Below, one piece after another: positions 1-35,991 of a stretch of 35,991 nucleotides of DNA. Every line of letters starts with the position of its first letter. Positions within the stretch are counted from its first letter, which is position 1. Under the pieces are notes generated by a model. That model was not told the origin of the DNA and did not search any database. It worked only from the letters and a program-made list of their open reading frames with translations. A program made the translations under genes and the position numbers. Location of the stretch: positions 1 through 35,991 of the forward strand of contig JAJRBZ010000071.1 of the NCBI GenBank assembly GCA_028679185.1. Direction: 5' to 3'. The stretch comes from Methanoregula sp. (GTDB lineage: Archaea; Halobacteriota; Methanomicrobia; Methanomicrobiales; Methanospirillaceae).

Positions 1-121
1 AATTTAATCGCCTTTTTTCGTAATAGCATTATCGTAACTACGATCGTCCATTTGACAATTAAAGTAGCAATTGAGATTCTGCGATTTCTGACTTGCGGAG
101 AATAGGTATTCTGCGCAAACC

Positions 122-128
122 TTTATTT
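122..128 (+). promoter_or_regulatory. TATA-like box for the recombinase gene
   Basis: TTTATTT is centred about 28 nt upstream of the ATG at 153, and no SD sequence lies before that ATG. This spacing places the transcription start at or next to the start codon, as expected for an archaeal leaderless mRNA. A short palindrome, ATCGTA-AC-TACGAT, lies further upstream at 31-44; its role is unknown. Confidence 0.45.
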
Positions 129-152
129 GTTCGAGATAAGATAGATTAGAGC

Positions 153-1070
153 ATGGAAAGCGGGTATTTTTCCGAGTGGCTGAAAAGCTACCGCAATTAC
201 CTCCGGATGCGTAATTACTCCCCCCGCACTCTCAACAGTTATGAGCAGGTTATCAAACATTTTGCCTACTATGTCTGGTTGCGCCGCCATACTGATATAA
301 CCAAACTTGTTATCTATTGGAAGGACTTCAATACTGCACGGCTGGATACCGATGTAGAGGTTACTCCTGTAATAATTACTGATTTCCTGTCATTCGTTTC
401 GTCTACGCAAACATACAAACCGAAGACCTTTCACCGTATAATATCCACGCTAAGTTCATTTTACCGGTTCCTGTATACCCAGGGTGCGGTTACAACAAAT
501 CCGCTGACTGGTATCGATCGACCCCGGATCAAACAACAGGAAGTCAAATACCTCAAGCATAACCAGGTCCTGCGATTATTGGATTCGATTGAAGATCTCC
601 GAGACAAACTCATTGTCAGAACAATTTATGCTACCGGAGTCCGGGTATCAGAGCTCTGTAATATGAATATAGAAGATATTGATTTTGACGAACATACCAT
701 CAGAATACGGGGAAAAGGCGATAAAATCCGCACAGTTTTTGTTGACGATGATACTCTTGCAGAAATCTTAAAATTCATCAGTAACAGGATTGCCGGACCT
801 GTGTTTGTCGGTCAGCAGGGAAAAAACATCTCATCACGGGCAATACAACATATTTTCAAAAATTATGCCCCTTCGGGCATTACTCCACATAAAATTCGGC
901 ATAGCTATGCAAGTGAACTCTACAAACGATCAAAAAACCTAAGGGTAGTGCAGGAAAACCTTGGCCATACTTCTATTAAGACTACGGAAATTTATCTGCA
1001 TACCGATATCGATGAACGAAGACAGGTATACCAACAGTATTTCCCGCTTTCTGAGAATGAAGAGAAATAA
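153..1070 (+). CDS. xerA: XerA-like tyrosine recombinase
   Basis: A 305-residue site-specific recombinase of the phage-integrase/Xer superfamily, which breaks and rejoins DNA through a 3'-phosphotyrosine. The N-terminal SAM-like core-binding domain covers about residues 1-115 and the catalytic domain about 130-300. The full catalytic set is visible: R164 in TGVRVSEL, K188 in RGKGDK, H246-x-x-R249 in HKIRHSYASEL, H272 in LGHTS and the nucleophile Y281 in TTEIYLHT. Length and compactness fit archaeal XerA, which resolves chromosome dimers at dif, better than a larger virus integrase. It lies about 860 nt left of the tRNA-Gln att site and outside the repeat-bounded element, so it is not clearly the element's own integrase. 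I saw no convincing dif site beside it. The start at 153 fits the TATA spacing. Confidence 0.88.
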   Translation: MESGYFSEWLKSYRNYLRMRNYSPRTLNSYEQVIKHFAYYVWLRRHTDITKLVIYWKDFNTARLDTDVEVTPVIITDFLSFVSSTQTYKPKTFHRIISTLSSFYRFLYTQGAVTTNPLTGIDRPRIKQQEVKYLKHNQVLRLLDSIEDLRDKLIVRTIYATGVRVSELCNMNIEDIDFDEHTIRIRGKGDKIRTVFVDDDTLAEILKFISNRIAGPVFVGQQGKNISSRAIQHIFKNYAPSGITPHKIRHSYASELYKRSKNLRVVQENLGHTSIKTTEIYLHTDIDERRQVYQQYFPLSENEEK

Positions 1071-1091
1071 TTGAACAATTCCCATTGCATT

Positions 1092-1110
1092 CTGAACTAT
1101 AAAAGTTCAG
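1092..1110 (+). terminator. Stem-loop downstream of the recombinase gene
   Basis: CTGAACT and AGTTCAG form a perfect 7-bp stem around a 5-nt loop, 21 nt after the recombinase stop codon. No T-run follows, so the terminator assignment is tentative; it may be an RNA 3'-end stabiliser or another DNA structure. Confidence 0.3.
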
Positions 1111-1624
1111 TACCATCAAACGGTTATAATCAATTCTTGCGAATAGCAAAACCATTCGTCAAATGAACGATAAAACTGAAATTTCAATTCTTTCTTTTTG
1201 ACTCAATATTCCCGTTTATTGTTTTACATTTTATGGATTATGGGCCTATTCACCGTATTTACTATCTAATAAACCATATGATGCTATACACTAAATCACT
1301 CATTTTGAACCTCAGATCAAGTTGTTAGAGATCATCCACTGTATCCACGGAAATCAGGTTGTGGGGGATCCAAGTGATGCCTTATCGGAAAAATGCATCT
1401 CTCCCTAGGGTGGTAAATGCTCCTGATTGCGGATTTCCTGAAGTTTACCGGAAAGTGAATATCCAATCGCATATTATGAAGAGATCTAAAGTTGAGTTTA
1501 ATAACTCACATAACTAATTACAGTGGAGCAAATTTCTGCACCGAAATTTGTAATGTGTATAACGTGTAGTCAATCGATCACCAAAACTCCCGTTATCTAA
1601 TTTATGATTAGACCTTGGACAAAA
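1111..1624. other. AT-rich stretch without a convincing gene
   Basis: About 500 nt with no reading frame that I trust. The best is 1377-1517 (+), 46 codons from ATG to TAA, beginning MPYRKNASLPRVVN; it has only a GGGGGATC-like purine tract upstream and no recognisable motif, so I do not call it. No strong repeat or RNA gene was seen. Confidence 0.5.
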
Positions 1625-1633
1625 AAATATAAA
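1625..1633 (+). promoter_or_regulatory. TATA-like box for the 53-residue ORF
   Basis: AAATATAAA is centred 28 nt upstream of the ATG at 1657. There is no SD between them, so a leaderless transcript starting at the ATG is expected. Confidence 0.45.
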
Positions 1634-1656
1634 CCGCGATTATATAATATTCATTC

Positions 1657-1818
1657 ATGGCAAGGAAAAGGAAACCGAAAACCTTAGATGGGGAAGTTAA
1701 AAGTAAATTATTTCCAGGTGAAGATAGAAGAAAGAGTTTTAAAACGCTCGCTCGAGAAGAATTAGAAAAGTTAGGTATCCTTACTCCCAAAAAAATATTG
1801 AAAAATAAGAAGAAATAA
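1657..1818 (+). CDS. Small basic hypothetical protein (53 aa)
   Basis: An uninterrupted frame from ATG to TAA encoding a very basic 53-residue protein. It starts MARKRKPKTLDGEVKSKLF, has a mixed helical middle (LAREELEKLG) and ends in a lysine cluster (KKILKNKKK). I recognise no family. The charge pattern suggests a nucleic-acid-binding or ribosome-associated small protein, but that is inference. Support for it being real is the TATA-like element at the leaderless spacing and a composition unlike random AT-rich translation. It sits between the recombinase gene and tRNA-Gln, just outside the putative integrated element. The opposite-strand frame over the same DNA looks like a shadow. Confidence 0.45.
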   Translation: MARKRKPKTLDGEVKSKLFPGEDRRKSFKTLAREELEKLGILTPKKILKNKKK

Positions 1819-1930
1819 TGATTAGATCATTTCTAGTTATTTTAAATTGTCAATGCCTTTTTGTGATCAGAGATTGATATAACTGGGACATGACCCAGAA
1901 ATTATTAGATTAGTGGTCTAGTCGTCGAGG

Positions 1931-2003
1931 ACCCCCGTAGTGTAGCGGTCAATCATGCAGGACTTTGGATCCGGCGACACCAGTTCGAATCTGGTCGGGG
2001 GTA
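1931..2003 (+). tRNA. tRNA-Gln (anticodon TTG)
   Basis: A complete 73-nt cloverleaf without encoded CCA. The acceptor stem ACCCCCG (1931-1937) pairs fully with CGGGGGT (1996-2002), followed by discriminator A2003. The T-arm is ACCAG/CTGGT around TTCGAAT. The anticodon loop CTTTGGA (1963-1969) gives anticodon TTG (1965-1967), for Gln. The anticodon stem CAGGA/TCCGG has an A-G opposition at A1959/G1973 (positions 28/42), while the other four pairs are canonical. In archaea this tRNA is charged with Glu and converted by GatDE, encoded at 13173-16227. A TATA-like AAATTATTAG lies about 28 nt upstream. The 3' end is duplicated at 5100-5117, marking it as an integration target. Confidence 0.94.
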
Positions 2004-2004
2004 T
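1987..2004 (+). repeat. Left att-like repeat copy within tRNA-Gln
   Basis: The 18-bp sequence GAATCTGGTCGGGGGTAT covers the 3' end of the tRNA: the last four T-loop bases, the T-arm 3' strand, the acceptor 3' strand and the discriminator. It is identical to 5100-5117 in the same orientation. Recombination between the copies would excise the intervening DNA and regenerate an intact tRNA. Confidence 0.75.
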
Positions 2005-2041
2005 TCGGAGCGAAATTCGGACAATTTACGCTCAGTTTTCA

Positions 2042-2068
2042 AAAAAAGGTCAATATTTGACCTTTTTT
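2042..2068. terminator. Strong bidirectional-looking hairpin after tRNA-Gln
   Basis: AAAAAAGGTCAA and TTGACCTTTTTT form a perfect 12-bp stem around a TAT loop, with A-tracts on the left and T-tracts on the right. It lies about 40 nt after the tRNA and would give a T-rich 3' end on either strand. It probably separates tRNA transcription from the element's genes. Confidence 0.6.
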
Positions 2069-2087
2069 GTTTATGATAACAATTTTT

Positions 2088-2168
2088 AGAGTATCGAACT
2101 CGGAACGGGACCGAGCCCGTGCAGACGAACATGACCGAGAGTCATCATACCATGATTACACGGCCCTG
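2088..2168 (-). pseudogene. tRNA-like relic (low confidence)
   Basis: Read on the minus strand, this stretch has a D-arm-like region (2146-2165). An anticodon-like hairpin follows at 2131-2145, ATGAC/GTCAT around TCTCG. There is also an ACGGG/CCCGT hairpin (2105-2120) and a TTCGA motif at the distal end. With a 7-nt loop the anticodon would be CTC (Glu). I found no complementary acceptor ends, and the T-arm pairing is broken, so this is not an intact tRNA. It could be a decayed tRNA carried on the element or a chance resemblance. Confidence 0.2.
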
Positions 2169-2260
2169 ATCTATGGGCTTGAGGGGAGAAAATCGGCCGA
2201 TCTAGATTTCCATTCGAAGACAGATACAATAGACACGGGGTGTGGCTTTCGCCAGCAATT

Positions 2261-2716
2261 TCATATCCATCTGTGCACTGAGTGTTGATAGTGTTCGTAC
2301 TTTTGCCCGAATATCTTTTGTAAATTTCTCTCTTCAAACGGGATGATGACTACGTGTATCACTGAAAAACAAATAACAGGTGCAATAAACGCCGTTATTG
2401 AGCCAAAAATAATTGCTGCACCTGAGGTTGTGATTACATATGCGAGATACATCGGGTTGCGGGAAAGAGAATAGAAGCCAGCTGTGATAAGCGTTGATGG
2501 TACTCCTCCCGGATCTGTCGATGTGTGTGTTGCTTTGAGCATCGAAAGAGTGTAAATCGCCAGACCAAGACCTGCAGCAACAACTACCCACCCGATCAAG
2601 TTGACAGGATAGGGGATAATTTCAGTAATGGGGAGAACATGGTCTAAAAAATACGCTAATAGAATCGAGCCAATGAGGGTTGCATCGGGAATCGAATTAT
2701 AGATTTTCTTGCTCAC
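2261..2716 (-). CDS. Isoprenylcysteine carboxyl methyltransferase/PEMT-family membrane methyltransferase
   Basis: A 151-residue integral membrane protein with a GTG start at 2716. It has about four hydrophobic segments (near residues 12-28, 38-60, 90-105 and 105-128). The family signature is clear: GFYSLSRNPMYLAYV in the middle, then the C-terminal PFEERNLQKIFGQKYEHY block, which in this superfamily contributes to SAM binding. Relatives methylate prenylcysteines, phospholipids or other small lipophilic substrates; the substrate here cannot be read from sequence. A possible 37-codon frame (2697-2810, minus, ATG start) overlaps its 5' end but is unconvincing. It is cargo of the putative tRNA-Gln element. 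Confidence 0.8.
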   Translation of the reverse strand: MSKKIYNSIPDATLIGSILLAYFLDHVLPITEIIPYPVNLIGWVVVAAGLGLAIYTLSMLKATHTSTDPGGVPSTLITAGFYSLSRNPMYLAYVITTSGAAIIFGSITAFIAPVICFSVIHVVIIPFEERNLQKIFGQKYEHYQHSVHRWI

Positions 2717-2964
2717 GATATTCTTTAACTTTTCTTTTCATCCCCAATATCATTAACGTGTCATTCACACAGAATGCGGGATTATAGATATCTTGCATTT
2801 TGCCACCCATCAGATTCGAAATCAGTTATCTGAAAAAATCGGTCAGCGCACTCTGCCTGAAAGTTCAAGATGCGCTCACTTTTTTGAAATCTTAAAATTG
2901 AATTAAAACAGCCGCTTACCTGCCATAGCTGATGTATCCGGGCGACACGAGCGACTCAATAAAC

Positions 2965-2970
2965 TATAAA
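2965..2970 (+). promoter_or_regulatory. TATA box for the small Cys-rich protein gene
   Basis: TATAAA within CTATAAAAG lies about 57 nt upstream of the ATG at 3025, predicting a leader of about 30 nt. This agrees with the SD-like tract just before that ATG. Confidence 0.45.
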
Positions 2971-3024
2971 AGTGCCCTGATGGAAAATGATTCATCCAGT
3001 CAATGATCTGGGGTGGTGAAAAAT

Positions 3025-3228
3025 ATGGAATCATCAGACGCAATACATAAAATTATAAATCCCTCTTATGAGTGCGATATTTGCAGGTGCCGATTGGAAG
3101 AAGGTGATTATATTGCCATCATTGGTAAGACACCGCCAACTGGTTTATCGATACCATTAGGGAGAGCGGATACTATTCTGAAAAATGTTGGAAAGATTTA
3201 TTGTGAACAGTGTTTCAGGAAACGATGA
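3025..3228 (+). CDS. Small zinc-ribbon-like protein (67 aa)
   Basis: A small protein with two CxxC knuckles: CDIC in the N-terminal third and CEQC near the C-terminus. They are separated by about 40 residues containing EEGDYIAIIGKTPPTGLS. Four cysteines in two pairs suggest a single structural zinc site; I recognise no named family. I chose ATG 3025 rather than GTG 3013 or 3016 because GGTGGTGA just upstream matches the archaeal anti-SD sequence at a 5-nt spacing, and the GTG codons lie within that SD. It is cargo of the putative element, and its function is unknown. Confidence 0.55.
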   Translation: MESSDAIHKIINPSYECDICRCRLEEGDYIAIIGKTPPTGLSIPLGRADTILKNVGKIYCEQCFRKR

Positions 3229-3313
3229 AGAGTTTTATTTCTGGTGATTCCGCCATTTTGACTATCGTGGAAAATGACATCAAATCTCCAGGCATTTATT
3301 CAGGTAGGGAACC

Positions 3314-3673
3314 TCAGGGTGTTTTTCCAAAGCGCCTCAAACTCATGATAAGGATGATAATCCCAATAATGAAAGTAGTCACTCCAACTACAGCCCATGA
3401 CGGTGATCCGCTGACAATTTCTTCACAGTTCGCGACACATAATATTGGACGTATCTGAAGAATTCCTATTCCTTGCAGAGACCATAACAGGCCAAGAAAT
3501 GCTATAAAAGCGCCGATTAATCCTCCGGCTATTTGTTTTCCATTCATACTCGATCGAATTCCATCTCCGATATTAATTAAAATATTTTTTCTATTTGTAG
3601 GATTATGAAGGTATTGGGCAAACAACTCAAAATTCATACCGATCTCATATACCGTATATTTTTCATCCTCCAT
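3314..3673 (-). CDS. Hypothetical membrane protein with two TM helices (119 aa)
   Basis: The N-terminal soluble part (about residues 1-45) contains NFELFAQYLHNPTNRKN. Two strongly hydrophobic helices follow, around residues 48-72 (GGLIGAFIAFLGLLWSL) and 92-111 (WAVVGVTTFIIGIIILIMSL). Between them is a short loop with two cysteines (ILCVANCEE). A basic tail, LRRFGKTP, ends the protein. I recognise no family. Its start overlaps the end of a truncated upstream frame (3634-3810), so the locus may be rearranged. It belongs to the cargo of the putative integrated element. Confidence 0.5.
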   Translation of the reverse strand: MEDEKYTVYEIGMNFELFAQYLHNPTNRKNILINIGDGIRSSMNGKQIAGGLIGAFIAFLGLLWSLQGIGILQIRPILCVANCEEIVSGSPSWAVVGVTTFIIGIIILIMSLRRFGKTP

Positions 3674-3810
3674 GGCGTTATTCTATCAATCCCTAACTTC
3701 TCTGCATCATATTGCCTTATCTCAACAATCCTGAATCGCTCTTTATCCGCATTCTTGAAAACCTGAAGGCATTCCTTCTGGAACTCCGTGATGAAGGTTT
3801 TTTGACGACT
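3634..3810 (-). pseudogene. 5'-truncated coding fragment of unknown family
   Basis: An open frame of 58 codons between a TGA at 3811-3813 and a TGA at 3634-3636 has protein-like composition: RQKTFITEFQKECLQVF, then ADKERFRIVEIRQYDAEKLG. It contains no ATG, GTG or TTG near its beginning. It reads like the C-terminal part of a soluble protein whose 5' end has been lost. It overlaps the start of the downstream membrane-protein gene in another frame. It may simply be a chance open frame. Confidence 0.3.
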
Positions 3811-3921
3811 TCAAAAATAATTATTTTTTGTTAAATTTTGCAGATGTTCATATCAGCGTTTTTGGGATTGAACCTGAGCCGAGTCCATGATGTGAACCTT
3901 TATTTCGGCCGGAGTTTCTTA

Positions 3922-3945
3922 TTGTACAACTGTACAAGTTTGTAC
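3922..3945 (+). promoter_or_regulatory. Palindromic operator-like site upstream of the toxin-antitoxin pair
   Basis: TTGTAC-AACT-GTACAA is a perfect 6-4-6 inverted repeat, and a third GTAC follows at 3942-3945, giving GTAC at 3924, 3932 and 3942. A TATA-like AGATATTAAAA lies just downstream (about 3954-3964). Type II antitoxins commonly bind such repeats near their own promoter, so this is a good candidate autoregulatory site. Confidence 0.45.
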
Positions 3946-4010
3946 TGTTGAGCAAGATATTAAAAAATTGAAGATCACAATGTACTCGCAATGCGAAAAG
4001 AGGTGAAGAC

Positions 4011-4244
4011 TTGGCTCAGGCAAAAAGCGAACAGGTGGAAATAGCAAACAAAAGGGTGGCACTCACCCCCAGCACGTGGGCTGCACTCTCGAATATAAAG
4101 CCCCCGGGAAAATCCCTAGGTGATACCGTAGCTGATCTCATCACCGAACATCAGAGGCGGACACTGGAACGGGACCTCGATGAGATTGACGCAAATGGCG
4201 ATTTCATCCCTTGGGAGAAGGCTAAAAAGGAACTCGGGCTCTAA
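4011..4244 (+). CDS. Putative type II antitoxin (77 aa)
   Basis: A 77-residue protein upstream of a RelE/ParE-like toxin. The N-terminal half (VEIANKRVALTPSTWAAL, then KSLGDTVADLITEHQ) resembles the short DNA-binding antitoxins that hold a strand followed by a helix-turn-helix or ribbon-helix-helix. The C-terminal half (RDLDEIDANGDFIPWEKAKKELG) is acidic and looks like a toxin-wrapping segment. The start is TTG at 4011, chosen because AGGTGA (4001-4006) lies 4 nt upstream; the nearby ATG at 3991 is in another frame. The toxin gene begins 12 nt after the stop. The antitoxin role is inferred from arrangement and partial resemblance. Confidence 0.65.
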   Translation: MAQAKSEQVEIANKRVALTPSTWAALSNIKPPGKSLGDTVADLITEHQRRTLERDLDEIDANGDFIPWEKAKKELGL

Positions 4245-4256
4245 ACGGGAGGTATC

Positions 4257-4523
4257 GTGAGGATCAGAATCGAAGACCGTGTATTAGAGTTCATCCGGGA
4301 ACTCCCCGAGAAAGATCGCCGGGTGATTGTCGATCATATCGAGCGGTTGTCTGATCATCCGAATGCGACGGGCAATATCAAAAAACTCCATACTCGCAAA
4401 CCCCGTTGGCGTATGCATATATCGATGAAATACACCCTGATCTATTTCGTTGATTCTGATACGGTATGGATTGACAAAATCATGACCATTGAACAGGCTC
4501 ACAAGAAGTACGGGAAGATCTAA
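4257..4523 (+). CDS. RelE/ParE-family toxin (88 aa)
   Basis: An 88-residue toxin-like protein of typical RelE/ParE length. The family order is visible: MRIRIEDRVLEFIRELPEKD with an early helix, HIERLSDHPNATGNIKKL, the central strand pair in KPRWRMHISMKYTLIY, and a closing strand DTVWIDKIMTIEQAHKKYG. RelE members cut ribosome-bound mRNA and ParE members poison gyrase; the sequence does not decide between them, although the basic central strand and terminal KKYG fit RelE-like folds. The start is GTG 4257 with GGGAGGT a few nt upstream. It is co-transcribed with the antitoxin gene and lies inside the putative tRNA-Gln element, where it could act as an addiction module. Confidence 0.78.
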   Translation: MRIRIEDRVLEFIRELPEKDRRVIVDHIERLSDHPNATGNIKKLHTRKPRWRMHISMKYTLIYFVDSDTVWIDKIMTIEQAHKKYGKI

Positions 4524-5099
4524 CCCGTGAGATATTTTATCCATCCGATTTTGTTAGAAGTGTTTGTTGCATGTTGTTGATCTTCGAGGGGAAACATCCT
4601 CCCACCCGGACAGGTGCCCGTCCTCCCCTCAGGGAGGCTATCCTGATGTGGCCCAGCGGCCTGAGCGAACGCCGCAACAGGGCGCGAAGGTAACGAACCG
4701 CTCTCAAGCGGTGAGTCCGAGCCCCTGTGCGTCGTGCGAGGGAGTCACTGAGCGTTATGCATGAGTACGATCAACAGCAACGAACATGATATGGAGCATG
4801 GTGTGAGAAGCGGACCGGAGCAGCCGCTGGCGCCTGAGCATCGCGACAAGCCGGGGGCGTAATACATCCCAATAATAATCCGTTAAGAAAACAAGGGAGG
4901 TGATGTGAAGCGAGCCGGAGTGCAGTGAGCACAGGCGAGCGGAACGAGAACGAGTGAACATGACCGACCGATCTCCTGTCAACCGTGCGCGACCCATCCC
5001 CTCGGATTGGTGGGGAGGGGTACGGGTGGGGCGGTCCGGAAGATTGTAAAAACCGCGCGATGGGCCCGGATTCGTTAAAGGATTCCAACTATTGGTCAG
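4524..5099. other. GC-rich non-coding segment before the right att-like copy
   Basis: About 575 nt with no gene that I believe. Long frames exist on both strands, but they are Pro/Ser/Arg-rich and look like shadows of GC-rich DNA. The DNA is full of short quasi-repeats of the type gcgagcg/gaacg and hairpin-forming G and C blocks (CCCATCCCC and GGGGAGGGG near 4986-5020). It includes one copy of an interspersed repeat (4772-4813). A strong SD-like GGAGGTGAT at about 4897 leads only into a 7-codon frame. It looks like decayed or repeat-derived DNA within the element. Confidence 0.45.
4772..4813 (+). repeat. Interspersed repeat, copy 1
   Basis: The 42-bp core beginning CAACAGCAACG and ending GAGAAGCGG matches 6770-6811 in the same orientation at 35 of 42 positions by my alignment. 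Weaker similarity (AGTCACTG) extends about 30 nt to the left in both copies. It lies inside the putative element. Confidence 0.55.
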
Positions 5100-5117
5100 G
5101 AATCTGGTCGGGGGTAT
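5100..5117 (+). repeat. Right att-like repeat copy (tRNA-Gln 3' end duplicate)
   Basis: An exact 18-bp copy of 1987-2004, the tRNA-Gln 3' end plus one base, in the same orientation. The flanking bases differ on both sides, so the match is limited to the tRNA end. It is interpreted as the far attachment site of an integrated element. Confidence 0.7.
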
Positions 5118-5342
5118 CCAGATAATCATCCTTCTTCTCAGCACTGCTTTTTTTACAATACCCCTGGCGGCATTACGGTCCGCAACCCGCTCATACTAAA
5201 AGAAATACATCGCAATCTAATTTTCTTTGAATTTACCCTGCAACCGGAGCAGAGTAACGAAAACCGGATCAGTGATGTGATTTATGAAAATTTTGCGAAG
5301 TTTGTCGGTATACTGGTGTCACATTACTCTTCATTGCTTTGA
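5118..5342 (+). pseudogene. 5'-truncated coding fragment next to the att copy
   Basis: An open frame without an early start codon runs from the att copy to TGA 5340-5342. It reads like the C-terminal part of a globular protein: TPGGITVRNPLILKEIHRN, then FEFTLQPEQSNENRISDV, then VIYENFAKFVGILVSHYSSL. The frame stays open back to a TAA at 5076-5078, with no ATG. I recognise no family. Its truncation point near 5117 suggests that it was cut by the integration or a rearrangement. It could also be a chance frame. Confidence 0.3.
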
Positions 5343-5379
5343 ATAGTTTTAAATTACAGTCCGCAGATAATTCTGCAAA

Positions 5380-6690
5380 ATGTCTTATCTCTTTGAGATC
5401 GTCATCATTCTCATTCTGATTGTTATCAATGGCATCTTTGCCATGGCAGAATTCGCCATCGTTTCGGTCAAAAAAACCCGTCTTCAGCAGCGGGCAGATC
5501 AAGGTGACAAACGGGCGGCAGCAGCACTTGAAATCGTGAATGAACCCACACAATTCCTTTCGACAGTACAGATCGGGATAACTCTTGTGGGTATTTTTGC
5601 CGGTGCATTCGGAGGAGCCACGGTCGCAAGAGAACTCGCAGTTTATTTCAAAGATTTCCCTGCAATTGCGCCATATAGCGATCTCCTGAGCATCGTTATT
5701 GTGGTTCTGGTAATCACATATCTGACTCTGATCTTTGGAGAACTCGTTCCAAAACACCTTGCGCTTAATAATGCTGAAAACATTGCTTCCGCTGTTGCAA
5801 AACCGATGCGGCTCCTTTCTGTTCTAACAGCACCGCTGGTGATAATTCTCAGTCATTCAACCGAAGCCATGCTCCGGATCATTCAGTTCCGCAAAATCAA
5901 TGAGCCCCCGGTAACCGAAGAGGAGATCAAGATTATGCTTGCGGAAAGTACCGAAGCCGGTGTATTCGAGAAGGCTGAATTGAGCATGGTAGAAGGTGTG
6001 TTTGAACTTGGTGACCGCCATGTTGATTCCCTGATGACGCACCGCTCTGATATTATTGCCCTTGACTTGAACGATCCCACTGATGAGAACCTGCGGAAAA
6101 TGACTTCGAGCGGGCAGTCCAATTTTCCTGTGTATGATAGAAATCTGGACAATATTGTGGGTATGGTATCGGTAAAGGATGTTCTAATAACGATGGTTGA
6201 AGGCGGCACTCCCGATATCAAAGCCACTGTTAAAAAACCGCTTTTTGCCCCCCAAGCCCTTCCGGTCCTGAAACTCCTTGAATCATTCAAGGAAACCGGA
6301 GTGCATATTGCTCTTGTCACTGATGAATACGGGAGCATTCAGGGTGTTATTACCCTGCATGATATCCTCGAAGCGATTGTCGGCAATGTCCGTACTCTTG
6401 GTGAGCCGGCGGATAATCAAATTGTGGTACGGGAGGATGGCTCATGGTTGATTAACGGGAATACACCAGTTGACAATATCAAGAAAATCTTATCTGTGGA
6501 TTCCTTCCCTGGAGAAGATAAGGGACATTACCGGACCCTTGCCGGGCTGATCCTGTTTATACTGGAGCGGATACCAAAAACAGGTGATTATTTCGAAGTT
6601 GATGGTCTGCGTTACGAGGTCATGGATATGGATGGCAACCGGATCGACAAGGTGCTGATCATGCGAGTTCCCACAGAAACCCCTGCTTGA
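5380..6690 (+). CDS. CNNM/HlyC-CorC-family membrane protein with CBS pair
   Basis: A 436-residue membrane protein of the CorC/HlyC/CNNM family, linked in characterised members to Mg2+ or Na+/Mg2+ transport. The N-terminal CNNM (DUF21) domain covers about residues 1-190 with hydrophobic segments near 1-25, 60-85, 100-122 and 135-155; the family pattern NGIFAMAEFAIVSVKKTRL is visible. A CBS pair follows (about 205-325, including LMTHRSDIIALD and VTDEYGSIQGVITLHDILE). The CorC_HlyC C-terminal domain (about 345-430) contains DGSWLINGNTPVDN and RTLAGLIL. No SD is seen. A TTTTAAATT-like box about 28 nt upstream suggests a leaderless start. It is the first gene to the right of the putative element. 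Confidence 0.88.
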   Translation: MSYLFEIVIILILIVINGIFAMAEFAIVSVKKTRLQQRADQGDKRAAAALEIVNEPTQFLSTVQIGITLVGIFAGAFGGATVARELAVYFKDFPAIAPYSDLLSIVIVVLVITYLTLIFGELVPKHLALNNAENIASAVAKPMRLLSVLTAPLVIILSHSTEAMLRIIQFRKINEPPVTEEEIKIMLAESTEAGVFEKAELSMVEGVFELGDRHVDSLMTHRSDIIALDLNDPTDENLRKMTSSGQSNFPVYDRNLDNIVGMVSVKDVLITMVEGGTPDIKATVKKPLFAPQALPVLKLLESFKETGVHIALVTDEYGSIQGVITLHDILEAIVGNVRTLGEPADNQIVVREDGSWLINGNTPVDNIKKILSVDSFPGEDKGHYRTLAGLILFILERIPKTGDYFEVDGLRYEVMDMDGNRIDKVLIMRVPTETPA

Positions 6691-6769
6691 ACACTATTCC
6701 GCGAAATGGCCAGCTATAACATTATGGCAGTGGTATCTGTCAGTCACTGCAGGGTACGCAGGACTCAAT

Positions 6770-6811
6770 AAACAGCAACGAAAATGATGCGAAGCATGGT
6801 ATAAGAAGCGG
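6770..6811 (+). repeat. Interspersed repeat, copy 2
   Basis: The second copy of the 42-bp repeat (35/42 identical to 4772-4813). It ends directly before the TATA box of the downstream channel gene, so it may have contributed promoter or upstream sequence. The 12-mer GACTCAATAAAC just upstream (6762-6773) also occurs at 2953-2964. Confidence 0.55.
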
Positions 6812-6813
6812 GC

Positions 6814-6820
6814 TTTTATA
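6814..6820 (+). promoter_or_regulatory. TATA box for the channel gene
   Basis: TTTTATA is centred 26 nt upstream of the ATG at 6843, with no SD between them. This is the expected spacing for a leaderless transcript. Confidence 0.5.
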
Positions 6821-6842
6821 CCATCATGCAGAACAACACTGA

Positions 6843-7667
6843 ATGATGAAAACCACCAGTTTGCGGTTCCGTATATATTTCACAATTCTTGCAGCGGTCT
6901 TTCTCATCGGGGTAGTTGGTCTGATAGTCATTGAGAGTTACACCCTTCTCGATGCATTTTATTTTATTATCGTGACCATATCGACGGTAGGTTATGGGGA
7001 TCTGATCCCGCTCACTCCCCTCGGAAAGATACTTGTAATGATTATTATTCTTTCAGGTGTCGGCTGTTTTGTAGGGCTCGTAGCAAATGCAATTGAATAT
7101 ATGATTGATATCAGGGAACGCAGCCAGAGGATAGAAAAACTGAACATGATCATCGGGGTCTTTTATTCTGAAATGGGAACAAAACTGCTCAAAAAGTTCA
7201 GTGCAATAGACCCAGGCATTCATGAGATACACTCCGCTCTGGTTGTATCCAATAACTGGTCGGATGATGATTTTCTAAAAGCGCATATCGCGCTCAAAGA
7301 GCATTCCTACCGGCTTGACAGCAGTGCGCTCTCCTTGCAAGAACTGCATTCTTTCCTTTCACAGTATAAGGGATTCATGCTCGCCCTCCTGGAAAATCCC
7401 CAGATATTCGAGCATGACAGGTTTACCGATCTGCTCCATGCAGTTTTTCACCTGTCAGAAGAATTAATCGCACGCGAACAGCTTATCGGTCTCCCGCAAA
7501 CGGATTATGATCACCTTTCCGGTGATCTGACCCGCGTCTACAGCCAGCTCGTGATCGAATGGCTGGTATATATGCAGCACCTTAAGAAGAAATATCCCTA
7601 TCTCTTCTCACTGGCAATGAGAATAAACCCGTTTGATGTAAATGCATCCGCGATCGTGAGAACATGA
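6843..7667 (+). CDS. Two-TM potassium-channel-like protein
   Basis: A 274-residue protein with the minimal K+-channel pore module. TM1 covers about residues 9-31, the selectivity filter TVGYGD residues 48-53 (STVGYGDLIPLTPLG), and TM2 about residues 62-86. It would tetramerise in the cytoplasmic membrane. The C-terminal 185 residues are soluble and helical (for example QRIEKLNMIIGVFYSEMG and LHSFLSQYKGFMLALLEN). I see no RCK/TrkA-N nucleotide-binding motif (no GxGxxG), so gating may differ from MthK-type channels. Tandem ATG codons occur at 6843 and 6846; either could be used. It may pair functionally with the upstream CBS-domain ion-transport protein, but the repeat between them argues for separate transcription. 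Confidence 0.82.
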   Translation: MMKTTSLRFRIYFTILAAVFLIGVVGLIVIESYTLLDAFYFIIVTISTVGYGDLIPLTPLGKILVMIIILSGVGCFVGLVANAIEYMIDIRERSQRIEKLNMIIGVFYSEMGTKLLKKFSAIDPGIHEIHSALVVSNNWSDDDFLKAHIALKEHSYRLDSSALSLQELHSFLSQYKGFMLALLENPQIFEHDRFTDLLHAVFHLSEELIAREQLIGLPQTDYDHLSGDLTRVYSQLVIEWLVYMQHLKKKYPYLFSLAMRINPFDVNASAIVRT

Positions 7668-7771
7668 TGGGGGATGCAGTACTACAGATATAGTCCCGGC
7701 CCTGATAGGAGGATATGAATGTGAAAAAAAATTTTTGTGCTTAAATTTTCCCCGGTTTTCGTATTTGATCT
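7668..7771. other. Intergenic region with SD and nine-codon frame
   Basis: Downstream of the channel gene there is an AGGAGGAT motif followed by ATG at about 7717 and only nine codons before a stop. An A8T5 tract within it could terminate transcription. It may be the start of a gene destroyed by the neighbouring transposon remnant. No larger frame is credible. Confidence 0.3.
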
Positions 7772-7788
7772 CACTAAGCCTTTTAGTG
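7772..7788. repeat. Possible IS605-type right-end hairpin
   Basis: CACTAA and TTAGTG form a perfect 6-bp stem around GCCTT, about 52 nt downstream of the tnpB remnant's stop codon. IS200/IS605 elements end in subterminal hairpins at this side of tnpB, so the position fits. Stem length and loop alone do not prove it. Confidence 0.35.
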
Positions 7789-7840
7789 ATGAAAAACCCT
7801 CTCCAACTTAGCCAAGATATTTTCATACAAGGTCAAATCT

Positions 7841-8068
7841 TTACCAGCCGGGACAATACAATCCATTGACGTATTCATCATGAATATCTTCTGCATCTGT
7901 TTTTGATATACCGTAATATTCCACATCTCTTCCGGAACGCGAATCAACGTTTGCAGTTCTTCTCATTTTTACTGTGATATTGAATGCAACGTTCACATCA
8001 GCATATGCCATTTAGATACAGCTGAGACAATCGAATCTTTTGCAAGAATGATTTATCATGGATTTTAT
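7841..8068 (-). pseudogene. IS605/IS1341-type tnpB remnant (C-terminal end)
   Basis: The minus strand encodes the diagnostic end of a TnpB protein. It shows CKRFDCLSC (zinc-knuckle pair), a TAA stop in frame (8012-8014), then MAYADVNVAFNI, which matches the family's C-x-x-C...ADxNAAxNI closing motif including the third RuvC aspartate. A tail of about 40 residues follows, ending YCPGW at the TAA 7841-7843. The rest of the protein is missing, since the DUF2070 gene begins ending at 8091. Intact TnpB is an RNA-guided nuclease of transposons; this copy is truncated and carries a stop, so it is inactive. The reRNA/omega-RNA region overlaps this end in intact elements and may survive in part. Confidence 0.72.
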
Positions 8069-8090
8069 CTGCTATCTGCAAAGTCATTGA

Positions 8091-9845
8091 TCAGATAATA
8101 ATGATGTAAGCGACCAAAGACAGCAGGAATGCCAGGAGCAGCATCGCTAGGGAAAGTGGTGCAACAAAAACAAGCATGGCATTTACTGTGCTGGCAAGCT
8201 GGGAGATCCGGTTGGAGCCAAAGACGACAACACGTTCACAGTGTGCAGTGCTCCCCGCGACTTCTGAGGGTGTAAGATCGTCGATTGCAGCCTGGAGCGC
8301 CTGAATCACATATGATCCGAATTCAGATACCGGCACGTGCATACCCACAGGATTTTTACCGGTGATTGTATTCACGACATGCGAATCAGTAGTCATCACT
8401 TCAGCGTGATCAACGATCGTCAGGATTTGTCCCAGCATCTCTTCGCGCACGCCTTCTGCCATGTTGTTGCCATCGATGAGTATATAGGAAGTGCGTTGCC
8501 CGTCAACCTCGACAACAAGAACCTGGACTCCCAGATCTCCGAACCCCTGCTCCCTGCTGTAAGGGAGCGAAACGTGGGCAACTCCTGTCCTGAAAGAATC
8601 CAGCGGAGTAGTGCGGCACCTGTCCATTGCTTCCAGTGATGCATACTGGTACTCTGTTGCTGTCAGTGTTGCAAGGAGTACCGGTGATGAAAGGTCTGTC
8701 ATGCAGTTGTGCGCATCCACGACAGCAACATGGGGGAACCAGCGGTGACCCTCGGCCATGATAGTCATACCAATAGAAAAATCAACATCTTCTGTTCGCA
8801 GGGGTGAACGGCTGGTCACCAGAAGAACCGAATCACCGAACCGCTGGTAGAGTACCTGCACAGAACCATGAGTGAGTTGACCTGATCTCCCGGCAACGCT
8901 GGAATAGGAAATACCACGACGCGATTTTTGCATGGCATCAATTACCTTATTGATTTCTGTCTCTGAAACGAGATTGAAGTCATGCGTAGCGCACCCGTGC
9001 GCAACCAGCGTTTCATCCTCAAAGTTATCATGCAATACTTTGGGAAGGTTGCCCCCGCCAATCTCACCCATGGGACCGGGGTGCAGGTTGGGCACGGTAA
9101 AAATTATTGGATTTTTATCCCCCCTGTGGAAAAAAAAGCTTACCTGCGGGACAAATATCTCCTCACCAATCTCACGGAAGAAATTTTCCATTCCTTTTGA
9201 GGATCCATCAGTCATATGGGCGATAAATGCATTGATGAAAGCAAGACCGCGTATTTTAAATGCACGCCGGAGCGGGCGTTCTATCATCCAGATAAGAATG
9301 GCAAACCCGAGCCCGAAGACGAAATGAAGTACCAGGGCAAGGATACCGAATGATGGCGAAAAGAGAAGCATACCTGCAAGTATACCGGCACTGCTCTGGG
9401 TGAGCGCCGGGACAAGCATACGCGGAACCCGGTAATCGGCTATTGCTACCAGTACAAAAAGTCGAAGGCCAAAGACAAAGCCCAGCGAGATCGCATAGAA
9501 CAGGGGGATGAGCTTCACCGACGATGCAAGTGCAACAAATGTTATGATCACCCCAAAGACCGTACTGGAAAGGGCGAGGAGTGCTGACCGGTTCCAGGTC
9601 ATCGTTTTACCGTTATACTCGATTAAGGGTTTTGTGAGGATGAAAGCGACTAACGCAGGGATAGTAAATGCAAGAGTACCCGAAAATGGCAGAGCTGAAA
9701 ATGGCAGGATCACCCAGGCACGTACACCTGCGCCATCTATCAACAGGCCAAGGATAATGATAAGAAATAATGAACGTTTCCAGGAAGGCGCAGTGAATAT
9801 AAACCTCGTGAGTTGACCAAGTCTGACATCACTGTCCTGAGTCAT
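8091..9845 (-). CDS. DUF2070 family archaeal membrane protein
   Basis: A 584-residue protein of the archaea-specific DUF2070 family. About seven hydrophobic segments occupy the first 195 residues, including SLFLIIILGLLIDGAG and FGILALVLHFVFGLGFAIL. A large soluble domain (about 210-545) follows, rich in His/Asp motifs (VPNLHPGPMGEIGGG, HGCATHDFNLVSE, VVDAHNCMTD, TTDSHVVNT). The protein ends in one or two C-terminal helices. The conserved HPGPMG, HDFN, DAHN and DSH motifs look like a metal-dependent active site, but no activity is established that I know of. The start ATG at 9845 abuts the stop of Dph6 with no gap, so the two are translationally coupled. It is the last gene of the 12621-8091 run. 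Confidence 0.86.
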   Translation of the reverse strand: MTQDSDVRLGQLTRFIFTAPSWKRSLFLIIILGLLIDGAGVRAWVILPFSALPFSGTLAFTIPALVAFILTKPLIEYNGKTMTWNRSALLALSSTVFGVIITFVALASSVKLIPLFYAISLGFVFGLRLFVLVAIADYRVPRMLVPALTQSSAGILAGMLLFSPSFGILALVLHFVFGLGFAILIWMIERPLRRAFKIRGLAFINAFIAHMTDGSSKGMENFFREIGEEIFVPQVSFFFHRGDKNPIIFTVPNLHPGPMGEIGGGNLPKVLHDNFEDETLVAHGCATHDFNLVSETEINKVIDAMQKSRRGISYSSVAGRSGQLTHGSVQVLYQRFGDSVLLVTSRSPLRTEDVDFSIGMTIMAEGHRWFPHVAVVDAHNCMTDLSSPVLLATLTATEYQYASLEAMDRCRTTPLDSFRTGVAHVSLPYSREQGFGDLGVQVLVVEVDGQRTSYILIDGNNMAEGVREEMLGQILTIVDHAEVMTTDSHVVNTITGKNPVGMHVPVSEFGSYVIQALQAAIDDLTPSEVAGSTAHCERVVVFGSNRISQLASTVNAMLVFVAPLSLAMLLLAFLLSLVAYIIII

Positions 9846-10502
9846 TTAGGCAAAACCCCCAAGAACCAGCTCATGCCGGTCAGGAGACGACCGGATCTCG
9901 CTGGAAGTGTAGATGACAGGGCGGGAGTAAAACGGTGCGTAAAGTGTCAGGGTCTCGTACTCACCGCCCTCACCAGCAAGATTAATGCGGTGTATGCCAG
10001 CGACACGTTTAAGCCTCTGGATGAGTGCGTCATTGAAGTGTGCTCCTAAAAAATATTCGTCCAGTCCTTCAGCTGCAGTGACAATGATCATCGCATCCAT
10101 CCGCTGTGCTACTTCGGTAACCAGCATCTCCGTATCCATGTGCCAGAGCGGGGTATAGAGCGAAATTTTGAGTCTGTCTGTAATCGCCTTCACCCGTTGA
10201 GCCTGGTAAACCGATGCGACAGCACCCGCAATCACACCTTCCACATCCAGATTATTGAGTCCTGCCTCAAGATCAGCAAGCTCCTCTTCCTTACGACCGT
10301 GTGTTCTTATCTCCACATATTTCATACAGGCAACTTTTGCTATGACAGCCACAGCATCGAGATTTGTGGAATGGAACATAAAGGAGTACTGGTTATCCGG
10401 CCTGGCGGTGACCATATATTCCACATCTTTACCGCTGTCGATTGCCTTCTGGACGGAAAGGATAGAATCTTTCCCCCCGGAGGTGAGCGCTGCCCAACTC
10501 AT
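9846..10502 (-). CDS. dph6: Diphthine--ammonia ligase (Dph6-type ATP pyrophosphatase)
   Basis: A 218-residue enzyme of the adenine nucleotide alpha-hydrolase superfamily. It catalyses the last step of diphthamide synthesis on elongation factor aEF2, amidating diphthine with ammonia and ATP. The PP-loop SGGKDS lies at residues 8-13. The family blocks EGVIAGAVASVYQAQRV (mid-protein), LYTPLWHMDTEML and the C-terminal LAGEGGEYETLTLYAPFY are all present. Length matches archaeal Dph6 (about 220). The start ATG 10502 lies 2 nt after the stop of the PfkB kinase gene, and its stop touches the DUF2070 start, so it sits inside a co-transcribed run. Confidence in the family is high; the ligase role is from characterised homologues. 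Confidence 0.88.
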   Translation of the reverse strand: MSWAALTSGGKDSILSVQKAIDSGKDVEYMVTARPDNQYSFMFHSTNLDAVAVIAKVACMKYVEIRTHGRKEEELADLEAGLNNLDVEGVIAGAVASVYQAQRVKAITDRLKISLYTPLWHMDTEMLVTEVAQRMDAMIIVTAAEGLDEYFLGAHFNDALIQRLKRVAGIHRINLAGEGGEYETLTLYAPFYSRPVIYTSSEIRSSPDRHELVLGGFA

Positions 10503-10504
10503 GA

Positions 10505-11404
10505 TCAGTCGTTCCTGGCAGCTGGTGATTCGAGCGTGCCGAAGTACTGCTTGTATCGCACACGCATTGCGTTCCAGTCAGGGAGGTGCGTCTGGCACCC
10601 CACATGTTCGACGACAAAAGATGCTGTTACCGTACCGATCTTACAACAGGTTAGTGGTGGATATCCCCTGATATATGCTGAGAGGAACCCGGCACGGTAA
10701 GAATCCCCGGCCCCGGTAGGATCTGCAAGGATTACCGGGACAACCGGGATGAAGTGCTCGTTTCCCTGTGAATAGAGTGTACTCCCGTCACCACTCATGG
10801 TAAATACCGCGATACCTACCTGCTTTACGATAGCATCTTTTGTTACTCCCAGTGTTCTGCACATCTGCTGTATTTCGTGCTGGTTGGCAAAAAGAATGTC
10901 AGTATGGGAAAGGATTTTCCCGAGCTGTTCTTTGGTGTACCAGAATACATCCTGTCCGGGATCAAAAGAGGTGAATTCACTTCTCTCGGCAACCCGGCAA
11001 TTGAATTCCGGATCTGCAGTCGCCATGTGGACAAATGGGAGATATGGTGATTCTGAGGAGGCAAATACCTTGGATGCCCCCCATTCAAAGAACGTCATCT
11101 GGTCCCCGGCATCGTCAGTAAACATGAAAGCTGTGGGAGTATGCGAATCATGAACCACAAAGAACTGTTGATGGATCCCGATTCTGTTCATCCAGCTGTC
11201 GTAATCGCTGCCGGCAAAGTCCCCCCCGACACAGGAGATGAGTGTGACCTGCTCGCCTAACATGGCAATACCAGCAGCAATATTTGCCGCACCACCGCCA
11301 AAATAGATCTCCCGGTGAGATATATGCGTTGAGCAATTTTTTGCCGGCAGGTGAGGTACACGGGAGATATGGTCAATAGCTGTATGTCCGACAATTGAGA
11401 TCAT
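10505..11404 (-). CDS. PfkB/ribokinase-family sugar or nucleoside kinase
   Basis: A 299-residue cytoplasmic kinase of the PfkB family, which phosphorylates a hydroxymethyl group of a sugar or nucleoside with ATP. The N-terminal motif [15 protein letters not shown] lies around residues 36-50 and the C-terminal signature [17 protein letters not shown] around 229-245, with the GAGD anion hole and catalytic Asp. ILFANQHEI corresponds to the family's N-x-x-E ATP-site motif. It resembles archaeal nucleoside-kinase-like members, but the substrate is not determinable here. Its start overlaps the UPF0212 gene by 4 nt and Dph6 follows after 2 nt. Confidence 0.85.
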
Positions 11405-11739
11405 AGTGCCTGCACATCCAGAAGTTTCAGCGGCACATCGCGCAGGGCCTTTCCAATTACAGATTTTGCAATGCGTTCGGCGTGTTCGGGGGACTCAGCC
11501 CGGAAGACTTTCATCTCCAGGACGAGCCCGACAAGAGCCGTGTCAGCTACGACAATCGCGCTTGAAAGTGTTTCCTCACAGTAGGGGCATGTGAGAAAAC
11601 CCGCCTCGACTTCCACATATTTTGCGGCAGGGTTGAGTCTCTTTCCTGCTTCGCTGATCGCGATTCCAATCGCATCATCAAGTGATTTGACGTCGCGTAG
11701 GATCCACGCCGATTCCAGTGTCACTACATAATCAGGCAT
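11401..11739 (-). CDS. UPF0212 (DUF555) family protein
   Basis: A 112-residue soluble archaeal protein of the conserved UPF0212/DUF555 family, beginning [24 protein letters not shown] pair (C51, C54) in [20 protein letters not shown] suggests a metal or redox site. The C-terminus [20 protein letters not shown] is typical of the family. The function is unknown. It overlaps the kinase gene by 4 nt and follows the nitroreductase gene by 11 nt, so it is part of the same transcript. Confidence 0.85.
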
Positions 11740-11750
11740 TTTCTCTTCCT

Positions 11751-12278
11751 TTACCAGATATCCTGGTGTACATGCTCTCCTGCATCCATCCTTGTGGTGA
11801 TTACGGTTGAGGGATATCCTCTCCCTACAACCAGGAGTGCAACTGGTCGTATATGCTGAGGCAGATCGAGAATTCCTCGCACTTCATCGTCATCAAAAGC
11901 TCCTGTCCAGCAGGAATGTAGATTTTTTGCATGTGCTGCAAGCATCATATAGGTACAAGCTATCGTTGCATCTTCCAAACCGTACAGGATTCCTCGCTCT
12001 CCATAACGGGACATCGATCGGACATAGTTTGCGCATACTACAAAGATAGTGCCTGCCAGTTCCACGTGGTCCTGGTCAAATGCCGCATGAGCAAGCGCAG
12101 CCCTGATTTCCGGATCCCTGACTACGATAACATCCCATGACTCAAGGTTGCCGGCACTCGGTGCAGTTCCTGCACAGTTCAGGATATACTCAATTTCGTC
12201 CCCGGTCAGTGAATCTCCGTTGTAAATGCGTACCGAAGATCGGCTTTTAAGAAACTCCAGAAAATCAGAAGATTCCAT
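11751..12278 (-). CDS. Nitroreductase-family flavoprotein
   Basis: A 175-residue FMN-dependent oxidoreductase of the nitroreductase superfamily. Near the N-terminus, [20 protein letters not shown] is the usual R-S-x-R FMN-phosphate motif, followed by [19 protein letters not shown] (active-site and FMN-contacting A-P-S-A-x-N). The C-terminal [20 protein letters not shown] is typical. I chose ATG 12278 (MESSDFLEF) over the upstream in-frame ATG 12326 because the 16 extra residues (RPPLHRKRGRY) have no family counterpart and lie inside the preceding gene. The physiological substrate is unknown. Confidence 0.85.
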
Positions 12279-12621
12279 GTTTTTCAAGTACCTGCCACGC
12301 TTCCTGTGCAGGGGTGGTCGATGCACTAATGGCAGTGGCGATCTTTTCAGATGCCTGTTCAGGCTGGTTGCTCTCCAAGAGTGAGATTGCTACATTGAGA
12401 GCATTAATTGCCTTATTGAATTCTGATTGCCCGGTACTCTTGGCAGCAAACTGGAGTTCGCTTCTCACCGACTCCATCAGCATAATGAGCATTCGTCGTC
12501 CTCCGGCACGCTCACTGTCAGAAAATCCCGTTAGTGCAAAGCATAGCTGGGAACATATGATAAGTTCAGACTTTGCCCGTTCGCCAAACTGATAACTCTT
12601 CACTGCTATTCCAAGATCCAT
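12265..12621 (-). CDS. Small helical protein of unknown function
   Basis: About 118 residues, nearly all predicted helix (MDLGIAVKSYQFGERAKSEL, FNKAINALNVAISLLESN). No cysteine pair, signal peptide or TM helix stands out, and I recognise no family. Two ATGs are possible. The one at 12621 is 23 nt from the centre of the TATA box at 12641-12647, while ATG 12630 is only 14 nt away, so 12621 is preferred as a leaderless start. The gene's 3' end overlaps the nitroreductase start by 14 nt, and it heads the six-gene run. Confidence 0.65.
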   Translation of the reverse strand: MDLGIAVKSYQFGERAKSELIICSQLCFALTGFSDSERAGGRRMLIMLMESVRSELQFAAKSTGQSEFNKAINALNVAISLLESNQPEQASEKIATAISASTTPAQEAWQVLEKHGIF

Positions 12622-12640
12622 ACTAACCATAGATGTTGCT

Positions 12641-12647
12641 TATAAAA
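12641..12647 (-). promoter_or_regulatory. TATA box for the 12621-8091 gene run
   Basis: On the minus strand TTTTATA lies about 23 nt upstream of the preferred ATG at 12621. No other credible promoter is visible before the downstream overlapping genes, so it probably drives the whole run. Confidence 0.45.
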
Positions 12648-12764
12648 GATAATTATTATTGGGAGAAAAAAATCCCTTTGTATCCTCACCAGAATCGAAA
12701 AAAACAGAAGGGTCGGGTGAACCCCTATTCTATTCCGGGCTCAGATTTTACCTGCTTTTAAAGG

Positions 12765-13091
12765 TTACCTTGAAGCCTTTGCTTTGGCGCCCAGTGCAGA
12801 TACCTTTGCCCTGCGCATGCGTCTGCGAATAAGCGGACTTGCTGTGGACTCGTTTAATCCGGATCCGCCGGAACGGTCGCCTCCGCGTCTCCCCCCGCGC
12901 TTGCCGCCTCGTCCACCACCCCGTCCTTGTGCAGCTTCATCCATTGCATTGACTTTCTTGATGTTCACGCCAGCTTTGAACCGCTGGTTCGGACCTGGTG
13001 ATTTGAGATTACCTTCACTTTTTGGAACGAGCCGTATTTGTCCTTTAACGCCTTTTACCTGTGCCCAGATTGTAGTGCCTGTTTTACCCAT
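12765..13091 (-). CDS. DUF5350-like protein with RGG-rich segment
   Basis: A 108-residue, very basic protein. It has a conserved-looking N-terminal part (MGKTGTTIWAQVKGVKGQIR, then LVPKSEG and PGPNQRFKAGVNIKK), an RGG-type low-complexity stretch at residues 57-77 (GRGGGRGGKRGGRRGGDRSG), and a basic C-terminus (LIRRRMRRAKVSALGAKAK). The N-terminus resembles the archaeal DUF5350 family as I remember it. RGG boxes in other proteins bind RNA, so an RNA- or ribosome-related role is plausible inference. It lies 81 nt downstream of gatE on the same strand. Confidence 0.68.
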   Translation of the reverse strand: MGKTGTTIWAQVKGVKGQIRLVPKSEGNLKSPGPNQRFKAGVNIKKVNAMDEAAQGRGGGRGGKRGGRRGGDRSGGSGLNESTASPLIRRRMRRAKVSALGAKAKASR

Positions 13092-13172
13092 AATTAAACT
13101 CCTTATCTAATTCTGCTGCCCCACTCATAAATGTTCGCGCCGGTAGTCAGAAAACTGGACCTGGATAAAAAA

Positions 13173-15026
13173 TTACGGTTTTTTTGCTGCAAGCAGCGAA
13201 TCAATTTCCTTTTTAAGGATATCACTTACGATTTTTCCGTCAACCGAGCCTCTCACTTCAGTCATTACCACACCCATCAGCGGACCAAGCGCCGTTTTTC
13301 CTTTCTGTGCTACAAAATCAGATCTGTCAGAGACTACTTTTTGAATGATAGATTCCAGTTCCTGTAAAGAGACTGCGGGAGAGAGTTTTCTTATTACATC
13401 TTCAAATGAACTTCCGGATGCAAGGCCCCTGAAGATATCAGGAATGGCCTCTTTTGCAGCCCTGCCACTTTCTACGGCATGCCAGGATGCAAGATAATCT
13501 TCATCGGATATCTTCCCTGTTTCTACGCCTTCCCGCCGGAGTTCAGTACATGTCGAAAGAATCGTGAAAACGGCAAGTTTAGGTTTTATTCCCTCAGCGA
13601 CTGCACGTTCGAAGAGAGGGAGTTTTTCTGATAAAGCCAGCTGGATTGCGTAGTTCCGGTCAATCGAATACTCCCGGGCGTAACGCTGTGCTTTTGCCGT
13701 CAGCAGCTCGGGAACTGCAATTGCATTCCAGCGGTCATTATCTACAATCACCGGCAGCACATCGGTTTCAGGATACATCCGCGCAGCACCGGGTAACGGG
13801 CGCATGTAGGCAGAGCTGCCTGTTTCAAGCATTTTCCTTGTCTCTTCCGGAACCGGGTTGTCAGAGAGTGCCAGCTGTGCGCGGATGATGACTTGGTTAA
13901 GAGCACAAGCAGTCTGGTTATCATTTACAGCTGCAACAATCACCACGCAGTCCTCGACACCTGCATTCATATGGATCCGCAACCGGGCGACCTCATCTGC
14001 AGTGACACCATACCCCGGTAGTTCATCCGTGTGAAAAATCCCTCCAATCCCGCATTTTTTGGCATAGTCAGACATTTCGCTGCCAAGACGACGCCCTGGC
14101 TGTATCTCACGACCTACTTGGCCGGCAAATCCTTCAAGACTGATGGCATAGATTTGTTTCGCCTTTTTCAAAACCGTTGATTTTGTTTCTTTGAAGAGTC
14201 CGGTTACATTCTTTGCATTGTCATGAACTGATGCTTTTTTCTGCAGCAGTTCGTTCCTGATTGCGATGAGGTTTTGCTGCCGCTGCACTTCGCGCCTAAC
14301 TACCTCAGCAATGAGGTCAAGTTCCTGGACCCCCTTGATCTCGACGCGGGCACCGCCAAGGATTGATATATTCACGTCCTGACGGATCGTACCAATCCCT
14401 CGTTTTACCTTACCGGTCGAACGCAGTACCATACCAATATACTCGGCTACTTCCTGCACCTCTTCTGGAGTGTGCATGCAGGGAGATGTGGTGATCTCAA
14501 TGAGCGGGATACCCAGACGATCAAGAGAGAAAATGTCATCTTTGACCCGTTGGGCTGCCTCCTCTTCAAGGCAAATCGTGTCGATCTCACCACCATTAGG
14601 GAGAGTCCCGTTCAGTGCGACCAGGGCCGTGCGCTGGAATCCACTCGTGTTCGATCCATCAATAACGAGTTTGCGCATCGTATGCACCTGCTGGACTGGT
14701 GCCATACCAAACATCTTTGCTATGGTAAGGCAGACTGAAAGTGCCTCATCGTTCAGTGGTGACGGTGGCTCTTCATCGTTTTCAACAAGGCATGTTGTAT
14801 CATAAGTATAATAATGGAATTTCCGGTCACGCTTCATCTCTTCCTGGGCAGCCCGGTCGATCTCTCCCATTTCACTCTCGGTTACCCTGAGGTAACGGAA
14901 GAACTCACCCGAATGTTCAATGCTGTCGCGAAGGAGAGTCTGGCAGTGGCAGAACAGTTTCTCCTTTGTATTCACCTGCTGGTGGATCTCAATTCCGGCA
15001 GTAAGTCCTGCCGACCTATAATCCAT
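13173..15026 (-). CDS. gatE: Glutamyl-tRNA(Gln) amidotransferase subunit E
   Basis: A 617-residue tRNA-binding kinase/transamidase subunit of the archaeal GatDE complex. It activates Glu on mischarged Glu-tRNA(Gln) with ATP and amidates it to Gln. The GatB-type cradle begins LTAGIEIHQQVNTKEKLFCH, continues through YDTTCLVENDEEPP and GSNTSGFQRTALVALNG, and includes GIGTIRQDVNISI. The archaeal AspRS-like insert follows in the middle (about 280-420), and a helical/YqeY-type tail ends the protein (KGKTALGPLMGVVMTEVRGS). Length is normal for GatE. It overlaps gatD by 11 nt. The tRNA-Gln it serves is encoded at 1931-2003. Confidence 0.95.
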   Translation of the reverse strand: MDYRSAGLTAGIEIHQQVNTKEKLFCHCQTLLRDSIEHSGEFFRYLRVTESEMGEIDRAAQEEMKRDRKFHYYTYDTTCLVENDEEPPSPLNDEALSVCLTIAKMFGMAPVQQVHTMRKLVIDGSNTSGFQRTALVALNGTLPNGGEIDTICLEEEAAQRVKDDIFSLDRLGIPLIEITTSPCMHTPEEVQEVAEYIGMVLRSTGKVKRGIGTIRQDVNISILGGARVEIKGVQELDLIAEVVRREVQRQQNLIAIRNELLQKKASVHDNAKNVTGLFKETKSTVLKKAKQIYAISLEGFAGQVGREIQPGRRLGSEMSDYAKKCGIGGIFHTDELPGYGVTADEVARLRIHMNAGVEDCVVIVAAVNDNQTACALNQVIIRAQLALSDNPVPEETRKMLETGSSAYMRPLPGAARMYPETDVLPVIVDNDRWNAIAVPELLTAKAQRYAREYSIDRNYAIQLALSEKLPLFERAVAEGIKPKLAVFTILSTCTELRREGVETGKISDEDYLASWHAVESGRAAKEAIPDIFRGLASGSSFEDVIRKLSPAVSLQELESIIQKVVSDRSDFVAQKGKTALGPLMGVVMTEVRGSVDGKIVSDILKKEIDSLLAAKKP

Positions 15027-16227
15027 GTGTGCTCCTCCGGTTGCATTCGCCTTTGAGATCTTTTTGCATAAGCGCAGCCGCTCTTTCCGGATCCCTCTCG
15101 TTGCCCAGCACCCACATCATTTTCACGAGTGCCACTTCGGGAAGCATATCACCACCTTCAATGACACCTGCCGTAAGCAGGTCACGCCCTGTATCATAAA
15201 CCCGGTCGCAAACCCTGCCTTGCATGCACTGGGTGGTCATCACAACCATGGTTCCGCTTCTTATGAGTTTTTTTATAGAGGGGAGTAGTGTGGTGCTCAC
15301 GTGTCCGAGCCCGGTACCAGAAAGCACGAGTCCTTTGTACCCCTCGTAAATCTTCAGCAGGTCAGGAGACATCCCGGGATAAAACTGGACAAGCCCGCAG
15401 TGTTCTTCCAGCTTGACATGCAGAGCGAGCGTCCGGCTCCCCCTTCGTGCCGTGTAACTTTTCAGGGTTACTTCGCGGGATGGATATGCAACAGAACCAA
15501 GGGGATCTATCCCAATGCTCCGGAATGCATCACGACGTGATGAATGCATCTTTCGCACGCGTGTTCCCCGGTGAATCGCGCAGGTGTCATCGTTTGTTGT
15601 GGCATGCATTACCACCGCAACCTCCCCAAGATCGCTGGTTGCTGCGCTGGCGGCGCATACGGCATTTATCGCGTTATCACTGGATGGCCGGTCAGCTGAC
15701 CGTTGCGATCCGACAAAAACAATAGGCACGGGGGTGTCGATCATGAAACTGATTGCCGCTGCACTATGAGCCATCGTGTCCGTACCATGGGTGATGATGA
15801 CACCAGCAATCCCATTTTTAATCTCTTTATATACAGCACGGGCGAGTTCCTGCCAAATTGCCGGTGTCATATTCTCAGAAAGTATGGTAGCAAGGGGGAT
15901 TGTCCGGTAATGTGCAACCTTTGCCAGTTCAGGGATTGCCATTAATATATCGCTTGCATCAAACTGGCTTGTGACAGACCCGGTCCGATAATCGATCCTG
16001 CTTGCTATTGTGCCACCAGTTGATACAATAGACAGAGCGGGAAGATCATTTTTTTGCGGGATTTTTATTTTTTTTGGCGGAGATTCTGCAGGATGCCCAA
16101 AAAATTTGCAGGAAACCGGATTTACGCCAATGTTGTAGCCGGAATCTAGTTTTACTACTGCCATCCCGTCACGTTCTATGATGAAAATACCTTCTTTGGT
16201 TGTCCCGCCATATGTGCATTCAACCAA
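15016..16227 (-). CDS. gatD: Glutamyl-tRNA(Gln) amidotransferase subunit D
   Basis: A 403-residue L-asparaginase-like glutaminase subunit that releases ammonia from Gln for GatE. An N-terminal beta-rich domain (about 1-55) precedes the asparaginase fold. Catalytic motifs are TGGTIAS (70-76, first Thr) and HGTDT (147-151, second Thr/Asp pair). A further family block is FVGSQRSADRPSSDNAIN. Length fits archaeal GatD. The gene overlaps gatE and follows argH by 23 nt, so argH-gatD-gatE is probably one transcript. Confidence 0.95.
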   Translation of the reverse strand: MVECTYGGTTKEGIFIIERDGMAVVKLDSGYNIGVNPVSCKFFGHPAESPPKKIKIPQKNDLPALSIVSTGGTIASRIDYRTGSVTSQFDASDILMAIPELAKVAHYRTIPLATILSENMTPAIWQELARAVYKEIKNGIAGVIITHGTDTMAHSAAAISFMIDTPVPIVFVGSQRSADRPSSDNAINAVCAASAATSDLGEVAVVMHATTNDDTCAIHRGTRVRKMHSSRRDAFRSIGIDPLGSVAYPSREVTLKSYTARRGSRTLALHVKLEEHCGLVQFYPGMSPDLLKIYEGYKGLVLSGTGLGHVSTTLLPSIKKLIRSGTMVVMTTQCMQGRVCDRVYDTGRDLLTAGVIEGGDMLPEVALVKMMWVLGNERDPERAAALMQKDLKGECNRRSTHGL

Positions 16228-16250
16228 GTCACCTGAGATGAAATGCGGAT

Positions 16251-17732
16251 TTATACTACCAGCCTCCGGACTTTTGCTATCATGTCTTCTTTTACCCTTG
16301 AAAGGTTTGCGAGCCGTTGATCGATGAGGAAGGAATCCGAATCGAGCTGCTTTTTGCGTTCACCTATTGCGATCCTGATTGCAAAGGGTGCGGGTCCTCC
16401 AGGAGCTTTCCGGAGAGCAATGGAATAGGGTACATCCAGTACTTCATCGATACTCTGCTGGGTGAGTCCTTTCGCCACAAGGGATATTCCTCCCCCGACT
16501 TCCAGTGCAGCTTCTTCAAGTGTGAAAAGTGAGAGATTTCCTTTCTGCACCGCTCTCCCGACAATATTATGTGCGGTGCGGAAAGGAAGGCCGTATGTTC
16601 TGACCAGTGTATCAGCAAGTTCGGTTGCTGTTGAAAATCCTTTGCCAGCCTCTTCTCTCATCCGCTCAGTATCAAACGTCGCACTCGAGAGCATATCGAT
16701 AAGAAGACGGAGGCTTTCTTTTGCGTCCCGCATACCACGCCATATATGAGGGGTAAGCTCCTGGAGGTCGCGGTTGTAACTCATTGGAAGTCCTTTAACG
16801 GTGAGGAGTGCGCCCGTAAATGCACCGAAGACGGATCCTGTCTTTGCCCGCATGATTTCAGCGGTGTCCGGGTTCTTTTTCTGCGGCATAATCGACGAAG
16901 TTGAGCAAAATGCATCATCAAGGGTAACAAATTTTACAAATGATGTGCTCCAGATAATCAGTTCCTCGCAGAGCCGGCTCGTGGTTGCCATCAGGATGGA
17001 AAGGTCGGCAAGCGTTTCCAGTGCAAAATCCCGTGTTGCCACCGCATCCATCGTGTTTGTCACCAGCCCGTCAAAACCCAGCAGACTGGCGGTATATTCA
17101 CGGTTAATGGGATAACCGGTGGATGCGAAGGCAGCTGCACCGAGCGGGGACTGGTTCACCCGCACGTAGGTATCCTTAAGCCGGTCGAAATCGCGGGAAA
17201 ATGCCTGTTCATAAGCGAGGAGATGGTGTGCAAGCGTGGTAGGCTGGGCGTGCTGCATGTGGGTAAATCCCGGCATCATGGTGTCGATATGAAGTTCAGC
17301 GAGGGCAACAAGTACTTCACGCACTTTGAGAAGTGCCGACATCTGTTTGAGCATGTCTTCCCGCAGTTTGATCCGGATGCATGTCGCGACTTCGTCGTTA
17401 CGTGATCGTCCAATATGCATACGTCCGCCAACGTCCACTCCAACAGATTCGATAAGGAGTGATTCTATTCCTGAATGGACGTCTTCAAAACGCTCGTCAA
17501 ATACCTCTTCGGGGATCCCCTCATCAAAGAGCTCAAGTAGCGCTGAAAGAAGCTGCTTGGCGATGTCACGGTCAATGATCTTCTGTTTTTCCAGCATCAG
17601 CACATGAGCAAGATCCACAAGAATATCTGCGTCAGCAATACAGCGGTCTGAACGCATCGATGAGAGAAAGTGCATCATCTCACCCGTCCTCTCACCGGAA
17701 AGGCGCCCTAACCTTACAACATCTGTCCGCAT
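16251..17732 (-). CDS. argH: Argininosuccinate lyase
   Basis: About 493 residues of the fumarase/aspartase superfamily. The enzyme splits argininosuccinate into arginine and fumarate, the last step of arginine synthesis. The signature loop SSIMPQKKNPDTAEI is intact, as are the HIGRSRNDEVATCIRI and GFTHMQHAQPTTLAHHL blocks with the catalytic His. I chose ATG 17732 (MRTDVVRLGRLSGE), which matches the usual N-terminus and has GGAGGG just upstream. An extended frame from GTG 17789 would overlap the preceding regulator gene. The fumarate produced can enter the fumarase reaction encoded at 22550-23940. Confidence 0.94.
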   Translation of the reverse strand: MRTDVVRLGRLSGERTGEMMHFLSSMRSDRCIADADILVDLAHVLMLEKQKIIDRDIAKQLLSALLELFDEGIPEEVFDERFEDVHSGIESLLIESVGVDVGGRMHIGRSRNDEVATCIRIKLREDMLKQMSALLKVREVLVALAELHIDTMMPGFTHMQHAQPTTLAHHLLAYEQAFSRDFDRLKDTYVRVNQSPLGAAAFASTGYPINREYTASLLGFDGLVTNTMDAVATRDFALETLADLSILMATTSRLCEELIIWSTSFVKFVTLDDAFCSTSSIMPQKKNPDTAEIMRAKTGSVFGAFTGALLTVKGLPMSYNRDLQELTPHIWRGMRDAKESLRLLIDMLSSATFDTERMREEAGKGFSTATELADTLVRTYGLPFRTAHNIVGRAVQKGNLSLFTLEEAALEVGGGISLVAKGLTQQSIDEVLDVPYSIALRKAPGGPAPFAIRIAIGERKKQLDSDSFLIDQRLANLSRVKEDMIAKVRRLVV

Positions 17733-17779
17733 CCATTTCCCTCCGTCTTCTATTCGTTTACCTATATGACTTACATTGA

Positions 17780-18313
17780 TTAAATCCACGCCTTTCGCGC
17801 AGCGAGTTCGATCGCCCGTTGCACGGATTCGCGGGGGATGATGGTTGCGACCGGTATACGGACGAGCTGTTCAATTACACTTGAAAGGATAGGAGCACAC
17901 ACGATTGCGACAGCACCCTCGCGCTCAGCCCTGACAGCGCCTACAATCGCATCTTCCATCGTATGGACCGGATATTCCCGGACCCTTACGCGTTGTGCAT
18001 CCACCTCAGCAGTCCGCTCTTCAATTGTATCAAGGACCGACCTTGCAACGATAAGACCGATAAACTCTCCTTCAGTTATATGATAGAGCTGGCGCAGGGC
18101 GCGGATTATTGCGCGCAGCGTGGAGAGGTTGGGTGAGCGTTTACCGTGCATAATCTTGTATAAGGAACTCTGCGCAATCCCGCTTTTTTCCGATAACTCC
18201 CTGACACTTATACGGAGGTCGTGGCGGAGGAGGTCGTTAAGTGCTCCTACAAATTCCTCATCTGAGGAAAGTGCGGCGCGCGTGAGCCGGTCAATCGGGT
18301 CCACTTGTATCAT
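17780..18313 (-). CDS. HTH transcriptional regulator with PrpR-like C-terminal domain
   Basis: A 177-residue predicted DNA-binding protein. The XRE-type helix-turn-helix is at about residues 34-77 (ISVRELSEKSGIAQSSLYKI, then HGKRSPNLSTLRAIIRAL). The C-terminal part (about 117-177; TMEDAIVGAVRAEREGAVAI, then RIPVATIIPRESV) resembles the sensory fold of PrpR-type regulators that bind small metabolites. The ligand is unknown. It is the first gene before argH-gatD-gatE, 47 nt upstream, and is divergent from the ABC transporter at 18536. A 7-8-7 inverted repeat overlaps its own start codon, which suggests autoregulation. Confidence 0.75.
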   Translation of the reverse strand: MIQVDPIDRLTRAALSSDEEFVGALNDLLRHDLRISVRELSEKSGIAQSSLYKIMHGKRSPNLSTLRAIIRALRQLYHITEGEFIGLIVARSVLDTIEERTAEVDAQRVRVREYPVHTMEDAIVGAVRAEREGAVAIVCAPILSSVIEQLVRIPVATIIPRESVQRAIELAARKAWI

Positions 18314-18326
18314 ATAATAGATACAA
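18305..18326. promoter_or_regulatory. Inverted repeat over the regulator's start codon
   Basis: TTGTATC-ATATAATA-GATACAA is a perfect 7-8-7 inverted repeat covering the ATG (18311-18313) of the HTH regulator. A dimeric HTH protein could bind here and block its own transcription or translation start. This is a candidate autoregulatory operator, inferred from symmetry and position only. Confidence 0.4.
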
Positions 18327-18412
18327 TAAGGCTAATTCCTGAAAAATATTTCCTCTATTGTCCTAATATGATGTAAAAAAAAGATTGGAAAATAATTTAA
18401 TAAAACTTTCAT

Positions 18413-18496
18413 TATGGACATTTCTTCTTCGAAATTTACCTGAATGTAGAGTCTACATGTAAAAAACAGGACAAAAATAGAGAAAAAATGTCCATA
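18413..18496. promoter_or_regulatory. Long-armed inverted repeat with internal palindrome
   Basis: TATGGACATTT (18413-18423) is exactly complementary-inverted at 18486-18496 (AAATGTCCATA). Nearly centred between the arms lies the perfect palindrome ATGTAGA-G-TCTACAT (18444-18458). The right arm ends 7 nt before the TATA box of the ABC transporter lipoprotein gene, a position suited to activator or repressor binding. It could also form a cruciform. The binding protein is unknown; the adjacent divergent regulator is the obvious candidate. Confidence 0.5.
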
Positions 18497-18502
18497 TAGC
18501 AC

Positions 18503-18512
18503 AATATTTATT
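18503..18512 (+). promoter_or_regulatory. TATA box for the ABC transporter operon
   Basis: AATATTTATT is centred about 28 nt upstream of ATG 18536, and there is no SD. A leaderless start is expected. Confidence 0.5.
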
Positions 18513-18535
18513 ATTTCCAGAACAATGTTCCCACT

Positions 18536-19528
18536 ATGAAAACGTTGAAAATTACTGCAATTGCACTCATCGCTATGGCCCTATTATTACTCACTGCCGG
18601 TTGTACACAGCCCGCCACGAATACTACCGTCCCAATCAAGGAGATTCGTATAGGGTACCAGCCCAGCACTCACCAGATGGCTGAAATCACCGCCATGGCG
18701 AAGGGCTGGTGGCAGCAGGACCTGGCCCCGTATGGTGTCGTGAACGTCTCCGACAAGGTCTTCCCGAGCGGCCCGCCCGAGATGCAGGCCATGCTTGCAG
18801 GCGAACTCGATGTTGCCTATGTCGGGGCGGCCCCGGTCCTGAGCGCGCTCACTACCGGCCTTGATGCCAAGATCGTTGCCGGGGTTAACACACAGGGCTC
18901 CGACCTCGTCGTCAGGAACGATCTCGACTATACAGGCCCGCAGAGCCTCAAAGGGACAACTATTGGAACATTCCCGCCAGGAAGCATCCAGGATACGGTC
19001 CTGCGAGACTGGCTCAAGAAGAACAACCTCATCCCGGACAAGGATGTCTTCATCAAGGGCATGACCCCGGGTGATGCCGTCACGGCCATCCTTGCCGGCA
19101 AAGTCGACGGCATCTTCCTGCCGACTCCCTCACCGAGCACGGTCGTGAATCAGGGCAAGGGAAAGATCGTTGTCCACTCCGGAGATATGTACCCCAACCA
19201 CACTTGCTGCGTGCTTGTTGTCAGCGGCAAACTGATCCGCGAACACCCGGAGATTGTCCGGCAGATCATCAGGACCAATGACAAGGCAGTTGCCTGGAAC
19301 CAGCAGAACCTCGATGAAGCTGCAGAGATATACTCAACCAAGATCGGGGCTAACCTGGCAGACGTCAAGGCGTCGCTGAAAGAATGGGACGGCAGCTGGG
19401 CTTCAGACCCGAATGTTATTGTCGAACCTGTCCTCAACTACGCGAAGATCCAGTACGAGCTCGGGTTTATCAAGAAGCCCCTGACCAAAGAGGAGATCTT
19501 CGACTTGACCTTCTACCAGAAGGGCTGA
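18536..19528 (+). CDS. ABC transporter substrate-binding lipoprotein (SsuA/TauA/NrtA-like)
   Basis: A 330-residue secreted solute-binding protein. The signal peptide has a hydrophobic core at about residues 6-19 and a lipobox LTAGC with C23 as the predicted lipid anchor. The mature part has the family's type 2 periplasmic fold: EIRIGYQPSTHQMAEITAMA, the EMQAMLAGELDVAYVGAAPV binding loop, LKGTTIGTFPPGSIQDTVL and the HPEIVRQIIRTNDKAVAW helix. Homologues bind sulfonates, taurine, nitrate, thiamine precursors or related compounds; the ligand cannot be named from sequence. Permease and ATPase follow on the same strand. Codon use is strongly C/G-ending compared with neighbours. Confidence 0.85.
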   Translation: MKTLKITAIALIAMALLLLTAGCTQPATNTTVPIKEIRIGYQPSTHQMAEITAMAKGWWQQDLAPYGVVNVSDKVFPSGPPEMQAMLAGELDVAYVGAAPVLSALTTGLDAKIVAGVNTQGSDLVVRNDLDYTGPQSLKGTTIGTFPPGSIQDTVLRDWLKKNNLIPDKDVFIKGMTPGDAVTAILAGKVDGIFLPTPSPSTVVNQGKGKIVVHSGDMYPNHTCCVLVVSGKLIREHPEIVRQIIRTNDKAVAWNQQNLDEAAEIYSTKIGANLADVKASLKEWDGSWASDPNVIVEPVLNYAKIQYELGFIKKPLTKEEIFDLTFYQKG

Positions 19529-19604
19529 CCAGTCCTTACCAACCTTTTTTCCTTCCGGGTTCTTAGTACTAGCAAAGGACCGGGTATTTATCGGCAGGTT
19601 GACC

Positions 19605-20393
19605 ATGGGACGGGATAATCAGAAAAACGGGAAGAACCGGTGGCTCGGTCTCATTGCGATCCTTATCGTACTGGCGGTCTGGCAGTTTGTTGCGGCCGTC
19701 ATCATCCATTACCCATTCATTCTCCCTGCCCCCACTGATGTCTTTGCGGCGTTTGTCAGCCTGGTGCACCGGGGGACGCTCCTCCTTGACCTCGAGGCGA
19801 GCCTGGTCCACTTTGCCATCGGCCTTGGCATGGCACTCCTAATCGGCATCCCGATCGGGATACTGATGGGCTGGAACCAGCGCTTCGACGCCTTTCTCGA
19901 CCCGCTCATCGAGATCCTCCGCCCGGTCCCGCCCCTTGCCTGGATCCCGTTTGCTATCATCTGGTTCGGGCTGACGGCTTCGGCTGCCGGGTTCATCATC
20001 TTTGCCGGTGCGGTCTTTCCCATCATTATCAATACCTACAGCGGGTTCCGGGGCGTCCCCCGGGTATTTGTCGAAGCCGCAAAGATGCTCGGCTGTACGA
20101 GAAGCCGGGACTTGATCCGGTATATTGCATTTCCCGCAGCCCTCCCCTCGGTTGCCGCCGGGATACGGATCGCGACCGGTGTCGGATGGATGTGCCTTGT
20201 AGCTGCCGAACTCTTTGGCGTTTCGAATTACGGTCTCGGCCAGAAGCTCTGGTTCTTCTACAGCCTTCACCAGATGGACAGTGTTGTTGTCTACATGATC
20301 ATCCTCGGTCTGATTGGACTTGCCTTTGACATGATCTTCCGGTACTACATCGACCGCTACTTCCTGAAGTGGCGGATCGGAGAGGTGGCGTAA
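19605..20393 (+). CDS. ABC transporter permease (SsuC/TauC-like)
   Basis: A 262-residue inner permease subunit with about six TM helices (for example WLGLIAILIVLAVWQFVAAV at the N-terminus). It carries the BPD_transp_1 EAA loop that docks the ATPase (EAAKMLGCTRSRDLIRYIAF, then PAALPSVAAGIRIATG). I took ATG 19605, which has AGGTTGA upstream, over TTG 19599. A T-rich stretch and a TATTTAT box (about 19585) lie between it and the binding-protein gene, so it may also have its own promoter. The ATPase gene begins 1 nt after its stop. Confidence 0.87.
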   Translation: MGRDNQKNGKNRWLGLIAILIVLAVWQFVAAVIIHYPFILPAPTDVFAAFVSLVHRGTLLLDLEASLVHFAIGLGMALLIGIPIGILMGWNQRFDAFLDPLIEILRPVPPLAWIPFAIIWFGLTASAAGFIIFAGAVFPIIINTYSGFRGVPRVFVEAAKMLGCTRSRDLIRYIAFPAALPSVAAGIRIATGVGWMCLVAAELFGVSNYGLGQKLWFFYSLHQMDSVVVYMIILGLIGLAFDMIFRYYIDRYFLKWRIGEVA

Positions 20394-20394
20394 C

Positions 20395-21156
20395 ATGGGC
20401 AAGCTCGAGATCCGAGACCTGAATCAGTCATTCAGAAAGGATGACGGCAGTGATCTTGTTGTCCTCGACCAGATTTCCTTCGACGTGGAGGATAAGGAGT
20501 TTGTCTGCATCCTCGGCTCATCGGGGTGCGGGAAGACAACCCTGCTTCGGCTCATTGCCGGTCTCGATACCGCCAGGTCCGGTTCCATCAACCTTGATGG
20601 TGAAGAGATACAAGGGCCAAACCCGAAAGTAGGTTTTGTCTTCCAGGAATACTCTCTTTTCCCGTGGAGGAACGTCATCGACAATATCGCTTTCGGTCTT
20701 GAGATGCAGGGGATGCCCCTTAACGAGCGAAGCCGCGTTGCTGAACATTACCTGGACCTCGTCAACCTCTCTCAGTTCCGGGACAATTACCCCACGGAGC
20801 TCTCAGGCGGGATGCGCCAGCGGGTGGCGGTGGCGCGGGCCCTTGCACTCGACCCGGTCCTGCTTCTGATGGACGAGCCATTCGGGGCCCTTGATGCCCA
20901 GACAAGGAATATGCTCCAGAAAGAACTGCTCGAAATCTGGGACAAGACCAAAAAGACAATTATTTTCATCACCCACAGCGTCGATGAAGCAGTATTCCTT
21001 GCCGACCGGATTATTGTACTTACACCCCGGCCAGGCCGGATCTGCCAGATTTTTCCTATTGAGCTTACACGCCCACGCGATCGTACCAGTGTGGAGTTCG
21101 CACAGGTCCGGCGCCAGGTACTAGATCTTATCGGCAAACTCTGTTCAATCCAGTAA
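20395..21156 (+). CDS. ABC transporter ATP-binding protein (SsuB/TauB-like)
   Basis: A 253-residue ATPase that drives the uptake system. Walker A GSSGCGKTT at residues 41-49, Q-loop FVFQEYSLFPW at 81-91, signature LSGGMRQR from 136, Walker B LLLMDEP from 156 with D-loop FGALDA, and the H-loop ITHSVDEA are all intact. Sequence and neighbours place it in the nitrate/sulfonate/taurine importer group. It ends 121 nt before the L10e gene, which has its own promoter. Confidence 0.9.
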   Translation: MGKLEIRDLNQSFRKDDGSDLVVLDQISFDVEDKEFVCILGSSGCGKTTLLRLIAGLDTARSGSINLDGEEIQGPNPKVGFVFQEYSLFPWRNVIDNIAFGLEMQGMPLNERSRVAEHYLDLVNLSQFRDNYPTELSGGMRQRVAVARALALDPVLLLMDEPFGALDAQTRNMLQKELLEIWDKTKKTIIFITHSVDEAVFLADRIIVLTPRPGRICQIFPIELTRPRDRTSVEFAQVRRQVLDLIGKLCSIQ

Positions 21157-21180
21157 GGTTTAATAGGCCATATCTCCATT

Positions 21181-21189
21181 TTATAAAAG
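21181..21189 (+). promoter_or_regulatory. TATA box for L10e
   Basis: TTATAAAAG lies about 93 nt upstream of ATG 21278, predicting a leader of about 70 nt. CAGGAG about 10 nt before the ATG can act as SD. Confidence 0.45.
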
Positions 21190-21277
21190 CAGTTTGTGAA
21201 GCGTACCGGCATGCTAATCTGATCATTTCTTGATAGTTATGCCCGCTTTTAGTAATATTTCACAGGAGTAGGACGCG

Positions 21278-22027
21278 ATGGTTAGAAAACCGGCAAAGAT
21301 GTACAGGAACATTTCAAAGAAAGCATATACGCGACGCGAATATATGGGCGGTGTTCCGGGGAGCAAGATTGTACAGTTCGAGATGGGAAACCTCTCCCAG
21401 GAATTCCCGACTGAAGTAGACCTGATTGTTGAAGAGGCATGCCAGATCCGGCACAGCGCGCTCGAGGCAGCACGTATCACCGTTAACCGTCGGTTGATGA
21501 AAGATGTGGGCAGGTCAAACTTCCATTTCAAGGTCCGCATCTTCCCGCACCACGTCCTGCGAGAGAACAAGCAGGCAACCGGTGCCGGTGCTGACCGAGT
21601 CTCTGAAGGCATGCGTTTGGCATTCGGGAAAGCTGTCGGTACCGCTGCTCGCGTGGATGCGAACCAAAAAATTCTGACTGTCTACTCTTCACCTCAGTAT
21701 CTGGAAAAGGTTAAGGACGCTCTTAACCACGGAGGTCACAAACTTCCGACGCCTTCTCACCTCAAAGTAAGCGAGATTAAGGTAAGTGGAAAAATCGTTG
21801 CAGCACCAAAGCTTGTCGGTGAAAAAGTAGTTGAAGTTCCAAAGGTCGTGGAGGCCGCAGCAGAACCCGCCAAGGGAGCCGAGGTACCGGCAAAGGGCGG
21901 CAAAGCAGGAGCAACAGGCAAGGGCGCAGCAGCCGCAGCAGCAAAGGCAGAACCCGCCAAGGCCGAAGAGAAGAAGGGCCCGGCTCATGGCCCGTCTCAT
22001 GCCAAGGGCGGCAAAGACAAGAAGTAA
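21278..22027 (+). CDS. rpl10e: Ribosomal protein L10e (uL16) with long low-complexity C-terminal tail
   Basis: A 249-residue protein. Residues 1-165 are a full archaeal L10e (uL16), a large-subunit protein near the peptidyl-transferase centre and the tRNA entry. The core runs [58 protein letters not shown], then [15 protein letters not shown]. Residues 166-249 are not part of the usual fold: a short [20 protein letters not shown] piece and then an Ala/Lys/Gly/Pro-rich tail ([20 protein letters not shown]) ending in a His/Lys-rich stretch. L10e is normally about 160-180 residues, so the tail adds roughly 80. The tail is in frame to the stop and T-rich terminator, with no sign of a frameshift in the core. 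Confidence 0.92.
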
Positions 22028-22051
22028 TTTTTTTCTTTGTTTTTTTTTTAA
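22028..22051 (+). terminator. T-rich terminator after L10e
   Basis: Two T-runs (7 and 11 residues, separated by CTTTG) directly follow the stop codon. Oligo-T is the standard intrinsic termination signal in archaea. Confidence 0.6.
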
Positions 22052-22549
22052 TCCAATACGGATTTTTTACGGTTCTGCGACAAAAATCGGTTCCCCACGA
22101 TCCTGTGCTCAGGGATGACACAGCACTTTGGGTGAGGGTATCCCGCATCCCCCATTCCGGGGTCATTTCAGGCTTCTTCGGGCAGAAAATGACTTTTTGG
22201 ATCACAGCAGGTTGCACAAAATGGCCATTCCGGCACATGATTCTGAAATACGCAAATATTGAAGGATTTATGTCAAACGGGCTGATATTTTTGGAGGAAA
22301 ATGTACCTTAAGGGACGCTTTTGGGAGGCGGAAAAGAGGGTGCTATGGGTCTAGCATAGGGCAAGGGAAAAGAAGGGCTGTTTTGAGTGTGCCGCAGGTT
22401 TTCCGGGATCGGGTCTTTTGAGCCTAAGAAGCCATCAGGTATCGAAGGAAGGCCATAATAAGCAGTAAAAGGCATGGAAATCCCCCGTCTTCACGTTATT
22501 TTACTACCGCCCGATCCCCTTATTATCCTGCTCTCCTCAGTGTATATGC
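22052..22549. other. Unexplained 500-nt intergenic region
   Basis: No credible gene. A 68-codon frame (22105-22311, +) is probably a chance frame, since it has no SD or TATA at proper spacing and an unnatural start. The right half (about 22300-22480) is purine-rich with GGG blocks and a CTATG...CATAG inverted pair around 22345-22360. It may contain a dispersed repeat or a non-coding RNA. The fumarase promoter should lie near 22500-22530, where CCTTATTATCC is the only TATA-like piece. Confidence 0.4.
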
Positions 22550-23386
22550 ATGAAGACACCGGATGATATAGCGATCTCCGCCTCGCTTGCTGATGCTACC
22601 TTCCAGGCGTACCGCGAGGCCGTCATCCGTCTCCCACCGGATGTACTACAAGTGATCCGGAAGGCAGCCGCTGCCGAGACAAACCCGGTAGCTCGCGGCG
22701 AGTTTGCCAATATCCTGAAAAATATAAAAGAGGCAGAACGGCTCGGAGTACCGCTCTGCCAGGACACCGGTGTTCCGGTCGTGTACCTGACTATTCCTCC
22801 CGATGTTCCCCTGACCCGGGGCCTGTATGAAGGAGTTGCAGAAGGTGTCCGCCGTGCAACCCGTGAAATACCGTTGCGCCCCAATGTAGTTGATCCGCTC
22901 TCGCGGCACAATACCGGGGACAATACCGGTCAGGGAATGCCGGTGATCCATATACAACCCGGGGAAAGTTTGACCGTTACTGTCCTGCCCAAGGGTGCGG
23001 GTGCCGAGAATGTATCAGGGATTACCATGCTGCTGCCATCCCACCAGTACGGGATTGAAGGATTCATTGTTGAGACTATGCTGCAGGCTGAAGGAAGGCC
23101 CTGCCCGCCGGTAGTGCTCGGGGTCGGGATTGGCAGTACCTTCGATGGTGCTGCAGCGCTTGCAAAAGAAGCTCTCCTGCTGCCGGTAGATACAATGACG
23201 CCGTTTGAGCAGGAGATCTGCAACTCAGTGAACCGTCTGGGGATAGGCCCGATGGGACTGGGGGGTGACACGACTGCTCTTGCAGTGAAGGTGAAGACCG
23301 CCAGCTGCCATACGGCATCCTTGCCGGTTGCAGTAAACATCCAGTGCTGGGCTCACCGTCATGCGACTGTGGAAGTGAAGCGATGA
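22550..23386 (+). CDS. fumA: Fumarate hydratase, alpha subunit (class I, split type)
   Basis: A 278-residue Fe-S hydratase subunit. With the beta subunit it interconverts fumarate and malate and needs a [4Fe-4S] cluster. The family block GVPLCQDTGVPVVYL carries C70. GRPCPPVVLGVGIGSTFDGA carries C185, and TASCHTASLPVAVNIQC carries C253 and C266. C70, C185 and C253 are the likely cluster ligands by family comparison. SRHNTGDNTGQGMP is also conserved. Tartrate dehydratase uses the same fold, but gene context (next to kor/suc) favours fumarase. It overlaps the beta gene by 4 nt (ATGA). Confidence 0.9.
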   Translation: MKTPDDIAISASLADATFQAYREAVIRLPPDVLQVIRKAAAAETNPVARGEFANILKNIKEAERLGVPLCQDTGVPVVYLTIPPDVPLTRGLYEGVAEGVRRATREIPLRPNVVDPLSRHNTGDNTGQGMPVIHIQPGESLTVTVLPKGAGAENVSGITMLLPSHQYGIEGFIVETMLQAEGRPCPPVVLGVGIGSTFDGAAALAKEALLLPVDTMTPFEQEICNSVNRLGIGPMGLGGDTTALAVKVKTASCHTASLPVAVNIQCWAHRHATVEVKR

Positions 23387-23940
23387 ACACCCAGCCCGTT
23401 CAGCTGCATACTCCTCTGGGAAAAGAAGTCCTCGAACTTCATGCCGGTGACCATGTCGAGCTTTCCGGGATTGTCTATACCGCCCGTGACGAAGCGCATA
23501 TCCGCATGAAGGCTGAAGGTATCCCGTTCGATCCAATGGGTGCGGTTATCTATCACTGCGGCCCGGTCATCCGTGACGACAGGGTCATAGCTGCAGGTCC
23601 CACTACCTCTGCCCGGATGAACGAGCTTTCCGGTTTTTTACTTGACCACGGTGTTCGGGCACTTATCGGCAAAGGGGGTATGGGTGCACGGGTGCGTGAA
23701 CAGCTTAAAAACCGGGGCGTTTATCTTGCATTTACCGGTGGCTGTGCTGCACTTGCATCTTTGCATATGACCGTAAAAGGTGTATTTTTTAAGGATCTTG
23801 GCATGGCAGAAGCGATCTGGGTGATCGAACTTGACCACCTCCCGCTCGTGGTTGGTATGGATGCATATGGCAATGATCTCTTTGAGAAGGTGATACAACG
23901 TGCCAAATACGAATATGGACAGAACAGGAAAAAAGTATGA
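23383..23940 (+). CDS. fumB: Fumarate hydratase, beta subunit (class I, split type)
   Basis: A 185-residue partner of the alpha subunit, carrying the swivelling C-terminal domain that completes the active site. Visible family motifs are VELSGIVYTARDEAHIRM, GAVIYHCGPV, AAGPTTSARMNELSG, LIGKGGMG and YLAFTGGCAAL. I placed the start at ATG 23383, overlapping the alpha stop, because upstream codons (from 23344) read the alpha gene in another frame. It ends 72 nt before korD, where a new TATA box appears. Confidence 0.9.
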   Translation: MNTQPVQLHTPLGKEVLELHAGDHVELSGIVYTARDEAHIRMKAEGIPFDPMGAVIYHCGPVIRDDRVIAAGPTTSARMNELSGFLLDHGVRALIGKGGMGARVREQLKNRGVYLAFTGGCAALASLHMTVKGVFFKDLGMAEAIWVIELDHLPLVVGMDAYGNDLFEKVIQRAKYEYGQNRKKV

Positions 23941-23957
23941 AACCTGGTGGGAAATGG

Positions 23958-23965
23958 ATATAAAG
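23958..23965 (+). promoter_or_regulatory. TATA box before korD
   Basis: ATATAAAG lies about 50 nt upstream of ATG 24013. A second TATA-like CTATAGTATA sits nearer, at about 23990, so two start sites are possible. Either would allow the kor-suc run to be transcribed independently of the fumarase genes. Confidence 0.35.
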
Positions 23966-24012
23966 AATAGGTTTTTTTCACCCCAGCTGCTATAGTATAC
24001 GATAGGACTCTC

Positions 24013-24285
24013 ATGAAACTCGCCATTGACGAGACCCGGTGCAAGGGTTGCAATCTCTGTACGAAGGTCTGCCCGTATAAGATCTTTAAAGAAGGAAAAA
24101 AAGCCAACCGCCGGGGCATTATCATCCCTGAACTCGACCGTCCTGAACGGTGTTCAAACTGCAGGCTTATGCACCTCTATGGACGAACGCTCTGCGGTGT
24201 CTGCCAGCTTATCTGTCCTGACCAGGCAATCCACTGGGTGGAGGAACAACCGTACGAACCCCAAAAGGTGGCGATTGAATATTGA
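24013..24285 (+). CDS. korD: 2-oxoglutarate:ferredoxin oxidoreductase, delta (ferredoxin) subunit
   Basis: A 90-residue bis-[4Fe-4S] ferredoxin-like electron-transfer subunit. The first cluster motif is canonical, C10-x2-C13-x2-C16-x3-C20-P. The second is irregular: C47-x2-C50, then a 10-residue insertion, then C61-x2-C64-x3-C68-P. The insertion (RLMHLYGRTL) separates the first pair from the rest of the motif, so ligand assignment is uncertain and one cysteine is extra. The delta role follows from position directly before korA. The next gene starts at a TTG overlapping this stop. Confidence 0.87.
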   Translation: MKLAIDETRCKGCNLCTKVCPYKIFKEGKKANRRGIIIPELDRPERCSNCRLMHLYGRTLCGVCQLICPDQAIHWVEEQPYEPQKVAIEY

Positions 24286-25382
24286 CACAGATTGAGTTCT
24301 GGCAGGGTAACACTGCCTGTGCTGAGGGAGCGCTTGCAGCCGGTTGCCGGTTCTTCGGGGGGTATCCGATCACACCTTCGACCGAAATTGCAGAGCACAT
24401 GGCGCTCAAGCTCCCAAAAAAGAACGGTGTTTTTATCCAGATGGAAGATGAGATTGCCGGTATTGCGTCGGTGATTGGTGCATCATGGACAGGTGCCCGG
24501 GCGATGACGGCAACGAGCGGACCTGGTTTTTCCTTGATGATGGAAAATATCGGGTATGCTGCAATGACCGAAACTCCTTGCGTGATTGTGAATGTGCAGA
24601 GGGGGGGACCGTCCACCGGTCAGCCGACCATGGGTGCACAGGGGGATATGATGCAGTGCCGGTTTGGCTCTCATGGCGATTACTCCGTAATCGCGCTTTG
24701 CCCCGCGAGCGTCCAGGAGATGTACGAACTTACCGTTAAGGCATTCAACCTCTCAGACGAATACCGGGTCCCGGTATTTCTTATGGCTGATGAGATTGTC
24801 GGACACATGCGGGAAAAGATCGTCGTTCCGGATTCTGTTCCGTATGTATCGCGGAAGGAACTTGTCAGGGGAATGCCGCCGTTCAGGGTTGACATCGACC
24901 TCATTCCGGGGTTTCCGCAGTTTGGCAAAGGGTACGGGGTCCATGTGACCGGGCTGACGCACGATGAACGCGGATACCCATGTGCAACAAATCCAAAACT
25001 GCATGAAGCGCTCGTGAAGCGGCTTGTGAACAAGATTGAATCAGCCCGCCACACGATCGCGAATTATGAAATTCTCAATCCAGATGCTAATCAGGTCTTC
25101 ATCGCTTATGGGGCTCCTGTGCGCACGGTGCAACAGGTAATGCACGATCATCCGGACAAGAACATAGGATTTCTAAGGCTCAGGACGGTCTGGCCATTCG
25201 CTGAATTTGCACTGAAAGAATTCAAAAATGCGAAGCGATTCCTCGTGCCTGAACTGAACCTTGGCCAGATAGCCCGTGAGATCGAGCGCTATGTGGATAT
25301 ACCGGTTATCAGTCTGCCAAAACTGGGCGGCGACCTTCACACCCCAGCCGAACTGTTAGCAGCACTGGAGGTACCGCAATGA
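24282..25382 (+). CDS. korA: 2-oxoglutarate:ferredoxin oxidoreductase, alpha subunit
   Basis: A 366-residue subunit of the four-subunit KorABCD enzyme, which makes 2-oxoglutarate from succinyl-CoA, CO2 and reduced ferredoxin, or the reverse. The N-terminal pyrimidine-binding-type domain has FFGGYPITPSTEIAEHMA, the hallmark of this subunit; RGGPSTGQPTMGAQGDMMQC follows. The C-terminal part has the domain II fold (VFIAYGAPVRTVQQVM). The start is TTG 24282, overlapping the korD stop by 4 nt, which implies translational coupling. The sequence fits Kor rather than pyruvate or isovalerate enzymes, and its place beside sucCD agrees. Confidence 0.92.
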   Translation: MTQIEFWQGNTACAEGALAAGCRFFGGYPITPSTEIAEHMALKLPKKNGVFIQMEDEIAGIASVIGASWTGARAMTATSGPGFSLMMENIGYAAMTETPCVIVNVQRGGPSTGQPTMGAQGDMMQCRFGSHGDYSVIALCPASVQEMYELTVKAFNLSDEYRVPVFLMADEIVGHMREKIVVPDSVPYVSRKELVRGMPPFRVDIDLIPGFPQFGKGYGVHVTGLTHDERGYPCATNPKLHEALVKRLVNKIESARHTIANYEILNPDANQVFIAYGAPVRTVQQVMHDHPDKNIGFLRLRTVWPFAEFALKEFKNAKRFLVPELNLGQIAREIERYVDIPVISLPKLGGDLHTPAELLAALEVPQ

Positions 25383-26164
25383 GTTTTGAGGACTGGTATC
25401 GTCAGGATCGCCTCCCGCATATATTCTGTGCCGGTTGCGGGAATGGAACAATTATTAACTGTACGCTCGCTGCAATCGAACAGATGGCCTGGAAGAAAGA
25501 GGAAACGGTTTTTGTTTCCGGTATCGGGTGTTCCTCACGGGCACCCGGCTATATCGCTGCAGACTCGCTCCATACCACCCATGGGCGTGCAATTGCTTTT
25601 GCAACCGGGGTAAAACTTGCAAATCCTGACCTTAATGTTGTTGTTTTCACGGGTGATGGCGATCTGGCAGCTATCGGTGGCAACCATTTCATCCATGGAT
25701 GCCGGCGAAACATTGACCTCACCGTGGTCTGCATGAACAACCAGATTTATGGAATGACCGGAGGACAGGGCAGCCCGACAACACCCCGGGGATGTATCTC
25801 TTCAACAACACCGTACGGTTGTGCTGAAACGCCCTTTGACCTCTGTGAGCTCGCCATTGCTTCAGGAGCCAATTATGTCTCCCGCTGGACATCCTATCAT
25901 GTAAAAGAGCTCGAAAAATCAGTCCTTGCCGGTTTACAGACTCCGGGCTTTTCATTTATAGAGGCGCTGGTACAATGTCCTACCGCTTTTGGACGAAGGA
26001 ACAAGTTTAAACAGGTTTCTGACCAGGTAGATTACCTTCGGACACATACGATGCTCAAAGCGAAACGTGACCGGTTGCTGGATCAGGGACAGCACATTCC
26101 CCCGGATATGTATATAGTTGGCGAACTTGCACGCAGGAACCGCCCTGCGCTTGGGGTGAAATAA
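25379..26164 (+). CDS. korB: 2-oxoglutarate:ferredoxin oxidoreductase, beta subunit
   Basis: A 261-residue thiamine-diphosphate-binding subunit. The TPP/Mg2+ motif is VVFTGDGDLAAIGG followed downstream by VVCMNNQIYGMTGGQ. N-terminal cysteines in IFCAGCGNG, and further on GIGCSSRAPGY, contribute to the [4Fe-4S] cluster site of this family. It overlaps korA by 4 nt and shares its last base with the korC start. Confidence 0.93.
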   Translation: MSFEDWYRQDRLPHIFCAGCGNGTIINCTLAAIEQMAWKKEETVFVSGIGCSSRAPGYIAADSLHTTHGRAIAFATGVKLANPDLNVVVFTGDGDLAAIGGNHFIHGCRRNIDLTVVCMNNQIYGMTGGQGSPTTPRGCISSTTPYGCAETPFDLCELAIASGANYVSRWTSYHVKELEKSVLAGLQTPGFSFIEALVQCPTAFGRRNKFKQVSDQVDYLRTHTMLKAKRDRLLDQGQHIPPDMYIVGELARRNRPALGVK

Positions 26165-26703
26165 TGAGACACGAGGTGCGGTTCTCAGGGTTCGGTGGGC
26201 AGGGAATCATCCTTTCCGCAGTGATCCTGGGCCGGGCGGCGGTAATGCATGACAACAAGTTTGCAGTCCAGACGCAGGTCTATGGACCGGAAGCCAGAGG
26301 CGGGGCTTCAATGAGTGCGGTAATTATTGATGATGCACCGATTCTCTTTCCCAAGGTCGCAAACCCTGACATTTACGTGATCATGTCCCAGGAAGGCTTT
26401 GAGAAGTATGGAGTTGATGCAGGCAAGGAAGCGGTGATGCTGGTCGATTCTACGCGTGTTTACTCCCGTCCGCAGTGCAGGTATATTGAGATCCCGGCAA
26501 CACGGGAGGCAAAACAGACACTGGGACGCGATATTGTAGCAAACATTGTTATGCTCGGGGCACTGGTCGCTTCAACGCAGGTTGTCAGTGAAGCGGCGCT
26601 GGAAAAAGCAATTCTTGACTCCGTGCCCAAGGGCACCGAGGCACTCAATCAGAGAGCGATGAAAAAAGGCATTGAACTTGCTGCAGGGAGCACGCATCCA
26701 TGA
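26164..26703 (+). CDS. korC: 2-oxoglutarate:ferredoxin oxidoreductase, gamma subunit
   Basis: A 179-residue CoA-binding-type gamma subunit. The N-terminal FSGFGGQGIILSAVILGRAA motif and the YGPEARGGASMSAVII block are characteristic. It overlaps the preceding gene by one base and sucC by 4 nt. Gene order D-A-B-C followed by sucCD makes a compact module for 2-oxoglutarate/succinyl-CoA/succinate interconversion. Confidence 0.92.
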   Translation: MRHEVRFSGFGGQGIILSAVILGRAAVMHDNKFAVQTQVYGPEARGGASMSAVIIDDAPILFPKVANPDIYVIMSQEGFEKYGVDAGKEAVMLVDSTRVYSRPQCRYIEIPATREAKQTLGRDIVANIVMLGALVASTQVVSEAALEKAILDSVPKGTEALNQRAMKKGIELAAGSTHP

Positions 26704-27785
26704 AATTACGCGAATATGAGGCAAAAATGGTGGTAAAAGAGGCCGGGATCCCCGTCCCGGCAGGATTCCTGATCAAATCAGCTGACGAACTCACTCCTCA
26801 TCTTGGTGCACTCGGCGATGCCTTTGTGCTCAAGGCGCAGGTGGATGTCGGTGGCAGGGGAAAGTCCGGTGGTATCCTCATGGCCGGCAAGGCAGACGGC
26901 ATAAAGATGGCAAAGGAACTCTTCGGCAGGCAGATCAAGGGCCTGCCCGTGAAGGAGATCCTTGCCGAACAGCGGCTTGACATCCAGCATGAGTACTATC
27001 TCTCCATAACCGTTGACCGCTCAAACAAACAACCCCTCATCCTCTTTACCGAAGCCGGAGGGGTGGATATTGAGATCACGGCAAAGGAGCACCCTGAAGC
27101 GATTCGCAAGGTGATAGCGAACCCGCTGATGCGGGAAATTCCCCAGTTCATGCTCCGGGAACTGGTCGGAACAGCGCCCAAGGAGATTGGTTCGATTATC
27201 AATAAGCTGTATCGCGTATTTCTTGAAAAGGACGCACTGCTCGCTGAGATCAACCCACTGGTTACTACCCCTCGTGGTATATTTGCGGCCGATGCCAAAC
27301 TTATCATTGATGATAATGCTCTAGGGCGCCAGGGATTCACGGTTAACCGCGATCTTACCGATCGCGAACGGGAGGCAGAGAAACACGGTTTCTCGTATGT
27401 TGAACTGAACGGTACAATAGGTGTGATTGGAAACGGGGCCGGGCTCACCATGTCCACACTTGATCTCATCGAGTTCTATGGCGGCAAAGCAGCAAATTTT
27501 CTCGATGTTGGCGGAGGTGCCGAAAGCGAGCGGGTCATGCAAGCTGTACGGCTGGTCGGCAGCGTTCCATCGGTAAAGGTTATAGTGGTCAATCTTCTCG
27601 GCGGTATCACGAAATGTGATGAGGTAGCAAAGGGCATAATCTCTGCAGATATCCCCCAGAAAGTGATCGTACGGCTCGCGGGAACCAATGAGGCGGAAGG
27701 CAGGGCGATGCTCTCAGCAAAAGGGTACGAGATGCTTGACACAATGGATCAGGTGGTGAGGAAGGCCGTGGAGGTGGCAATATGA
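26700..27785 (+). CDS. sucC: Succinyl-CoA ligase, beta subunit
   Basis: A 361-residue ATP-grasp subunit that, with SucD, converts succinate, CoA and ATP into succinyl-CoA. MKLREYEAKMVVKEAGIPVP opens the protein. The nucleotide site has FVLKAQVDVGGRGKSGGI, Mg2+ ligands are in LAEINPLVTT and IFAADAKL, and the C-terminal CoA-ligase domain has ANFLDVGGGAESERV. Length is within the normal range. It overlaps both korC and sucD by 4 nt. Making succinyl-CoA feeds KorABCD in the reductive direction. Confidence 0.93.
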   Translation: MKLREYEAKMVVKEAGIPVPAGFLIKSADELTPHLGALGDAFVLKAQVDVGGRGKSGGILMAGKADGIKMAKELFGRQIKGLPVKEILAEQRLDIQHEYYLSITVDRSNKQPLILFTEAGGVDIEITAKEHPEAIRKVIANPLMREIPQFMLRELVGTAPKEIGSIINKLYRVFLEKDALLAEINPLVTTPRGIFAADAKLIIDDNALGRQGFTVNRDLTDREREAEKHGFSYVELNGTIGVIGNGAGLTMSTLDLIEFYGGKAANFLDVGGGAESERVMQAVRLVGSVPSVKVIVVNLLGGITKCDEVAKGIISADIPQKVIVRLAGTNEAEGRAMLSAKGYEMLDTMDQVVRKAVEVAI

Positions 27786-28660
27786 TCTACGGGGACCGGA
27801 ATTCCGGGATACTCGTTCAAGGTGCTACAGGAAAACAGGGAGAGTTTCATATCGGCCTTATGAATAACTATGCCAGACAGGTGGGTGGCAGGGGTGTTGT
27901 TGCAGGTGTGACGCCCGGCAAAGGTGGCAGGGAGGTACACGGGGTACCGGTCTATAATACTGTAAAGGAAGCAATGCGGGACTATGATATTTCAGCCAGT
28001 GTCATTTTTGTGCCCGCTGCAGCCGCAGCCGATGCGATAATGGAAGAAGCAAACGCCGGGATCGAGACTATCGTGGCAATCACCGAACATATCCCGGTGC
28101 ACGACACGATGAAGGCAATTGCCTATGCAAAAATGGAGGGATGCGCCGTAATTGGTCCCAACTGCCCAGGGCTCCTGTCTCCTGGAGAAGTAAAGATGGG
28201 GATCATGCCCGCTGGTCTTTTCTCGGGAGGGAATGTCGGAGTTATCTCCCGGAGTGGAACGCTCACCTATGAAGTCGTTGATGAACTCACTCGTGCAGGC
28301 ATCGGTCAGAGCACGGTGATCGGTATCGGTGGTGACCCAATCATCGGCCTGACATTTGTCGATGTGCTCAGACGGTTTGAGAAAGACCCTCAGACAAAAG
28401 CCGTGGTCCTGATCGGGGAAGTGGGGGGCAACCTCGAAGAGGAAGGCGCAAAATCAACTGATCTGCCTATTGTATCGTACATCGCCGGCATCTCTGCTCC
28501 ACCTGATAAACGCATGGGCCATGCCGGTGCGATCGTTGAGGGAGGAGAAGGCGATGCCCGCTCCAAGATCGCCAGGCTCAAAAAGATGGGTGTACCTGTT
28601 GCCTCCCGCCCATCCGAGATACCTGAAATGGTCCGGGATTTGTTTCATGGTCAATGCTGA
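27782..28660 (+). CDS. sucD: Succinyl-CoA ligase, alpha subunit
   Basis: A 292-residue subunit with an N-terminal CoA-binding domain (SGILVQGATGKQGEFHIGLM) and the phosphohistidine site in KRMGHAGAIVEGGEGDARSK. Also visible are AVIGPNCPGLLSPGEVKMGI and GVISRSGTLTYEVVDELTRA, both family hallmarks. It overlaps sucC by 4 nt and ends the kor-suc run; a T-rich stretch follows. Confidence 0.94.
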   Translation: MIYGDRNSGILVQGATGKQGEFHIGLMNNYARQVGGRGVVAGVTPGKGGREVHGVPVYNTVKEAMRDYDISASVIFVPAAAAADAIMEEANAGIETIVAITEHIPVHDTMKAIAYAKMEGCAVIGPNCPGLLSPGEVKMGIMPAGLFSGGNVGVISRSGTLTYEVVDELTRAGIGQSTVIGIGGDPIIGLTFVDVLRRFEKDPQTKAVVLIGEVGGNLEEEGAKSTDLPIVSYIAGISAPPDKRMGHAGAIVEGGEGDARSKIARLKKMGVPVASRPSEIPEMVRDLFHGQC

Positions 28661-28680
28661 TAAAAATTTTTAATTTTTTG
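28661..28680 (+). terminator. T-rich terminator after sucD
   Basis: The stop codon is followed by an AAAAATTTTT hairpin-like tract and a TTTTTT run, consistent with archaeal intrinsic termination. Confidence 0.5.
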
Positions 28681-28710
28681 AGCAAAAAGATCAAAAATAC
28701 TATAAATACT

Positions 28711-28873
28711 CTAGGTGGGTTCTATCTCCTGTTTTGTCTCCTCTACAAATGTGCCCGCTCCTGATACCGCTCCTGATATTGTACCAAGTAATTCTTCTCC
28801 AGATGTACGTGAGCCGTGAGGGATAGCACGGATATCTGGAGAAATGTAATCTTCAATGGGAATATTTTGTCAT
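28711..28873 (-). pseudogene. Small frameshifted reading frame
   Basis: The minus strand has an ATG at 28873 (GGGAG upstream) giving MTKYSH then a stop. With a single-base shift in the early A-rich stretch the frame continues into a protein-like sequence: IPIEDYISPDIRAIPHGSR, then SGEELLGTISGAVSGAGTF and VEETKQEIEPT, ending at TAG 28711-28713. That makes about 52 residues. Either it is a decayed small gene or it uses an unusual start codon. An inverted repeat TCTCCAGAT/ATCTGGAGA (28796-28804 and 28834-28842) lies within it. I recognise no family. Confidence 0.3.
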
Positions 28874-29008
28874 GCTTTCTTCTCCCTCTCATATCCTGTC
28901 GCAGGGATTTAATTCTGTTTTATCTGAATTGATTGCAGGGGTATCGAACTGTTACTACATTGCGATTCTTTATGCAGTATGCGTGATAACTGATAAGAAC
29001 AATACAAG

Positions 29009-30376
29009 ATGTCGGCCATACAGTATTTTCCCATACCTCCGGAATTGTTCGCACTTGCCTGCGAAACAGTCAGCAGGCGTGTTTCGCGGTTGCCTTTTTT
29101 AAGAAGTGATGTTATGGTCACTGGTGAGTTACTCGGTGTTGCTATGGAATCCCTTAATGCCGAATTTAAAAAAAAACTTGCACTTTATACACCTTCCAAC
29201 TCTGCCATAAAGACAGAAAACGGACTTGACTCGCGTATCGAAGAGCGATTAAGGATTTCGGGAAAAAAGGTCGTTCCTGTGATTACTGAGGTGCTCTGCA
29301 GTGCAGGTATTGCAGAAACAACTGAAATCACCAACCTGTTATCTCACCAGACCCGTACTGGAATCCGGCTCCTTCCCCCGTGGACCTGGCATACCGCATC
29401 AGGAAAAGTGCCAGCAATGAGGTATGAGGGATCGGTAAATGGCGATGAATCTTCACTGGCGTCCATGATGAGCATGTGTGCGGTATGTCGTACCGGAATT
29501 TTAAACCGGATTTTCGGAAAACAGCTGTTTGGCATTCCCCGAACGGAATTCTATTTGGAGTGTACCTATTGCGGTGCAAAATTTATCCCTGTAGGTACTC
29601 AGTTCCGGTTAGTATCCATTGCCACTTTCCGTGACCCTCTCTGGAAAAAACACCTCGATTATACGTTTCCTGCAGAGATGTGGTCAGCTATCGCCCGGGG
29701 CACCATTGGCTTCAGAAAAACAATCAAGGCGACAGCGGGAAAAACAACACTAAGCGCTTCCGGCAAATCATCCGATGGTAATCTGACGCAGCTGAAGGAT
29801 GGATCTCTGGCAGTGCCTTGTGGGGAAAAAACACTCTATTTCAAGCCGGTAAAACTTGATTTTATTGGAGGGATGAGGCAAGATTTCTTTGCCCGTGCAC
29901 AAAAACCCCTTCAGGAAATTTTAAAAAATCCTGCATACAGTCATCTGATTCCATTGGTAAATGCTAAGTATTCCAACTACGTGCTTATGAAATCCGGACT
30001 TTTTTTACGACAACTCAAAGAACGCCACGATCCGTTCTACCTCGAATTCCTTAACAATTACGGAGATGAAAAGTATGGCACGTTCCGGCTGGATGAATCA
30101 GATGACGGTGATAAAAAAGGTGTGCTTGTCATTGTTGTCAACCGGTCAATATATTATGCCGTCGATTGCCAGGTGTCCTTCCGTATCACAATCAACAACG
30201 CATTAGGGAGGATTTCTCCCGAGGACTGTTTCCTTGGCGGGGATAGCAACCGCTGCCGGATAAATGCTCTCATCAGCAATAACAGGAATGATGCTGGTAT
30301 CTGTATCCACAGATGCGAAAAGGAAGATGAAAGGGTGCTCATCACTGAACAGCTGAAAGGGATTATCTCCAAATGA
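29009..30376 (+). CDS. Unrecognised protein with central zinc-ribbon-like cysteines (455 aa)
   Basis: A 455-residue soluble protein that I do not recognise. Four cysteines in two CxxC pairs, C157/C160 (CAVC) and C185/C188 (CTYC), sit 25 residues apart in the middle and probably bind one zinc. The N-terminal 110 residues are helical. The C-terminal half mixes strands and helices (LKDGSLAVPCGEKTLYFKPV, then FFARAQKPLQEILKNPAYSH). No signal peptide, TM helix or catalytic motif is evident. It starts at ATG 29009. A second Cys-pair protein follows 111 nt downstream on the same strand, so the two may act together. Confidence 0.65.
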   Translation: MSAIQYFPIPPELFALACETVSRRVSRLPFLRSDVMVTGELLGVAMESLNAEFKKKLALYTPSNSAIKTENGLDSRIEERLRISGKKVVPVITEVLCSAGIAETTEITNLLSHQTRTGIRLLPPWTWHTASGKVPAMRYEGSVNGDESSLASMMSMCAVCRTGILNRIFGKQLFGIPRTEFYLECTYCGAKFIPVGTQFRLVSIATFRDPLWKKHLDYTFPAEMWSAIARGTIGFRKTIKATAGKTTLSASGKSSDGNLTQLKDGSLAVPCGEKTLYFKPVKLDFIGGMRQDFFARAQKPLQEILKNPAYSHLIPLVNAKYSNYVLMKSGLFLRQLKERHDPFYLEFLNNYGDEKYGTFRLDESDDGDKKGVLVIVVNRSIYYAVDCQVSFRITINNALGRISPEDCFLGGDSNRCRINALISNNRNDAGICIHRCEKEDERVLITEQLKGIISK

Positions 30377-30487
30377 TGACAAATAATAATTACGCAGGAG
30401 CTATATCGATGCCGATCAGAGAATTTTTCATATCTAATGAGAACATTATAGTTATCCACTCTGGATACCGGAAAAGGGAGCTCACCG

Positions 30488-31852
30488 ATGAAATGCCCTC
30501 ATTGCGGAATGAATATACGGGATAACATAGATGTTTGTGGCTATTGTGGCGGAAAAATAGTACAAGAATCAGAGAAATCTCCCTCTGCTACGGGTAAAGC
30601 TGATCTTTCCGGTAGCAGTATGGTGCAAAAGGGGGAAGGGCAGCAGGAAGATCCTGAAGCAGAAGAAGAAGGAGGAATCTCTGTTTACCTGCAACCTGGA
30701 GAGCAGGTACTCATTGGTTCGCTTAATATTGCAGTTAAAAAATTTTTTTTCCATGCTTACCTTACAAACCAGCGAATCTTTTTAATCGATACGCAGGAGA
30801 AAAAGGTCAAGGTTACGGCAAAAGATATTCCGCGTGATACGATTGCCGGCAGCATTATCGAGTTTTCAGAAAGTTCGGATCCCGTTCTGGTTCTGTCCCT
30901 TAAATCCACTGATGATGAAATCAAGACCATGAAACTCATTTTTATCCAGAATGGCATGGACCGGTCTGACGAGATCGATGAATGGATAACGCTTCTCCAT
31001 GAAGAAGACCAAGTAAAAGAATCATTGGTACAGCCAGCTGGTGAACCTTCAGAACCACTGGAAATGGCTATACCTGTTGAGCGGGAAAAGCCCCCTCAAA
31101 AACAGGAACTGCAACCAAAAAGAAAACCAGGCAAAGACCACGAAAAACAACCACCGGTCAAACGTCATATCCTTCTCCATAAAGTGCAGGAGCAGGAGTA
31201 TGAGGTTGAGGAACCATCCCGCCCCCCGCGACGTGCACAGGTCCGGGAGGTACCCGATAAGCTCAAAAAACCGGATGAAGTCCTTGAATCAGAAATGGGG
31301 ACGCCTCCCATGAGAAAGGCGGATATTCAACCGGTGCGCAAACATGAAGTGCAATCGGCTATGAAAGTCGCAATGAAAAATGCAATGCATCCACTTAAAT
31401 CCTCATCGTTTCAGACCGTGAAAAGGCCGGTAACAGAACCGGCGTCGATACCTGAAAAAGCACCCGAAACGGAAGAATCGACACAAATCCCCGGCCATCC
31501 CGTAATCAAGGGAAAAGTCCAGAGAGCACCAGCTCACGATGAAGGAGCTGAAATGCCCTCGTTTTGTCAAAACTGCGGGAAAAAACTCCCTCCAGCAGCA
31601 AACTTCTGTCCCGGGTGTGGAACAAAACTGGGAACGTACAGGACCATCTCAGATGACAGAATTCCGGAATACTCCCATGAAAAGAAAGGAACTCATCATG
31701 ATGAACCTGTCCGTGAGAAGAAAGGAACTGCCCATAAAGAGAGCATCGATGAGGAAGATATGGAGGATGAGACCCAGGTATCGACCAAGCTTCCCGCAAA
31801 AAAACCAAAGAGAAGCGAAATGACGATTCTCCACAAATTCCTCAGACGATAA
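30488..31852 (+). CDS. Zinc ribbon - PH-like domain - zinc ribbon protein (454 aa)
   Basis: A 454-residue soluble multidomain protein. The N-terminal zinc ribbon has C3/C6 and C17/C20 (MKCPHCGMNI, DVCGYCGGK). At about residues 58-178 there is a PH-like domain of the short bacterial/archaeal type (LQPGEQVLIGSLNIAV, then AYLTNQRIFLIDTQEKKVK). A Pro/Lys/Glu-rich, probably disordered linker spans about 180-350. A second zinc ribbon follows at 356-386 (C360, C363, C374, C377), then a charged tail. PH-like domains of this kind often bind lipids or proteins; the role here is unknown. GGGAG lies 8 nt before the ATG. A possible 38-codon frame (30409-30525) overlaps its start. Confidence 0.72.
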   Translation: MKCPHCGMNIRDNIDVCGYCGGKIVQESEKSPSATGKADLSGSSMVQKGEGQQEDPEAEEEGGISVYLQPGEQVLIGSLNIAVKKFFFHAYLTNQRIFLIDTQEKKVKVTAKDIPRDTIAGSIIEFSESSDPVLVLSLKSTDDEIKTMKLIFIQNGMDRSDEIDEWITLLHEEDQVKESLVQPAGEPSEPLEMAIPVEREKPPQKQELQPKRKPGKDHEKQPPVKRHILLHKVQEQEYEVEEPSRPPRRAQVREVPDKLKKPDEVLESEMGTPPMRKADIQPVRKHEVQSAMKVAMKNAMHPLKSSSFQTVKRPVTEPASIPEKAPETEESTQIPGHPVIKGKVQRAPAHDEGAEMPSFCQNCGKKLPPAANFCPGCGTKLGTYRTISDDRIPEYSHEKKGTHHDEPVREKKGTAHKESIDEEDMEDETQVSTKLPAKKPKRSEMTILHKFLRR

Positions 31853-31997
31853 CTCAGTTTTTTAACTCCTTTTTCAAGAACGTTCTAATGATAACGGACT
31901 TTTTCAGGTTGGACGCAAAGGTTGAGAATCGTAAAATGCTGCCGATCTGCATTCAGTTCAGTTTGAATATTGAGAACATCAATGATGCCGGACGTGC

Positions 31998-32005
31998 TAT
32001 ATAAA
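31998..32005 (+). promoter_or_regulatory. TATA box for the mat-his operon
   Basis: TATATAAA lies about 105 nt upstream of ATG 32105, giving a predicted leader of about 77 nt. GAGG at 32094-32097 is the likely SD. I recognise no riboswitch in the leader. Confidence 0.4.
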
Positions 32006-32104
32006 TTACTGTGAATCATAAAAAAACAAAAAACTATTGTATATTAGAAATCGTTATATGAATTCCAGTTCCTGTTAATAGTACGCATTATTACGAGGAA
32101 ATCA

Positions 32105-33307
32105 ATGAAGAGAAATATCCGGATTGAAGCTTTAGCACAGATTCCTTTGGAGAAACAACAAATTGAACTTGTCGAGCGCAAATGTCTCGGTCATCCCGAC
32201 AGTATCGCGGATGGCATTGCAGAATCAATCAGCAGGGCGCTCTGTAAGGAATATCTCGAAGAGTTTGGCGCAGTCCTGCACCACAACACGGACCAGGGTG
32301 AAATCGTAGCCGGCGAATCCAACCCAAAGTTCGGCGGGGGTAAGGTTATACGGCCTATTTTTATCCTGATTGACGGTCGTGCAACAAAACGATTCAATGA
32401 CGTATCTATTCCTACTGATGCGATTGCAGTTGAAGCAACAAGGAATTATCTCCGCACCCATTTCAAGACCTTAAACATGGAACGGGATGTCATTATGGAC
32501 TGCCGCCTGGGGACAGGATCGACCGATCTCCAGGATGTATTCAAGCCTCACAACGGAAGAGTTCCCCGGGCGAATGATACTTCATTCGGTGTCGGACATG
32601 CCCCGTTTTCTGATGTTGAAACTATTATTAAGAACGTCAGTGATTTTATTGATGACAAACTGCGACTGAAGTATCCCGCGATAGGGCAGGATATCAAAAT
32701 CATGGGACTGCGCGACGGGAACACTATCACCCTGACTGTTGCCTGTGCAATTATCGACAGGTACTGTGCAGATATCCAGCAATACACAGAATACATGGAG
32801 ATCCTCAAAGAACAGATCGGCAGGGTAGCCAAAAAGAGCACGAAGCGCAAGGTGGTTGTCCATCTCAATACGGGTGATAACATCAGGAATGACAGCATCT
32901 ACCTGACCGTTACCGGCACCTCTGCTGAAATGGGCGATGACGGGTCAGTCGGACGCGGAAACCGCTGCAACGGGCTTATCACTCCCAACCGCCCGATGAG
33001 CATGGAGGCGACGAGCGGGAAGAATCCGATCAACCATGTCGGCAAGATCTATAACCTGCTTTCGACGCAGATTGCCACCGACTGTGTAGAACAGGTTGAG
33101 GGGATTGATGAGATGTATGTCCGTCTCCTATCCCAGATCGGACAGCCCATTGACCGCCCGCTTGTGGCAAGTGTACAGGTACTGCCCGTGGAAGGTGTCA
33201 AAATGCAGAATATCAAGGGTGAAATTGAGGGGATTGTTGATCACTGGCTCGAGAATGTAACTGATATTACCGATAGAGCAATCCGCGGCGAGCTCAAGAC
33301 GTTCTGA
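32105..33307 (+). CDS. mat: S-adenosylmethionine synthetase, archaeal type
   Basis: A 400-residue archaeal-class methionine adenosyltransferase, making SAM from methionine and ATP. Family motifs are [18 protein letters not shown] near the N-terminus, [20 protein letters not shown], and [20 protein letters not shown] followed by [20 protein letters not shown]. Length is exactly that of the archaeal family, which is very divergent from bacterial MetK. GAGG lies 7 nt upstream. hisG begins 6 nt after its stop, so it heads an operon with hisG-hisA-hisB; SAM and histidine synthesis both consume ATP. Confidence 0.95.
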
Positions 33308-33313
33308 ACGCTT

Positions 33314-34228
33314 ATGGCAAAACAGGTTAAATACAGCAAGAAAAAAACTACACCCGCTCCTTTTTCATCGATTGTCCGGCTTGCAATTCCCAACAAAGGC
33401 AGGATCGCAGCACCAATTATGGATCTTATCGAAAAGAGCGGGCTCCACTTTCCTGAAATCGGGGAACGGCGGTTGATTACAAAGACACTCGACCCTCAAG
33501 TAGAAATCCTGTTTGCCCGGCCAATTGATATACCCGAATACGTTGCAACAGGTGCAGCTGATCTCGGAATCACCGGTCATGATATGGTGGTTGAACGGGA
33601 GTCTCACGTAAAAGAGCTCCTGGATTTACAGTCAGGAAAGGCAAAACTTGTACTTGCGGTGCATGAAGATTCATCGATTACATCAGTGCAACAACTCAAC
33701 GGGATGAAAGTTGCCACTGAATTTCCGGTGATTACAAAAGCGTTTTTCGCGAAACACAATACGAGTATCAAAGTTGTTCTTGTCGGGGGAGCATGTGAGG
33801 CAACCCCGCACCTCGGTATCGCTGATGCGATCGTTGACCTTTCGAGTTCGGGAACAACCTTAAAGACCAACCGTCTCCGAATTATCGATGAGGTAATGGA
33901 GACTTCCACACATCTAATCGCAAATAAAGAATCACTACGGACAAAAAGAGAGAAGATTGATGAGATTTACCTTGCTCTGGAAAGTGTCATCCGGGCTCGC
34001 GGACAGTGTTATCTGATGATGAATGTAAAGAGGACTTCCCTTGATGCAATAAAACATGTGCTACCCGGACTTTCCGGCCCCACAGTTATGGATGTTGCTT
34101 CAAATGAAAACCTCGTCGCCGTTCACGCAGTCGTAAACGAGGAACGGGTCTACTCCTTAATTAACTCGCTGAAGCGTGCAGGTGCAAAGGACATTCTTGT
34201 CATGGCGATCCAAAGAATGATACGCTGA
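33314..34228 (+). CDS. hisG: ATP phosphoribosyltransferase, long form
   Basis: A 304-residue HisG of the long form, catalysing the first, feedback-controlled step of histidine synthesis (ATP + PRPP). The catalytic part covers about residues 20-220, starting [20 protein letters not shown]. The PRPP loop is [16 protein letters not shown]. The C-terminal HisG_C regulatory domain (about 225-304) means no HisZ is needed. An extra Lys-rich N-terminus ([18 protein letters not shown]) precedes the usual start, but no internal Met supports a shorter start. It lies between mat and hisA with gaps of 6 and 5 nt. Confidence 0.93.
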
Positions 34229-34233
34229 TTCTT

Positions 34234-34944
34234 ATGCGCATATTTCCTGCTGTTGATATCCTCGGAGGGCGGTGTGTCCAGCTGGTTCAGGGAAAGCGTG
34301 AGAGTGCGACGGAGTTTGGAGATCCGTTAAGCTGTGCAACCCGCTGGCTCGACCAGGGTGCAGATGCTCTTCATGTAGTGAACCTTGATGGAGCATTCGG
34401 GAACTGCTCAAAAAATGCTGAGCTCATTAAAGATATTATCAAAAAAACCGGTGCCGAGATAGAGCTGGGAGGGGGTATCCGTTCACTGGATGATGCCACA
34501 CACTGGCTGAATACCGGAGTTTCGAGGATCATCATTTCAACCCTTGCTACGAGCGAGCCGGAGAGCATCCAAATTATTGCGGATGAGTTTGGCAGCGAGC
34601 ACGTTATGGCGGGTGTCGATGCAAAAGGCGGGCAGATCGCGATCCATGGATGGCAGCACACGGCAGGGGACTATCTTGACTGGGCACGGCGCTTCGAGGA
34701 ACTGGGTGCAGGATCACTCCTTTACACCAACGTGGATGTGGAAGGACTTCAGCAGGGGGTCATATTCGAGCCGGTCAGGCGCCTGATTAAAAATGTGCAT
34801 ATTCCCGTTGTTGTTGCCGGGGGTGTCTCATCTCGATTGGACGTTGCTGGTCTGAGGGATGCAGGGGCTTTCGCAGCGGTTCTCGGTTCTGCTCTTTACA
34901 GCGGGAAGATTACCCTTATAGATGCACTGGAGGAATGTCAATGA
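34234..34944 (+). CDS. hisA: ProFAR isomerase
   Basis: A 236-residue TIM-barrel enzyme of histidine synthesis, isomerising ProFAR to PRFAR by an Amadori reaction. The start has the phosphate-binding/catalytic [17 protein letters not shown] with the general-base Asp. The second catalytic Asp is in [16 protein letters not shown], and phosphate loops are [12 protein letters not shown] and [12 protein letters not shown]. Length is standard. It overlaps hisB by 10 nt. Confidence 0.94.
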
Positions 34945-35522
34945 GGAATGTAAGTATTAAGAGGGAGACTAAAGAAACGAATATTTCGATCAAACTGAAC
35001 CCTGATGGAAGCGGAAAGGTATCAGTTGACAGCGGCGTGCCGTTTTTTGATCACATGCTTACTGCTATGGCAAAGCATGGGGGATTGGATCTCACCTGCG
35101 TCGCCAAAGGTGATCTCGGTGTAGATTGCCATCATACCATAGAAGATATCGGGATAGTTCTTGGGGATGCAGTCAAGCAGGCAATCGGTGAGGGGCATGG
35201 TATCCAGCGTTTCGCTCACGCCATTATACCCATGGATGAGTCATTGGCAACTGTGGCGCTCGATTGCGGGGGCAGGGGATATGTTGTCTTTAGCGGGACC
35301 TTTGGAAACAGAACTATCGGGACAATTCCGGTTGATATCTTTGAGCATTTTCTCTACAGTTTGTGTACCCGTGCCGGTATAACCTCACACATTATGTTTT
35401 CCGGGAAGAACGATCATCACAAGTGCGAAGCAGTGTTTAAGGCATTCGGGATTGCCCTGGGGCAGGCTCTCACCATAAGCAGGGATAAAAAAACGATAAG
35501 AAGTACAAAGGGGAAGTTTTAA
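34935..35522 (+). CDS. hisB: Imidazoleglycerol-phosphate dehydratase
   Basis: A 195-residue monofunctional IGP dehydratase, a Mn-dependent enzyme of histidine synthesis. The metal-binding histidine motifs are intact: [38 protein letters not shown] and [17 protein letters not shown]. Length matches the stand-alone enzyme, without the phosphatase domain of E. coli HisB. It is the last gene of the mat-hisGAB operon and is followed by a T-run. Confidence 0.95.
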
Positions 35523-35525
35523 TCA

Positions 35526-35533
35526 TTTTTTTA
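35526..35533 (+). terminator. T-run after hisB
   Basis: A seven-T run begins a few nt after the hisB stop, a simple archaeal termination signal. Confidence 0.45.
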
Positions 35534-35634
35534 GAAATGGTATATTATTTGATGCGTTACCATAAAAATCGTATTTACTCCATGTACAGGATTATTTCGT
35601 TCATCTGAGCTCGAATATTGAGATGCGATAACGC

Positions 35635-35642
35635 TTATATAT
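35635..35642 (+). promoter_or_regulatory. Orphan TATA box with no gene downstream
   Basis: TTATATAT is a strong TATA box on the plus strand, predicting transcription from about 35665. No plus-strand frame follows before the convergent histone gene at 35836. It may drive a small non-coding RNA; ATGATGG at about 35657-35663 resembles a C box, but I could not find a clear D box. Confidence 0.3.
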
Positions 35643-35835
35643 CAGATTGCGGGCAATGATGGTGCTGGATGTGAGATTCGGGTAATCATTCTTGTCTGTT
35701 TTTGGATTCAGGAGTCATGTTTACTGTCCGGATATGTCAAGATCAGATGAGACAACAGGAAAAGCAACAGTATTAAAATTATTGCATGAAAACAGAGATT
35801 TAAGAGTTACGTATCGATGAGAAAAAGAGTTGATT

Positions 35836-35991
35836 TTAAGACTTTGAAGCCAGATCAACATCTTCTTTTTTGATTGTCTTTCTTCCCGCATGCTCAGCAA
35901 GCTTGTTTGCTTCCTTGGTGAGCTGTGCGATATACTTCTCTGCCTTGACCACAAGGGCTTCTGCTGCATCGCTGCCGACTCTTTCGGCTCC
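35836..35991 (-). CDS. Archaeal histone, partial (C-terminal 51 residues)
   Basis: The 3' part of an archaeal HMf-type histone; the start lies beyond the right edge. The visible 51 residues begin GAERVGSDAAEALVVKAEKY and end with LAEHAGRKTIKKEDVDLAS, which match loop 1, the long helix alpha2, loop 2 and helix alpha3 of the histone fold. The R-K-T of loop 2 (AGRKTI) contacts DNA in characterised archaeal histones. The stop TAA is at 35836-35838. It converges on the mat-his operon. Confidence 0.9.
   Translation of the reverse strand, partial: GAERVGSDAAEALVVKAEKYIAQLTKEANKLAEHAGRKTIKKEDVDLASKS

What the first reader, a model, noticed from the sequence alone, without database searches (positions are those of the whole stretch)
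1987..5117. Integrase-less element integrated at the tRNA-Gln 3' end
An exact 18-bp direct repeat couples the tRNA-Gln 3' end (1987-2004) to 5100-5117. The 3.1 kb between holds only accessory cargo: methyltransferase, Cys-rich miniprotein, membrane protein and toxin-antitoxin, with no recombinase. Such a small element would need a helper integrase in trans, or it is a remnant. The Xer-like recombinase 860 nt to the left is outside the repeats. A self-contained small satellite with a TA module in a methanogen would be worth describing.
Basis: partly seen in the sequence, partly recalled or inferred. Interest (0 to 1): 0.66.

Follow-up and report, generated by a model that had tools for sequence, protein, structure and literature searches.

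The report
Integrase-less island in methanogen tRNA-Gln gene
A 3.1-kb piece of foreign DNA sits in the 3' end of a glutamine tRNA gene of a Methanoregula-type methanogen; relatives carry other islands with the same ends at the same spot, some with the integrase gene that this copy lacks, so it is a real but stranded, known-type genomic island.

Summary
The 18-bp repeat (1987-2004, 5100-5117) is exact and occurs nowhere else in the genome. Comparison with 39 genomes of the genus shows that tRNA-Gln(TTG) is an integration hotspot: 13 have an empty site (tRNA then ion-channel gene), and 8 (this one included) plus one genome of another genus carry an island right end like 4980-5117, ending abruptly at the same base. 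One (G002) is a 60-kb island whose 407-aa tyrosine integrase starts 62 nt after the tRNA. The window's island has no integrase, and its genome has only XerA and an integrase sitting at tRNA-Thr, so no helper for tRNA-Gln is present. Islands in G000, G010 and G015 share only their two ends; their cargoes are unrelated. End similarity does not follow species relatedness (G002-G172 ends 93%, backbone 70%), so the ends are horizontally mobile. Best reading: a cis-mobilizable-element-like (CIME-like) genomic island, integrated by an integrase that is now absent. XerA is the chromosomal gene. Two corrections: 5118-6811 (CNNM gene) is a further insertion before the native flank, and 'self-contained satellite' is not shown.

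The parts
153..1070 (+). Archaeal XerA, chromosomal; outside the island and conserved next to tRNA-Gln in relatives with and without an island
   Evidence: NF040815 286 bits, cut-off 220; present upstream of tRNA-Gln in 16 relatives
1931..2003 (+). tRNA-Gln (TTG), integration target
   Evidence: ARAGORN; Rfam tRNA 55.4 bits
1987..2004 (+). attL: 18-bp direct repeat, T-loop to 3' end of tRNA
2005..2100 (+). Island left end, type A (contains a GGTCAATATTTGACC hairpin)
   Evidence: 82% to G015, 76% to G010 over 96 nt, found only after tRNA-Gln
2101..2152 (+). Tail of a dispersed repeat
   Evidence: 52-nt match adjacent to repeat copies in G002, G009, G031, G038
2261..2716 (-). Cargo: PEMT/isoprenylcysteine-type methyltransferase, 151 aa
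   Evidence: PF04191 1.7e-15
3013..3228 (+). Cargo: Cys-rich 71-aa protein, weakly LIM-like
   Evidence: LIM 0.0039, below cut-off
3314..3673 (-). Cargo: 119-aa membrane protein
   Evidence: no family above cut-off
3768..4816 (+). Horizontally shared segment (TA + start of repeat)
   Evidence: 93.6% over 1051 bp to G004:C51, 1.5 kb from tRNA-Leu; backbone 81-83%
4011..4244 (+). Antitoxin, 77 aa
   Evidence: 83-91% identical in 6 other loci, always just before the toxin
4257..4523 (+). RelE/YoeB-fold toxin, 88 aa
   Evidence: AlphaFold pLDDT 88.5; Foldseek to RelE, incl. M. jannaschii RelBE 3bpq, E 5e-4
4640..4930 (+). Dispersed GC-rich repeat, about 270 bp
   Evidence: about 90 hits in 26 of 39 genomes
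4980..5099 (+). Island right end
   Evidence: 80-87% in G030, G002, G015, G172, shorter matches in G010, G006, G028, G004; always abuts the att copy
5100..5117 (+). attR: second repeat copy; right boundary of island
   Evidence: column identity 94% inside, 26% just outside, over nine loci
5118..6811 (.). Further inserted segment between attR and native flank; no repeat of its own found
   Evidence: absent from empty relatives G012, G013
5380..6690 (+). CNNM/CBS/CorC transporter gene inside that segment
   Evidence: PF01595 2.3e-51; 60-83% orthologues at other loci in relatives
6742..6811 (+). Fragment of the dispersed repeat, abutting native flank
   Evidence: 77% to 4743-4813
6843..7667 (+). 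Ion channel: first native gene after tRNA-Gln in empty relatives
   Evidence: PF07885; about 50-145 nt after tRNA in 13 relatives
8091..9845 (-). DUF2070, conserved downstream marker
   Evidence: PF09843

Best explanation
2005-5117 is a genomic island that entered the 3' end of tRNA-Gln(TTG) by site-specific recombination. A tyrosine integrase of the kind next to tRNA-Gln in G002 and G004 joined the island's att core (GAATCTGGTCGGGGGTAT plus conserved right-arm DNA) to the tRNA T-loop/3' end. This restored the tRNA and left the repeat at 5100-5117. The island carries ordinary accessory cargo and a RelE-type toxin-antitoxin pair, and no integrase. It belongs to a set of islands (G000, G010, G015, more distantly G028) sharing both ends but not cargo. 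It works like a cis-mobilizable element: att sites kept, integration genes absent, movable only if an integrase with this specificity arrives. Shown: empty sites, recurrent ends, integrase-bearing relative at the same site, no such integrase in this genome, ends mobile between species. Inferred: that this integrase type made this insertion; that the att sites still work; that the TA pair stabilises the island.
For: Unique exact repeat. 13 empty sites; in G010, G006, G004b and G172 the second att copy is followed after 47-60 nt by the native ion channel. Right end plus repeat in 8 genus genomes (this one included) and G172 of another genus, always at this locus where the locus can be read; sharp boundary. 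Integrase P0001 62 nt after tRNA-Gln in the 60-kb G002 island, intact also in G004, remnants in G004b, G030, G031, G032. Homologous integrases sit beside tRNA-Leu, Thr, Gly, Glu, Arg, Ser, His. G000 has only XerA and the tRNA-Thr integrase. Cargoes unrelated, ends shared. End identity exceeds backbone: G002-G172 92.9 v 69.5%, G002-G015 94.1 v 72.1%; sisters G002-G028 65.8 v 87.6%. TA fold.
Against: No excision or circular form is shown. The G000 flank after 5117 is not the native flank; a CNNM segment intervenes. The left end (type A) never occurs with an integrase, so the link to P0001 rests on shared att, right end and site. G000 is a draft (97% complete, 104 contigs), so a missing integrase could lie in a gap. 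Many genomes compared are MAGs.
Confidence: 0.8

Rival explanations
1. Plain remnant: an autonomous integrase-bearing tRNA-Gln island (as in G002) lost its integrase and most genes by deletion, and what is left is passively inherited and dead.
For: Such decay is visible at the same site: G004b (1.1 kb, integrase pseudogene plus right end), G032 and G031 (integrase fragments), G030 (truncated integrase after an att copy). 5118-6811 with a repeat fragment at its end looks like still older debris.
Against: A deletion should keep the integrase-type left end, as G004b and G032 do. The window's left end is a different, conserved sequence shared with G010 and G015 at 76-87%, above backbone identity.
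Confidence: 0.35
2. Trans-mobilised satellite lineage: elements with type A left end, shared right end and exchangeable cargo, using the integrase of type B islands in trans as a standing way of life.
For: G000, G010 and G015 (and distantly G028) share both ends, no integrase and no cargo; the right end is common to integrase-bearing islands; ends move between species and genera.
Against: No genome is shown to hold a type A island and a matching integrase together (G004, with the integrase, carries a type B remnant). No replication, packaging or transfer gene. No excised form. The same pattern follows from old CIMEs whose middles were swapped by homologous recombination.
Confidence: 0.2
3. The repeat is not an att site: a chance match or a copy of the tRNA end carried by homologous recombination.
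For: 5117 is not followed by the native flank in this genome.
Against: Expected by chance 0.01 in the window; recurs with the same right end in nine loci; sharp boundary at 5117; native flank follows directly in four relatives.
Confidence: 0.02
4. The neighbouring XerA recombinase (153-1070) integrates these islands at the adjacent tRNA-Gln.
For: It is the nearest recombinase and lies beside tRNA-Gln across the genus.
Against: It is the chromosomal archaeal XerA equivalog, equally present beside empty sites, and islands here have their own, distinct integrase.
Confidence: 0.03

Closest known systems
Cis-mobilizable elements (CIMEs) of bacteria, e.g. ICESt1-related CIMEs; definition in PMC5704250
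   Same: attL and attR kept, no integration or transfer genes, hotspot at a tRNA or gene end, decayed relatives beside it
   Different: Archaeal host; no conjugative parent identified; accretion or excision not shown
Dehalococcoides ssrA genomic islands without integration module (PMC3146451)
   Same: Many islands at one RNA gene, some with and some without a recombinase module, direct repeats marking ends, metabolic cargo
   Different: Serine recombinase and tmRNA there; tyrosine integrase and tRNA-Gln here
tRNA-targeted genomic islands with tyrosine integrase, archaeal classical type (pNOB8-like; PMC8371274, PMC4383910)
   Same: Direct repeat of the tRNA 3' end, whole integrase gene at one end in G002
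   Different: This copy has no integrase; G002-type integrase has a C-terminal zinc ribbon
SSV-type (suicidal) integrase elements
   Same: Integrase fragment directly after att in G030 and G031 looks superficially like a split gene
   Different: In G002 and G004 the gene is whole and lies outside att; G030/G031 are truncations
Phage satellites / hitchers (PMC11389934)
   Same: Small, needs something in trans
   Different: No helper virus, no packaging genes; neither the att 18-mer nor the integrase was found in IMG/VR

Membership tests
tRNA-integrated genomic island | Direct repeat of the tRNA 3' end marks the far end | tested here: met
tRNA-integrated genomic island | Empty site in relatives | tested here: met
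   13 genomes; for this copy the native flank begins at 6812 because a second segment intervenes
tRNA-integrated genomic island | Integrase gene within the repeats (typical, not universal) | tested here: not met
   none in 2005-5117; present in G002 and G004
Cis-mobilizable element (CIME) | attL and attR retained | tested here: met
   exact 18-bp copies plus conserved right arm
Cis-mobilizable element (CIME) | No integration or transfer genes | tested here: met
Cis-mobilizable element (CIME) | Derives from an autonomous integrating element | tested here: inconclusive
   right end and att shared with the integrase-bearing G002 island; left end is not
Cis-mobilizable element (CIME) | Can be mobilised by accretion with a related element | not testable with these tools
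   needs a strain and an incoming element
Satellite with helper integrase in trans | Helper with matching integrase in the same cell | tested here: not met
   only XerA and a tRNA-Thr integrase in G000
Satellite with helper integrase in trans | Excised circular form | not testable with these tools
   no reads or culture; no viral contig holds the 18-mer's first 17 bases
SSV-type integrase element | att lies inside int, gene split on integration | tested here: not met
   whole int outside att in G002 and G004
RelE/YoeB type II toxin (4257-4523) | RelE fold and adjacent antitoxin | tested here: met
   sequence hit alone is weak, TIGR02385 0.048

The most novel reading that the evidence does not exclude
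A lineage of integrase-less archaeal islands defined only by two short conserved ends (about 130 bp left, 85-130 bp right) that move among Methanoregulaceae by borrowing the tRNA-Gln integrase of larger islands, carrying exchangeable cargo from single enzymes up to a CO-dehydrogenase cluster: in effect a natural two-ended cargo vector of methanogens.
Probability: 0.2. Interest if true: 0.65.

Novelty: new member of a known kind. Interest (0 to 1): 0.4.

Why it matters
It defines an integration hotspot and its integrase in the tRNA-Gln gene of a methanogen genus with little described mobile DNA (my search found no paper on Methanoregula islands). The two conserved ends and the 18-bp core give a directly testable att pair and a candidate route by which CO dehydrogenase, sulfur metabolism and anti-restriction genes move between methanogen species. 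As a kind of element it is ordinary.

Tried and rejected
Chance repeat: rejected. XerA as the island's recombinase: rejected. SSV-type split integrase, suggested by G030 and G031 where an integrase C-terminus directly follows att: rejected after whole genes were found in G002 and G004. Viral satellite: the att 18-mer and the integrase were not found in IMG/VR; phage records give only distant integrases. A hidden tRNA remnant suspected at 2100-2165: not supported; it is a repeat tail. att repeats at the tRNA-Leu (G004) and tRNA-Arg (G031) loci that hold the same TA/repeat cargo: none found in the 40-kb stretches read around them, so that cargo unit is near tRNAs but not shown to be an att-bounded element there. 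The toxin profile found no RelE by sequence in the PDB, but the fold search did.
Full report
WHAT IS IN THE WINDOW. The exact 18-bp repeat is there: GAATCTGGTCGGGGGTAT at 1987-2004, covering the T-loop to the 3' end of tRNA-Gln(TTG) 1931-2003 plus one base, and at 5100-5117. With up to three mismatches there is no other copy in the window, against 0.01 expected, and with up to one mismatch none elsewhere in the 2.1-Mb genome. Between the copies lie a PEMT-type methyltransferase, a 71-aa Cys-rich protein, a 119-aa membrane protein and a toxin-antitoxin pair. The toxin has a RelE/YoeB fold (model pLDDT 88.5; best matches include M. jannaschii RelBE 3bpq). No integrase or integrase fragment was found in 2005-6842. 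The window genome belongs to a genus whose named members here are Methanoregula MAGs.

THE LOCUS IN RELATIVES. I fetched the tRNA-Gln locus from the genus and compared it. The common order is xerA, variable DNA, tRNA-Gln, ion channel (window 6843-7667), DUF2070 (window 8091-9845). In 13 genomes (G001, G009, G011, G012, G013, G017, G018, G019, G020, G022, G025, G026, G029) the ion channel follows the tRNA within about 50-145 nt and only one 18-mer is present there: empty sites. In eight genus genomes an 18-mer (exact or with 1-2 changes) outside the tRNA follows a right end homologous to 4980-5117: G000, G002, G004, G006, G010, G015, G028, G030. In a search of 232 genomes of the order the only further case was G172 of another genus, where the right end and 18-mer are followed after 47 nt by the ion channel and then DUF2070. 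In G010, G006 and G004 the second 18-mer is likewise followed by the native gene after 48-60 nt. Aligned over nine loci, mean column identity is 94% in the 18-mer, 80% in the 20 nt before it, declining further upstream, and 26% in the 45 nt after it: a sharp right boundary at 5117.

THE INTEGRASE. In G002 (one contig) the tRNA and the second att copy are 60 kb apart. A 407-aa tyrosine integrase with a C-terminal zinc ribbon (P0001; PF00589 1.2e-28) starts 62 nt after the tRNA. G004 has an 88% identical intact gene at the same place; G004 (second locus), G030, G031 and G032 have remnants. More distant homologues (31-53%) sit beside other tRNA genes: Leu, Thr, Gly, Glu, Arg, Ser, His, so this is a family whose members appear to target one tRNA each (inference from position). 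The window's genome has only two PF00589 proteins: XerA, which scores 286 bits against the XerA model with cut-off 220 and lies beside tRNA-Gln whether the site is empty or not, and a 38% homologue next to tRNA-Thr(TGT). So no tRNA-Gln integrase is present in this 97%-complete draft.

SHARED ENDS, UNRELATED CARGO. The islands of G000 (3.1 kb), G010 (1.6 kb) and G015 (3.3 kb) share by DNA only their first about 125-139 bp and last about 85-130 bp; nothing in between aligns. G028 (16.7 kb with CO dehydrogenase-like and iron-sulfur genes) shares a diverged left end and the right end. The left end of this group differs from that of the integrase-bearing islands, which is why I do not read the window's island as a simple deletion of a G002-type island. 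Similarity of the ends does not follow species relatedness: right ends of G002 and G172 are 92.9% identical and of G002 and G015 94.1%, although their DUF2070 genes are 69.5% and 72.1%; the sisters G002 and G028 (87.6%) have right ends of 65.8%. Likewise 3768-4816 (toxin-antitoxin plus start of a dispersed repeat) is 93.6% identical to a place 1.5 kb from a tRNA-Leu in G004, against 81-83% for the backbone. The DNA has moved between species.

HOW IT MOST LIKELY WORKS. By the established scheme for tRNA-targeting tyrosine integrases (Islander, PMC4383910; archaeal classical integrases, PMC8371274), a circular island recombined its att core with the tRNA 3' end, restored the tRNA and displaced a copy of the core to the far end. 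Shown here: the repeat, empty sites, sharp boundary, recurrence, an integrase at the same site in relatives. Inferred: that this integrase type did it, and that the sites still work. Without an integrase the island matches the definition of a cis-mobilizable element, one that lost integration and transfer genes but kept attL and attR (PMC5704250); the Dehalococcoides ssrA islands without integration modules are a close parallel (PMC3146451). Whether it is a dead remnant or still mobilisable in trans cannot be decided from sequence.

The inserted DNA in this genome extends beyond 5117: the flank that follows tRNA-Gln in the close empty genomes G012 and G013 begins at window 6812. 5118-6811 contains a CNNM transporter gene whose 60-83% orthologues lie elsewhere in relatives and ends in a fragment of the dispersed repeat. 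I take it as an older insertion without a surviving repeat copy (inference). 'Self-contained satellite' is not supported.

VERDICT. Observation confirmed; interpretation partly supported. A new member of a known kind, of moderate interest because it exposes a hotspot, its integrase and a set of shared-end, integrase-less islands in methanogens.

Noticed in passing
window 4640-4930; L139 2670-6506; L140 1912-4848; G002 island: A GC-rich repeat of about 270 bp occurs about 90 times in 26 of 39 genus genomes, often as inverted pairs 2.4-3.8 kb apart that enclose an ArdC-like anti-restriction gene (PF08401 + PF18818), in G031 also the same toxin-antitoxin pair: possibly an unrecognised transposon-like unit.
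   Followed up: partly
upstream of tRNA-Gln in G012, G018, G019, G020, G032, G038; right ends of G002, G006, G172: A 68-bp GC-rich segment (94-97% identical in several genomes) lies about 117 nt before tRNA-Gln and also about 130 nt before the att copy in island right ends; unexplained.
   Followed up: no
G028:C51 tRNA-Gln island (L101): A 16.7-kb integrase-less island with CO dehydrogenase-like (CooS-like), CooC-like, ferredoxin-like and Mrp-type genes between tRNA-Gln and the att copy (gene names by eye from the translations).
   Followed up: no
window 5118-6811: CNNM transporter gene between the island and the native flank, with a repeat fragment at its end; orthologues at other loci in relatives.
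   Followed up: partly
L049 1179-1652 (G030), L050 9228-9434 (G031): In two genomes a truncated integrase C-terminus is joined in frame directly to the att 18-mer with an identical junction, mimicking an SSV-type split gene.
   Followed up: partly

Follow-up and report, generated by a model that had tools for sequence, protein, structure and literature searches.

What do the two adjacent genes behind the kor and sucCD genes of a Methanoregula sp. encode, and do their products work together? We analysed a window of 35,991 nucleotides, positions 1 to 35,991 of contig JAJRBZ010000071.1 (assembly GCA_028679185.1), in which a sequence-only reading had described two plus-strand genes for proteins of 455 and 454 residues. 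Both ORFs were confirmed with these lengths and the coordinates listed in Table 1, where they are named A and B. Both genes are intact and under purifying selection, with dN/dS values in four species pairs between 0.15 and 0.20 (A) and between 0.11 and 0.20 (B), so the pattern of the two genes is more than chance. The earlier reading, in which neither protein was recognised as a known system, also held: Pfam and NCBIfam placed neither of them in a characterised housekeeping family, none of the PADLOC models for anti-phage defence matched A or B at E <= 0.01, and we found no description of either family in open PMC papers or family libraries. No Rfam RNA reached the gathering score within 27500-33400. 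The winged-helix and GIY-YIG-type domains of A and a conserved DNA element in the gap between the genes had been overlooked in the sequence-only reading.

Table 1. Features of the A-B locus, in positions of the window
Feature	Position	Strand	Description	Basis
Fumarase parts	22550-23940			Pfam
kor + sucCD genes	24282..28660	+	upstream of the A-B pair	Pfam
Gene A	29009..30376	+	455 aa; winged helix, zinc ribbon, GIY-YIG-fold pseudonuclease domain (likely)	ORF
A, winged-helix domain	29036..29380	+	residues 10-124; Fur/PerR/TFE-alpha-like fold (predicted)	structure comparison of model
A, Cys4 zinc ribbon	29471..29617	+	residues 155-203 (C157, C160, C185, C188)	invariant cysteines
A, GIY-YIG homology region	30044..30373	+	residues 346-455; catalytic residues lost	fold and sequence comparison
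Conserved noncoding element	30414..30461	+	~48 bp, before B	alignment of 33 loci
Gene B	30488..31852	+	454 aa; zinc ribbon, PH-like domain, disordered linker, zinc ribbon, basic C-terminal helix, in this order (in part predicted)	ORF
B, N-terminal zinc ribbon	30488..30559	+	residues 1-24 (C3, C6, C17, C20); long form only	alignments
B, PH-like domain	30674..31027	+	residues 63-180 (predicted)	predicted model and fold matches
B, linker motif	31115..31165	+	residues 210-226; ends in invariant QPPVKR	alignments
B, linker motif	31340..31381	+	residues 285-298, AMKxAMK type; predicted short helix 291-297	alignments, model
B, second zinc ribbon	31562..31630	+	residues 359-381 (C360, C363, C374, C377)	Pfam, alignments
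B, C-terminal tail	31793..31849	+	residues 436-454, conserved; predicted helix 447-453	alignments, model
metK	32105..33307	+	archaeal S-adenosylmethionine synthetase; 3' neighbour of the pair	Pfam and synteny

Distribution of A and B

Constant adjacency had been put forward as a check on the pair. It holds in the genus wherever the assembly permits a judgement: of 39 genomes, 33 have A next to B, and in the other six a contig ends at the pair. A fixed pair is not supported. In other genera of the family, short forms of B lie behind sucD in all 36 loci read, and A is present in none of them (0/36). In genera g21 and g25, no more than about 4 nt separate the end of the sucD match from the start of the B ORF, or the two overlap (5/5 loci read, from 14 such genomes with matches), and in other families the slot behind sucD is occupied by dacZ. 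Among 108 genomes, a long form of B, marked by one more zinc ribbon and by conserved motifs, was seen solely in the two A-bearing genera. From the distribution of B we infer that it is older than A.

Two genomes also speak against a fixed pair. In G069, 2.4 kb separate the two genes. In G073, A is reduced to a remnant whereas the long B and its motifs are retained, which indicates either that more than A keeps these motifs in place or that the loss of A is recent. This is a case of A decay, and A without B was never seen where both sides of the locus were assembled.

These data bear on the view that A and B are independent neighbours. B would be an old member of a fumarase-kor-suc-B cluster, an adaptor or scaffold for the cluster enzymes or the membrane, and A would have entered the gap between sucD and B later, its own work on nucleic acid being unconnected with B. 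The position of B behind sucD in all loci read from other genera, its abutting or overlapping sucD in g21 and g25, the use of the same slot by dacZ and the seeming promoter of B itself (see below) all agree with this. Moreover, that A and long B appeared together is one event, which we counted against a partnership. Against independence stand the adjacency throughout the genus, the presence of the long-form features of B in the very genera that have A, and the finding of a case of A decay but none of A without B where both sides are assembled. We regard independence as a serious but rather doubtful explanation.

Protein A and its degenerate GIY-YIG domain

A had been described as a protein with a central Cys4 site. 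This site is real, as cysteines 157, 160, 185 and 188 are invariant in alignments of 22 and 30 rows, but it is not the whole of the protein, which ends in a degenerate GIY-YIG domain according to both fold and sequence. Pfam gave no zinc-ribbon match for A, and the ribbon was called from the invariant CxxC pairs alone. No Pfam family matched A at E <= 1, and likeness to Fur/PerR- or MarR-type proteins is limited to the winged helix. By sequence, the best PHROGs match had an E-value of 0.15 and the only PDB match one of 0.29.

Structure prediction, which had been suggested for both proteins, was run on each singly and gave a PH fold for B and a winged helix plus a GIY-YIG fold for A (pLDDT of the A model 80). 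The fold searches chiefly probe the best-matching domains of each model. Foldseek returned no match for A at E <= 0.001, and its fold assignments depend on VIA Z-scores of 7.4-9.9, of which those below 8 may be unspecific. The predicted winged helix matched 9a4a_B (Z 9.9, 2.2 A over 89 residues) and 2fu4_A (Z 8.3). Winged-helix-like sequence of this type is also present in a TPR protein (L066) and a beta-propeller protein (L065), and the zinc ribbon module recurs in L067, L068 and L207, which are zinc-ribbon proteins from different families. A 'Rosetta stone' fusion of the A-type ribbon to a PH domain in the latter three was rejected, as the PH domain rests on weak CheF_arch matches (E 0.0057 in L067, 0.16 in L207, none listed for L068).

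The C-terminal domain matched T4 EndoII (Z 9.9) and UvrC (Z 8.3) in VIA. In addition, profiles of A retrieved GIY-YIG proteins with E-values of 3.3e-11 and 2.1e-9 in one search and 2.0e-8 and 2.0e-7 in another; one of these proteins is encoded on a Halorubrum plasmid and annotated as 'GIY-YIG nuclease family protein', as a plasmid search with a relative of the A domain as query showed. In the reverse search, with the GIY-YIG protein of G100 as query, A was found in 19 genomes (E 2.8e-10 to 9.7e-4), including that of this window (E 2.5e-4). A and these relatives share a Cys...CxxN motif in the alignment. Sequence and predicted fold both support a relationship of A to the GIY-YIG superfamily.

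Active GIY-YIG nucleases use a catalytic set of Tyr, Arg, Glu and Asn. Among 30 homologues of A, the catalytic Arg and the terminal Asn are each absent (0/30), and the GIY Tyr is found in 8/30; these counts cover the three residues named, the catalytic Glu column being not alignable. The YIG Gly is present in 11/30, while the GIY Gly (30/30), Cys407 (30/30), Cys416 (29/30) and Asn419 (30/30) are kept. As Arg and terminal Asn are missing in all 30 homologues, A is likely a pseudonuclease. One might argue instead that A cleaves specific structures as an active GIY-YIG nuclease whose catalytic residues have shifted, and that B tethers it at the membrane, given its likeness to the T4 EndoII fold, the GIY tyrosine remaining in a minority of homologues and a glutamate, E441, kept in at least 90% of 22 rows. 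The complete absence of the aligned Arg and terminal Asn makes this most improbable in our judgement.

Protein B and the element in front of its gene

For B, a scaffold-like layout had been proposed, and this was borne out by Pfam and the predicted structure: zinc-ribbon family matches at both ends (PF13240, E 9.2e-12, two stretches), a PH-like fold, and, between this and the second ribbon, a long linker predicted to be disordered, with pLDDT < 50 across most of residues 182-354. The N-terminal ribbon is not present in the short forms read. The linker has dN/dS values of 0.13-0.24. In 34 rows of long B, QPPVKR in the linker and ILxKFLRR in the tail are invariant; in the AMK-type motif, A295 is invariant and A291 and M292 are conserved to at least 90%. 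Searches of Pfam, NCBIfam and PADLOC with B gave zinc ribbons and weak partial matches, without a characterised housekeeping family, and PHROGs matches covered mostly zinc-ribbon stretches. A phage origin of B was discarded, with no match among 50,697 phage records. Ten PDB sequences matched up to E 1; the best, RNF4 (E 0.0011), covers the second zinc ribbon and was taken as unspecific.

Residues 63-180 of B are predicted to form seven strands and a C-terminal helix, the capped beta sandwich itself spanning residues 74-180, and no Pfam PH family matched B at E <= 1. A PH fold by itself does not reveal a ligand. To our knowledge, little is established about the ligands of archaeal PH-like domains. 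The best Foldseek match was Vps36 (2cay_A; E 3.4e-4, Z 11.4, 2.9 A over 112 residues), and one paralogue had a sub-threshold match to Vps36_ESCRT-II (PF11605, E 0.017). This raises the idea of a distant ESCRT-II-like unit, with a GLUE-like PH domain, zinc fingers and a winged helix split over two proteins, for which the Znr_PH_CC_SB protein of Asgard archaea would be a precedent (PMC10936438). Such a unit is hardly to be expected here: the PH fold also matches BBS5 (VIA Z 11.8, 2.3 A over 101 residues), MTMR2 and TFIIH p62, the winged helix is in the model of A and not in that of B, and Snf7/ESCRT-III (PF03357) was found in 0/39 genomes of the genus, albeit with a control that matched in only 1/14 genomes and below the cut-off.

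The tail of B (residues 436-454) is a candidate segment for docking to the membrane or to a partner. Membrane-targeting tails of the MinD type are short C-terminal helices with basic and bulky hydrophobic residues. A basic-hydrophobic composition rule, devised post hoc once the tails had been inspected, was passed by 26/31 short and 27/34 long B proteins compared to 4/172 control ORFs. Seven of the 34 long forms fail the rule, yet all 34 end in ILxKFLRR; 5/31 short forms have no tail. Amphipathicity by hydrophobic moment was not distinctive (mean best 0.56 vs 0.51 in 185 controls, which still included B itself), and a combined tail rule was passed by 8/65 B proteins and 7/185 controls. Judged by eye, paralogues of B have a likely transmembrane helix.

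In the gap between the genes, 33 of 54 alignment columns are conserved to at least 85% in 28 loci. Mean pairwise identity in these loci is 0.78 over -78..-26 before B, compared to 0.45 in the 80 bp before A and 0.61 before metK. Six of seven genomes scanned have a single copy of the element, and the seventh has none at 3 mismatches. In our reading of the letters, the right half resembles an archaeal BRE/TATA promoter, and the element looks like the own promoter of B. Co-transcription of A and B is thus doubtful, which again argues against one fixed unit. A hairpin before B was rejected, as the dyad of the window is broken in several relatives (e.g. L093, L094, L098 and L106), and we claim no RNA structure.

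The element also bears on the possibility that A is a local regulator that would use its winged helix and zinc ribbon to bind the element and thereby control expression of B. The element would act as a switch with B as output, and no contact between the proteins would be needed. Its strong conservation, its single copy in six of the seven genomes scanned, its occurrence in loci of both A-bearing genera and the DNA-binding type of the predicted fold of A are consistent with this. On the other hand, the element is retained in G073 (L100), with its remnant of A, and in G069 (L105), with A at a distance, and would therefore serve B even without an adjoining A. Furthermore, a simple repressor would not need the zinc ribbon and pseudonuclease domain of A. 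We consider local regulation unlikely.

Proposed role and comparison with known systems

Our preferred, though still tentative, explanation is that B is an adaptor, probably docking at the membrane, and A its nucleic-acid-binding partner; partnership and function are what we infer. As a cytoplasmic adaptor, B would belong to a Methanomicrobiales family that combines a PH domain with zinc ribbons, these modules acting as protein-binding, possibly lipid-binding, heads on a disordered linker, the short conserved linker motifs as docking sites, and the basic, hydrophobic C-terminal helix probably as the membrane dock. A would bind nucleic acid without catalysis, through its winged helix and zinc ribbon, with the GIY-YIG domain retained for its fold rather than for cleavage. 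In the Methanoregula lineage, A may have arisen beside an older B, which then acquired the additional zinc ribbon and new motifs in linker and tail; the simplest view is that these would serve to dock A. The pair would thereby connect nucleic acid to a membrane-side adaptor. A bolder version, in which A and B form a methanogen-specific machine, a dead GIY-YIG protein tethering nucleic acid to the membrane via a PH/zinc-ribbon adaptor co-opted from an older role beside reductive TCA enzymes, is in our estimate a long shot; it would be the archaeal counterpart of a tether that joins the nucleoid or mRNA to the membrane.

The B family can be arranged in an ordered series: short soluble proteins encoded behind sucD, paralogues of membrane type, and the long proteins, whose additional zinc ribbon and docking-like motifs occur in the two genera with the likely pseudonuclease gene alongside. 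Genomes with B but no A are natural controls, which makes the question of partnership directly testable. The combination of a likely pseudonuclease with a winged helix and a zinc ribbon has no match in Pfam, NCBIfam or PADLOC. Should the partnership prove false, there would still be a protein family that is new, and an archaeal element that resembles a promoter and is strikingly conserved.

The predicted domain of A has a fold like that of the GIY-YIG nucleases T4 EndoII, UvrC (N-terminal domain) and Hpy188I, and the closest known systems also include the 'GIY-YIG nuclease family protein' of Halorubrum trapanicum. Like the GIY-YIG relatives, A keeps the GIY Gly and, from the subfamily motif, the Asn and both Cys; unlike the nucleases, it has lost Arg and terminal Asn in 30/30 homologues and is fused to a winged helix and a zinc ribbon.

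B shares its predicted PH-like fold with the PH-like, GLUE and GRAM domains of Vps36, BBS5, MTMR2 and TFIIH p62, but has in addition zinc ribbons and a motif-rich disordered linker, and lipid binding is only putative for B. Among prokaryotic proteins, the PHb family (PF08000) is described as ring-forming (PMC2817789). CheF is an archaeal adaptor with two PH-like domains proposed to bind proteins (PMC9126983). Both CheF and B are archaeal and have a PH-like domain, the adaptor role of B being our proposal; CheF, as described there, has two such domains and a CheY-binding C-terminal domain, whereas a search with B gave no match to CheF at E <= 1. The Asgard Znr_PH_CC_SB protein, expected to be membrane-associated (PMC10936438), has zinc ribbons adjoining a PH domain, as does B, but also a coiled coil and a steadiness box, neither of which is in the model of B. 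Some PH/zinc-ribbon paralogues adjoin a seryl-tRNA synthetase-like gene, as judged by eye. In the Methanomicrobiales paralogues, a PH-like domain is followed, in the same order as in B, by a zinc ribbon, often with a P[VI]K[KR] motif in the linker; a hydrophobic helix and another region (a Yip1 domain in L072) come after these, whereas B stops at its short basic tail.

Distribution and constraint of the A/B pair

Contig C4 of a 2.1-Mb genome makes up the window. The reading frames that the sequence-only reading had proposed for A and B were found at their positions. Genes for fumarase, 2-oxoacid oxidoreductase (kor) and succinyl-CoA ligase lie 5′ of the pair, and metK followed by his genes lies 3′.

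Coordinates of the features discussed (positions in the window unless a locus, L, or a genome with contig, G:C, is named)
Feature	Coordinates	Strand	Remark
sucD	27782-28660		upstream border of the slot holding A and B
A	29009-30376	plus	455 aa
Element	30414-30461		conserved noncoding 48 bp in front of B
B	30488-31852	plus	454 aa
metK	32105-33307		downstream border of the slot holding A and B
A-type winged helix in beta-propeller protein	L065:2244-4316		behind propeller and likely membrane helix (by eye)
A-type winged helix in TPR protein	L066:1095-2582		ahead of TPR repeats
Paralogue of B with Yip1 domain	L072:2988-4826		
In-frame TAA in gene A of G027 (genus g1)	L094:4491-4565		close to start of gene
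Second, partial B match	G005:C37:81487-82104		open frame 212 aa

In our sample of 39 genomes of genus g1, which includes that of the window, A was detected in 37, and A and B were neighbours on the same strand in 33, counting G021, where the pair straddles the two ends of a genome assembled as one contig. A contig end lies at or beside the pair in the other six (G007, G012, G023, G024, G030 and G032). Among the eight genomes of genus g20, A and B are adjacent in five, 2.4 kb separates them in G069, an intact long B (the form with an extra N-terminal zinc ribbon) stands beside a 96-aa A remnant in G073, and G072 has neither gene. Permanent adjacency, as raised earlier, is thus seen in g1 up to the contig ends, but it breaks down in G069, in G073 and in other genera, where short B, lacking that ribbon, occurs without A. 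The in-frame TAA of A in G027 is either a pseudogene or an assembly error.

A genome scan with the B alignment yielded 51 loci. Full or partial B is present in 34 of them (L076-L109), in Methanoregula, Methanoregulaceae or Methanomicrobiales records, and 17 match over a short stretch only, spanning the second zinc ribbon. The additional match in G005 covers the linker-to-ribbon part (E 2.7e-25).

Across 108 genomes of the family, A and the long-B features are limited to the same two genera, and it is mainly for this reason that a contact between A and B is argued. In evolutionary terms this shared range counts as one event, and the case of G073 speaks against strict dependence. A rival reading, that the two proteins are independent, seems rather unlikely to us. 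In four species pairs, dN/dS ranged from 0.15 to 0.20 for A and from 0.11 to 0.20 for B. Within B it was 0.06-0.09 for the PH part and 0.13-0.24 for the linker, and therefore the predicted-disordered part is constrained too.

The sucD-metK slot and the element preceding B

In other genera of the family, B consists of a PH-like domain, a linker, a single ribbon and mostly a basic-aromatic tail. It adjoins sucD in all 31 genomes with a strong match (E below 1e-70; all read) and at 5/5 loci read from genera g21 and g25, where 14 genomes have weaker matches. A was sought at these 36 sucD-B loci and found in none. Since short B occurs without A across these genera, B is probably the older of the two genes and A the newcomer. 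In several genera, short B and metK are separated by a methyltransferase-like gene of opposite orientation (L162-L171, by eye).

The gene behind sucD was also examined in 18 genomes, drawn from other Methanomicrobiales families and from genera of f1 that lack B (slot comparison from L246-L262). A DacZ-like ORF directly follows sucD in 12/12 genomes of families f2-f6, in the slot that B fills here; all four of these f2-f6 ORFs tested match Pfam DacZ_A and DAC. The same holds for the slot in G113, G114 and, by eye, G096, all of f1. The gene dacZ encodes the c-di-AMP cyclase. G065 has a B-like ORF behind sucD, G064 has neither B nor a DacZ-like ORF within 1.5 kb of it, and in G066 the sequence breaks off. 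In g1, four DAC proteins read in three genomes are long fusions, one a confirmed response regulator-PAS-DAC.

Mean pairwise identity of the 80 bp 5′ of B is 0.67 (28 loci), compared to 0.45 ahead of A (28 loci) and 0.61 ahead of metK (27 loci). The element can be traced through 33 aligned loci, most weakly in L088, L103 and L105, and a pattern scan found a single copy in six of seven genomes and, at 3 mismatches, none in G016. In our reading its right half, GAGAACATTATAG, resembles a BRE and TATA box in sequence, as do stretches such as GGAAACAATATAA ahead of several short B; the element also has a conserved block 5′ of the TATA-like part, which was not seen ahead of the 10 short B examined. 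The stretch from −78 to −26, with an identity of 0.78 and 33/54 columns at ≥ 85% (28 loci), offers a candidate target if A regulates B through the element. However, the element is kept in L100, where A is lost, and in L105, where A is distant, and we consider such regulation improbable.

Predicted folds of A and B

The model of B is weak overall (pLDDT 59) and better across residues 63-180, which are predicted to form a PH fold. The PH-like domain suggested earlier is supported by this predicted fold, which matches solved PH domains in Foldseek (Vps36 2cay_A, E 3.4e-4; nine matches at E ≤ 0.001) and VIA (BBS5 Z 11.8, MTMR2 11.5, Vps36 11.4, TFIIH p62 11.4), although the model cannot narrow it to one PH family. 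In a 34-row alignment, the QPPVKR motif and the tail ILxKFLRR are invariant, and the zinc ribbons and an AMK-type motif invariant or almost so. Paralogues in the same genomes share a PH-like domain that is often followed by a P[VI]K[KR] motif, then a single zinc ribbon, and they continue into a hydrophobic helix (by eye) and a further part. In the L072 paralogue, a Yip1 membrane domain (Pfam E 3.9e-13) accompanies a zinc ribbon and what look by eye like two PH-like regions.

For A (AlphaFold2, 30-row alignment; mean pLDDT 80), Foldseek by itself gave zero matches at E ≤ 0.001. Using VIA-align on the model, residues 10-124 superpose on Fur/PerR-type winged helices (best Z 9.9, 2.2 Å over 89 residues), a predicted domain seen again in one TPR and one beta-propeller protein. 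Residues 257-455 match T4 EndoII (Z 9.9, 2.9 Å over 114), the UvrC GIY-YIG domain (Z 8.3, 2.3 Å over 82) and Hpy188I (Z 7.4). Profiles of A match separate proteins in genomes G100 and G107 (E 2.0e-8 and 2.0e-7) and G369 and G249 (E 3.3e-11 and 2.1e-9); in reverse, the G100 protein matched A in 19 genomes (E 2.8e-10 to 9.7e-4), among them the window's A at E 2.5e-4. Pfam GIY-YIG is hit below threshold by the G100 (E 0.04), G107 (E 0.045) and G369 (E 0.0011) proteins, the last encoded on a plasmid of Halorubrum trapanicum and annotated as a GIY-YIG nuclease family protein. These sequence matches support the GIY-YIG reading independently of the fold match.

We aligned 30 A sequences with five GIY-YIG proteins, the catalytic Glu column being unalignable; the residues taken to be catalytic are those of the superfamily. 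The Gly of GIY, Cys407 and Asn419 are retained in 30/30 and Cys416 in 29/30, and the YIG Gly is found in 11/30. Because the catalytic Arg and the terminal Asn occur in 0/30 and the GIY Tyr in 8/30 at the aligned columns, A is best called a pseudonuclease.

Possible function and comparison with known systems

Our preferred reading is that B would be an adaptor, that A would be its nucleic-acid-binding partner and that the tail of B would dock at a membrane; the whole chain seems possible to us. The genes, their order, the constraint on them and the loss of catalytic residues are observed and the folds are predicted, whereas binding, docking and biological role are inferences from these. Two papers serve as context only, one on SHOCT (PMC3581485) and one on bacterial PH domains (PMC2817789). 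The nearest archaeal zinc-ribbon/PH protein that we met, to which B is likened, is the Asgard Znr_PH_CC_SB (PMC10936438), but a search for ESCRT-III, whose control was weak, found none in the 39 g1 genomes. CheF provides an archaeal precedent, with PH-like domains proposed as protein platforms (PMC9126983).
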